DNA from: Saccoglossus kowalevskii | Taxonomy: Eukaryota > Hemichordata > Enteropneusta > Harrimaniidae | Direction: 5' to 3' | NCBI RefSeq assembly: GCF_000003605.2 | Contig: NW_003149267.1 | Location: forward strand, 318,830 to 382,829 | DNA length: 64,000 bases | Part shown: positions 1 to 64,000 of the stretch, piece by piece | How positions within the stretch are numbered: position 1 is the stretch's first letter | How the letters are laid out: the number at the start of each line of letters is the position of its first letter | Made by a program: the position numbers and the translations under genes | Notes under the pieces: generated by a model | What the model was told of the DNA's origin: nothing | The model's database searches: none | What the model saw: only the letters and a program-made list of their open reading frames with translations

Positions 1-161
1 TCTCTTTAACGGTTAGTTAAAAACACTATGCCACGAAACATTAGTCTTTGTACTTCAAAATTGCTGTCAAAACACAATAGAAATTTTGGGAGCCATCCAA
101 GTACCCGCGACTTAGCCGAATCGCGACTTACCAAGGCGCGACTTAGCGAGGGGCCACTGTA
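1..161. mobile_element. Right end of a Tigger/pogo-like DNA transposon
   Basis: Read on the minus strand from position 159, the sequence begins CAGTGGCCCCTCGCTAAGTC, followed by repeated AAGTCGCG-type blocks down to about position 105. A CAGTnnnnCCTCG start next to TA (160-161) is the usual terminal inverted repeat and target duplication of pogo/Tigger elements of the IS630-Tc1-mariner superfamily. The element would extend left, out of the window. It abuts, and seems to have cut off, the 3' end of the gene relic to its right. The partner terminus is not visible, so the left limit is unknown. Confidence 0.5.
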
Positions 162-2957
162 ATTCTGGAGATCCAGTCAATTCAGAATCATGTTGTTTTT
201 GCATTTGTGCAAAGAAATCTGCTTTAGTGCCTTTTCTCATTTTAAATCCATGTGAAGCTTTCAGATCTATGTTGAACAAAGCAGGTGGATGGTCCATCCA
301 TTCATATTTGAATGCTTCATGTTTCTGGTCTGTGTCTTGTGAAAAACAGAGCATTCTTGTAACCACAGATTCATCTTGGTACATTTTCAACAAAGAACCT
401 TTTGATTTGGTTGACTTACTGTTTGTTGAATATGTTACAATGTTTGGTGGTTCAATTTTAGACAACATTTCTTCCTCTGCTTTTTACATAGCTTCAATTC
501 CGATTTTCTTTGCATTAACAACATCTGTGGACTTTGCTTTCATATCAGCATTAATACTGTTCTTCATTTTCATAGCAATGTTAAGTTCTTCAACAGATAA
601 ATTACTTGAATCACCATGATGACTGGAAGTTGAATGTTTCATATTCACCATTGATTTAAAGCTTTCAGAAACTTTTGTCATTACTGGAGCAGATTTGATG
701 TACTTCTAACATGCAGCAGGGTTCTGTGTTATTCTTTTTAGCAGGGAAGTCTTTCTCTCTTGTTGTTGTATGTCTGCTTCAGGGCAAGGTCACTCCATAC
801 CCCATTGAAGATTCCTTCTGTCCAATGGACTGTAAAATCCCCTTCCAGAAATCTCTGGTGTACCTCAGAAAATTTGTCAGACAATTGTGTCATTTCATGG
901 AGATATATAGGAAGGCATATCATATAATTTCGATGTCTAGAGCTCACAATGTATGGGAGCATATTCTGCATATATTACTTGATCGAATGTTGCAACTGTG
1001 CATTCCTGGCCCATTCTTGTTGTAAGACTGGTGAAATAATCCAGTGAAGTTTGAACAACCTCTGGATTCGTTGGAGACTCTGAGAATATTGGTCCATATC
1101 CAATAATCGTTCTAGCAGATTTCTTACCAATTAGTATCTCATAAAAGAAAGGAGTTCCATGTTGGGGGAGTGATTTCTCTAATATCATCTCCAAGTAACA
1201 ACTTCCCTGTTGGTAGTATTCGCAGCAGATACCGAACAATATCATCACTGCACAGATCTGTGCCAGTTTCTGGGGATAGGTCTGAATAGTGCAGTGGAAT
1301 GTCGGAAAGAGATCTTTCTTTTCTTCATGTGGCATTCTGCAGGATGAAAATCAACAGGATCATGGAGTGTTGTTTTCTGCCTTTTGGTGGAGGCACCACG
1401 GGGAGATCAGAACCATGTATCTCTCCAGTATACTGGTATACATTGTGTGTTTTTGCATGCAAAGTCTTGCCATCCTTTGTATTTTCATGAAAGTCTAAAT
1501 TATCAAATGCACAGTGCATGAAAACACCTCCACTTATATTAGAAGGGATAACAAATCCATCTCGTTCCACCTGCTCTTCAAATGAATCTGCTGTAGCAGC
1601 AACATATCGCTGAGCATCTGAATAACTTGTAGTATTACCAAATCTATTGAACACTGTTAGTAGCTCCTTACTTCTCGTTTGCCTTAATATGTGGAGTACA
1701 AGTCCTACATGCTTTGGTATTACAATGGAGGTGTTTGCTGCCATGACATCCTGTGCCAAATTAAGGACCTTCCTTTTTAGTTCATTTGTGAGTAGCACTC
1801 TACCATCTGTCCCAGTTGTTGCTTCTGCACTGCTTAACATTCATGCAAGGTGGTTGTATAACTCGGCTGGCACAATTTTGTAGGCTTGCTCATAGGAAAT
1901 GTTTTCAGATGTGGTAGATGACCTGACATCAACTTGTCGGCGTCTGTTACTATGCTCTTTTGCTTTAGACTTAATAGCTATCCTCATGTATTTGGCTGAT
2001 GTATAAGAGTCTGCCTTGACAGTTTGGATCTTTTGAATGCCTTCCTCGTCACTACTAGTATCAGACTCTGAAATCAGCTGTGCTTCATCAAGTTCTTGTT
2101 GTAACCTTGCTGTCATTGAACATAGTTCTTAATATGGGAAGCACATATTAGACTTGACATACCCTTTTGTGTCAACACGTGCACATCAGATCCAAAATTC
2201 TTCAAAATTCTCTGCTGCAGACTTTGACTTCTGTATGTATGTGCATTTTCTACACCATTTTCAGAAAGAATTTCACAATAACTATCTCTTAGTTGTGTCA
2301 TGTAGTATTCACCAACCTCAGTTAATTTTTGCATTATTTCTGAGATCAGCATTGGAAACGCTGCATCATGATCTGATTGCTGAACATTAACATTTTCGGT
2401 AATTCCTTTGCAACGCCTATTCATAAAATCATTCATACATGATTTATGGTATCTAAAGTCAGCTGTAATCATATCAGTGTGATATGTGCCACCATGACCG
2501 TGAATTTTTTGGAGAATTGTTTCGTCATTTAGTTCCTTTGTCTTCTGAAAAATTGAATTTTGACGCTGTTTAGTTGCAATTAACACAAGAGTATGTCTTC
2601 CTTTCGAATCTCGCTCTTTTTCACATAAGAAGCACAACACTTTATAATTTAGAGGAATATCTTTTCTTAGTGTTGTCTTGTACCCTGATGCTTCAGAAAG
2701 CATCACATCTTCAGATGCCTGATTGGATCTTTTGGCCGCAACCTCACAAATAGCTCTTTTATGAATATAGCTACTACGGCATGACCTGTGACACTTTGGG
2801 TTTTGTGAAAGAAACTGTTCATGCCACAATCTTTCAAAAACATCATCTTTTCTGTGAGTTTGTTCAATGGATCAGCTTTCTGGGTTAGGCATAGTATGCG
2901 TTTAACAAAATCAATGTTCTTGTTCAAAGACCGTTTCAGAGTGAATAATGGCTCCAT
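162..2957 (-). pseudogene. Broken member of an unnamed, probably multi-copy invertebrate gene family
   Basis: Consecutive minus-strand reading frames from 2957 to 162 look like pieces of one long protein. In order they carry a Cys/His-rich N-terminal part (CFLCEK near 2640, then FRYHKSC near 2440, a likely zinc-binding pattern); a central block around 1500-1800 with HVGLVLHILRQTRSKELL and FDNLDFHENTKDGKT; a block near 1080-1140 with IGYGPIFSESPT; a block near 760-940 with NYMICLPIYLHEMTQL and DFTVHW; and a C-terminal block with EAFKYEWMDHPPALF near 300. I recall large predicted proteins with these blocks from hemichordate, lancelet and cnidarian genomes, but know no name or function. The copy is broken in several places, and its 3' end runs into the transposon end at 161. 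Whether the family belongs to the host or travels with a mobile element is open. Confidence 0.55.
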
Positions 2958-5396
2958 AATTCTATATCACAAAAACAATGCCTAACCGGAAATAAACAAA
3001 TATGGATTAGTGAAATCAGAATGGTATGATGTGTTACAACTGTACATAATAATAATAATAATAATTGATTACACCATCACTAAGTTATGCACAATTTATT
3101 ATTCTAATTATTTAGCATGCATTTCACTTGTTTATAAACTTACTTCACTAGCCTACTAAGTAATTAGAAAGAATCTGTGATTGGAAAATACTAGTCTTTC
3201 CTGTACCAGTTACCTCAAAAGTAAATAAAACATTATTATAAAAATGCGTACAATATTTACTGCCTATTCACTGGGTTTTTTTTACAATTAGCTAAACAAG
3301 GTAGTACTCTGGCTAACACCAAAATACTCGATTAAAATACACGTGTTGTACACAAATCACATTCGCAACTGCGTAGCTTTGTTTCAATGGCAGTTTAGAA
3401 TAATTAATTAGCTAATTAGCATATTCATTGTAAAAAAAATCTAATAATTGACATGTACCTTACCGGTACATATTTGTTACCAATAGTAAATTTCATATGT
3501 TCACCTGAAGAACTTCCACAGATGTTGTAGTGTTAGGCCATGTTATCACACATTCGGCATAAAATCGTTCATAAAGTGAGTTATTCAAGCGATAGAAAAT
3601 CATGCACAGAAAAGTTGCGCAATGAGATCATGATTGCCAACATCACTTTTCATGAAGCTCAATGCATATAGAAACTGAAAGTAGGGTTGAAAAAAATATA
3701 GCAGCTGGTGTCAGGTTCAACCTTTTTTTGTGCACTTTTCAAGGTCTGGCTCCTTGACTAATTAAGCTTTGAGGTCAACAGATGCTGGCTCAACTGTTAC
3801 AATTGGCATTGGTGCCTAGTTTTATAAATTAACCGAACCACACAATCAATACTGTTATTGATATTATTAATTGGTATTATTAAATCTGTTTTCCATACCC
3901 AAGTCAATGTTACTAATCGATCCAACAACAAAAATGTTTGTTGGTGAAGGGTAAAATAAATAACATGAGATTATTACGAGGATACTGTAAAGTATGCACG
4001 AAGACAGTACATCATGGAAATGCCGAGATCCAAAATGTTTAGAACATATTTAGCGAACTTCTTTGTGTAGAGTCCAGGCAAAACCTGGGGCTGCCATGTT
4101 TTTTTGGAGGACGATTTCGCGTAATCGTTCTATATTTGGAATTCGCGTTTCCTAATATGGTAAAATGAAAATACCCAGTGCAAAATTACGGCATGCTGTA
4201 ACTTATGGCGTTGTGGTGAAAGATGTATAATACATATTATTCCATAATAAACATCCTGGTTTTTTAATAAATAAAGAACACGGACACTAATATATTTTTG
4301 TTGACACCTGAACTGAAAAATATCCACTTTGTTTCAGCGAAGTGACATTAACTGGTCTATTTAATGAACACATTGTTATTTATTGGAATGTATTTACATA
4401 AACAACTGCCCAATATATGAACAATATAGAATCTACATACAATATATTACCCAGTACATTAAGATCATTTTTAAAAATATCTATACAGTGCACTCCCACT
4501 ATATTTTCATAGGTACACAAAAAGTATTCTCGTTAATTCTGTTTCAAACAACTGCCCAATTTCGAATATTCAAAAATAGAAACATCAAAACCATTAATTA
4601 CATGCCCCAGTTTTAATTGTTGGTATCAGAGTGATGACGTAATCATCCGTATTTGTATCTGGTGTAATTGTCCATACGCACGTACCGACTCGTCTGTGTA
4701 AGAATATCACAATACTTGGCGAGTCAGATGAAAGGCTTATAACATGAGAATACCTTGAATGACCAGGAACGCTGGCTCTCAGTGTATCCTCGGGGCGGAC
4801 ATCCGGGTATTTTCACCGCCTGGCAACCTGCGGCGGTGTCAACAAAGGCCCAAAACTCACAGAAAACGGTACTTTGGTATGATTGTTGAGACTCCTCTGA
4901 ACAGTGTAACAAGATTAGCCCTACGTGTGTAACATATATAAATTTGGTTGTTCGGGATTACTTCAAAGTTGAGTTTGTGTTGTTTTCTCGAATTTTCACC
5001 GGCTCGACCGGCGTTCCACAGCAGCGCGCACAGAGCCCATAGAAATGCATGTACAGTAGTACGCGTCTTAGTAACGTGGAACGTCTCATGACGTAGCCCC
5101 GCCCCCGAGGATATCGACATTCACAAAAAACCTTGTATAGTCGCTGTACCTAACATGGACAAATAAATCTGGTTACATACACACGTAACAACAGTTAATT
5201 TATCAAAAAGAAAACATAAGATATCGGATTGATCACCAAATAGCGAACATATTGTATAAACACAATGTTTATTTCATATTTACACCTGACGAGTTTGTAC
5301 ATGCCAATCCTGGTATCCATGTACATTTGTTTACGTTATGTATTACACGTGTCAGTATTGCCACATACATTGTACATTTCCATATTTCCTACTTAC
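2958..5396. other. Non-coding stretch with short repeats
   Basis: No exon with splice sites or family resemblance is visible. It holds a TAA trinucleotide run near 3049-3065 and an interspersed repeat at about 4132-4232. Open frames here are short and show no coding signature. Confidence 0.5.
4132..4232. repeat. Interspersed repeat, copy 1 (partner at 33150-33253)
   Basis: About 100 bp (TATTTGGAATTCGCGTTTCC, then AAAATTACGGCATGCTGTAA, then TATGGCGTT) recur in the same orientation at 33150-33253 inside a RAVER intron, with scattered mismatches and small indels. No terminal structure was found, so the class is unknown. Confidence 0.65.
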
Positions 5397-5639
5397 TCTA
5401 ATGTCGGGTGATATGTCAGTCACATCAGTATTAGCAGCAATAACTTCCGGTGTCCCATATATGCCATACATGTTCCATGAGATCTCATCCAAACTGTAGT
5501 ACAACTTACATTCCTTGGTCCAACAATTGCAATAGTGACTGCCACTGCCCTGTGTGGCTATTTTATCAATAATGAATTCACGCATCAGGTCACGTTTAAA
5601 GGTATGGCATCGAGTCTCTCCAATCAGATACCCAGGGCT
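5397..5639 (-). CDS. Orphan exon of an unidentified protein
   Basis: A 243-bp minus-strand segment is open in one frame for 81 codons. It has an acceptor (ccttgactag) before 5639 and a good donor (gtaagt) after 5397, both in phase 0. It reads SPGYLIGETRCHTFKRDLMR, then a Cys-containing stretch (HYCNCWTKECKLYYSLDE), then ISWNMYGIYGTPEV. The four cysteines suggest an extracellular domain; I do not recognise it. It lies downstream, on the same strand, of the pentraxin-like exon at 6561-7142. That exon ends in phase 1, so the two cannot be joined directly: at least one more exon or a different gene is involved. It could be part of a multidomain extracellular protein or a relic. Confidence 0.4.
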
Positions 5640-5801
5640 CTAGTCAAGGGGAAATACATAACAATGAAGAAGTGCGTACATGTATAGCCCAAGAACAACA
5701 AATGCACGAACATATTCCATGCAAGAATACCTGTATGTTACATTTTTTATTCAATAACCTTACCATTGCTATTGTCGCATACGACTTGTTTACCACTTCC
5801 G

Positions 5802-6224
5802 TGTGACTGAGAATGTTCTAGAACCGTACTGTGTCTGGGTGGAATTTTTAGAAATTGGTTGAATAGGTAATAGAACACTGTAGGAGGCAATAGAAGGTAA
5901 TGGAACATTCTAGAAATTTGTAGTAAGTTCCAGACTCATTATGTATGCTGATGTAATAGTCTATTTATAGACAGTGTGGGTATATATAGGGGAGTTGTTC
6001 AGCACTGAGATCAGATTGGAGATCTCGTTGAATTGTATTGGAGTTTAAGTATCTAGTTATTGGAGTAGTGGTGTTTTATCGCGTTATTGTACTTGATGTT
6101 TGCAGAGTATAATAATACCAGTACCAGTTGAAACCTCATCTGTTGGCTCCGTGTTCGTGTTTTATCATCGCCGCCAGGGAAGTCTTTCTGTTACTGTTGC
6201 CATTTTGGTATTTGAACCATCACA
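5802..6224 (+). mobile_element. Possible solo LTR
   Basis: A 423-bp block begins TGTGACTG and ends CCATCACA, giving TGTGA/TCACA termini. It carries a TATA-like TATATATAGG near 5980 followed by a GC-richer stretch resembling an LTR transcription start region. No matching target duplication and no internal retroelement region or primer site was seen on either side. It is therefore at best an old solo LTR, probably of a Ty3/Gypsy-like element. Treated as a fossil. Confidence 0.3.
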
Positions 6225-6560
6225 CCTGTACTATACCAATTACGGTAATATTACGTTGCGTGTGACAGCTATATAGCTGCGGATATGCAATAGAACTAGA
6301 CTTCTTTGAGAAAATATGAAAACTGGTCAGCTTCAATCACACCATTCTGCATTCCAAGCGCCAAACTGCATTCTGACAATTATAAAACAGTGTGAAATAT
6401 ATGCGTGTTGTATTAGAATGATTATATATACTCTGAAACATTAATCTAACCTTTTTTTCAGTATCATACTAGTGGAAAATATGGTGCTAAACTACGGTAC
6501 ACCCTACCTGTGTCTGTATTCAGCGAAATGTCAATTAGAATATAGAAGTGGCTGACTTAC

Positions 6561-7142
6561 CACAAGGTGTAATAACATCATCTTCTAAAATGTCCAACAT
6601 ATCATATACAGTCAAATCATCAGTTGACCAATAGAAAAGATTTCCCTCTCCGTAACCACAAAACATGACATGGCTGATTTCAGTCAAGGTGAGTGATTTC
6701 CGCCAAAGGTTATAAGCTGTTAGCTCGCCGATAAACGACTTGTCAGTATCAAATCCACCACCACTCTGTCTCTGTCCAATGATGAGTACTCCACCGCCAG
6801 TAATGGTTATCCCAGTTTGAAAGCCTGCACAAGCTGCCAGGAACCATCGCGGCTTCTCCATGTCAGGCAAAAGTGATGCCAATTGCCGTCAATTAGCTCA
6901 TTGTGATTATAATAGCTGGAACCAACATTAGCTATAGTGAATCCTATCCCGAACAAATGAAGTTCATTATCGTGACCAGTTACTGCATAGGAGAGGATAG
7001 TCCACTCGCGTGCCAGTGTCAATTTCATCCACATGCACGCGCTTACAGCAGTAAAGGCTTGGTATAGGCACTGTCTCGGATATCACAGCTCTGGAGTTTT
7101 CACCATACTGCAGTTTATCCTCAAATAAGGAAATTGAAGATA
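6561..7142 (-). pseudogene. Pentraxin-domain exon with two frame changes
   Basis: A 582-bp minus-strand segment is bounded by an acceptor (tttgttacag) and a donor (gtaagt) and carries most of a pentraxin (LamG-like jelly roll) domain. The pentraxin signature HxCx[ST]Wx[ST] is present as HFCLTWRS near 6850. ACMWMK, GNWHH, ITITGGGVLIIGQ, GGGFD and SFIGELTAYNLW follow the family order, ending DDVITPCG. About 200 residues is the usual domain length. The reading frame changes near 7045 and again near 6830, where a short Y-x-D-G strand of the family is also missing; the second change restores the original frame. This may be a decaying gene, or two indel errors in the assembly. Pentraxin domains occur in secreted pattern-recognition proteins, neuronal pentraxins and adhesion receptors; which type this was cannot be told. 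Confidence 0.6.
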
Positions 7143-8330
7143 CTGTAACAAAGATTCGTGGATACATTAGATCAACCACAAGATTTGGTGTGGTTACAAT
7201 CTAAATTAAGTACGTAGTACATCTTCTACAAAAAAAAAATATCGTACATTTCAATGATATTAAGTGAGCGAAATGAAAACCATTGTTAGTCCCATAAGGG
7301 TTATTGAACAGTTGAACAATTATTTTTGTTCAGGATCACCAACAAGTTAGTCTGAAAGTGCTAATGTGATTTTAATTCATGTCTACTGAAGGTCAAAATG
7401 TGTTTTGTTATTAGAGTTATACCACTTTTGCTCACGTGACCCATTGTCGTCCCGTTGGTTTATTTTAGTAAATCCACAAATGTCTATTTGTCTTTATATT
7501 GTAAATTTGCCACACTTGCTTTTCAAATGCAAAGGATAACATAAATATTTTGTATTGTCTTAGCTACATATAACTGTGGTAAATCTTGTATCGACATTCC
7601 ACCGTGGCTGGGACTGAGCAGCTTTAGTCAAAGTGTAACGTCTAGAGATAGACGGAAGGTAGGGAAGATAGACTTCTTCATTAATTATTGAAAATATTAA
7701 CCAAGGTAGGTTTTTTCAACGACTGATCTATTGGATTTCTGGGAAAAACAGGTATTAGAAAGGTCATGTTAATATCAAGTGTTATGCGTAGAATTATTCA
7801 TAAGCAAATGACACAGCGTTCAATACATGTTTTATATTATGTAAATTTACACGTTCAGCGCTGTGTACTGGCAATGCAACTGAATTTTTCAGTTGTATCG
7901 TTTTTTATGGTATAAGTCAAAATCACTCACTTTAAAGCGTAGGTTTACAGATATAAATCTACATTTTATGGCCAGTCTTGTAAATTCTTCTCTGACTAGC
8001 GCCCTATATCTGAAAATACACACTTTCTCGTGTTCTTTCTATGGACTATGATAACTGAACTGTATAAGATTACCTACGAAGGCTACTGTGGAAGATAATT
8101 AAAGCAGTATTACAAGACAGCCCACAAAATAGCAATATTGATATAGTTCAAATTTGTGCGGTAAGAATGAAAAATACATCTGAAAACGTCCAGTTCCAGT
8201 TCGCAATCCTTCTCTGTGGGCTTTCTCCTACTTCGTTACCGTAATACTATTTTTTAATCTAGTCTTCACACCACGCATTAGGCATTCTACTACTTCGTTA
8301 CTGTCATACCATTTCATGTTCACTCAAATG

Positions 8331-8435
8331 ACAGTGGTCGTTGCGTCGCGTCCTGTTCGATAAGGGACTCATGGCGACGTATACAACGCGTGTAAACTAC
8401 ATTGTTTATTTACATGTTGCGCGATGACCACAGCC
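8331..8435 (+). mobile_element. Short MITE, family A copy 1
   Basis: Imperfect terminal inverted repeats (ACAGTGGTCGTTGCGTCGCG at the left, the complement of TGTGGTCATCGCGC at the right) flank a core with GACTCATGGCGACGTATACA and AACGCGTGTAAA. The same core lies in opposite orientation at 10518-10650. Confidence 0.6.
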
Positions 8436-8993
8436 CTTCAATAAAATAGGTCACATTTGTTCTCTGTGTAAAACAATTATTCCTTCGTTAAGAATGTGAC
8501 CACATCACGTGTATGACGTGTATGTGATAATAACGTTGTTCAAATCGCATCGATGACGAAACAGTCTGAGGTACTGACAAGAGTTGTTTCAGAAAATTCT
8601 TGTTCTTGTTTCGTAGACCATATATATATTATATTCTTTGAATGACTCAAGATTCTCAACTACTAGTATGTTGCGATGGTAACTGTTTTGTTAATATTTT
8701 CTGAAATATGTGACAATGAAATGTGAATAATTATATTTATTCTATGCCCTTTGACCTTGTCGGCATCAGAACATTAAAAACAACATTAAATAAAGTCTAA
8801 TTTATGTTAATTACATAGACGTCATAAATTTATTTAATAAGTTAAGTTAATTTATTCACAATTTATGTTGTGTTCAGTGGTTTACATGGAAGAAAACCTC
8901 GTTGGTTTATTAATTAAATTTCTATAATTATCCAGAAAAGAAAGTGCCAGTCGATCAATGTTACTCCGAGATACATTATAAAAAAAATTACCT

Positions 8994-9154
8994 AAAGCGG
9001 GGGAGTCGTCACCTACGCATGCGGCAGGTGGCCATAGTGTAACATTGTTTGCAAACAAGCGTCTACCCATGAGCCTTTGCGTTTTTAGCGTGTGTTGTTA
9101 TCGTCGCTTGGGACTCAATTCCCACGCGTGTGCAGGTGACGACCCTCCCGCTTT
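8994..9154 (+). mobile_element. Short MITE, family B copy 1
   Basis: A 161-bp element with about 30-bp terminal inverted repeats: AAAGCGGGGGAGTCGTCACC at the left, and at the right the complement of AAAGCGGGAGGGTCGTCACC. A second copy lies at 27181-27347 in opposite orientation. AT-rich TTA/TTAA flanks could be the target duplication but are not decisive. Confidence 0.7.
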
Positions 9155-10517
9155 TTAATAACAGCAAAAAAAAATCATAATCAAAAATAACAATGAAAAA
9201 TAAAGATATAAAAATAAATATATAGCGTATACCTACATCCGATTTTAATCAGATTGAGTATTATCGAGTTGTTACCAAGCAACGGTAATCGAAACATTTA
9301 GACCGTTGCCAAAAGAACATTTTAGTACAAAACACACAACAGCCATGTAACGGATATAAATGATATAGCGGAAACCGTCTTTACAGTCTAGTAAATACGC
9401 GACTTGCTTTTTGTGGGGCTACTTTGAAATATGTTCCCATGATTGACCAACCACACAACCGGATGTGTCACGTGACTGCAGTTAACATCCGTAAAACGTG
9501 TTATCACATCGCGCCGCGAGTTGATTTGTCAATGAATAAACCCTGGATACTTGACAAAATGTCAAACATTCTTAGGAAGGAAAACTCTAATATACACGTA
9601 CCAGTTTCAAAGTGTCTACAAAAAAAAAAAAAAAAACGAGCAAAATGTGTTCCAAATGGTAACCGCGTGAGTTTATTTTTCGGAAAGTACATAACCATAA
9701 ATCGAGTTTTGAACCAAACTTAGAATTTCTAAATTGTTGATACCATCACTGTTTACTATCACATTATTTTAATACTGCGTTGAACAGTAAGGAAGAAAGT
9801 TGTTCGAAAGACACCTGACATGATTCAAATAGTTTGCAGTTTCTGTATGCGTTTTCGACGGGTGGCGTGTGGAGTATGAGTGGAACATGTCGAACTCTTT
9901 GAAAATATATTGTTTCTATCTACCGAGTCTATCTGCTTATATAGACAATACTTGACTCAAGAGGGCGCTATTTCTCAAACTTCGCCCAAGTCAGGATTTA
10001 TAGTATTACACAGGAACACGTGTGACCTTCCTGTACGTGTCATTGGTTAATATTGAGATTATGAATGGTGAACGAAAAATTGCGTTTTGTTAGTGATATC
10101 TAAGAAAATAGCCTCATTTTGTTTACGTCACGTGCGACGCAATATGACATCCACAAACTTCAGAGCCAGTCATCAGAAATCATGTTTCAGTTATGTTTGT
10201 TTTCCAAACAGACAAGTGTGTACTTTTTTTATAAAAATGTGATGATAACTTATTCCATAGTTTAATTTCCTGGTAGTTATATGAAAATTAACCAAAGCGG
10301 GTTTTGTTTTTAGGTTGTTTTGAGAATCTAGTATTATGATTATGTTCAGTTATGAAAAAAACAAAACGATTTTTTTCAAATAAATTATTTCCAAGCTGAG
10401 AATACGAACTAAATCAAACCTTGTAGATTATTATAGAACTAGGCTTTACAAAGCATACCGAAAGTGTTTAGAGTAGCGGTCATTGCGCCGCGCATGCGCG
10501 AAATATAGAGCCTTTAT

Positions 10518-10650
10518 TTAAAGCGTGGTGGTCGTCGCGCAGCGCGTGTTCGAATTTCATGTAAATAAACAATGTATTTTACACGCGTTGTATACGTTGC
10601 TATGAGTCCCATATCGAACAGGACGCGACACGACGACTGCCGCCCTTTAA
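10518..10650 (-). mobile_element. Short MITE, family A copy 2
   Basis: Terminal inverted repeats TTTAAAGCGTGGTGGTCGTC and, at the right end, the complement of TTAAAGGGCGGCAGTCGTCG enclose the same core as 8331-8435 in inverse orientation. TTTAA at both ends suggests a TTAA-type target site. Confidence 0.65.
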
Positions 10651-12240
10651 CAAACAAGGAGCTTGTTGCGCAGAATAAGGCGTACAAAAGGGTATACTAC
10701 CTATGTAACTAGACATCGGAATTCTGCAAGGCGTTTTAATTAATTGTATTCAATATTTGATCATAGACCTTAAAAGACTTTTAAGGTCTATGCTTTGATA
10801 TGTAATATGTGTGACTGTTTTCTGTCAACAATGGTACGCCACCCTCGTTTGAAAAAAATACAGATATAGCGCCCTCATTGCCCAAAAATACTATATACGT
10901 ACATGTACATTGCTATCGCATCTGATGACATTTAAGAATATTTTGGCTTATTTGGGTCGTTTTTGTTTTGAGTTCTAAAACTTTGTGATATTAGCTTAAC
11001 AATGGTTTCAAGTGTTTTTAGAATTATGCAAAATAGTTTTAAAAAAAAAATAATGCCAACAATACTGTGAACTTATATACTCTTATATACAATAGACTTA
11101 TATAATTTTTCAAATCAAAAAATAGTTTCTGAGTTGTTAATTGAATTAAATTGCGATCAAACGGGGTGAACTCGAAGGTCATTTTTTCCCACGATCACTC
11201 TTCCATTTTCGCGAACACTGAACTATTTCGTTTTTTAGCCATTTTTTTTCATTTTTTTATTTCCGAAAAAACAAAAACAAAAAGACTTGCAAAAGTTATG
11301 ATATTCATACTCAATAAACAGAGAAATTAATTTTACTGTTAGTTTCTAAACCAAAATACCGATTGTGCTTGCCAATTTGTACTAGATTGGTAGGTTATCA
11401 GACAACTAATAAATTATTAGTTGTCTGAGGTTGGTTAACTGTTTTATTAAATCCTTTTCAAAATATCGTGGCAGTTTTTAAAACTGCATTACATATTTGC
11501 TAATGAAAAATCAACTGCAGAATATAAATTAAGGTTTCTTGGAGTAAGTTTGATTTCTAGTCAATGAACACTCCTGAGTTGGGAGGCTCTTGTCTGTCTT
11601 TTGAGGTCAGTTGCACTGTAGTTACTAGCGAGCGTGGATCTAGCCTCTGATCATGATTGACCCTCAATTGATTGAACCTCAGCCTCAGATTGGGAATCCA
11701 GCAAATAAAAAGCAAATAAATCGCTTGTTTAAATATTTTTTCCCCGTACTTTTTCTCAAGGTAATCCAATATCTGTTTTAGTTTGGGAAACAGCAAATAT
11801 AGTTTATAGTAACAAACTCCTGGGCCGTTATGTTTAAATGCGATTATTGCACCGTGACGGCTTGGTTTTTTTTCATATATATACATGTTTGCTGTTAGTG
11901 TCTCATTTTATATCCATCGTTTTACAGAATGGACCCTTTGGTGTTTGGACACCTCGTCGGTAGAAAAAAGTCAATGTTCTTTTCAATATCAAGCTCTGAC
12001 TAAATACGCTAGTCAAAATAGTTAGGTGAATATGTGAGAAACATAATTAAAATAAAAACGTAAGTTACTGTGTTCAAATAGCTAGCTAAGTTTTGTACAT
12101 TGCAAATATAAGATTTGCAGATTGCAAGGGTGTTACATTTCTGTTGCTCACACGTGTATGTTTGCTATTAAAATAATGTGAATAAATCAATTTGGTCAAA
12201 ATCCTCTTTAGGAAACGTTTCTGTTTACCAGATCTGCATA

Positions 12241-12351
12241 TCGTGTCACAATTTGCATGTCCAGCAACAGGTGGGCCTGTGATTGGTAAACTGAGCTAGG
12301 TCAAAGGGCATAAAGTGTGTTGCATTGCACCACGGGAGAATTAAATTCAAA
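12241..12351 (+). promoter_or_regulatory. Putative RAVER core promoter and 5' leader
   Basis: The region upstream of the RAVER start holds an octamer motif ATTTGCAT (12251-12258), an inverted CCAAT box (GATTGG near 12281) and AGGTCAAAGGGCA (12298-12310), one base from a DR1 nuclear-receptor site. AAAATGGCGGC at the start codon matches the YY1 consensus and also gives a good Kozak context. No TATA box is seen. These are motif matches only; use is inferred. Confidence 0.45.
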
Positions 12352-15300
12352 ATGGCGGCGGCTGTTGCGCCAGTGTTGAAATCTGCCACTTTCGAGCTTT
12401 TCCACAACAATCCAATTATGACTGAGAACGATGTTAAAAAAACTAGCGAGGAAGAGAACCAGGTCGATGGATACGATTGTGAAGTGGAATCACTCATAGA
12501 AATATCGGCAGATGAAAAGAAGGCATTGCTATCTCGCTCCAAACAGGAATTCAGTAACCGACGCCGTGTTGTGATTGAAAACCTACCAGCAAACGTTAGC
12601 AAACAGGTTTGTTTTTACTCATATCGATTTGGTAATTTTAAGTTTTTTATCTCAACGTAGTGTATTCCCTTTTCAGTGTTTTTGTTATTCCAGAGAATTT
12701 TCTGCGTAAATGAACTTTTGAACTGCCGATTGAATCGGCAGTGTTAGTATCTCGTGTCTTTTGTTTACCCAGATAACGTTGTTGTATCGTATGTATACCA
12801 TGTACTACGTTACATTAGTCGTTATGTTATACAAATGCTTCTTTCGCTCTCAAACCCCCAACCAAATCGCATTGAATTGTGTCACTAATTTGTTTTTTTA
12901 ACCGAAAAAACTGTCAGCACGTTTTATTGTTTCAGAAAAAAAATAACAGTATTGAGAAATGTGTATCGTATAACGGCAGCAGTACACGTTGCATTGCCGT
13001 ATAATCTTCTCATTCGTTGACTGTTGTAGCTTGGTTGTCACTAATGTGCTGTGTTGAGATGAAAAACGCACATACGGTCCGTGTAAAATAAAATGATAGG
13101 ATTACTTGGGTTCAAGCTGTTTCCCCCGAACCAGTGCGTGTAATACAACGCCGTAAATCAACCCTGTGTGTTTCAATGTGTTAGCGTGTAAAACGACGAA
13201 TGGTTTCATCATATTACCACTCACCATCTGTATGTGTGGACACATGCATATATGCAAAACAAAAAGACCAAAATAACAATAAATCTGCTTAATTCACCAA
13301 TCCCCTAGTCTTACTGTAAGCCACCATACCCACTGATAAACTTTAAAAAAAACATCCATATTGTGTATCCTTTTTAGGCTCTAGAAGAACTCCTCAGTGG
13401 TTTTCAAGTAAAGCAGATTGACATTGAAGGGAGCAAAAGAAAAGGTAAAACACTATTATTGAAGTGATCATATCAAAAAAAAGTCTATTATTGGTGCTAT
13501 TTTCATGTTACTGCTTTTAATTTTTTAATCTCCGGTATTAGTGCTGGTAGTCAAAGCTTCTAAAAGCTTACTTGTTAAATATACTGGTATGCGTTGTTGT
13601 GTGTATAACTGTGTAATTATAGTACAAATAATACTGAATTGGGCTGCACTGCAAAAGATACTGGTCCGTTCAGCAGGATTTTACAGATTTACGGACTGTT
13701 TTTCATTGTGTTGCTCCATATTGTTGAGCAATTTGACCTTTCAATAATTGTTGTTTCTTTTATTAGAGTGCTTGGCCTAGATTACCAGCAAAATATGCTG
13801 TTTTGTTGTACTTCTTATAGTGGTTGCAGTGTGAGAAAAACGTTTGCACTATACTATGGTTCAAATTAAAATGAAATATGATACTAATAATAACTAGATG
13901 ACGTCCTACTCACAACTATAGTTGTACATAATTTGTCTCCAAGACCCTGGATGATATGATTTGCTATAAATGATAGTAAAAAGATCAATTTATATGTATC
14001 TACATCACTGGTGGGTGGCTGGGGCTTCAATAAATTGTATTCAGTATTATGAAAATCAAATATTGAATAAATAAATAAGTGATTCAAAAGTTGAATCAGA
14101 GTATCATGTCTGTTACAAAATTATCATATTTTATGTGCTGGTTTATTTTAACAGCTTGTTTTCAATAAAATGGATATGTTTTGACATGTTTGGTAGTGTA
14201 TTTAAACTAAGTTCATGCAGTTGTGATTCTGTATTAGAAAAAAGACACAGCAAATTATATAAAGCATAGTACAAGCAGGAGTAGTCTATCACATTACCAT
14301 GATTTATTCATACCGTGGTTGTCATTTTAAAAATAAAATCTTGAACACAGATGCTGTGCTGCTTCATGTCGTAACCAGGTAACTGAATATAACCATGCAA
14401 GTTGATAACTCCTTGGCCAATTATAGATAATTTATGCCTATTTGGATATTATTGTTAATGGGTCCTTAATTAGTCTACTGAATTTTAATGAAAAAACTCT
14501 GAATTTTGTGGTAATTTGTTTGTTTCTGGATATAATTTTTCAAATTTATAAAATTTTAAAATGGTTGGCCTCTTGACTCTGTAGTTAAAGCCATCTTAAA
14601 TAATACAAGCATAACGTTCATGCAAAAAAGTTGTGATAGGTATGCAAATGATCTCTTCATTCGTCACACTTCTCTGAAGATTCAATAGGAATTGCATCTC
14701 TTGCTGGAATGTTGTAAAATATGCACACGTCTTTGTCACTCTTTAAAATATGTTCAAATTAATGTAGCAATTAACGCAAACATTTGAAATTGAATTGAAA
14801 CAAAACTGATTTCCTGGCAAGTTAAACTAGGATTGAATTGACTATGGCCATCCATAACTAGTCATTTGATGAATTCCTAATTACTGTACTGTTTAAATTT
14901 ACATTGATAGTGACATCTAGGAGAGCAATCCGACTGGAATTGATTCTACTAAAACATGTACCCAGTAATCAAAAAGAACATCTTGTATTGGTAATTGATT
15001 GCGTTTCAGTACATCGCCATGGAAATAGAATAATTTAGCTACTTATACGTCGAATGGGATTAGTTTGAATTTACATGTATATGTAACTAGTTTCTGTCAT
15101 GTCAAGAGCTTGGTTACAGATTAGCTGATAGTTCTCTAGATTTCAAAAAACAAATTTGAAAAAAATACCTACATATAGACAAATCTGAAAACCATGATGA
15201 TCCTCATTGTGAAATTTAAGATTAATAACCCTTTGAATGCAATGGAAACTTTTAGTATCATTAACAACAAATTTCCTCATCTTTTTTATCATTCGTTTCC

Positions 15301-18300
15301 AAAAAGTTTAATCAAAGCCTGTAGCTATTATTGGGGTCAAAACCGCAACAATTTAAAAATATATCAGCAAATTAATGGAGGAAAACTGAAAATAAATAAA
15401 TTGTTAGGTGCCACAAAAAAAACACATTAACATATATTTTTCCTTTTATAAAATTAGATCATGTTTTTTTTTTTTTTTAATTTTTTTTTTTTTTTTTTAT
15501 GAAGATCCTAAAGAGGATATGTTTACAACAAATTTTTTTCTTATTACCGGTACATCAAATTTAAGCATTGCAGTCTTTTCCACATAGTTATTGATTTTAT
15601 ACAGGGTTCTTTCAGCATATAGCTTAATTATAACGATATAGGAAACTGAATTTTATTGACACATGAAATTCAACAAAAGAAATAGAAATGCTCTCATAGA
15701 AAAAAACTGCACAACACACTGAAGAACAAAATTATAGTATGCTTTAACTTTTTTTTAAGTATTCACATAAATACTATGAACTACTTTAATTTAACCCGAA
15801 CCATATGCAAGCCAGGAAACAACAAAATTTTGTAGTTGGTGAACATATTCAGACAGAAAATGTCATCACAAATGCGTATGTTTATTGTTGCTATGTTTAA
15901 CTGTTTTTGAACCTCAATGACAACTTTTTTGAAGAAAATAAGAAATTCTCATTGATAGGGAATTCTTTCCCCTAGGAATTACCAGGATGTGTGACCTTTT
16001 GAGGTCATTCATGAAGGATAAAGAAAAAACATGTGTAGCATTGAATAAGCCAAATAAAACTAATTTCGTGTTTCTGACAGTTATTTTTATTTTTTTGTTT
16101 AATTTAATTTATTTTTTCAATGAGCTGTACTCGTGTATTTTTGTGAGAACATTGTCATGGTTAACTAACTACATATATGAAAATTAACATCCAAGTTAGT
16201 TTTCAGAATATGTTTCCTTCATACAACTAGGCTAGTAATTTAAAACATTGTAGGAAGTCTATGAAATCAGAAAATACAATATTGATGGAATGACTATAGG
16301 TAATTTGCATAGAAATAAATAAATTTTGAGCTCGTACAATTTCCATAAAATGAACTTTTCGATTTCCCCCCAAATCAGTAATAAATTCAGAAACACAAAA
16401 TTTATTTTATTTCGCCGTATAGTCCAAATTGAATTGCAACAGCTTGTTAGGCAGAGGCAACTTAGACATGACCATGAACAAAATTGATGATATTTGCTCT
16501 CTCAAGAGAGACTGATAAGGTATAGAATTAAGTTGCCACAGATGTCATAATAACAATGCATTCATAGAGTTTCAAAAAAAGGATTGACCCATGCAGCAAC
16601 ATGTGTATACAAGTGATAAGTCATGACCCGTCTAACCCCAAATATCGCATGTGGTGTGAATTTACTCAGTTGTCGTCTAAAATTGCAATAACAAACTAAT
16701 AATTTAAAAAAAAAAGAATAATTAAATATTAATTTTTCTATATTTTGTGGGATATGACAAGATATATTAACATGTATTTTGGTGGATTGAAATTACAAAC
16801 TAAATTTAGTCATTTCACAACTTGTATTAGATCTGAGCATGCAAATGAAAGATTGTTTATTTTAATTATTTTGTGATTTCCATTTGTAGGATTCAGTTCT
16901 CTCAAAATGACAACTATCGTTATGAGACATTTCTAATTATTTGCTATATTTTGGGTTTAAAATAATAAATTCGACGCAAACACTTTGGCATTTTGTCTGA
17001 AAATGATTAAGCAAAATTAGGACATTTTGAAAAAAATAACAACCAATTGCTGGAGTCTAGTGAGCATCTGAATCAATGTGTATACATACCATAATCTTTT
17101 TGTCTGAAAATGATTAAGCAAAATTAGGACATTTTGAAAAAAATAACAACCAATTGCTAGAGTCTAGTGAGCATCTGAATCAATGTGTATACATACCATA
17201 GTATATTGGTTAGTATCACCTGTATTGGTATATATACTTGGAAGAAAGGCTTTGTGTGGCATATTATAGCATGTCTTCCCTGCATCCAGGAAATTGTGGG
17301 TGGTCATACAGCTGTATAGTGTACCTCCTTGTACAGGCTGCAGGTGCCTTGCGAATCAAACACAATTGAAAAAGAGTGTCTCTGCCTGAATATCATTCGG
17401 TCTGTTGGCCCCATGTGTTCTTTTTGTAGGATTACAGACATTCATTATCTAAAACAAGCATGATTCTCAAAGACGAAGCTGCCTCATGATCCACGCAATG
17501 AATTTTCGGATTAACGACTGTTTTCCCCGACGCTAACCAACTTTCCCCCACGCTAAAGAAAAAATCTTTTGTCTTCTAATCTGAGAATAACAAATATACT
17601 GTATCAAGCCATTTTAATTTTGATGACAAATTTTAAGTGAATTTTGCAAGTTGGTAAAAATTCTAATGTTTTGTGTCAATGAAAATTTCACTATGGTTCT
17701 ATAGACATAACGACTTTTGTAATTTTTTTTTCTCTCTTCACAAATATTCTCAAACCATCAAATCATGCATAAATATGTACGTAGCCGTGACAAATTGAAC
17801 TATTTGCAGTATTGTAATGTAGAACTGGTCTGAAAGGTTACTTTGTGTGTATGTTTTGTCAATAACCGTTTGGACACAATGTAAATCATATTGTTTATAG
17901 TAAACTAGTGTCAGAATACATGTATCAACATAAAAGATTGATTAGATACATGTATACTTGGCACATTTGGCTGTCTCCAAGCACAATGTGTATTTACTCT
18001 TTTAGAAACATATCTCATATAGAGTTCAGTTATATACAATGTGCTGTATTTGCTGTATTAGTAGCACATTTCCAATAGAGGCACATACCATATTTGCTCT
18101 ATTATAAACACATCTTGAATACTAGCCCATACCGTATTGATCTCCAGTCGAGGTGCTTACCATATTTACTCTATTAGAAGCACATCTCCAATAGAGACAT
18201 GTACCATATTTAGTCTATTAGAAGAACATCTCAAATGAAAGCCCATATTGTATTTGCTTTAAAAAAAAAATCAAAATAAAGACTCATTGATAGTGATTTT

Positions 18301-21300
18301 TCAAACAATTGTGTATTGGTATCAGGGGCTATTTATATGTGTATGCAGTAGAGAAACCATGTATGAGAGTATGAAACAGTATTCACACATCCATCCCATG
18401 GTGCATATCATTCACAATTGACATTTATTAGTACGAAATATCACTGCTGATAATTTATGTTAAACATTATAATATTCACATTACATATCATTAGATTCAT
18501 GAATATTCAAACAGTAGCGAATAAAAATTGCTCAAGTGATGCAATTAGACTCACTCTAACTCCCAGTGTCCAACTTGAAAGTTTATTGATCATGTTGCAT
18601 TTCTGTATTCAAGTGACAATTACGACAACCATAAAAAATAAACCCATTGCTGTTAACAGCTGCAAATGTGCATCTATTCGCCCACTGGTTTTCTCAGACC
18701 TATAAAATTATGTAGTTAATGTAGTTCTGGAAAATGACAATTTCTCTGTCATTTTAACAATTAGAATCAGTCATATGTGATAATAAGGTTATTACCTACA
18801 GGTCCAAGCATGATGGCTGAAAGCATCGTTAGCATATCTAAATTGTGTAGAGAATTAGTAACATACAAAATGTAGATAAAAATACCATAAGAAATACTGT
18901 AAAACATGTCTTTTTCGCGAGCATGTCTTTTTCGCGAATTTAGCGAGAGAACTGATTTGCTAATTCAAGATGTCGCTAATGACTTTATTATCAATTCAAA
19001 ATGGCCGCCAAACAAAGAAATCAACAATGACAAGAGAGATTCGCTAAATCAACATTTCGCTATTACGTCATTTTACCACAATTCGCTAAAATTGTATGCC
19101 GCTTTTTCAACATGTTTTACAGTAAGTTGAAATTACTGATGACAGTTATATTCACTTGAAAAATTACACATTTTTAAGAAAAGGCCAAGCCAGCTGATGG
19201 TTAAGTTACGTCGCAACAGTCATTTTCTATATTAGTAAGTTTGTGGATAATACATGTACTAGCGCATAGCATCATTCACATCAACTAGCCCTACATGTGA
19301 TATGTGATATCTGGCGATTACTTAATTCACAGTGGAGCGCTAGTTGATGAGGTTTGGGGAACCAGCCATGTATTGATATGCAATGGATATATACTTGTAT
19401 TTCTACACTTCATTTCACGTACCATATGCTACATGTACATATGCAACAGATGGGACTGGGTACTATTTCAGTCATTTCCTTTTAGTCTAATTAAATAGTT
19501 AAAATAAAATTATTATAAATCTATTTTTGTAATAATAATGTTACATTGCAATTTTTATAGCATGATATATTTATGAAGATTTCAAAAACCCTTTATATTC
19601 AAGTCGGTCATATTGTCTCACTTCTGCACTCTATTGAAATAATGGTTAGGCATTGAATGATGCCTCAGTGAATGATGATGGCTTCAAGTGTTATATTATA
19701 TTCAGCCATGCGTCATCAGTTTGCATCAGCCTCATCCTCCACAACCATGGTAACACATGGACTCGTGTTCACATACATGTATTTTTTTTTACATTTCTCA
19801 AATGTACAGTAATGGTGACCCTTAAAAAAATGTATAGCCTGGTGTTTATCAAAATAGTATTAAAATATTTGTATTATATACACACAGTATGATGTCAAGG
19901 CCAACACTTGATAAAAAAAATGCCCAATTTAAAGTGTGAATGAAGTGAAAAGTGTTTTCATGTTTGTGAAATTTTGTGTGAATATAAATATCTGGATTAT
20001 ATGATGAAACATAATAACAAAAAGGAAATTCAGATACGCTCATGGGTGCATGTGTCACCATGTGCCACAATGCAATACTTTGTAGTGGAATTTTTACATT
20101 TTCTGACTGTTACTTTTTCAAGAATTATTGTATAAGGGTCTAATAGGCTATAATATTCTATCAAAATCGAATTTATCTGAAAGATTGACTTGGATGATGT
20201 TCATCAGTAGCAATATAATGCAATGTTTCGGCATTTTTATTTCAACGTTGATTATACAGTAAACTGCTTTCATCCCAGGTTGGTGTAAACACAGTCAGTG
20301 TCATACGATCGATTCACAGTGTAGTGTAAAATCTTAAATTGCAGTGTTCAAAAAAAGACTTAAATTTGTATCATGTCCTCTAACTTTTCGCATGAAATGT
20401 AGCATATTATTGTCAAGCAAATTAAAAAAAACAAAAAACGTGACATTCCTTGATTATTTCGTCACTCTACATTTCTGGTGATCCATACTAAAGATTGCAA
20501 CACATTGTACCAAAGAGATAATCTCAGTTGTGTACTTTTGAATTATATCTAAATTAGTCCAAAAACAATTGTGCATTATATATTTTTTGGGGAAAAGATT
20601 TTTGAATGTTCACATTATTAGATGTCGCAGCATTATTTTTTGACAGATTTGCATACATTCTTACAAAGCTCTGTCGAAACAGCAACTCGTTGTGTGCGTT
20701 AACTTCCCGCTAAATCTATTGATGCTAATTTGTATCTTTATTAAATCACACCTCTTGTACAAATTACTTTTACAGTATTTTTGGCAATTTTTTGCACTAA
20801 GCGTTGTTTCAGAAATATATAAGGTACATGCTTAGAATACTAATTTCAAGGTGTTACAGTGTAAGTAATATTTAAATAAAATGGCTTCGAAACTGAGTTG
20901 AATTTAAAGTTAGTTTTCATATACCGCATTTGTGAACTGAATCGTTACAATTCATCTTATTTTGACCACACAAGCATATGTACTACTACCGATAATATCG
21001 TAAATACGGTACAAATTTTGCCAAATTGTTCTTTGTACATGAACATTACTTCACTTGTCTGTAAAATATTGTACAAACTTGTTCGAAAATGTTACAAGCA
21101 CGCCCTTATTTCGAAAATGTGCACCACGTTTATCTCTTCAACTTCTTTTCTTTGATTATATTGTCTGCAGCAACAGGTCTGCCTTTGTGCATACTTTGCG
21201 GTATTCTCGTAATAAGCCCTTTGCAATATTAACTTGAATTCTAACTTGAATTTTGTTATTGCTTTATTACAGCTCAAGTAATATTAATCAGCAGTGATGA

Positions 21301-22833
21301 AGCGAGTAGAGTGATTGCTAAATTGAATAATTCACTATATAAAGAGAATAAGATCCTTGTAAGAATGCCACCATTAGAGGTAATCTGTATTATGAATCTT
21401 CCGTTGAATTTCAACCACCAAGACTTTGAAGACTTAGTGCAACAGTTTGGCAGTGTACATAGATGCTTTTTAATCTATAGTGAAAGCAGTGGACACAGTA
21501 AAGGTTATGGATTTGTAGAGTATGAAAATACAGGTGAGTATTACAGCATGCTTAGTTATTGCTATACTAGCAAGCGAGCAAGACGTGCCTGTTTATTACA
21601 TTTGTGGCTTTAGGGAATATTGGTGCTACATGTCTGTATGATCCAAATACAACTTAACTCTCAGTCTTGTTCTCAGCTGACTAGCCCTTTCATAAAAACT
21701 TTAATGTAAGAATCGTTTTCGTCAATAATCTTAACTTAGTCTTTGTAGTTCAGTTAGTTCAGTTCTGCCCATAGTGACCACCTTTGGATAGTCCCAATGC
21801 AATTTACATGTAAAGTGACCTGTATAAAGACCACCTGTTTAATGTCATATGTAGCCACCCTTTCGGCACAAGTTTGGTCAAATAAACCTGTGTTTAAAAA
21901 TTATGGAAGATGATTACATGTTTAGTTATTGAATGTTGTTATATTGAAATTTCCCCATTAATGAAGACTAACAAATTTACCTTTGTTTTTTCTCCATCTT
22001 CAAATGTTGGCAAATTGCCGAAGAAAATATTTTCATTCACAATTTAATTAATCAACCTCCATATCAAGACCATCCGTCTATAAAAATAAAATGTTGTTTT
22101 TCTCTTCAGAATCTGCGTTAAAAGCTCGTAATGACCTTGCTAATAAACAACTAGGTAGCAGAATACTANNNNNNNNNNNNNNNNNNNNNNNNNNNNNNNN
22201 NNNNNNNNNNNNNNNNNNNNNNNNNNNNNNNNNNNNNNNNNNNNNNNNNNNNNNNNNNNNNNNNNNNNNNNNNNNNNNNNNNNNNNNNNNNNNNNNNNNN
22301 NNNNNNNNNNNNNNNNNNNNNNNNNNNNNNNNNNNNNNNNNNNNNNNNNNNNNNNNNNNNNNNNNNNNNNNNNNNNNNNNNNNNNNNNNNNNNNNNNNNN
22401 NNNNNNNNNNNNNNNNNNNNNNNNNNNNNNNNNNNNNNNNNNNNNNNNNNNNNNNNNNNNNNNNNNNNNNNNNNNNNNNNNNNNNNNNNNNNNNNNNNNN
22501 NNNNNNNNNNNNNNNNNNNNNNNNNNNNNNNNNNNNNNNNNNNNNNNNNNNNNNNNNNNNNNNNNNNNNNNNNNNNNNNNNNNNNNNNNNNNNNNNNNNN
22601 NNNNNNNNNNNNNNNNNNNNNNNNNNNNNNNNNNNNNNNNNNNNNNNNNNNNNNNNNNNNNNNNNNNNNNNNNNNNNNNNNNNNNNNNNNNNNNNNNNNN
22701 NNNNNNNNNNNNNNAATTTTTTAATTTTTTTCTTTTTAATATTTCAATGTCAAAATATTAATCTCTTCAGAGAGAAACATGTCATTGAGATGTCCTTACT
22801 TCATAAAAATTTCCCATAATCATATATATACAT

Positions 22834-22864
<31 letters not shown>

Positions 22865-25800
22865 TGAATCTCGCCACTACACTCTACAATGCTATGTCCT
22901 TTGTCCTCTTTTCCACATTCGATTTATAACGCAGGATCTTGTAGCGAATGAAAAATGGTCTGTTGACTTCTTTGACTTGTCTTCCTCATATATCTTACAG
23001 TATGCACACAGATGTTTTAAATTACATTTGTGTTGGTGTGTGAATGAAAACAAATACATTTTTCATCATTTAGGAACATATTAAAGTTATCATATTCTGG
23101 AAGATTGTATAATGATTGATTGTATAATATCTGTCTAAAACTATATGCTATTGATTTATACTCCGGAAGTATGCCAATAACGGTCAACCCGCTTATTTCT
23201 TATGAAATTGATATTGTCACATACAATCAGTCACCAAGCAACCAGTGAACCCAAGACTTGTCTATTGTGGTTCTTCTATAATAGACTCACTGTTAAATAT
23301 AAACATGTGGGTAAAAACCATTGTAGTGTTGTGTATGTTGTGTTTTGCTCTCTGAGAACTGCTTCTCTAATGGTAGGGCATATATACCAAGGATTGTATA
23401 TTTTGTATACTGAATCTTAAAAAAATTACTTATTTTGAAACATCTCTATAGTTTATACATGTATATATATGCATGCACTACTAATAGAGCAAATACTGCA
23501 AAACAAATACAATCCAGTCACAGTCAGTTGGCGTGCAAGTGATAATAAATTAATGTTAATCACGACCCAATCAGTGACGGCCTTTCAGTTTGAAGATGAT
23601 TTCGGTTTCATATACTGTACTTTGATTCACTTGGAATTTATTTTTGCTGAAGGAATGAATATATGAAAAGATTATTTTTCCTATATGTTTTACATTCAAA
23701 ATCCAGTGAAAATAAATGTCATACAAAACAGCCAAAATGCTTTTTCAACGAAAATTAATTCTAAAAATAATTTTTTTTCAGCTCTCTGGGAAAGTGTTCG
23801 CATGCAAAAATGACAAATGCGGTCAAATTTTATTAATGGTTACCTTAATGTTACCCCAAATGAATTGCTTGGTCTTGAAATTATTGGTATTTCCCTCCTG
23901 ATTTGTAGAAAACTAAAAAAAATTGATTCCCAACTTGTCTATTTATTTACTGTAAAATACTTTATTTTAGCTGGAATTAATTTTCACTGAAAAAACTTTT
24001 TGGCTGTTTTGTATGGAATTTCTTTTCACTGATTTTTGACGAGTTGAATGTAAAATAAAGAAAATATAAATTCGCTGGATTTTATTTTCACTGAATCTTT
24101 ACTTCAGCAAAAATAGCGAAAATTAATTCAAAGCGAAAATAAAATATTTTACAGTAATTTCAAGCCTTATTCAAGATGGCTGCCCCTTTATAGAATTTAC
24201 TGTATAAAAGCAAGTCATATATGTTTATCCCTACGCCATATATTGCTAACTGTGCACATGTTTATTACACTGCAGGTAGCTATAGGCATAAACAGAGATG
24301 AGAAAACCTTTGGTGTGATTGAGTTTGATAGATCCGAAGATGCAGAGACAGTTCACATATCTCTTCATGGTAAACTAATCTGTGATGGTAAAGTTGCGAT
24401 ATCATTCTGTACACCGGGACAAACAGGACACCAGATATTCAGTGCAATGATGGCTAGGGTATGTACCATAATATACATCAAAGGTTGAACATAAAATCGA
24501 CATGCCCAAAAAATTTATGAAATTTGTTCAGACATCACCAAAGATGTTGTGTTTTGCCAGTCCACAGGTTTTATATTCTGTGCTTCCACTTAACCATTCT
24601 TCAACAGTCACCGATGATAAATTAGCTTTAAATTTGGTGACAATTATTTGCCCACCAGTTTGACAAATTTATTGCGCATTAAAGGCTGTGAGAAATTTAA
24701 AAGTATGATTGTGAGAAGATGAATCATTTAAAAAAATGATAAATTAAATATCGGAAAAACTTGATTATTGTTGATTTAAATGCATCTGGATGTTTGGATT
24801 TGCTGCATTAATCTCAACAGTTTTGTCATCTTTCATAATCGTGTTTCTCTCCATTTCCAAGTGACTTCAACAGAAAATGCTTTGGTACTCTGTCTAAAAC
24901 AATTGAACAAATTTAGGACAGTTTTGAAAGTATACCAACAAGTTTTTGATGCATACTTTGGTGACATGTTGTTACAGCCTATGAATGTTTCTTTATACAT
25001 GTTGTTTACTTTTATGTATATATGTGTAGTGTACTTTTTTGCATTATTTGGATGGATTGATCAACAGTTTGACAAACCAGCTAACAACCCACACATTATA
25101 TTCTGTTGCTGTAACGCTTAACTACATGTACAGGTTAATTTCACATCTACAAAATTCACTCATGATCAGCAATTCAAAATGGGAGCTTGACATTTGATAA
25201 AACTTTGCGACATGATGCACACATGAACATGCATCTTTAGAGCTGAGCTAGCTGTGATAGAACTTTGTAGAGAATTGTTTTCCTGTCCATTGTGACATGA
25301 TGTGCACATAAACATGCATTCTTAGCATTATAGAAATGCTTTTAGATTTAGCTCCAGTACTATTCATGTATAATCATGAGCTGTACATATTAGTAATGCT
25401 AGGTGCAGCTGGTAGATATCCAAAGAAGACAACTGTCAGCCACATGTGTCCTCTTCTATGATGTATACACTGATTTACACAAACATGTATTCTATGTTTA
25501 TTGATCTCTTAATGGAAACTGTTTAGTTTTCACAATTATAAAATGACATTATGGAAGACAAAATTATATCAAAGTCACTTTTACATTCTGTGTTGTAAAA
25601 CTCCAGAGAAATTTTCACCACTAAAATGATTCTCAATATTATCTTACTCACAGAAATAATATCATATAATATCTATATGTACCTGCTATGTTTCAAACCC
25701 ATACATACCACAACAGAAATGATATGATAGAATATTTACATGTACCTGTTGTGTTTCATCATTATTTTAGTAATTACAATTATCGTAGACTATAGCGAAA

Positions 25801-28800
25801 CGATATTCAAGTGTTTTTTCCCCCCACATTATTTCTTCCCTGCTTGCATTCTCATTCCAAATATGACTAACATCAAGATGAACTGTTATATTTTTGTGGT
25901 AATTGCTGGGAATTGTAGCAGATGAGACGCAATCTAGGAAACAAACACAATTTTTCCTACTTACCTGTATTGATATTTTGATACAGATCACACACAACAC
26001 TTGATACCAATTACAGTTCTGAATGACGCATGTAGACATTTAGTCCTATTCATACGCTGAATTTGCTCTTACCGAAGTGCACATGAACACAAAAATGCTT
26101 ATAAATACATCTTACTTTGATCATAGACTCGCCTCTGTCTTTTACCTATGAAGCTCACATGGTTTAATTTAGAAAATACAGTACATACATGTGTTTTGTC
26201 TGTAGTATCTTCTTATATTCTCGTTTTTGTTTCAGATAAATGGCTCACACAGGAAATATTTACTTCCTGATCCTACACCTAGTGTTTTAGCTCAGGGTAA
26301 TAGCGATACTAAAACTACCAAACTAAGTAAGTGTCCAGACCATGCTTTTGTTGTGCACACATTGGCTGTATCTGACATGTTGCATACAAACTGTTGCCTC
26401 CTTAGAATCAATACCAATGTGTAATTGTCAATTGCGTGTGATATATAGTAATACAGCTTAATACTCTTAGCGAAGTACGCAATATAACATTTTCATCTTT
26501 GTCCAATGTTGTCACTTCGCACTCGATCAACTATACATATTTTAAAAATATTTATTTTTCTCATTACTTTGGATTAAAACCTCAAGCAACCAGTGATTGG
26601 AAAAATTGTTACTTTTGTTGCTTAAAAGTTACTTGCTAGGAATGGGTCACAAGTTACTTACACAGCACATCTAAAAAAAAAATAGTTTACTACATGTTTT
26701 TGCATTAACTGCATGTTCTCTTGTAGGTCTTCTTGGAGCACCTCCTTCAATGCCGTTCATTCCAGTCAGTCAACAAGGTGGTACCCCGGCATCGGTTTCC
26801 ATGATGAATGCTATGGTAGCTTCTCATTTTCAGAATCCATTCTCTCAACAAATGAAAGAGAACGTAAGTGTTTTTTTTTAAATATTTCTAGTTTTACCAT
26901 GCTTTGTTGTTGCAGTGAAGAATAATAGTAGCCTAGTTGATAAACGGCGCAATGCTCGAATAATAGAACTCACAAATGTTGTAACTTTCATATTTGATTT
27001 TTGGTCGACATACTTATTGAAAGGGCTTTCAAACAATTTTTGCCAACAATACTAGCATTAAGGTATGATTCATCATAAAATATAAACCTTATTTTGAAAG
27101 CGACGTGAACAGTGTTCATACATTGAAATAATACAAATGTGTCCTGGATTGACCTACACATACAGACAATTCAGAACGTTTAATGTGGGAGTGTCGCCAC
27201 CTGCGCACGAGTGGGAATTGAGTCCCAAGCGATGATGACAACACGCGCTAAAAACACAAAGGCTCATGGGTAGATGCTTGTTTGTAAAAAAAATGACAAG
27301 CTATGGCCATCTGAAGCATGCACAGGTGACGACTCTCCCCGCTTTAAGTTTACACTTGAATTATTATTACAATATTATTATTACAATGAAATGAATGCTA
27401 CTGTTTACTGCCGCAAAAGCAGTTTTTACTTTCCAATGAATCATACCAAAATGTGTTTTTATGAAGATGCAATATTAATCCAAATCAATTTATCCTACTC
27501 AAAAATACTTCTAATACTAATAATTTCTTCTCTGTAAATTGAATATGTGTTGTGTTGTCCTTTCCACTTTGGCTGTTGTTCTCAATACTTTTATAAATTG
27601 CAATGATTCAAGTTTTGTTTTTATCATTAGCCAAACCTAGATACTCGCTCCTGTCAGGTAAAACCAAATAAAGTTAGAAAGTTTACAAGATTTTCAGACA
27701 TTGAGCCACAAGACAGACATTGTTTTAGTAGCGGCAGACTTGATATGGCAGTTAGACAAGGAGGTAGTCACCATACAGCTGTGCTTACAAAGCCACAAGA
27801 CAGAGATGATTATAGTAGCAACATACTTGATAACAGAGTTAGACAGGGAGATAGTCACCAGACTCTGATGTTCTCACCACATCAAGCAATAGGGCAAGCA
27901 ACAGATAGTACAGTAATGGATTCACAACACAAGTCTCTGTTTGAGAAGATTTTGAGTTCTCCAGAAATATTGGAACTGAATCCCAGAAATATCAGTCAAC
28001 CAAAACCACCTTATACATTGCCATCTCAAATCCGGCCATTTTGTACACCTATTGGTAGTCAGAATACAGATATTAGAGGTCCAGTAAACATTGGTGCACG
28101 ACAGGGAATACCACTAGCGAATAGACAGTTCTCAACTCCAGTATATAGATTGAGAGCAATACATAATGGAAAACAGTTAGTGAGGAACCAACTATCTAGA
28201 GATACAAGGCAGTTAGAGGCAATGCCAGCACCAAGACAGCCTAAGTCATTCACAAGACTTCTGAGACCAAGAGAACCTAGCAAGTTAGCTCTACATCAGG
28301 TACATGTATTACCAGATCCAGGATGTAGCAATGATTTTTCAGTTTTAAATAGATTTTCATCAGATTATTGTAGGATTATGTCTGAAAACTACTGTAAAAT
28401 CTGTATTAGAAGCCGCGGCTTCTATTGAAATGGAGTGTAACAGAGGGGACGCAGCTTCTATTAGAGCATCTACACATATAAGAAATGAAGAGTTTCTCAA
28501 TTTTTCAGAAAGAATGGGTGCAGCTTCTATTTCTAAAATGAATGTTATACTGTAAAACATGTTGAAAAAGTGGCATTCAATTTTAGCGAATTGTGGTAAA
28601 ATGACGTAATAACCAAATGTTGATTTAGCGAATCTCGCTTGTCATTGTTGATTTCTTTGTTTGGCAGCCATTTTGAATTGATAATAAAGTCAATAGTGAC
28701 ATCTTGAATTAGCGAATCAGTTCTCTAGCTAAATTTGCGAAAAAGACATGCTCGCGAAAAAGACATGCTTTACAGTAGTTACCAAATTGCAGAGATGATT

Positions 28801-29005
28801 TTTGGATACTGCAAACTGAGATTCTCTAGACGCACCATGCTTTGCATCATTCATATATACATGTATGTGTTAGCTGTACACAGAATGACAAGTACCAGCG
28901 TTGATTATTTATTTCTCTTTCCAGGTTCCAAAACCTTCATTGCTAGGGACGCCACAAGTCAATAGTGGACCAGCAAATAATTTAGCTTTAATGCTTGCAT
29001 TGCAA

Positions 29006-29036
<31 letters not shown>

Positions 29037-29790
29037 TACAACAACAACTGCAGCAACAACTGCAACAACAGCAGCAAGTTCAGCAGCAGCAGGTTCACAA
29101 TCCTCCAACCCAATCGAAGGTTCCGTTGTTAGGAACTGCCCCAGCTAATAGAACAGCCAATGAGATAAATCTAAGTGATCAGCTGCTTATAGGAAAGACG
29201 CTGTCACCTAATCAGAGCTGCACTCCTGCAGTTAACAACAATACACCTTCCTTGCTGGGACCAGCCCCACCATCGTCTGCCTCATCACCTTACTTACAAG
29301 TTGTAGCACAAGTACAACAAAACCTGTTAGCACAATTACAACAACAACAGCAGCAGCAACAACAGAAGCCAGTTGTGTCTACTCCCAAGCCGTCACTTCT
29401 TGGAGATCCGGCGTCAGCTTTATTACAGACGCAGGCTGCGTATTTAGTTGCGTTAAGTAATAGTGTACAGAACCAAAATAATCCTGTACCTGCGGTGAAT
29501 ACAAGCACCACCAAAAAGACATTGTTAGGGACTTCACCAACACAGCTCTCGAACAACCTACTGGTATGTTGTTTTTCCCTACTCTAAATTTCACAAACAC
29601 AAGTGGATGGTATTGTTGTCATGACAACAAGCTATCATGCCTGAATCTAGCTTCTTAACTATATTGACTTCATTGTTACTACTAAGAAGGTTGCCATGGT
29701 GTTTGATGGACAATTGTTTATTCCCCAATCTAAACTTAACTAACCTAAATGGTGTTTTGTATTTTGTAGAATATTTCTGCCAACCCTGTT

Positions 29791-29823
<33 letters not shown>

Positions 29824-32800
29824 CAGGCATCCCCATTGTTACCTCAGCCACCGCAACAAACCTCAATTGAACAGGTATAGTACCCATATCTTATTTAGTG
29901 TAGAAAATACAGCATGGCTAGAAGTACCAACAATGGCCACTATGGAATAAAAAATTATGTGATGAAAGAGTGTTGCAGGAATGCAGACACTAATGCATGT
30001 ATGTGTATATGTTGAAGGACCAAGGCAAGCAGATACAGCATCCAAGCATTTGCCTTCAATGTCTTTGTCTACTGTAGAATACTTTATTTTAGCTGGAATT
30101 AATTTTTTTGCGGGGAAAAAAGTTTCTGGGTGTTTTGTATTTTTACTGATTTTTCAGGATTTGAATGTAAAATATAGGAAAAAAGATACCCGGTGTATTC
30201 TCTAGATTTTTTTTTCACTGAATCATTCCTTGAGCGAAAATAGCAAATAAAAAGTTGCAAGCGAAAATAAGTATTTTACAGTAATTAATTTATTCTGAGC
30301 ATGCGCAATTGTTCTGTCAATTGTGTTGGGAGAGGTAATTTTTGATGAAAATTATGAAATAGACCCACTTAGGATTTTTAGATCTGGAATTTTTTTTTTT
30401 TACAGTATTGTATGCCCATTAACATGTACACAAAATATCATTCTCTACATACTGCACTACTTGGTATATGAATAGGCAAACTAGAAAACGTATAATGACC
30501 CAGAAACCATTTAGTCAGGAATTTAAACTACACTTAAATACTGTGTAGAGTATTGTTGTCTTAATTAATTTTTATAGAAGAAATTAAAAAAAAAAATATT
30601 ATACCAATTAAATGTCTGCCTTGCAATTTGAGTGATGGAAAATAAAGATAAAAATATAGTGTCTCCTCTGTGACATTAGTGGATAGTGGTAAACTATTTA
30701 AAAATTGAATTTCCTGTTTACAGTATCAAAATAATATTCAACAATGGTATCAGCAGCAGCAGCAACAACAAGATGTGAATATTACTCAAGATTTAACCAA
30801 TCAAGTTAGTCTCTTATCTTATTCATAATAATAAGTATGACAAAGCTATTTCATTTGTCAAGGTTACCTCAGTAATCTTTTATGTGTTAAAAAGTTATCA
30901 AACCATCTTTTGCTTTTTTTCAAAAGTTTAGCACATACTAAAATCTTTTGATATAAAATCATTTGACCTCTTGAACACACTTAGACTGAGAGCAATCGTT
31001 TGGTGATGATCTAATGCTACCTGTGTATGAAAATGATTTGCTGAATTTTGTGACAAGCTTCCCTTTGTACCACTTAATTTTAGACTACCTAATGCATTTT
31101 TGTATAAGTGGTTGTCTGTTTTCACATTACAACATTGTTGTGACTATATATTTGTGGTCGGGGGCTTAAGGAAGTTTAGAAAGGTTTGCAAATGTAACGC
31201 CATTCATGAAAAAAAAAATTGACTGTTTAAACTGGAGTTGTATGAAGTTCTAGTTACCTCTACTCCATAATTTTAGGTTAATAATAGTAATTGATTATCC
31301 TAACAATGAATGGAAATGATTGACACCTATTCTCATGCAAATTAGTTGTTGTGCTATTTTCAGTGGGGGGGGGGGGGGTACTAGCCTAGCCTAGCTGAGC
31401 CTAGCCTGAGATGGCTGTAATGTTAGGGACTTATTCTGCAGTAATAAATTGTTGTTGGTAACATATGCTGTTAATTCCACACAGGATTATAACAGTTTTG
31501 TTTTCATCCAATTAATGTTCAAATTTTGAGCTGCTTTACTTATCCATCAGGTAGAGTAACCATGGTGTATGTACAAAAATGCGTTTGCCGGTCACTGATT
31601 TAGTAATTGTGTCTGATAAGTAAAATGAAATAATAATGGTAAAACATGCAAATGAGTCAACAGCCAATCAGATGATCACATGCGATTTCACCACCAAACT
31701 TTCTCGTACAAATCTCTAAATCTTTCTGCACTTTTTTTTTTTTAATTTTCTTCAATATTTCTGGAATTGAACTCTAATTTTAGAGCCAACAGACACAATT
31801 TCAGTCAAATTTTTTAGTTTATACTCAAAAAATTTGTCCATCTAATCCCAACAGGAGTATTTTGTGAATTTGTGACATTAACATATTCACCGTTTAATGA
31901 ATACTGTGAACCATTTATTTTTAGTTCTAGGATTTTTTGCAATTTGATTTGTGAATCTGATTAGGAATTCTGCTGTGGAATTCTCTTATTTTTCCTGATC
32001 CGCTGGAATTTCACAATTTTCTTTGACTTGTGAAAAATTCCATGGTTTTCCCACACTTGCGAATTCGCAAAAATTAAAGCAGATTACAGTACACTTGAAA
32101 AAAAAACGTGGAGCACTGAAGATAGTTTTCATTTTTGCAGATTTTTGATGTTGCAAATCCCTAAAACACTGGTTTGTGAAGGAAACAATAAATTCCATGG
32201 TTAACTCTGCATAATCTGATTTTTTTAAAGTAGTCCATCTATCAGCAAAGTGAAAATAAAACTTGAATACTTAAGTTATGTGCTGTATGTGTCAAACTTG
32301 CTAGTTAACAGTGATTGATAATGGTTGAAATTAGTTAATGGTCGAAATTAGAAAACAAACAGAAAGCACTCACATTAGCATATATTATAATAACCCAATA
32401 AAATACTGAAACGTACAGTAATATGCTATAAAATTTGTGATGCAAGTCAATTGCTAAAATGGCCAGTTTATACTTAATAAAGTTGTATAATATAAATGTA
32501 ACATTGTCTGTCCAACTAATACATGATATATGGAGCATTATATAGAACAGTAAATCATACATGTATTAATGCATGCAATAATTCAGTATAACAAAATCAC
32601 ATGCTGATCTGTCATCTCAGCAGGTTTTAATATCTTTTGGCTTAGTTTATATCAATCACTATTATGGATATGTTGATCCATTCATAATATTTCCATCATT
32701 ACAACTGCCATAATTGCTCTGTTAGTGGCATATACACTTAAATAAACAAGAGGTGTATCTATGGTCAAAATAAGTTGTACAATAAACACCATTTTTTGGT

Positions 32801-35800
32801 AGATGTGTGTATTCTATTACAGATGAGCTAAATATTGTAAATATGATAAATGCCTGATATAATTACTGTATTTGCTCTATTAGAAATCCAACTCTAATAA
32901 CATTTCACATGCATTTACATGATTTCATTTTTTGTATACTGGATCTTTATAATATATAGTTTGTGCACATAGGCATTTGTTATTAACATGTACTTGAGTG
33001 TATGCACTACTAATGGAGCAAATATAGTATAACATTCTCTAAGAAAAAGGCCTTGCCTAAAGGGTCACCCCCCTCCCTAGGGCGATCACACACCCGAGGC
33101 TTGTTAGTTTCCAGTGCGCGAGACTTGCGCGCATAATAATTCCATATTTGGAATTCGCATTTCCTAATATAGTAGGATGAAAATACCCCGTAAAATACCG
33201 CAAAATTACGGCATGCTGTAACGTATGGCGTTACGATGACAGATGTATGATAATGTCTGTTAATTATGTGAGCGTATTAACTACTAATGGAGCTAATACA
33301 GTATACTGTCTTTGATGTGATGTGTATATGTAATACAGTGTATATAAACATAAAACTGCTTGTATTGCATACTGGATCATTAGCATATGACTCATTGACT
33401 ATATTGACCTGCATGCACTACTAATATAGCAAATACGGTATTGTTTTTATTCAGAGTGGTGTGTATGAGCAGTATTTACCATCCTACAGTGATCAGCTTG
33501 GTCAGTATCTTATCCCAAACACAGCAATACAAGCACAACAAGCAACAGTCGATAACACGTCACCGCAGTATGGTGTTACAAATGCAGCACAGCAAGCGTA
33601 TGATTATATCAATAAGTTCATGCAGGTCAGTAGAATCTCATTGCTTCTCTAACATTAATCCTATTATAAGTAGACTGTATTGTTTGCAACATATGCTACT
33701 GTGTATCATCTGTATTCCACTCTAGTTCAGTTCATGCTTCTACACTAACCAATTCAGCTTTCAGCCTAGCGATTATATTTAATCCTTGGCGATTATTTTT
33801 TCAGAACATTGAAACAAAAAATTTGGCATAAAAAAAAATTTTGTGATTTAGAATCATTCTTTAATTATTTAATGAATTCAATAGTTGTAATATAAAATAA
33901 TTTGTTATTAGGAATAAAATGTATTATTGTTATAAAATGTATTTTTTACTATAAAATTGGCTGCAGATTAATTTTGGAAAAATGCTAACTAGAAAAACAA
34001 AATGGTCCTGTTTAGAAAAATGTTTTTTTCTTTTCTTGTGTACAATATAAGTGAGACCTCTTAAACTGGATCACCTGAATCAAATCTGTTTTTGTGTTTG
34101 ACCAAAAATGATTTTTATTTCATGAAAAATGTGCATGATATATTGTACTTGGTTCGCATCGTTGATCTCAACTTAAAAAATCATGATTATTTTAAGGGAT
34201 GGACATTCAGCTGAGCATCCCTCAGAAATTTTGAAATATCTTTTTTTGCTCGTTACCTGACAGGTTTTGTTGACTTTGTTGAGCGGAGCTTATCATATGA
34301 GTGATTGTCCGGTGTCGTCCATCGCTGTTGTCCTTGTCAACTTTTTACGTTTTCGAAGACTTCTTGAAAACAACAATTCTTATTGCTTTTGATACTTGGT
34401 GTATATGTACCTTAGGCAGGCCTCTCTTAGATTTGTTCATTTCGTGATGATATATTTAATTCTCTAATTTTGATGAATATTTTTGTCATTTTTGGTAAAG
34501 AGTGATATTTTCAACTTCTTGTTGAAAACCGCAAGTCTGATTGCTTTGATATTATACATATAGAAACTAAAGGTTGACCTCTCTCAGATTTGTTAATTTT
34601 GTCATGATATTTTCAATTCTCTAATTTTGATGAATATTTTTGTCATTTTGGATAAAAAGTGATATTTTCGACTTCTTGTTAAAAAACCGCAAGTCTGATT
34701 GCTTTGATATTATATATATAGGTACTACATGTGAACCTCTCTCAGATTGTTCATTTTGTGATAATATCTTCAATTTTCTAATTTTGATGAATATTTTTGG
34801 CATTCTTGGTAAAAAGTAATATTTTAGACTTGTTAAGAACCATGAGTTCGATTGCATATTATACATATAGGTAACTCAGGTAGACCTCTCTCAGATTTGT
34901 TCCTTTTCTGATAATATCTTTAGTTCTTTAATTGAAATGTGCATTGCTAACAGCGGAACTATCTCAGTCGAAAGGCTGCTTGTTTAAACAAAAAAGGATA
35001 TTGTAATAATATTGTAAATGATCATAGTGCTTCACTTTATGGCTGCTAATTAAACACAGCCACTCACAGTGATGGGCTTAAATTGCAGTCTATCTTTTAT
35101 ATAACTATGTTGTCATTGAATGAATTTCTCGATTTATTTTCCATTTCTAGAAGCAAACTCAGCCACCGCAACCGCAAAGTGCAGCTATGTTTAACAGTGA
35201 TGCACTGTATCAGAGCTATCATCAGACAGCACCCAGTATTGTGAATCCTAATTATAATTATTATAATGATCAGTGGTCTACATCAGCTTACAGTCCATCA
35301 ACACCCAGTAATACAAACTATAGTAGTAGTAGTGCAAACTATAGTACTCAGGTCAGTATATTATAAATCTGCTTACAGTCAACATCCAATAGACCCATGT
35401 GGCATTGTTAGTGCTCCACTTCGTGAATTTCTATGTGTCGGAGATACAGAAAACTGTTGAAAATAGCACTAGTATGGCCGCCGTTCATCATACATGATAT
35501 GTACCGTTCATATGATCCAACAGGAAAACCTGACCCTTTTTTTCAGTGACTTGTTTACTGTATGGCCTGAACTATTTAATTTTTTTATCAGTATACATGT
35601 TAAAAAATCAATGACGATGTGTGTTTCAATGTTGCTTATGATCACTGATCAGCATCTGTATTTTCCTTGTACTTTGCATGTTCCAGCTGGTCTTCCACGC
35701 TTGACTAGTAATCAAACATAATACATGTCAGTTTGCAGAGGTTGAAAATTGAACAAAAGTGCAAACTACATTCACCCAGCCATTACATTAATCCCACTGA

Positions 35801-35911
35801 CAAATCCGGCAATTCACATTTGGACAGTGTTGTTTTATTCAAGAAAAAATTGATGTGTGTGAGAAATATTTTTTTTTTGGTCGTTGTGATGCACACAATG
35901 GGAGTTACCCC

Positions 35912-35942
<31 letters not shown>

Positions 35943-36896
35943 ATGTATGTATGTATGTATGNNNNNNNNNNNNNNNNNNNNNNNNNNNNNNNNNNNNNNN
36001 NNNNNNNNNNNTATGTATGTATGTATGTATGTATGTATGCATGTTTTCCACTTCCAATCACTCATCAGCTTCCATTGAAACTTAGTACATAGATACTTTG
36101 GGATAATGCACATACCCAATGTTTTGTGTTCTAGAATATCATTACACATTTTGTGTCTGCTGTGATTTAATCTATAATAGTTGACTGGCAGCCATTTATT
36201 GGGCTTGTATTAAAGTGAAAGGAAAGTCATAGTACCGGTAGTGGCAAAATGTCTGTCGTCTAGCGGTGGCGACATAAACTTTTCTAGGGGGCACGATAAC
36301 TCCTGTAATATTCAGTCAATTGCTATCATATTGCCAACATAAAATTACACATGTTGAGTTGTATTTCAGTGTAAAACATTTACCGTAGTTGTCCGAGTAT
36401 AAACCCCTCTGGGAAAGCGGCAATCAAAGAAAAAATGGGGGGGGGGGGGGCTTATAAACTGATAAAAGTTAAAACTTCTCCCGAGCGATAATTTATGCTT
36501 ATTTATTCATAAACAAATCTAGTGTCTTCATTGACTAGCATCGTTCAAATTAACTTGAGGATCGACCGTTACACCCCGGGGTTACTAATCACTCTTGGGT
36601 GTGTTGTGGAACAGCATTCGACCCTGCGTTTTATTGTTTGTCGCTTGAATGAGCACCAGAATGGATTGATAAAGACAACATACAAGTGAACGCTACAATT
36701 ATTTTAGTGCATTGACCTGATTTGTATTTGTTTTATTTCGTTTCAGTTGACTACTCCTGTTGCGGGACAAAAACGTAGTTCAGCGCATATTCTGCCGTCA
36801 CCAGAACCAAGTCCAGATAATGGGTATGTTGGACAGCATTCACAAGGCTTAGGTGGACATTATGCTGACTCTTACAAGAGAAGAAAAATTGTATAG
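12352..36896 (+). CDS. RAVER: RAVER1/2 homologue: PTB-binding RRM protein (14 exons seen, one gap)
   Basis: Exons: 12352-12606, 13378-13444, 21273-21533, 22110 to the gap at 22169, 24276-24458, 26236-26326, 26727-26863, 27631-28299, 28925-29563, 29770-29874, 30724-30804, 33455-33625, 35151-35351, 36747-36896. All visible junctions are GT-AG and phases agree. RRM1 begins [18 protein letters not shown]2 has [10 protein letters not shown] and [11 protein letters not shown], and the RRM3 end has [12 protein letters not shown]. About 45 codons joining RRM2 to RRM3 are lost in the gap. The C-terminus (SPEPSP, then [14 protein letters not shown], ending KRRKIV) is nearly that of vertebrate RAVER1. 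Raver proteins bind PTB RRM2 through [SG][IL]LGxxP motifs and modulate alternative splicing; SLLGAPP (exon 6/7 junction) and SLLGPAP match, and four further LLG motifs come close. With over 1,020 visible codons it exceeds vertebrate RAVERs, mainly through exon 8 and Q-rich exons 9-13. KRRKIV may be a nuclear signal. An in-frame ATG at 12325 is possible, but 12352 has better context. Confidence 0.93.
16991..17204. repeat. 107-bp tandem duplication
   Basis: The block starting TTTTGTCTGAAAATGATTAA at 16991 recurs at 17098 with about one mismatch over its length (ATTGCTGG versus ATTGCTAG). Such identity in intronic DNA implies a recent duplication, or an assembly duplication. Confidence 0.9.
18040..18258. 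repeat. Diverged tandem array, unit about 43 bp
   Basis: About five units share CTCTATTAGAAGCACATCTC and ACCATATTTGCTC. The same TATTTGCTCTATTAG / CTAATGGAGCAAATA motif appears dispersed at 23480, 32870, 33010, 33285 and 33418, so the array may derive from a MITE terminus. Confidence 0.7.
18895..19124 (+). mobile_element. MITE family C copy 1 (230 bp)
   Basis: Ends are TACTGTAAAACATG and CATGTTTTACAGTA, a 14-bp perfect terminal inverted repeat with a TA at each outer end. That is typical of Tc1/mariner-type MITEs. The interior has CGCGAGCATGTCTTTTTCGC, GATGTCGCTAATGAC and CAAAATGGCCGCC. A copy of the same length lies inverted at 28548-28777, and a decayed one at about 45470-45655. Confidence 0.85.
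22169..22714. other. Assembly gap inside RAVER
   Basis: A run of 546 N. RAVER exon 4 enters it at LGSRIL. It must hold the end of that exon, and probably a further exon for the RRM2-RRM3 linker and the first strand of RRM3. Confidence 0.95.
22836..22864. repeat. (AT)n microsatellite
   Basis: A run of about 14 AT dinucleotides in the RAVER intron just after the gap. Confidence 0.9.
23948..24156 (+). mobile_element. MITE family D copy 1 (209 bp)
   Basis: Terminal inverted repeats TACTGTAAAATACTTTATTT and the complement of AAAATAAAATATTTTACAGTA-type sequence. The interior has TAGCTGGAATTAATTTT and GCGAAAATTAATTC. A copy in the same orientation lies at 30070-30283. It shares the TACTGTAAAA terminus with family C but has a different interior. 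Confidence 0.85.
27181..27347 (-). mobile_element. Short MITE, family B copy 2
   Basis: Inverted copy of 8994-9154, in RAVER intron 7. It shares AATTGAGTCCCAAGCGA, AAAGGCTCATGGGTAGA and the terminal CAGGTGACGACTCTCCCCGC. Confidence 0.85.
28390..28547. repeat. Repeat with TACTGTAAAA start and palindromic core
   Basis: It begins TACTGTAAAATCTGTATTAG and contains the palindrome GAAGCCGCGGCTTC and two further GCAGCTTCTATT motifs. It directly abuts the MITE at 28548, and a separate right terminus cannot be told apart from that element. Confidence 0.45.
28548..28777 (-). mobile_element. MITE family C copy 2 (230 bp)
   Basis: Ends TACTGTAAAACATG and GCTTTACAGTA. It is an inverted copy of 18895-19124 of identical length, located in RAVER intron 8. 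Confidence 0.88.
28998..29090 (+). repeat. RAVER: CAG/CAA tract in RAVER exon 9 coding for poly-Q
   Basis: An interrupted CAA/CAG run encodes a long Gln tract with a few Leu and Val. Further tracts lie at about 29333-29370 (same exon), 29788-29826 (exon 10) and 30757-30774 (exon 11). Mixed codons in exon 9 point to an older tract; exon 10 is nearly pure CAG and so more likely to vary in length. Confidence 0.9.
30070..30283 (+). mobile_element. MITE family D copy 2 (214 bp)
   Basis: Starts TACTGTAGAATACTTTATTT and ends GTATTTTACAGTA. It shares TAGCTGGAATTAATTTTT and AGCGAAAATA with 23948-24156. Confidence 0.85.
31685..31880 (+). mobile_element. MITE family E copy 1
   Basis: Starts TTTCACCACCAAACTTTCTC and contains TCTGCACTTTT, CAATATTTCTGGAATTGAAC and ACTCAAAAAATTTG, in common with 39296-39525 and, inverted, 46195-46390. 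The right end is less clear. Confidence 0.6.
32866..33033 (+). mobile_element. MITE family F copy 1
   Basis: Left TACTGTATTTGCTCTATTAG and right CACTACTAATGGAGCAAATA followed by TAGTA form an inverted repeat of about 20-25 bp. Right-hand termini of the same family recur at about 33275-33300 and 33411-33440. Confidence 0.6.
33150..33253. repeat. Interspersed repeat, copy 2 (partner at 4132-4232)
   Basis: Shares TATTTGGAATTCGCATTTCC, CAAAATTACGGCATGCTGTA and TATGGCGTTACGATGA with the copy near the left end of the window. Confidence 0.65.
33411..33454 (+). promoter_or_regulatory. RAVER: Candidate branch point and acceptor of RAVER exon 12, repeat-derived
   Basis: GCATGCACTACTAATATAGC is the terminus of MITE family F. 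It contains TACTAAT (33419-33425), a near-perfect branch-site match whose branch A (33424) lies 30 nt before the end of the AG at 33453-33454, with TTGTTTTTATTCAG between them. Use as branch point is inferred from motif and spacing. Confidence 0.5.
34247..34985 (+). mobile_element. Non-autonomous element family G copy 1, with internal tandem units
   Basis: Begins near TTGACTTTGTTGAGCGGAGC and ends GGCTGCTTGTTT. The inside is built from about four tandem units of 130-160 bp, each with ACTTCTTGTTGAAAACCGCA, ATTGCTTTGATATTATACAT, GACCTCTCTCAGATTTGTTC and TTGATGAATATTTTTGTCAT. A better-ended copy lies at 61925-62460. Confidence 0.75.
35917..36040. repeat. (GTAT)n microsatellite broken by a 50-N gap
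   Basis: GT repeats pass into GTAT repeats, then about 50 N (35962-36011), then GTAT repeats again. The gap is most likely unresolved repeat length. Confidence 0.9.
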
Positions 36897-39295
36897 ACCA
36901 AGACTGAACATTCCAGTTACTGACATCATGTTAACCCTTTAACTGTGACCAAAAAAAAATGATCAATATACCGGGTATGTACCCAGTATGGGAGATTGTG
37001 CCCATTTGATTCAAAACTTAAGAAAACTGCTAAATGTTTTGGTGGAAAAAAATGGTGTCCAAAGAGTCAAAATAAATTCACATTGACATATGTTTATCTT
37101 AACAGTGTCAGGTGGAATTTGTACATTTTCATCATCCTCTGTTTACCTGGAACCACATAATTCCGGTATTTCGTAGAAATTCTCTGAGATCTTGCCATTT
37201 TGTTTCTTCCAAAGATATTTTGAAAACAAATTTGTAATAGCATTAAGAGTTCTATTTTCTCTTTTAATAGTAAATGAAAATTTTAGTTTTATTTACAACT
37301 ATAATGTTTTTACTGTGATTAGTTTTTAATGACCATGTTAATGATATTTAGAATGTAGGGGTAGAGGTAGATTGGATTAGGTATTAGAGCAAAAGACATG
37401 AATCATAGAAGTCATGAAATGCCAGTGTTTCAAACAATACTGCCAATGAACGGTTAATTTGTGTGCTATGGTCAATCACTGCCTCTGACTGGGCACTTGC
37501 AATTGTTGTCATTTTTGTCCTGTACAGTACAGTAATCTTTTCAAAATATTCTTGTTTTCGTAAGTTTATATTGTAGTTTTGCCCAGAAACCAAAATGTTA
37601 AGCCACTGGGTATCAGTAAAGTACATAGATATAGGTATGTACATTCTTGCTGGAATTCTGGTTGCAGCCACTTCTTTCTGCAATACACATCATGGTATCT
37701 TCCAATTATCCATTTTTTCTTATTTATACCAAATTTTCTTTGCTTATTGCATTTGTCCTTATGTTGGTCAAATCTGTAACTTTCTGCAAGACCTTTTTTT
37801 AGAAATATTTTCTGAACTTGAGTTTCGTATTTGTGTGAATATTTCGTTTTCTATACTGGATTGATTTTTTTGAATTTTTTTTTTTCCAACTAACAGTTAA
37901 ACTAAAACATAGTAGTGGCCTGGCTTGAACTTTGCAAATGCTATAGACCTTATTCGTAAATGGCCGCAAAGATCTTGTTGAAAGTGAGAGAGCCACACGA
38001 CTTGTTTTTGCTTCCAAACAGTGTTCCACTATCTACTGCCATTGTTTGCATAAATACATGGCGCTAGTGATTTTGTGCATATTTTGGAAAACTGGGATCA
38101 ATTTTAGCTTTACTTGTAGTTGCATGGATATTTACGTTTTATTTTAAGGTGAAAAAAAACAAAACTTTATAATCTGTCATCCAGTGGGTTTTAGCTAAAT
38201 TTAGCATTCGGCAGAAAATGGGTACTTGTATTGTGGGGGTCTGTTCTGGTTTCAGTATTAACAAAAGTAAAAATAGTTTATGTATATTTGTGTATGAAAA
38301 TTGTATTTTAGAGAAATGTTTATTTTTTTTTGAAAACTGATTAGTCCTCTCAAACCAAAGACTGTAAGTTTACTTTGTCTGTCTACTCTAATTTCAATTT
38401 CAAATGTAAATATTATTTTTCTTCAAGTTATACATCATTTCAGTTAAGGACATTTTAATATATTTTGTTGGATTTAAAGGAGTTTAAGGGATAGTTGTGT
38501 TTATCTATTTGATTTTGAGGATGTTCATCATACGACAGTATCTGACTCTGAGGGCGCTATCTTTTTTCAGCATTAACGCACATGAGGGCGCTATCTTGTA
38601 TGATATCAGAGTGAGACTGCATGGCCGACTGTTTTACAAATTTACTGCAAGACACTTTACGTGTCATTCACTTTTGTTGTTGCATTACGTTTTCGAAATA
38701 AGTGCAACAATAACTCGGTTAGTGATTACTTTTGCTATAACCCACTGACCTATTGTTGCTAAGTTTCCAAAATTGACGTGATCATGAGCTCCTACTAAAA
38801 TGAGTGATGTAATTAGAGAACCTGATAACATGCATGAAACAGATCAAATTTGCATAGCAAGTGCGTTATTTTATTGTATTTTCGGTAATATTTTGAAATG
38901 AAATGTAGTTTACAATATCAAAGTCACTGGGAAATTATTTTAATTCCACATGTTCTAAATAAGTCTGTCACTATTTTAATTTTTGTTTACTTATTTGTTT
39001 GAATCTAATGTCTTCAAAAATAATTAATACGGTGACATACTACTAGTACTTAGTGATCTCGTTTGTAACAAGCGCTATTTTTGATCAGTCAAGAAATTGA
39101 GTATTCATCATTTGAAACTCTAAAAACTCTTTTAAAACAAAACTGGTTATCAAATTGCAGGTGAATTTATTGTTATTTCTACAGTTATGGGCATGAATAT
39201 TTAGTGATTTGTTATTTTGACTTGTGTCTGTATTTGGTGAGGGATTTGTATTGTGATAATTTTATTATTCGCATTTCATAAGCAAATAGATATTG

Positions 39296-39525
39296 ACCTT
39301 TTCATCACCAGACTTTCTCACCCAAAATTTGTCTGCACTTTTTCTTATATTTTCCAATATTTCTGGAAATTAACTCAAACAACACAATTTTAGTCAATTT
39401 TCAGTTTTTACTCAAAAAAATTTGCTTTGTTTTAATCATCTCAAAGAAAGTGCAGAATATAAACAGGACTATTTTTGAGTTTGTGATGAAAAGAGGGAAC
39501 TGGTGGTGAAAAGATCAAGTGTTTG
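39296..39525 (+). mobile_element. MITE family E copy 2
   Basis: Left end CCTTTTCATCACCAGACTTT and right end AACTGGTGGTGAAAAGATC form a loose inverted repeat. It shares CAATATTTCTGGAAATTAAC, AGTTTTTACTCAAAAA and AAGTGCAGAATATAAACAG with the inverted copy at 46195-46390. Confidence 0.7.
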
Positions 39526-40371
39526 AGGCCCTGACTTGGTAAGATTCTGTACGATGTCTGACATTGACGTTTTCTAATAAAGTAAAGTTAAGTAGACTAC
39601 AAATACTACGGTTGAGATAACTTTACTTGCGCATAGCAATGATTTCAGTGAGGTAGAACACAGAATGTTCTCGATGAAAACATTTTCATGAGATTCTAGA
39701 TTCATTTGCATAATTTTTTTTACCTCATGTTATACCAAGGAAAATGTTCAAATGTGAATTTCAAACAAATGCAAATACGGCTATTACAGAGAACTAAATT
39801 CTGTTTTAACTTGTGAAATGTATGTATAATAATATATCAAATGAATACACTACTTGGTTTTGAGTTAGGTGTCTTCTTGTAATGGTTAAATATTTTGGGG
39901 GTTATATTTTCATTCCATGTGTAAGCACATATCAGTATATTTTTATTCTTCAGGGCAGAGGACTTTCTTTCCATTGTTTTTAAGAATGAAGAGACTTGTT
40001 TTACTAGTAGTTTTATTCAGTGATAACACTGCCTATATTTTTGTGATTTCAAATCTGGTATTTTAATTGCCACAATAGAAAAATCAACAGGTGCCTTTCA
40101 ATAAAATAAATGTTAGTTTTCCAAAGTTTGTTTGTCGTTAATGGCCAGTCAAAATGCATATACTTGTTGTAATGTAATAGAAGACCACAAGATAATTATC
40201 AGCCAGCTGTAGATAAGAAATTTAAAGCCTGCATCATGCTTAATTTTGGTGCCGTGTAAAATACATTTACATAATATTTTAATGCACACGATTCTAGGCA
40301 GTTTTCAATCCCAATGTAAATTTTACCAAATTTAAACAAAATCTGTGTATCCAGAAAAGAAACGTACAAAT

Positions 40372-41560
40372 AACAAGCAGCCTGTTGGCTGAGATAGCTC
40401 CGCTGTTAGCAATGCACATTTCAATTAAAGAACAGAAGATATCATTAGATCAAAAAAACAAAATGATGTGCATCAAGGTCACATAATGTCCAATCATTTG
40501 CCATCCCACCCATACACAACCAAGATGTGCTTATGAAATGACAAAAATGCAATTTTTCGAATTGTTAACAATAAAATGGTTGCCATTCGGCCATCTTGAA
40601 TCTCTACGTCAAATCTACATGCATATATATTAAGTTTGAACATCAGTCCAAGCATGTCTGAGATACAGGTTGGGACAGATACGTCTGAAACTGGGAATGA
40701 CAATTGGTCAAAGAATATCTGATTTAAAGGCCGTTTTGATGATCTTTTTGAATCAAATTTTGAAACTGCATCAGTAACTTTTTATAGATGGTAATACCAA
40801 CTTGAATGATATCAGCCCAGATATGCCTGAATGTGCATCAGTAACCCACTATGTGTGACATTAATATTAAGTTTGAATTTATCTGAATTTAACTTTTTAT
40901 CAAAACCCCAATAAATTTAAAGTGAAACTTGCAATGGCACTCTAAAGGAAAAGAAATGGTCACCATCATGGGTGATGTTGATGCCCTTTTAAAATGGTAG
41001 TCATGTCTGTGAAATTACAAAACATTTCCCCCTCGTTTTTGAACAGATTATTGTCAACGACTAAGACCCTGTTCAGTAGGCATTGGCATAGAAATGAATC
41101 GCCACCAATCAGGCACCTGTAACCCAATATCCATGATCTCAGAGAAATGGTTCAGAACACGCTTTATACAAATTTGATCAAATGACAAAATACTGGTAAC
41201 ACAACCTACAGTACCTTTGTGCAAACTTTCAAATGAATAAGGCGATATATTAGTGATGAATTGGCATAGACACAAGTAAAAAACAAAATGGCAACCAATC
41301 AGCCATTTTTTGTTAGAATCACAAAATAAATATGACGAAAACATTTAACCATGAGAAATGACTAAAATGGCTCTCAGTCAGCCATATTTAACCCAATGGC
41401 AAAGATAATCAGCATGCATATTCCCATCGTACATTGTCTTTAAGTGAAGTTTAAATGAGATCAGTCAAAGCATGTCTGGGAAATGGCTCTGTACACATGG
41501 ACGAACACACAGAACCCAAATTAATAGTTCCTGTTTTTGAACATCATCTTAACAGGAACT
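40372..41560 (+). mobile_element. Candidate longer element starting with a family-G terminus
   Basis: Begins AACAAGCAGCCTGTTGGCTG, then AGATAGCTCCGCTGTTAGCA, matching the complement of the right ends of 34247-34985 and 61925-62460. It then diverges into degenerate repeats with AAAATGGTTGCCATT / AAAATGGCAACCAATCAGCC and CAGTCAAAGCATGTCTGGGA blocks. The right limit near 41560 is a guess based on the last such block and a short hairpin (AGTTCCTG with CAGGAACT). Confidence 0.35.
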
Positions 41561-41900
41561 AAAAAAATATCAAGAAGAGCATCACAGATAACGAAGGTGA
41601 ATTAAAGAGTTTTTTTTTTTATTTTTGCAAAATATACAGCAAATATTTCAGAACAAATCTTGAATCAGTTTTCAATACCAAAAGTGCATTACTGGCATTT
41701 AGAACTAATATCCCATAAGGACATAATGCATCATTCTTTATAAAAATTCATACTGTATGTACATGGTGTGCAATGATAATGTTTGTACAACTTGGAATAA
41801 CAATACTAGTAGGCCTTAAATATCACAAACCTGGGAGACTAAGGGCATTTCACGATTTATTTTCAAAAAAATTAAAAAATCATACAATTCCCCCAGATAG

Positions 41901-42060
41901 TACCAGGATGTACGACCTTTAGGGGTCAGCAAGTACCATGATGTATGACATTTAGGGGTCAGAAAGTACCAGGATGTATGACCTTTAGAGGTCAGATAGT
42001 ACCAGGATGTATGACCTTTAGGGGTCAGATAGTACCAGGATGTATGACCTTTAAGGGTCA
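41901..42060. repeat. 33-bp minisatellite, about five units
   Basis: Units start with TACCAGGATGTATGACCTTT at 41901, 41934, 41967, 42000 and 42033, a strict 33-bp period. Each unit contains TGACCT-TTAG-GGGTCA or a one-base variant, an everted nuclear-receptor-like half-site pair. The minus-strand open frame it creates (TSWYYLTPKGH repeats) is a by-product of the period being a multiple of three. Confidence 0.93.
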
Positions 42061-42645
42061 ACCATGTGGCTTAATGAAGTTCACTCATCACATTTTTATA
42101 GTAAGCCCATTTTAGCAAATAATGAGGATTTCCTGATGCCAGAAATTAGTAGTTTAACATGTGCTACAACATTCTTGGCACATAGGATACAATCTGGTAC
42201 TATATTTGCTTCTTTTTGTGGCCCTTATTTACACGACATGGTCAAAAAGAGTCGTATTTGAAAGATCCAGCATTCAACAAATGCTCCTTTTTTTATTTAG
42301 GTATAATCTAATGGGCAAAGTACAGTAACGTGTGAGGTCACTTGGTATCAGGAAGGGTTACTTCAGAATAGGTGAATTTTCTCAACTACCGTGCATGTAA
42401 TAGCCACTGTTATACATACATAGCAATTTGACAGTATGGGCATGTCCTATCTACAAAGTACAGTCAACCTGTGTTATAAAAGACAATCAGCAATCTCACA
42501 CAGCTCAGAAAATGTTTTCACAGTTTTCTAATGGTACATTACCTGACTAATACATGTTGCGAGTGAGAAAACTACAAGTCAGATTGCATGAAAGCCAAGG
42601 AGACACAAAATGTTTTAAAATATTACAAACTATTTAAAAGAACTT

Positions 42646-45600
42646 CTACTTTAATATATTTTCCACAAGTTTTGCACAGTCTGAAACCTTAGCTGGTGCT
42701 GCCAAAGTTGTTGCCTTGGTAACAACCGGTAGTAAATCTAATGACCTGGATATAGCTATTGCTTCCTCATTGTTAGCGATTAAAGTCCCTAACCCTACAA
42801 GATATCTGAATTGTGCCTCTGATTCACTTTCACATTGAAATAAAGCAGCCAATACAGATAAACACTGCGCTTTACCCTCTACATCAGAACTAGACGCCAA
42901 TGCTACGCAGTAATTCAGAATTAAACTAGAAAGTGAAATCCTAACATTACGATTGTTACTATCTTTGTACTCCAGAAATGATGTCAATATACCATCCCTG
43001 TTGCTTAGCAAACATTGGTTGCCCTGAGCCTGACTGAAAGCATTACAGAGAGTTCTGAGTACCAGCATTTGATTGGCTGGTTTAGTGTCATGTGATAGTA
43101 TACTATGAAGATGTCCTAGGAATTGCTGACCATCTTTTTCATTGCAAAAATGTTGATTAACAACTTGATGTTGGATTGAAATGCGAAGTATATCCAAAGC
43201 AGGAAACACTGTATCTGAAATGGAATAAACAATTGTAACTAAAAAAGCCCATCACAACTGGATAATGTCAACCATTTTCCCATTAGACCAAAAATCAAAG
43301 TTTAACTCAGCAAAGCTCATATCTGAATACAGAATATGTGCAATCATCATTGTTCTGTGGGAAAAAAAAATCAGTTAAAGAGCAATGTCAATGTCAAGTT
43401 AAGATCATCAGGCAGCCAGTGTTCAGCACCAATATATAGTAAAATCAGTCCCTAACCCTTCAGAGTAAGTATGTTAATTCATTTTGAAATTCATGGTAAC
43501 TGTATTATTTCACCATCCATTCATTTGACATTTTCTGCTGAAATTTACCGCAGTTTTCCAACCAAATCATTATTATCATGTATATGCTAAAAAAGGAATG
43601 TCAAACGGTGATAATAAAATATTGTATAGCAAATTTGATCAAAATCTGTTTACATGGACTGAAATGAGATAATTAATATGCAAATTAGCTACTTAATATG
43701 CATGGTTACGCATTATTCCAAGGTATCTATTAAAGTAAAACATGAGTGTAATCTATTACAACATACCTGCTGGCCACTGTAATAATTTCCACAATATTTC
43801 AATTTGTTTCATGGATGGTGTTTGTGTCACATCCAGTAGCTGACTCACATCTTGTATTTGGTTGTCATCTAATCTGTCACTTTCACATAAACCAGTGTTC
43901 AGTTCCTTCAATTTATCTGAAATATGTTTTAAACTTTAGTGCTGCAAGCCTTAAATGTTGCTAACTCAGGCATTATGTGTAAAATATCCGATGATTACTT
44001 GATCTGAGCAATTTTATTTAATTTTATTTAAAATTTAATTTTAATTTTAAAGACACATTTCTTACCTATAACAGCTTTACCGTTAATCGAGTCAAATGTA
44101 AGGTAACTGGTTTTAGGAAAGTACGCATTACTAATCAGTGGTTTGCCTTTAGATTGGAATTGAACTGTTGGCTGACCATAAGTTGGTATATATCGACTGC
44201 CACCTAGAATTAACAATATGTATACCAAACATCAGACTGTATGTGGAACTATTGCTGGTATTACCTGGTACACTGGAAACAAGTATTTCACTATAGATAC
44301 CTTGTATGATAATTTTGGTGTTCTTAGAATTTGAATACCCAAGCTGTGTACAAAATCATTAACTAAAAATATTCACTGATAATAGCAAATATAAATATCC
44401 CCACAAAGTAAATAAATCTGATGGAGGTCCACCCAAGATGCTAGTGGTTTTCAAGAAGTCAATTGTGAAGCTAAGAAGTACAGTACAGTACAGTCAGACT
44501 CGTAGCTTTGGCTTTTCGTCAAGACTTTTTTTAGTTTTGTTGTTAGGAGTTGATAGATCAAATGACTTGTATTACACATTATTAAATGCCTGTGAATGAT
44601 GCTTACCTGTCAATGGGTCATGCATTGGTATATCACTTAGAGAAGATGGCATTGGTTGTTGGCCGCTACCAGGAACATACCGAGAACCACCTGCATCATG
44701 GTTAAAATATAGCCAATTAATGCATTTGTTACTCTACTCAGTAACAGAGATAATATATGGTTTATCATTAGCAAGTTTGGGGTTCTTTAGTTACTAAATT
44801 GTGTTTGACAGAGTCAAGATGATATTACACAATTGACTGCAGTCAGCCAACATTTTTAAAAAGTCGGCCTACTGAACGCGAAAAAAAATCAAACGTGTTG
44901 CATTCCTGCAAACAAATGTGGGCCAACCTACATGTGTAATGTGATGGTTGCACCTACATGACTGATTATAATAGGCCAATGCTCTGCTGGCTAGCTGACT
45001 AAAGTTGGTTGTGTAATTTCGTCTTTAGCTTGCAACTAATGGTGGATTTGCACTTATTTACATTTTGTGTGCGTGCACATACACAGTGAGCGGTTGGCAA
45101 GTACTGGTTATTCACACCCAAAGATAAAATACAGTGTCAAGAAGGAACCTTTATTTGTAGCGATTGAACATTCAACATTTCAGACAGCGTTGTGATATTA
45201 ACAAGACACTACATACCTGTGAATGGATCCTGCATTGGTGTTGGACCTGATGATGGTTGTGTACTATTACTACCAGCAGGAATATAACGAGAACCACCTA
45301 TTGATATGAATGTACGAGTATTGCCATATAACATGTATAACACTTAATGTATAATGCACAGCTGTAATTACTGCAGTGGGGGGATACGCAGCCAAGACAC
45401 TTTATCGGTAGAAGTCAACCCCAGGACATTGTCAATCTACCGATATATACTGCAAAACATACATTGTAGCTACACGCCAGTTTAGCGAATATAACATGAA
45501 TTAACTAAATCTTAATTTACCAAAAGTGCCAACAGTCTCATTGTGAGATTATATTTATTTTAAATTAGTGACATCTTGAATTAGCAAAATTACAGATCAG

Positions 45601-48600
45601 CTAAATTAGCTAAAATAACATGCTAGCTAAAAAGACACGTTTTACAGTACATTGTAGTCCATACAACAATGTATCAAAACACAAAGATTTTTATATCAAA
45701 TGTATACAAATTCGCTGTACTACTAGTTAAACTGTTTTTTGATTATGCATGTAATATTATAAACTGAAGAGATTATTTTCTGTTCACTCACAAAATATCT
45801 CAATGCCATAGTTCTCTCTGAATTTTGACATTGAGATGTAAAGCGTGAAATTCAAGTTCAAAATCAAATTTGTTTTTTTTTGCGGCAGACCTTCATATCG
45901 CATCTTCCATGCAAGATCTCCCAGTGAATGGAAATTCAACCATTGTTACAAGAAAAGAGCATTACAACACTTTACAGTATACATGTAGCAGATAAAATTG
46001 TTAACTTCCTGTTGACATAAAAACATTTTTTGTAACTGTTTGCATTTTTGAGTCTGATAAAATACATGAACAGAATTAATTTTGTCCCCTTGTAGTTCAT
46101 GTGACGTAATTTGTATTAACATCAGTACGATCATGGTTTATTGTTATGTTTTAACAAGAACCTTTCTCTCCAAAAATTTTTTGGTTTATGCTTTATCCTT
46201 TTCACCACCAGTTCCCTCTTTTCATCACAAATTCACAAACTAGTTCTGTTTATAGTCTGCACTTTCTTTCAAAATATTGGGACAAAAATAGCCAAATAAT
46301 TTGAGTAAAAACTGAAAATTGTTGAGAATTGTAAGAACAAGATGCAAATAAAAAAAAATTGGACGAGAATGTCTGGTGGTAAAAACGTTAACAGTCTTAA
46401 GATTCTCACCTGTAAATGGATCACTAACTGTTACTGGAGTCCCACCACCAAGTGTTACACCTTTACTGTTTTCAACTATGAAGTTAGCGACTTGGTCTAG
46501 GAATAGTGGACTTAATTCATGTTTATTTAGAAACCTTTGAGCAGCAAACCATGGGTCTTCTGAAATATTATAAGGCAATTGTAATGGAGGTTTGCCTTCC
46601 TCTATGTCTACACTAAAAACATAATCATATTCCTGAAAAACAAGAAGACAATCACATTAAACTGAACTGTACTGAAGGGTAAAAACGAGAGTTTATTGTA
46701 GAATATATAATAGATTATCAGGGGTTTTTCTAGAAAAAAACTGCAAGAGGGAGCACTGAATTCAGCGACACTGCCAAGTGGGGGAGATAGGGTTCTTCCT
46801 ACCAGGGTGTAGAGTTTTTGATAATTCTAAGTTAAAATGGAGCATTCTATGGCTTCCTTGGGGCCAAAATTACTATCAGACAGGTCACAGTTGAAGACTG
46901 TGGCCACATGTGATCCCTGGTCATTCAGAATTTTATGGTTGCCAGAGGATCTGCTCCCCAGGGTAAGGGGACGCATGGCCATGGCATGAGAGCGCTCCGC
47001 CCGTGTTCCCTTGTTTAAAAATATCCCTGGATTAGAGTACAAAGCTAAATTATATTCACATGTATCTCATAATGCACTGTCTCTATAAACTTTTAACATA
47101 ACTGTTCATTGCATACCAGAAAACAAAATATGGACATCATGAAAAAACAAAATGAGCGCTGGTCCAGCATATCTGAGGACATTTTGAAACATTTCGATAT
47201 AGTCAAATTTTAAAGTAGACGTTCAAGATCAAACTGTGATACCATATAAACACATCGAGTAATTATGTATTATGTTTGTTACGTACCTTTCCTTCATAGG
47301 TGGCTTTACCAGACTGGCGTTGTGATGAATCAGCTGAACCAACAACATCACCTATCTTATTCCATTTCATATCAGCAGCACTCCATGAATATGCCTCTAC
47401 TTTATTCTCACCAACTCTTACCATAGTTGTTTGACCATCTTTTTTACCTGTATAAAACCAATAAGAAAATGTATTCACTTTATATCCTCACACACATGAC
47501 TCCTGACAGAATGACATGAGAGACACCCCTTTTCTTCCTTTCTTCACCTGGATAATTTTAAAAACATGCTTTTAAAGTTGTAGGTACATAGATTTTATAT
47601 ATTTTAGACCTGTACAGCTTGTTTGGGCCACAAAATACGAGCCCAGTGATAATAAAATCCTGCATATGGTTCTGCAGTAGCTTCTAACAATTGAGTATAT
47701 CTATGACCATGTTTGACGATGTGTTAACTTCACCATCAAACTCGTCAATGAATATTGTTATTTTTTTTGGTATCAGTGTTGATTATGATAGCGAAACTGT
47801 CATGTGAATCAACAACTTTTGCTTCAAATCAAACAATGTCCTAAGTAGTTCAAGGTGTTCCAATGAGTGACTGATTTATTTAACTGCACAAACAATGGTT
47901 AAGATACATTAAAAAATATGGTTAAAATAGTTAATGTGTATGCTAATTAGCTAATTATTATGCACAGAATAATTGTGATCTATTATAAAACATTCAACTC
48001 TCATAGTATGCATACACTATACACACAAGAATAATACATTTATGTGATTTAAAGAATTAATTAATTAACAAATTTCAGAGCCAGCTAAACTAATTGATTA
48101 CCAGCATGCCAAATTTGGTTGAAATTTGCCAAACAGCTTCCAATAATATTATACTCATTAACTCAGTTAACAGTCTTTCAGATTCATCTTGAACACAGGG
48201 ATTAATAACATTGACAGGAATCTCAACTAACCTGGTTTGTGTAAGCTTTCAGGTCCAGGGACTAATATTGATAGAAATCTCAACTAACCTGGTTTGTGTA
48301 AGCTTTCAGGTCCAGGGACCAATAACATTGACAGAAATCACAACTAACCTGGTTTGTGTAAGCTTTCAGGTCCAGGGACTAATATTGACAGAAATCTCAA
48401 CTAACCTGGTTTGTGTAAGCTTTCAGGTCCAGGCTCTAATAATATTGATAGGAATCTCAACTAACCTGGTTTGTGTAAGCTTTCGGGTCCAGGAAGTTCA
48501 TCAATTTTAATCTTCCCTAAATCATCAGATTCTGGATTCAATGATGCCGAAGATACTTGCTTTTCAAACATGTCAATTTCTTCAGCACTAGCAGTTCTAT

Positions 48601-51600
48601 CTGGATTACATGTGAATACTCTAACCATATTATCACTGTACAAAAAAAATAATGAATATGAATATAATATTGGTATACATGACCACAGTATACTACCATT
48701 CCAGGGGTACTACTGAGGCAATATACCGGTAATACAAGGGTGGCACTAGAACCCACTAGAAGTATTAAAAAGAATAAACCCCCTTACAGACTTCATTTAT
48801 TTTGTCGTTGTATTTATTTATTTGTTTATGCTTGCAGAACACTTCTGAACTCAATTACTTACAAGAACAGTTAGACCAATCAGAGAGCAGCTTGTTTGAT
48901 GACTGTTTTTCAATGTAACAAATTCTACCTTGTTTTTATGCCTTGCCTGAACTTTACTTTTGTTGATTTCCAAGAATTATTTTCAGCTGTAGATGGTGAA
49001 TATACAGGGTAGATCCCTTTCCAGACTCGAAACAACAGACCCAATTTAGAGTACCGATAACACCAATATACCTTCCCAATACAATCAATGAATCAGTACT
49101 GAATCATAGCATTTGGATACATCAAGATCACTCCAGATTACAGCATGTTCAACCCAACAAGTTTAGACACCAAAATAACTCAAACAAGGCAAAGATGAAG
49201 TTGAGTTTTGACGAGTTCTAAAATATTTTGTGCACCACTATTGGAGTGAAATTATTTATAACGACATACAGGTGTTTAGGAATCATCTTAGTATATCAAA
49301 ATGTCTGTCATTTAGAAATAAAATGCTATTATTGAGAAACGTGCATGTGATCTGATTCACTGATACCGAATACCAGGTAAATCCAAAGCCAAAATGCAGT
49401 GCTTAGTCATGTCTAGCTCCCTCTCCAAGGGTATTCTCATTAGAGCTAAGTGTACCAACTGAACAAATCTATAAGTTGAAAAATTTCATAAGCAACACAG
49501 GTTTTATTGAATTTTATAAAAGAGGGTTATTTAGCCTCCATCATATTATCAACTTATTTCAGCTGGTTCACTTTAAATGTAACACAGCACCACTCACCAT
49601 ACCATGTCATACACCATCCAAAACAATGTCCAAGTTCACACTGAGCTCACATACTGCTTCAGTTTAGGCATATTTTATAACATAATTCACTTCCAACAAA
49701 ACACACTACACGATATATATATATACATATTGGTATATATACTATACATATATACCACATGTACCAAAATCAATGACATTTTAAGAGACAAATTACACAA
49801 GCACAAATTGAACATCTAAATATGCACAATGGTGCAAAAAGGAAAAACTTGCAGCAAGCTGGGCTAAAAGCCAAGCAAACTCATTAAGGGTCATACAGTA
49901 AAAGCATGTAACAGCAAACTTAGTAATTTTATAAATATTGCTGTATAACCACAGGAAGCCCAGGAACTATGTTCAACTGTACCTATGACCTATGACCCCC
50001 CCCCCCCCCTCATAGAGACTGCGTACTACAGTTGATTATAGTTCCTGGGCTCCCTGTGGTATAACCTGTCATTGATAAGTTTTAGGGGTTAATCCATGAC
50101 AAAGGTCACAGTTGAATATGTCTACTAGTAATGTTCAAATCTGACTGGCTGTCAAGGCTATGCCATATAGTATAAAAAGTCTGTTTACAAGTAAAGGCTT
50201 TGGGTAATACAGTCAAACCTGTGTTAGTGACTACCTGCCTGTAGTGACCACTTTTATGTATGACCAATCTGTGTAGAAAAACAACCTCAATTATATGACC
50301 AACCTTTCAATAATTTGACTTTGAGAGTAGAGACCAAACAATAATTACATTCCCTTTACTAAACAATTTTTAATTTTCTGAATCAAAATAAATGTTTTTT
50401 GTTGTCATAGTCATAGTCATTATTTTCTGGACAAATAATAACCAAACCTCCATATAAAGACCACCTGTCTATAAAGACTATGTTAATGAAGTTCCTTGGG
50501 TAGTTACTATACATGTACTCAGGTTTGACAGCAACTGATTTGCCAAGAAAAAGGCAATTACAACATTTGTTCGCAGTATTAGGAGAGATCCTCTATTATA
50601 TAACAGATGAAATACAAACCTTGCACCTACAGCAATATCGCCATTATTTAATGTAGTAACAGACCAGACAGACTGTGCTGGTAGATGTACAGTTTGTGCA
50701 CAGTCACCAGCCTTCCATATACGCAATGTTCTATCTTCACCAACAGTAGCAAAGTCTGTTCCGTTGGGTAGTACAGACAGACTGTAAACATAGTTTGTAT
50801 GGCCATAATACTCCTGTAGACACTGTCCTGATGTTAACCATCTACGAATACTGGCATCGTTACTTGCTGATAAAAACTCAACATCTGATAGGACAGCTAA
50901 TGCTCGTACACAGTCAGTATGTCCTAATAATAAAAGAACATCAAATCATTAATACATCACAGCAAGATAATAACATTTATCCACAATCCAGTGCAAAACT
51001 TTATTTACAACTTACTTGTAACTGGAAATCAAGACGTATAGTAGTTACATACTGGGTTGCAAACAAACCAAATCGGATGAAAAAATATATGAATGTGTAT
51101 ATTGCTAACATTATGTCCCATCTTTGTAATGAATTTTAACAAAAACAGTGCCTGAAAATTGAGTAAAATTGGGTAAAGACATCAAAATCAAATAAAATGG
51201 TCATCAGCCATTTTTTAATCAGATAACCATAAAACGTATTAAAGTTTTGATGAAATCGATGACATTAATCAAATCCTAGGTGTGCATATATATTAATAAG
51301 TATGCATATACTTATTTTTTTTGTTACAATTTGTTTTAAATAACTTACTATTACGACCACAAACCCATTCCCCTTGATTTTTGGTGTTGAATCCAGGTAT
51401 GATTCAAACCTTGATTGCAAATTTTAAATTTTACGCAACAGCATAGTTATTAAAATTATTAGTAAGATATTGGTCAATAATTACCGATAGATAAATTTTA
51501 TTACATCCTGTTTTCTCCCATGCACATCTGGCTGAAATGATTTGTACATGTAACAGAAAAAATGTAATGGGTTTTTCTTTGACAAATCGTCTGTTTTGGT

Positions 51601-54600
51601 TCCATGGACAAATCACCTTATTAATTTTCTACATTATAATTCATAATGTATATATATCACCAAAGGCTTTGAACAAAGCAGTGCATGAAATATTGATATT
51701 AATTTCCATGAATGCAAACAGGGGTTGAAATACTCTGGTGCACACTGCACTATGCACATAGATTATTAGCTAGTGCAAGTAAACTCAAAATATAATGTGC
51801 ACGCTGTGCATGTAGAAATTAACACAACATTTTCTCATTATATTCACTAAGCCTAAATTAAGTTCAACAAATATTGTAAGGTAACTAAAAAAAAAAAGCA
51901 AATTCTTTCGTGTTCACATTGATCGAGAACCCGTAAATTATATTATAACTTTAAAATTGGTGCATTTCACAACAAGTTAGTGCAGGTAAATTTCAAATTC
52001 AACATGCACACTGTGCATGCTGGGAAAAAATTCTATTTCAATCCCTGGCAAATTAGAATATTTGTTTGTATTTCAATAGATTGTAATTTGTAAACAATAA
52101 ATTAATTAAGTAGCTTTAACTCACCTGTGAATGTTTGCTCACATTTTCCAGTTCTCCATAATTTAATAGTTTTATCAGCAGACGCAGACAACATGAGACC
52201 TTGAGATGGTAAAACAGCTACCGCCCAGACTGCTAGTGAATGTCCTTTGAGTGTCATCACATTCTTCTCTTGTAACCAGACTTTAGCTGTACAATCCCAG
52301 GAACCACTCAGTAAAGTACCAAACTTACCAGCAGCTAATGCACAAACTGACAACATGTATACAACCTATGAAACGCATTCAATGTATGGCTGATTATACA
52401 CATTAAATTCTATGGCTTCAGCGACACTACCTTACCTACATATTTTGGGAAAAAATTTATAATTTATTTTATGCAAATGAGCCAATAATTATATATTATA
52501 CATTATATATTCTACGCAAATTATCAATGGGAAAAAAAAATAACTAAAATTAAAAGAAATATCTGCAATGAAACAATGATATCATAACTGATGTCTCTTG
52601 TGAGTTAGAAATCTTACCAGTATTAGTATGACCACTCAAAGTGTATAAGGGAGTTGTAGAAGTTGGTAGATATGCATTGATTGTATTATCATTACTGCCA
52701 GTCATAATAAGGCCTTGTGAATAAGCTTCACTTGGAGGCATGATACAAACACAGGAAATAAAGTTTTTATGTCCAGTTAAACAGTACGCTTGCATAAAGC
52801 CTCTTCCATCACTGAAACAAAAATAAAAAAATACTTGGATTTTCAGTACGATTTCATTATCTGTTCATTCCCAGTATATTTTTAACATCACTCAGCAGCC
52901 ACTTGTGTTTTGTACTAATTTAAGCAAGAAGTTCAAAATCATTCTCACATTTTTTCTAGTAGTTTCTGTGACTTATATTTTCAAAACATACTGTATCAAA
53001 TATGTTCACAATTAATCATTTTAGGTATATTGTTGACAATCTACTATCAACACAACAAACCTGTTCTCTTCATCTTTACAAATATTTATTAATTTTAATA
53101 TTATTTGAATACAACCAGCAAATCAACAATCATAGAGTGCAATGACTAAATGCTTCACTGTACATGTACACTCGTATGGTAGGTCAGAATTTCATGACAT
53201 AACAGTAACTTGATTCTACTAAAATTGTGTTCAACCTCGCAAGGCCCTGTATGCCAATTGCTACATGTTGTTTGGTTAAATAAAACTTCAAAACTGCATC
53301 AAGTGACAACTCCCAGTAAAGCGCAAGGAAGAATAATTTTATTAAATTCATATAGTTGGGTTGGGTTGCATTTACACTCTAACTTTTTCATGCAGAATAA
53401 AAATGAAAATCAAATAATTTACAAATTTACAAATTATTTATTTACATATATCCTTCTTTTAGCCAATATATATTTTGTGTTATCCTACCGACACCATAAA
53501 AAACCTTGTGAAAATAGAGGGCATTTTTGCCTGATACCTTAAAATACCATGGCCATTTTTGCACATTGTCTCTTTTGGTTTTACATCTCCCGAACTTTAG
53601 ATTATGGAATATTCTTACAACTTCTTGTATGCATTATATCTATTATGATGTCCTTTATGTAATATACTACTTTTATGAAATACACGAAAGGTATTTTTCT
53701 AGTCATCACTAAAAAATCACACATGGCTGTTGGTATGGATTTATGGTTTATTATGGTATCAGCTATTATGGACATTATGGTTTTTTTATGGTAAAATTTG
53801 TTACACTTGGATTGAATATGGTAATTTATGGCATTTTATATGATACTTGATTGTGAAATGGTATATTATGGCTTCAGATTTAAAATTTCATGGTAATATA
53901 TGGTGTCAGAGTTCACTAAACCATGTGTTACTATACCATCAAGATTTCATTAAAATTTGATACACAGGTGCAAATCTGTTTAGACTAATGACATATTTTG
54001 CTTCTATCTGTCCAGACGTTTTTGTTTATCATATTTATACTTAGTTTTTCTTTAGCCAAAATATATCAGTGGTCAAACTGTAGAAATGTTCATTTCTTTT
54101 GATAAACAAATTCTTCTAGTGCTGCTAGTCTATAAACAAATGAAGATCATTAACATTTTCAAAATGACAGCTATTTTAGCCCATAAAAAGGTTACTACAC
54201 AGGCAGTACATGTAAATGCTAAATCTGTTGACAACATTTTGAGTTTCAAAATTATTCAGAGTTTAACAGAATTTGATCGTCGCATTTAGGTAATTATATT
54301 TTCTCAAATAAAAACCTGAAGCCATATTTTACCATAACATGGTATTTTATGGTCCAAGCCATAAAAACCCATATTGTCTGGCAGAATACTTATTCCTTCT
54401 GAAACCATAAAGTACCATATTTTGTGGTCCTGAGGTTATGATAAAATAAACGTGTATTCCCCAAACCATATTTTACCATAACATGGTATTTTATGGACCA
54501 ACGATTTCCTTTCCCAAGCCATAAAAACCCATATTATCTGGCTGAGTACTTATTCGTTCTGAAACCATAAAGTACCATATCTTTAATTATTACTGTAGCC

Positions 54601-56562
54601 ATATAATGCCATACAAAACCATATTTTGGGGGGTAACATTTTTTTGGACCCCCCAAATTCAAATTCTCAAGTAGCATAGTTACTTGATAAACCATGACTT
54701 ACTCTTTTAGGCAAGTTCACTTTTATCTCTGGTTTCATGATTTATTAACAAAATTCACAGCTGTCATGTTTATCGTAATTAGCATATTTTTGTAACCCTC
54801 CTCTAATCGTACAATTTAATTTATGTGTCTGAATTTCATGAAATGAGACGACAATATTCTATTCTAAATGAAAAACCAAGTTTAATGTCAATTTGATTAC
54901 TTAAAAGGCATTACTTGACAATTGAAATTGGTTGAAATTACACAAAAAGTCTTGGCTAGTTAGTGTGAAATGTATGCTGGGAAAATAGGTGTCCATTTTT
55001 CACATGATATTTTATGGCGTCGGTAAGAAGAGGGATATACGTTACTAACAAATAAAAATAAATACACTGTTAAATACAAGTTATATATTAATAAGAGTAT
55101 AAACATGCTGAGTTATAAAAAATGAATCTAAATACACCATGCTTGTAAGGTACAAAACCTCTGTGGCGGAAACTTCCTACATTTGTATAAAAGACACATC
55201 CGCAGACATTTACAGAAGAATTTAGAGAATCTGAGGACGATAGTTACGAACAACGTGTATAACACGTACTATGAAGTCAAACTCAACAAAAATAACACAC
55301 CCTCAGTTTTTACCGATATCAGGCTTACGCTGATACATCATGTATATGACACGAGCTATCCCATGTTTTGGCACCCTTGAACACAAAAACAATACTGTTA
55401 ACACACAAAGTGGTATGATCGCTCAAAAAAACACAGTGACATGCCCTTCCTGAAAAAATTTTGGAAACCTTCCACAAAACGTGCAACAGCGAGAAATATT
55501 GTTTCAAAGTTGCTCTATTTGAGGTATATACTAAGACATTCAGTTACTTGTAACTTGCCTAAATGTTGGTTGATTTTTAAAATTCATACACAGCTGCAAA
55601 GATCAAAATGTCCAGAACGCATCTCCTGTTGTTTTATAATGTCTGAATCCATTTTACAAAGAAATACGCCATTTCCGAGGAAGCGCTAAGTGTGCAGAAT
55701 ATCCGATGTTCGGTAAACTTTGACAGTGTCTATGTCAATACTACCGAGCGTGGCACACATAGCATATACAATTAAGCCGATTAACACCTTAGAAAAAACA
55801 GAGAGAAATTTGGCGATCATAAACAAACTTCCACCCAACTGATTTGTTTGGTGTTTGCCACAGGATAATAACTGTGCAAACGTATTGGCCCCTGTGATGC
55901 ACAGAGAATATTAAAAATCTTATTCACTCTTGCAGTGTACCACAGGAAACACTGCTTTTATGTTATTTTGACTGTATGTTTATTAGTGAGATATAGGTTT
56001 TAAAAAAAAATTAACAGAATAAAACACCTTTTCAAGTAGCTTTTTTAATTCTCGTAGTCGTAACTCAGTCAATCATCTTGTGCTAGTACTGTACGTTCAT
56101 GTACATTGTATAATAGATCCTTAACATAAATTTAATGAAAATAGTTGTACGACGGATTTGTGGTATTGATTTTCACAAAACAAATACAAAATAGCTCAAG
56201 TGATTTATGAAGTATCGTCAGATATACATGTACATGTATGTAGATCATAAAGCATCTCTGGAAAATAATTTTGTAGCTAACACCAAAAAAATATTACGGA
56301 ACCTGGAGTGGAGTTCAAATAAGGACACCCCCCGGCATAAATCCATCAATATGGCTAAACAAGTGAATCTCGGCACGGAAAAAAAGTATAGAAATTGCAA
56401 AATATGGATGGATACAAACCTGATAGGAACCCAGATACGTGCTGTTTTATCACGAGAACCAGAAATAATTGCTCCTTCTGGTGAATAAGCAGTTGTCACG
56501 GCTCTAACATCCCCTTCATGTCCAATGAGAGTGCAACTAAGTTTATAACTAGAAGTCGCCAT
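42646..56562 (-). CDS. PLAA: PLAA (phospholipase A2-activating protein; Doa1/Ufd3 family), complete, 12 exons
   Basis: Exons in transcript order: 56562-56420, 52811-52618, 52346-52125, 50923-50620, 48635-48466, 47447-47287, 46632-46410, 45297-45217, 44690-44607, 44203-44066, 43916-43767, 43214-42646. Phases agree throughout and give 812 codons plus stop; human PLAA has about 795. Residues 1-290 are a WD40 propeller ([50 protein letters not shown]). About 345-475 is the PFU ubiquitin-binding domain ([43 protein letters not shown]). A linker of repeated DPFTG-GGSRYxP follows, then the PUL domain, about 555-810 ([45 protein letters not shown]). The family binds ubiquitin and the C-terminus of the p97/VCP ATPase, acting in ubiquitin homeostasis and endolysosomal sorting. 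Tandem copies of the exon 5 end lie in intron 5. It is divergent from ASF1. Confidence 0.96.
44607..45297 (-). repeat. PLAA: Duplicated PLAA exons coding the DPFTG-GGSRYxP linker
   Basis: Exons 8 (45217-45297, 81 nt) and 9 (44607-44690, 84 nt) are both phase 1-1, start GGSRY-I/V-P and end with DPFTG or DPLTG. The end of exon 7 (DPFTG) and the start of exon 10 (GGSRYIP) fit the same mould. Human PLAA has a similar repeated linker, so exon duplication here is old. Each exon can be skipped or included without changing frame. Confidence 0.85.
45470..45655 (-). mobile_element. Decayed MITE family C copy 3
   Basis: Retains CCAGTTTAGCGAAT, AGTGACATCTTGAATTAGC and the end CGTTTTACAGTAC, in the order and orientation of 28548-28777. 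The left end has eroded. Confidence 0.65.
46195..46390 (-). mobile_element. MITE family E copy 3
   Basis: Inverted relative to 39296-39525, with ends TTTTCACCACCAGTTCCCTC and TCTGGTGGTAAAAACG. It lies about 20 bp from the donor of PLAA exon 7, within intron 7. Confidence 0.75.
48205..48480 (-). repeat. PLAA: Tandem array of the PLAA exon 5 end plus splice donor (five copies)
   Basis: The minus-strand segment CTGAAAGCTTACACAAACCA followed by G and the donor gttagt occurs five times. Exon-side last bases are 48466 (the gene's own donor), 48406, 48349, 48289 and 48232, so the period alternates 60, 57, 60, 57 nt. Each extra copy resembles a 30-nt phase 1-1 exon encoding PGPESLHKP. Copies ending at 48406, 48349 and 48232 have an AG directly before the 30-nt block; the one at 48289 has GG. 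The spaces between copies are 27 or 30 nt, shorter than usual metazoan introns. Retaining the DNA between copies gives an in-frame TAG at the gttag. Confidence 0.9.
49944..50065. mobile_element. Hairpin-forming MITE, about 122 bp
   Basis: The left arm TATAACCACAGGAAGCCCAG with GAACTAT and the right arm ATAGTTCCTGGGCTCCCTGT with GGTATAA are inverted repeats of about 40 bp. They enclose a C-run (about 49997-50009). It lies in PLAA intron 4. Confidence 0.8.
50208..50531. mobile_element. MITE with CAGTCAAACCTG termini
   Basis: Starts TACAGTCAAACCTGTGTTAG and ends CAGGTTTGACAGC. The interior has repeated GTAGTGACCACTTTTATGTA and AAAGACCACCTGTCTATAAA, also present as fragments at 21760-21850 and 22055-22085. 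CAGT-type ends next to TA suggest the pogo/Tigger group. It ends in the region of PLAA exon 4's donor-side intron. Confidence 0.6.
53486..55025. mobile_element. 1.54-kb non-autonomous DNA transposon in PLAA intron 1
   Basis: The left end TACCGACACCATAAAA and the right end TTTTATGGCGTCGGTA are inverted repeats. The match extends inward with gaps to about 40 bp (CTTGTGAAAAT and ATGTGAAAAATGG). The interior is strikingly rich in ATGG/CCAT motifs (TTTATGGTTTATTATGGTAT near 53740) and has a tandem duplication at 54324-54585. No transposase frame is seen. The TA at each end may be target site or terminus. Confidence 0.75.
54324..54585. repeat. Imperfect tandem duplication inside the 1.54-kb element
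   Basis: Two copies about 145 bp apart share CCATATTTTACCATAACATG, GTATTTTATGG, AAGCCATAAAAACCCATATT and CTGAAACCATAAAGTACCAT. TACCATAACATGGTA is a near-perfect palindrome. Confidence 0.85.
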
Positions 56563-57045
56563 TTTTCAGGTTGAGCATGGAAAAGCGGAAACGGAAATAA
56601 GCCTCATTCGTGTATGCGGATAGCGAGAAATTACAACGACTCTGCTGTCCAATTGCTCACCTCAAAATTGTTGGAAATTAATAGAAAACAATTTATTTAT
56701 TTTCTATTTAATTTGAAAAGCCTCAATTCTAACAAATTAACTCAACTCACAGTCTTACGTAAAATATAACTGTTGTCGAGGCTGCATTGGATATAACCAA
56801 TCACAGATAGCAACACAATAGAATACACAGTTATCCAATGAGAAACGATAATACATTCGTTACTGAATTCCCCGCCACATTTTGCCAACTTCGTTTTTGT
56901 TGTGAAAGGGATTTTGGTTCCGTGCTCTTTATTGTACTAAATGTGTTCACGTCAGCAAAAATTGTAACTTTTTGAAGTGTCGGGTTCTAGTAACCACTGT
57001 CACCATATTTAATTTGTTAATTTTATAAAAAAAAATTCTCGAAGT
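56563..57045. promoter_or_regulatory. Bidirectional PLAA/ASF1 promoter
   Basis: The two start codons are 483 bp apart in divergent orientation. Three CCAAT boxes lie within 54 bp: ATTGG at 56786-56790, CCAAT at 56797-56801 (in ACCAATCACAG) and CCAAT at 56835-56839 (in TCCAATGAG). This resembles the spaced NF-Y sites of histone and cell-cycle gene promoters. No TATA box stands out. PLAA starts in AAAAATGGCGAC, a YY1-like context. Confidence 0.65.
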
Positions 57046-57154
57046 ATGGCAAAAGTACAAATAAACAACGTTGTGGTACTCGACAACCCGTCTCCATTTT
57101 TCAATCCATTCCAGTTTGAAATTACGTTCGAATGTAGCGATAATCTCGAGGAAG
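57046..57154 (+). CDS. ASF1: ASF1 histone chaperone, first exon only
   Basis: ATG at 57046 opens 36 codons reading MAKVQINNVVVLDNPSPFFN and then PFQFEITFECSDNLEE, with a donor (gtaagc) after 57154 in phase 1. This is almost identical to the N-terminus of animal ASF1A/ASF1B. ASF1 is an H3-H4 chaperone with an immunoglobulin-like core that hands histones to CAF-1 and HIRA. The remaining core (DLEWKIIYVGSAESE onwards in known homologues) was not found between 57155 and 64000. It could lie in the gap 58641-59195 or beyond the window. It is divergent from PLAA across a short shared promoter. Confidence 0.92.
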
Positions 57155-57465
57155 GTAAGCGATAACTTATGTATTTAATTCACGGTGCTTGTAAGTTGTA
57201 GGTTGTATTCATATTACATTGCTCTTTGACGAGACGTACAATTAATCTCCAAATGTTGGCAACAATGTAGATACTCGTTCATGATGTACGCATATTGCGC
57301 CAAATTTTGGGGTAATCCAGGTTGATCTCCACTCCTACGTACTGGGGGTACTAAAGAGTGGTTAGTTAGCTCAACGGTAATCTAGTTTGGCGTGCTAAGG
57401 TTGATCTGCTTAAAATGAGAAATATTAGTAAACATCGCTGTTACGAACAGATGGGCAAACTGGAA

Positions 57466-57676
57466 TACTGTAAAATGACTAATTTTCACTGGGTTTAAAT
57501 TTCACTGATTTACCATTTCGGGCATATTCAGTGGGTTTTAAATTCACGGTTTTATCATTTAGATAATGTGTTTTATGCTAAATTTTACATATTCACTGGG
57601 TTTTAATTTAGCGCATTTTCCAGTCAGCGAAATAAGCCAAATTAAAACCCAGTGAATAATTAACCATTTTACAGTA
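57466..57676. mobile_element. MITE family H (TACTGTAAAATG ends, 211 bp)
   Basis: Ends TACTGTAAAATGACTAATTT and AATAATTAACCATTTTACAGTA-type sequence. The interior repeats TCACTGGGTTTAAATTTCAC and TAAAACCCAGTGAA, which are themselves inverted. It shares only the outer 10-12 bp with families C and D. Confidence 0.8.
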
Positions 57677-58640
57677 TATTGCTATCATGTGATCGTAATG
57701 TCTATTCATACAAAAGTTGTAAATAGCCAATGTGTCAATTCACATGCTTGGAAGCGAGTTATGATCATGTAGTTCTTGTATGTAAACTACATAATTTTTC
57801 CTGCTGGAACTTCGTGATTTAATGATTGTTGTGGCATTTGTGGACATAAAATTTCGTGAAGGTCACTATTAAACACTGTATTGTGGCACCCACCACCAAA
57901 GTATATGTATTGGTTGGACCATGGAGGTAATAAAAGAAAGGAGTCGCAGCTAAGCCTTGATGAAAGGTACCAGGATGATCGCCGCTGTTTGTATATAGAT
58001 CAGGGAGTTTATTTCCCGAATGGACCAAGGATATGATGACGGCGACGATCCTGGGGTGAGGATATAAAAACAAATTTGTCAGTAATGTTCGAAACATTGT
58101 CCTGCAGCATTGTTAGTGTTAGTGTGTCTTATTTTATTTGTCTTTTGTAATAATTTTTTTTACCTTACTAAACCCACAGATGGTTAAGTTGCGTAATAAA
58201 GTTATTATTATTATTGTCAAGTGGATTATTAAATTTAATGGGGTAAAAAATGAATTCATGTCGACTTGCAAATTGCATATTCTTCAGCATCGATACAAAG
58301 TCCCAATGTGTAGCTTGAAAAGTATAAGCATCAGTCAAGCAGTACATCAAAATCAGTGTTCTCTGTACGGGCTCATTTGCATAAAATTAGCATATTCTAT
58401 TTCAAGTTATATATGCACAACACACATCACAATAAATACAATTTTTGTTTGATGGTATAATTTTATTATTCACATAACTGAACATTTATTTACAGTATTT
58501 ACAATAAGTGTATTAGATGACTCCAAAAATTGTTTTCTATCCAACATAGATCATGATGACATATCTAATCGTCCATTTCTGATGCTAGCCCATATACTTG
58601 CTGCATTTGAATATTACCGTTTTCCACAAATAAAATTTGA

Positions 58641-59195
58641 NNNNNNNNNNNNNNNNNNNNNNNNNNNNNNNNNNNNNNNNNNNNNNNNNNNNNNNNNNNN
58701 NNNNNNNNNNNNNNNNNNNNNNNNNNNNNNNNNNNNNNNNNNNNNNNNNNNNNNNNNNNNNNNNNNNNNNNNNNNNNNNNNNNNNNNNNNNNNNNNNNNN
58801 NNNNNNNNNNNNNNNNNNNNNNNNNNNNNNNNNNNNNNNNNNNNNNNNNNNNNNNNNNNNNNNNNNNNNNNNNNNNNNNNNNNNNNNNNNNNNNNNNNNN
58901 NNNNNNNNNNNNNNNNNNNNNNNNNNNNNNNNNNNNNNNNNNNNNNNNNNNNNNNNNNNNNNNNNNNNNNNNNNNNNNNNNNNNNNNNNNNNNNNNNNNN
59001 NNNNNNNNNNNNNNNNNNNNNNNNNNNNNNNNNNNNNNNNNNNNNNNNNNNNNNNNNNNNNNNNNNNNNNNNNNNNNNNNNNNNNNNNNNNNNNNNNNNN
59101 NNNNNNNNNNNNNNNNNNNNNNNNNNNNNNNNNNNNNNNNNNNNNNNNNNNNNNNNNNNNNNNNNNNNNNNNNNNNNNNNNNNNNNNNNNNNNNN
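58641..59195. other. Assembly gap
   Basis: A run of about 555 N. Open frames spanning it are artefacts. It may contain one or more ASF1 exons. Confidence 0.95.
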
Positions 59196-59229
59196 TTAAT
59201 TTTTGCTGTTCTATGGCTGTTGCATTGAT

Positions 59230-59650
59230 GTCTACAAACCACTCATTGGATTTCAATGAAACTTTTAAAGAGTGTACTCATCACATTTCAATGAACCTAG
59301 GACTATACATCATATTAGTTTTTGGTAAATATGTATGCTTCTTAATCACTTAATTAACATAATTAATTAATACTGATATCTCAAGTATTGATCATCATCA
59401 CATTTGAATAAAACTTGGTACATAAATGCTCTAGGACAATAGACGGCCTGATTAATTTTGGGTTAAAATCTGTTCATATTAACTCTCTAATTAGCATAAT
59501 AATTAATATTTTTTGGGTTCCAATCACATTCCAATGAAACTTGGTACATTGTGCAGACCTTATTAGTTTTACACTTAAATCTGTTCATATCAGTTACCTG
59601 ATTTACATAATTAGTTTTCAGCTATTCCATCAATATCTCAAGTACAAGTA
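59230..59650. repeat. Diverged tandem repeat, unit about 120-150 bp
   Basis: Three degenerate units share TTCAATGAAACTTGGTACAT, CTGTTCATAT and TAATTAGCATAATTAATT. A fragment with CATTGAAACTTAGTACATAG occurs at about 36070. It adjoins the gap, which may be more of the same array. Confidence 0.65.
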
Positions 59651-60566
59651 ATTTTGAATTAATTTTTAATGTGTCTTCAATACTCTCAGCACACGGGAGA
59701 TCTTTCTAAGCACGGGAGATCTTTCTAAGCTTTCTTTGATATTCTCTGTAATGGAACAAGTTGTGATGAAATTCTAGCCTTTCATTCATTTCTTTTAAAT
59801 TTCTTTCAAGCATTTTCATTTCCAAAAGTTTTATAATGCACTGACATATTGTAATAGTTGAAAAAAACTCAAGTAATAATAAGAAAAATGTTTTCACATA
59901 CCAAATTACCATTCAAAAAAAAGACAAAATCGAATCCAATGACTGTAAACAAATTGATCATTATATCGATTGCATTATGGGTACTGAGGACAAAGGTCAA
60001 ATCAGATACCCTGTCATCCATGTTGTTTCAGTATTTACCAACACGTTTTGTTTTGGTGATTCTTTTTACTTTTCGCTAATAAAAGGCAAGTAACAAGCAA
60101 TTGGGACAATAAATTGTTGTTGATTCTTCTGTTCTCAAGTATCTAAGCTAATTTAGGAATGATGAAGGAACTTGTTTTGACTCCAATTACGTGATTAACG
60201 TAATGCTTGTGACACTCACTTCACGCATCTAGCCATTGTTTTTTGTTTATTCGTTCAGCCAGTTTTTCCCCAGACATCCAATCCATTGTCCTAGTTGTCA
60301 CCTATGCCACTATCCGTCTCTTAGTTCTTTGTTTTATCGCCTGTCAATTAATAAGAGGTCTCATTAACGTTGTCGGGACATCTTCCGGTACTCGTGAAAC
60401 AGCTGTTCTCCGAAAACAAAGGAAGGGCGCAAATAAATTAAAGAGGGGCGCTGCGCTCCTAAACCCCTCGAGGAGAACACTGAATAATGTGCATCTCAAA
60501 ACCTTAAAAAAAGTTTGAATAATTATAATTTTTACTACTTCATAGTTTTCATGTTAATGAACTTAC

Positions 60567-62640
60567 CTGCAGTACTCATTGGAACAATCAATCCTATAAC
60601 AGCCAACTTGTATAAATTAACAAATACATCTTTATATTGCTTCACCACTTTGGTCATCATCTGAGTCCAAGTAAAACTGCTGTGTTGGTCATCCACCATT
60701 ACTTTTTTCATCATTTCCCACTCCATAGCCATCACTTCACTAGATAAAATATTACTATAATGGGTTGATAGTGTCTGAAATAAAAACAGATAAAACCCGG
60801 TTATAATTCAGCCTTTCCATCAAAAAATGTCTGATATGTGGACAAATGATATTTTTGCCTGTAAAATGAAAATTTAGTCACTTGTATATAGTTACAACTT
60901 TTATAATCATTGAAAATAATGATTCTTTATTACACTACAAAAAAACATCAGTAGGTTTTGCATGGTACTAAAATTTATGTACAAAAGCAAAGAAACCAAT
61001 TACTAAGTACATTGGAAAATATTTATTTTTTTTTTAATATTTTATAATGCTCAGTCTTCAAACATAATGAAAGTACATACATTTCCTTCTTTATCAGTGT
61101 ACTTGGCATACATAATCAGTTGTTTGAGTATTGATATATCTGTGGTTTCATCTACCATAAGGCTATAAAATGGACTTGTATTCTTCTTTCAATGACCTGA
61201 GCCAAGACATCCACCATCTCTTGAATTATCCTTTCTGACATGTAATTGGCATTACCACCCTGCAATAATCAGTGCAATTAATTAAATGAAATTAGAAATA
61301 AGGAAAGCGGAATAATTAAAAAAAATGATTAAAAAACAATTTACCTTGTTCAAGTGTTCTAAGCATGAACCACCAAAGGATTTCACCAAATCAAGCAATG
61401 GCCTGAACTTCGTTGTATGTGCTACTTCGTTTTTGCATATCCAATACATACATCTAAGGGCAGAAATAAACGATTGTCTCTCCATATTTATATGATGATC
61501 CATTGCTGCTATGATTCCACCGTTTTTGGCAGATAATATCGCCTTCTTTTCTTTTAGTTTGGCGAGTTTATGCATGTCAGACTTCACGTGTCGCACAATA
61601 CTCTGTTTCTCCAACGCTGTGCATGGAGTCATAATCAGATCCGTTTCTTGCTCTTACTCCGTGTTTTCCACGCGTAAAACACAACATACCTGTTTTGCCA
61701 AAAATAATCAACATTATAAATCATTTTTGTGATCGACAAATGAAAATAAATAGAAGCGAAACACAAAATGGTCGCCGAAAGAATCGATTGAAAACACAAG
61801 GCCAGACCTTTAACCTCCGAGAGACTTGATTAAAATATTTTTTTCCATACCTTTTTCGTCTGGAGTTTGTCGTAACCATTCATACGATGTTAACCATGAC
61901 TTGTCAAAACCAGTTTTTCTTTTTAGCTCCGCTGTTGACTTTGTCGAGCGGAGCTTATCATATGAGTGATTGTCTATCTCCGTCGTCCGTGTCAATGTTT
62001 TATTTTTTCGACTTCTTCTTGAAAACCACAAACCTGAATGCTTTGATACTTGGTGTATATGTACCTTGGGTAGACCTCTCTCATATTTGTTCATTTTATG
62101 ATCATATCTTCAATTCTCTGATTTTGGTGAATATTTTTGTCATTTTTGGTAAAAAGTGATATTTTCGACTTCTTGTTAAAAACCGCAAGTCCAATTGCTT
62201 TGATAATACATATATAGGTACTACATGTGGACCTCTCTCAGATTTGTTCATTTCGTGATGGTATCTTCAATTCTCTAATTTTGGTGAATATTTTTGTCAT
62301 TTTTGGTAGAAAGTGATATTTTCGACTTCTTGTTAAAAACTGTAAGTCCGATTGCTTTGATACTATACATATTGTTCATTTTCTAATGATGTCTTCAGTT
62401 CTTTAATTGAAATATGCATTGCTAACAGCGGAGCTATCTCAGCCGATAGGCTGCTTGTTTTACTTTCTTGTAATTTGGAACTAGATTGCCCATCTTGTTT
62501 GTGTTTCGTCGGAGTAGACAGCGACGTGAACCATGATCGGGACGCGGACACTGATTTTCTTTCTGCATATTTGGCGATCTCGAGAGCGTGTTTATGATGC
62601 GAAGGCAAGGTACAATCTGATCGCTGACGAACATCAACCC
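60567..62640 (-). pseudogene. hAT-type transposase-derived gene (ZNF862/DUF4371-like), broken
   Basis: Minus-strand exon-like pieces with splice signals lie at about 62640-62461 plus 61924-61840 (split by an inserted element), 61689-61347, 61259-61081 and 60774-60567. They follow the order of TTF-finger/DUF4371 hAT proteins: FDKSWLTSYEWLRQTPDEKG, KHGVRARNGS, TPCTALEKQSIVRHVKSDMH, KNEVAHTTKFRPLLDLV, GGNANYMSERIIQEMVDVLA, YSLMVDETTDISILKQLIMY and VIGLIVPMSTA. The last normally precedes the ERxFS part of the hAT dimerisation region, which is missing. Frames shift near 61635 and near 61150, the second finger cysteine reads Arg, and a family-G element interrupts the first coding block. Introns suggest a host-captured gene or an intron-bearing hAT transposon, now decayed. 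Confidence 0.65.
61925..62460 (+). mobile_element. Non-autonomous element family G copy 2, inserted in the hAT gene
   Basis: The left end AGCTCCGCTGTTGACTTTGT with CGAGCGGAGCT forms a hairpin by itself. The right end AACAGCGGAGCTATCTCAGC with CGATAGGCTGCTTGTTT ends at 62460. AGCTCCGCTGTT and AACAGCGGAGCT are a perfect 12-bp inverted pair between the two ends. Inside are about three of the tandem units seen in 34247-34985. Removing it brings the coding text LQESK next to KRKTGFDKSW. Confidence 0.78.
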
Positions 62641-62699
62641 TTTTTATATTTTTTAAATTCATTGTAAAAGAATTCACAGATTATGCATATTCATAATGT

Positions 62700-63237
62700 A
62701 CCCTTTCTTTTAAATCGTGTGAAGGGTTTTGCCTTTGAACACAGGTATACGTGAACAGCCACCACGTGGCTACGGGAGTTCCGCCCGGGAGTGCCAAAGA
62801 AACACTGCCGACAGAGGTGTTAATTACTCAGTCTCTCAGATAGTATCGACCTTTGTTTGACAGTAATGAAAGCCCCAACATGTGCAGGAACTAAAACAGG
62901 TCTGTCTAGTATGATGGTGGTAATCACATCGCGACGCCCGAGTCAATAGCGCCGGGGAAGAATGAATAGCGCCGGGGGAATATTTCATAGCGTCAAGTGG
63001 ATTTTTTGTTTTAACTGTGGATAAAAAAAATGTTACCGTGAAGTGAAGACTGCGCTCTCATAGATTCGGTTTCATTAGCGGCGCATGGTTACAGTTAAGT
63101 GGCAGACGAGACGAAGAGAGGTGTGAATCTCGGGCTTATCATTTCGACATTGTACGTCAGACTGAGTACTGACTGATGTACATCCTTTAATTTCAAAAAA
63201 ATATGTGATAATGTTGCGGCTGGTCAGAGTATCGTGC
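62700..63237. other. Unassigned GC-richer stretch
   Basis: No coding frame or terminal repeat recognised. AGCGCCGGGG occurs twice near 62950-62980. It may be the 5' flank of the transposase relic that follows. Confidence 0.35.
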
Positions 63238-63245
63238 TATAAAAG
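63238..63245 (+). promoter_or_regulatory. TATA box of the transposase relic
   Basis: TATAAAAG lies 80 bp before the first ATG (63318) of the pogo/Tigger-type coding region. Position and sequence fit a core promoter. Confidence 0.4.
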
Positions 63246-63317
63246 TGGCGATTTCTCTGGGGAAAGACTTTTAGTTTTCTCACAAGTTATCAGTACTTAT
63301 TTTGTTGCTCGCTAGCC

Positions 63318-64000
63318 ATGTCTCGAATCCATTCATTTTTCACTAATGCAACTGCAGAGGTCTCAGTTGTACCTTTGTGCCTGCGTCTATGTATCGGACA
63401 ACACCAACCGTTCCAAAAACGCCTGTAGACCACCAAAGAAAGCCCGTTTGGATGTTAATAGCGTTGAATCCACGGCCACGGACACCCAGCCAATAATACT
63501 CACCAATACTACAAACTCTTGCAATTATGCAACTGACACCGGTACATCACCACCTATCATGCCAAAGACCAGAGGAATATACAAATCGTGAAGTATACAA
63601 AGAAGCAAAATTTATTTCAATACTGCCGCAAGAAAATACAAAATCGCACCTGGGGCTGGAAAAGATACGACTTTGACTGTGAGCGGTTTACGCCTGGGGG
63701 AAGACGACGCGGTGGTGGGTGGAGAACATTTTACAGAGATGAACGTGATGAACAGATTATGTCATGGGTGCTACAACTATGGAAATATGGATGAGACACC
63801 GGTATATTTTGACTTGGTCCCAAATAAGGCTGTAGATGTAAAATGGCGTAAAACTGAAAGTGCAGAACACGGGGAGCGAAAAGACATTTGACGGTGGTTC
63901 TCGCGGTAATCTCAAACAACAATGTTCTTCCTCCCATGATTGTTTTTAAAGGGAAACTAGAATTAAAGCCCAAGGCACCACCTGGTTTTGTCGTCACTGC
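63318..64000 (+). pseudogene. Pogo/Tigger-type DDE transposase, broken, running off the window
   Basis: Segments in three frames read, in order: an N-terminal piece (MSRIHSFFTNATAEVS, then SKNACRPPKKARLDVNSVES); a helix-turn-helix part (GGGWRTFYRDERDEQIMSWV, about 63700-63770); the first catalytic block YGNMDETPVYFDLVPNKAVD (about 63780-63840), whose NMDE supplies the first acidic residue of the DDE/D triad; and HLTVVLAVISNNNVLPPMIV followed by FKGK (from 63885). The HTH part leads straight into the catalytic block with a frame change, so the intervening HTH2 and linker, some 100 or more residues in relatives, is missing. This is an internal deletion. Another frame shift lies near 63873. The family is IS630-Tc1-mariner, pogo clade (DDE_1). 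Confidence 0.75.

Follow-up and report, generated by a model that had tools for sequence, protein, structure and literature searches.

A probable donor-anchored minisatellite at exon 5 of PLAA in Saccoglossus kowalevskii, with arrays of similar build in PHKB and DARS2

The end of exon 5 of the PLAA gene of Saccoglossus kowalevskii and its splice donor are repeated together in a tandem array that is probably a donor-anchored minisatellite, spliced mainly from the first donor and belonging to a recurrent class. Use of the first donor, with the remaining donors as tolerated noise, is the most likely behaviour of this array. Judging from sequence, arrays made of an exon end plus its donor form a class that has been found at five donors in three genes, namely PLAA, PHKB (three arrays, with units of 45, 49 and 55 nt) and DARS2. 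Repeats at exon boundaries that change splicing (PMC2812944) and intron gain by tandem duplication (PMC2891723) are known, as far as the cited parts of these papers go. What is new here is the recurrence of exon-end and donor arrays in several genes of one genome. The open-access literature, surveyed by title or by the start of the abstract, gave no report of such arrays recurring across the genes of a single genome.

The PLAA array lies in a window of 64,000 nucleotides, by which we mean the whole stretch of DNA that was analysed. The gene was identified by Pfam matches to the WD40, PFU and PUL domains on minus-strand frames. An exon model comprising 12 exons, GT-AG introns of 149 to 3,608 nt and 812 residues with zero internal stops agrees with these matches, and both support the name PLAA given in the first-pass annotation. 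The exon 5/exon 6 junction ESLHKPG/KKDGQ (the slash marks the exon boundary) was aligned without an insert to EILQSPGRKEGQ of Doa1 (3psp_A, E 6.8e-05), which we take to be the yeast homologue of PLAA. Because this alignment is free of inserts, the first donor (48466) is the conserved one, and this presumed functional donor of exon 5 sits within repeat unit 1. Elsewhere in the gene, exons 8-10 (44066-46632) each start with GGSRYxP and exons 7-9 end with DPxTG in phase 1-1; by its sequence the region of exons 7-10 looks like a series of exon duplications in the linker before PUL. In intron 5, the stretch 47500-47548 contains an AG at 47502 that scores 5.6 as an acceptor, second to the modelled one, and a donor-like CAGGTGAAG at 47548. 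A minisatellite of 33-nt x 5 is present at 41894-42060, about 0.6 kb 3' of the PLAA stop codon.

Tandem Repeats Finder reported the array at 48196-48493 with periods of 57, 60 and 117, the best score (526) being that of the 117-nt dimer. The five tandem copies with periods 60-57-60-57 and the donor positions named in the first-pass annotation were recovered both by the repeat finder and by block mapping (Table 1). Each unit contains a 28-nt block, composed of CCTGGACC, a C or T and GAAAGCTTACACAAACCAG, and then GTTAGTTG, which gives the donor CAG/GTTAGTTG. On the minus strand these blocks begin at 48493, 48433, 48376, 48316 and 48259; their last positions are 48466, 48406, 48349, 48289 and 48232. 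The last 30 nt of the exon had been described as repeated; this is accurate for 28 nt but not for the first two, which are AG in c2, TC in c3-c5 and TT in the exon. An AG directly before the 30-nt block was correctly noted for three of the four extra copies, c2, c3 and c5, c4 having GG. All five donors are identical (CAGGTTAGT) and have equal scores. Five occurrences of a 24-mer from the core were counted in the window, whereas 100 shuffles gave an expectation of 0.00. When the whole genome (572,110,611 bases, 4,830 contigs) was searched at the DNA level, with only the best candidates scored, the array was found at one place with 100% identity. A 3-nt slip, ATT, is alternately present and absent in the units and produces the 117-nt dimer; the top score of this dimer bears out the proposal that the alternating period stems from amplification of a two-unit block.

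The unit length is divisible by three in PLAA (57/60), DARS2 (57) and the 45-nt PHKB array, and not in the 49- and 55-nt PHKB arrays; a coding reason for such lengths was rejected as they occur in only three of the five arrays, and they were taken as chance. An antisense ORF of 105 aa across the PLAA array is a consequence of the repeat period. The window also contains two arrays of 157-nt period with similar consensus units (34414-34933 and 62073-62372) and a 17-nt unit repeated about twice at 18905-18937 and at 28737-28769, in opposite orientation and about 10 kb apart. Assembly gaps occur at 22169-22714 (546 N), 35962-36011 (50 N) and 58641-59195 (555 N).

Table 1. Features of the PLAA exon 5 region (window positions) and of the DARS2 array (positions in the contig interval given).
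Feature	Position	Strand	Description
PLAA exon 5	48466..48635	-	170 nt, ends in phase 1; donor CAG/GTTAGT after 48466; exon model
PLAA intron 5	47448..48465	-	1018 nt; exon model
PLAA exon 6	47287..47447	-	start of PFU domain; Pfam and exon model
Whole tandem array	48196..48493	-	dimer period 117; CCTG stub at 48199-48196
Unit 1, 60 nt	48434..48493	-	true exon end (CCC, CpG), donor 48465-48460 and spacer
Unit 2, 57 nt	48377..48433	-	block c2; donor 48405-48400
Unit 3, 60 nt	48317..48376	-	block c3; donor 48348-48343
Unit 4, 57 nt	48260..48316	-	block c4, without AG before it; donor 48288-48283
Unit 5, 60 nt	48200..48259	-	block c5; donor 48231-48226; continues into unique intron
Block c2	48406..48435	-	AG present; 30 nt from canonical donor; acceptor score -0.7
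Candidate micro-exon c3	48349..48378	-	30 nt, phase 1-1; 87-nt intron; acceptor score -4.4
Candidate micro-exon c5	48232..48261	-	30 nt; intron of 204 or 87 nt; acceptor score -4.8
DARS2 array	890-1176 of C3977:481900-484000		57-nt units, exon end and donor

We infer that the PLAA array arose by a tandem duplication that began within the final 28 nt of exon 5 and extended into intron 5. Slippage or microhomology repair at CCTG may have started this duplication, as CCTG is common to both array edges (GAACTT/CCTGG on the exon side and TTAATC/CCTGTG on the intron side). Exon 5 carries CCCG where all four intronic copies carry CCTG, the 28-nt block being otherwise identical. Since the T is found in each of the four copies while the exon keeps its CpG, the intronic copies would derive from one founder, in which the C-to-T change probably occurred by CpG decay before the array grew within the intron, partly as the 117-nt dimer. 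Such a duplication would have left the upstream exon intact together with its donor, so the protein can still be made via the first donor, and splicing is expected mainly from 48466.

Use of any of the four downstream donors leads the reading frame at once to an in-frame TAG, in line with the earlier statement that retention of the sequence between copies meets a stop. Rare use of a later donor would give one truncated product, consisting of the WD40 part only and ending in LHKPG, and then probably nonsense-mediated decay. The equal scores of the five donors count against a preference for the first. For pairs of comparable donors, the cited part of one study (PMC6002489) describes a tendency towards the intron-proximal one, and this tendency would predict use of 48232 and a stop, against use of the first donor. 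RNA folding of the array gave a z of -0.21, and the opening energies, as a measure of accessibility, did not favour the first donor over the others. An RNA structure that hides the downstream donors was rejected on these two results. By analogy with ABCA7 we expect later-donor use in PLAA to be low. Noisy donor choice is the better half of the earlier idea that the array generates splice variants or noise, and the ABCA7 precedent would suggest a level of a few per cent.

The VNTR in intron 18 of human ABCA7 is the closest known case; it is described here from the cited parts of one paper (PMC5954066). The first GT of this 25-nt VNTR is the exon-18 donor. Retention of one unit was 2 +/- 1%, and in cell lines it did not depend on the length of the VNTR. 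The alleles in the cohort had between about 12 and about 427 units, and none of the brain samples with a measured allele was expanded (same source). As in PLAA, the first unit supplies the exon donor and retention of one unit leads to a premature stop, and every PLAA unit repeats the donor as expected for a donor-spanning VNTR of the ABCA7 type. The ABCA7 unit counts 25 nt from the GT and contains no exon sequence, whereas the arrays described here have units of 45-60 nt with 15-42 nt of exon. In brain, alternative ABCA7 isoforms, mostly with exon-19 skipping, together often exceeded the canonical one, and VNTR length was linked to exon-19 skipping and to disease. Because alternative isoforms are this frequent in the samples described, a donor array need not be harmless.

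A genome search with a three-copy CAGGTRAGT pattern led to the minus strand of contig C808, where PHKB is located. The 55-nt array follows an exon ending in NPDLFDGMLKIRVG, and its units consist of that exon's own end and GTAAGTG. It was found as 12.4 copies, a gap of 5,794 N and another 5.4 copies (at least 17), with the exon upstream of the gap. The alignment with phosphorylase kinase beta (8jfk_B) covers ELFSGMLKIRIGWIIHAM across the junction between this exon and the next, and two of the three frames downstream match KPBB_C (Pfam), one of them under the curated cut-off. The donor of the exon is TGG/GTAAGT, and eight of the 17 later donors printed are CAG/GTAAGT; the units meet a stop at once, directly after KIRVG. 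The other two PHKB arrays were found by repeat finding in which no donor pattern was used. About 34 copies of 49 nt (29.6 + 4.8) follow a candidate exon with an open frame (...EGAHYLTDG), and 4.9 copies of 45 nt follow ...QPEYRQMMVE, up to the end of which 8jfk_B aligns. The three arrays span C808:72734-83212, and the exons in front of them end at 83198, 80830 and 72920.

The second donor-pattern search gave places on 11 contigs, among which C808 and C3977 were confirmed as exon boundaries; these genome-wide searches were swamped by large minisatellites. On C3977 the DARS2 exon, which ends at 483044 in RDEGTKPDRQPEFTQ, is followed by 5.0 copies of 57 nt. Mitochondrial AspRS (4ah6_A) aligns DRQPEFTQIDIEMSFV across this junction, and aspartate-tRNA ligase models match on both sides of the array. 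No copy of the DARS2 array closes the reading frame, and each unit would add 19 residues beside a conserved stretch. Within the repeat-finder edges the exon contributes 28 nt in PLAA, 32 nt in DARS2 (DRQPEFTQ/) and 15 (LTDG/), 42 (KIRVG/) and 25 nt (QMMVE/) in the three PHKB arrays. Since coding effects and block features differ among PLAA, PHKB and DARS2, a shared coding purpose of the arrays is unlikely, and a shared birth process together with tolerance is the simpler explanation. The boundary repeats of human paralogs described in the cited part of PMC2812944 are minisatellites with an effect on splicing (mean unit length 30 bp, repeated 4 times). They concern recent primate paralogs lying in segmental duplications, where novel introns were formed, whereas the arrays here are in PLAA, PHKB and DARS2.

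Within an 11-kb PHKB stretch (C808:72700-83500, 5,007 non-N bases) six consecutive donors were found by reading, and arrays start at three of them. Five of the six gave a located boundary, and the sixth (GACAAAG/GTAAGA) was read from the exon tail. When the 55-nt array is left out, two of the three others (45-, 49- and 31-nt) start no more than 40 nt away from an exon end, for which the chance is about 0.007. This donor enrichment comes from one gene that was picked because of its array and is a lead, not a result. In 200,000 bases of C808 (67,293 N) the filter gave 11 array rows, including four donor-anchored PHKB rows. Minisatellites are thus common on this contig, and some would land on donors by chance. 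A broader and rather doubtful reading is that minisatellites are preferentially made or kept at 5' splice sites, with the first of up to dozens of donors of equal or greater strength being chosen reliably, or the units being erased as nested mini-introns. If it were true, the usual intron-proximal tendency would be broken and exon boundaries would be linked to the birth of repeats. Identical tandem donors are usually built in the laboratory for studies of how a 5' splice site is chosen, and the arrays described here, in three conserved genes, form a natural series with copy numbers from 5 to about 34. Protein conservation indicates the correct splicing outcome, which provides a natural test of the choice among near-identical donors. 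The series may also show an early stage of duplicated AG/GT boundaries becoming introns or, as the open DARS2 array suggests, protein repeats.

A repair of later-donor use through self-cancelling nested introns, running from the GT of one unit to a later CCAG as mini-introns of 57 to 234 nt and restoring the normal mRNA, seems improbable to us. Because the exon ends in AG, each unit begins with GT and ends with AG, and all ten GT-to-CCAG pairs rebuild the same junction. Each block also contains CTTAC, similar to the branch-site consensus, 10 nt upstream of the CCAG end. Against this, CCAG as an acceptor reaches -6.5 (exon copy, -7.0), which is below all 11 modelled acceptors, a pyrimidine tract is absent and the branch distance is very short. 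Zhuo et al. reportedly dealt with intron gain by tandem duplication in 2007, to judge by the title of their paper. Intron gain via tandem duplication of AG/GT has been described in Drosophila, in the cited part of PMC2891723, and gives some support to nested introns, the duplication logic and the GT...AG units being the same. Each of the 18 intron sequences in that paper's set had a premature stop. In those cases the new intron was born inside an exon, whereas in PLAA an existing donor was multiplied.

The first-pass annotation had interpreted three of the four extra copies as potential phase 1-1 micro-exons. In the form that fits the array best, c3 and/or c5 would be spliced in, adding ten residues once or twice before the PFU domain, and we regard this as very unlikely. 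Out of 15 combinations of copies, only c3, c5 and c3 with c5 have an AG throughout and all introns >30 nt. The geometry of a micro-exon is thus found in two of the four intronic copies, where AG and donor flank the block, the frames are open and introns of 87 and 204 nt could be formed; c2 would need a 30-nt intron and c4 is without the AG. The acceptors of c3 and c5 are weak and lie at the low end of the scores that a weight matrix gave to the 11 modelled PLAA acceptors (-4.7 to +9.9), although the modelled acceptor of exon 11 is equally low (-4.7). An intron of 87 nt would also be shorter than the shortest one modelled in PLAA, 149 nt. As a whole the micro-exon proposal is weak. The related claim that the copies could not be used together agrees with this shortest modelled intron but not with the pair c3 and c5, which could be joined through two 87-nt introns. 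The shortest human introns are named as 43 nt (PMC4463651) and introns of about 25 nt are known in ciliates (PMC5014332), according to the cited parts of these sources.

The variation among the PLAA copies was also considered. Nine of the 60 aligned columns vary, one of 28 in the exon block and eight of 32 elsewhere; among the four intronic copies the counts are 0/28 and 6/32 (Fisher P 0.026). With a 36-nt core, the edge of which was chosen after looking, all six variable columns among the intronic copies fall outside (Fisher P 0.0027), and across the versions the avoidance of the exon/donor core by variable columns had Fisher P values from 0.029 to 0.0019. In a gap test without chosen borders, P was 0.013 when four copies were used and 0.027 with all five. 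Such variation could mean that the copies are used, as micro-exons would be. For two control arrays elsewhere in the window the same gap test yielded P values of 0.96 and 0.044, the latter counting against this interpretation, as does the PHKB 55-nt array. In the five 3'-side units of that array that were aligned, core conservation is absent, with seven of nine variable columns inside the exon-like block (38 of 57 columns). As a sign of selection on the copies the PLAA pattern is suggestive only. An AG directly precedes one of the 17 intronic blocks printed for the PHKB 55-nt array; in DARS2 it precedes all four intronic blocks, but these are 28 nt each and would cause a frameshift. These block features argue against a general micro-exon device.

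That the copies were joined from different alleles or from mis-assembled reads is also very unlikely: the genome is a draft with N gaps, into one of which (5,794 N) the PHKB 55-nt array runs, but 1 to 8 substitutions separate the two PLAA units in each of the ten pairs, the PLAA array lies in N-free sequence and similarly built arrays are present at other genes.

Other donor-like arrays that look coding by eye were seen at C92:38-7066, C4344:115499 and C1557:33821, with units of 65, 64 and 54 nt. At C808:93401-94931 an array of 40.5 copies of 38 nt seemingly reaches the acceptor TTTTTCAG/AACACTGACGCCGCT of an exon-like frame and is perhaps an acceptor-side counterpart.
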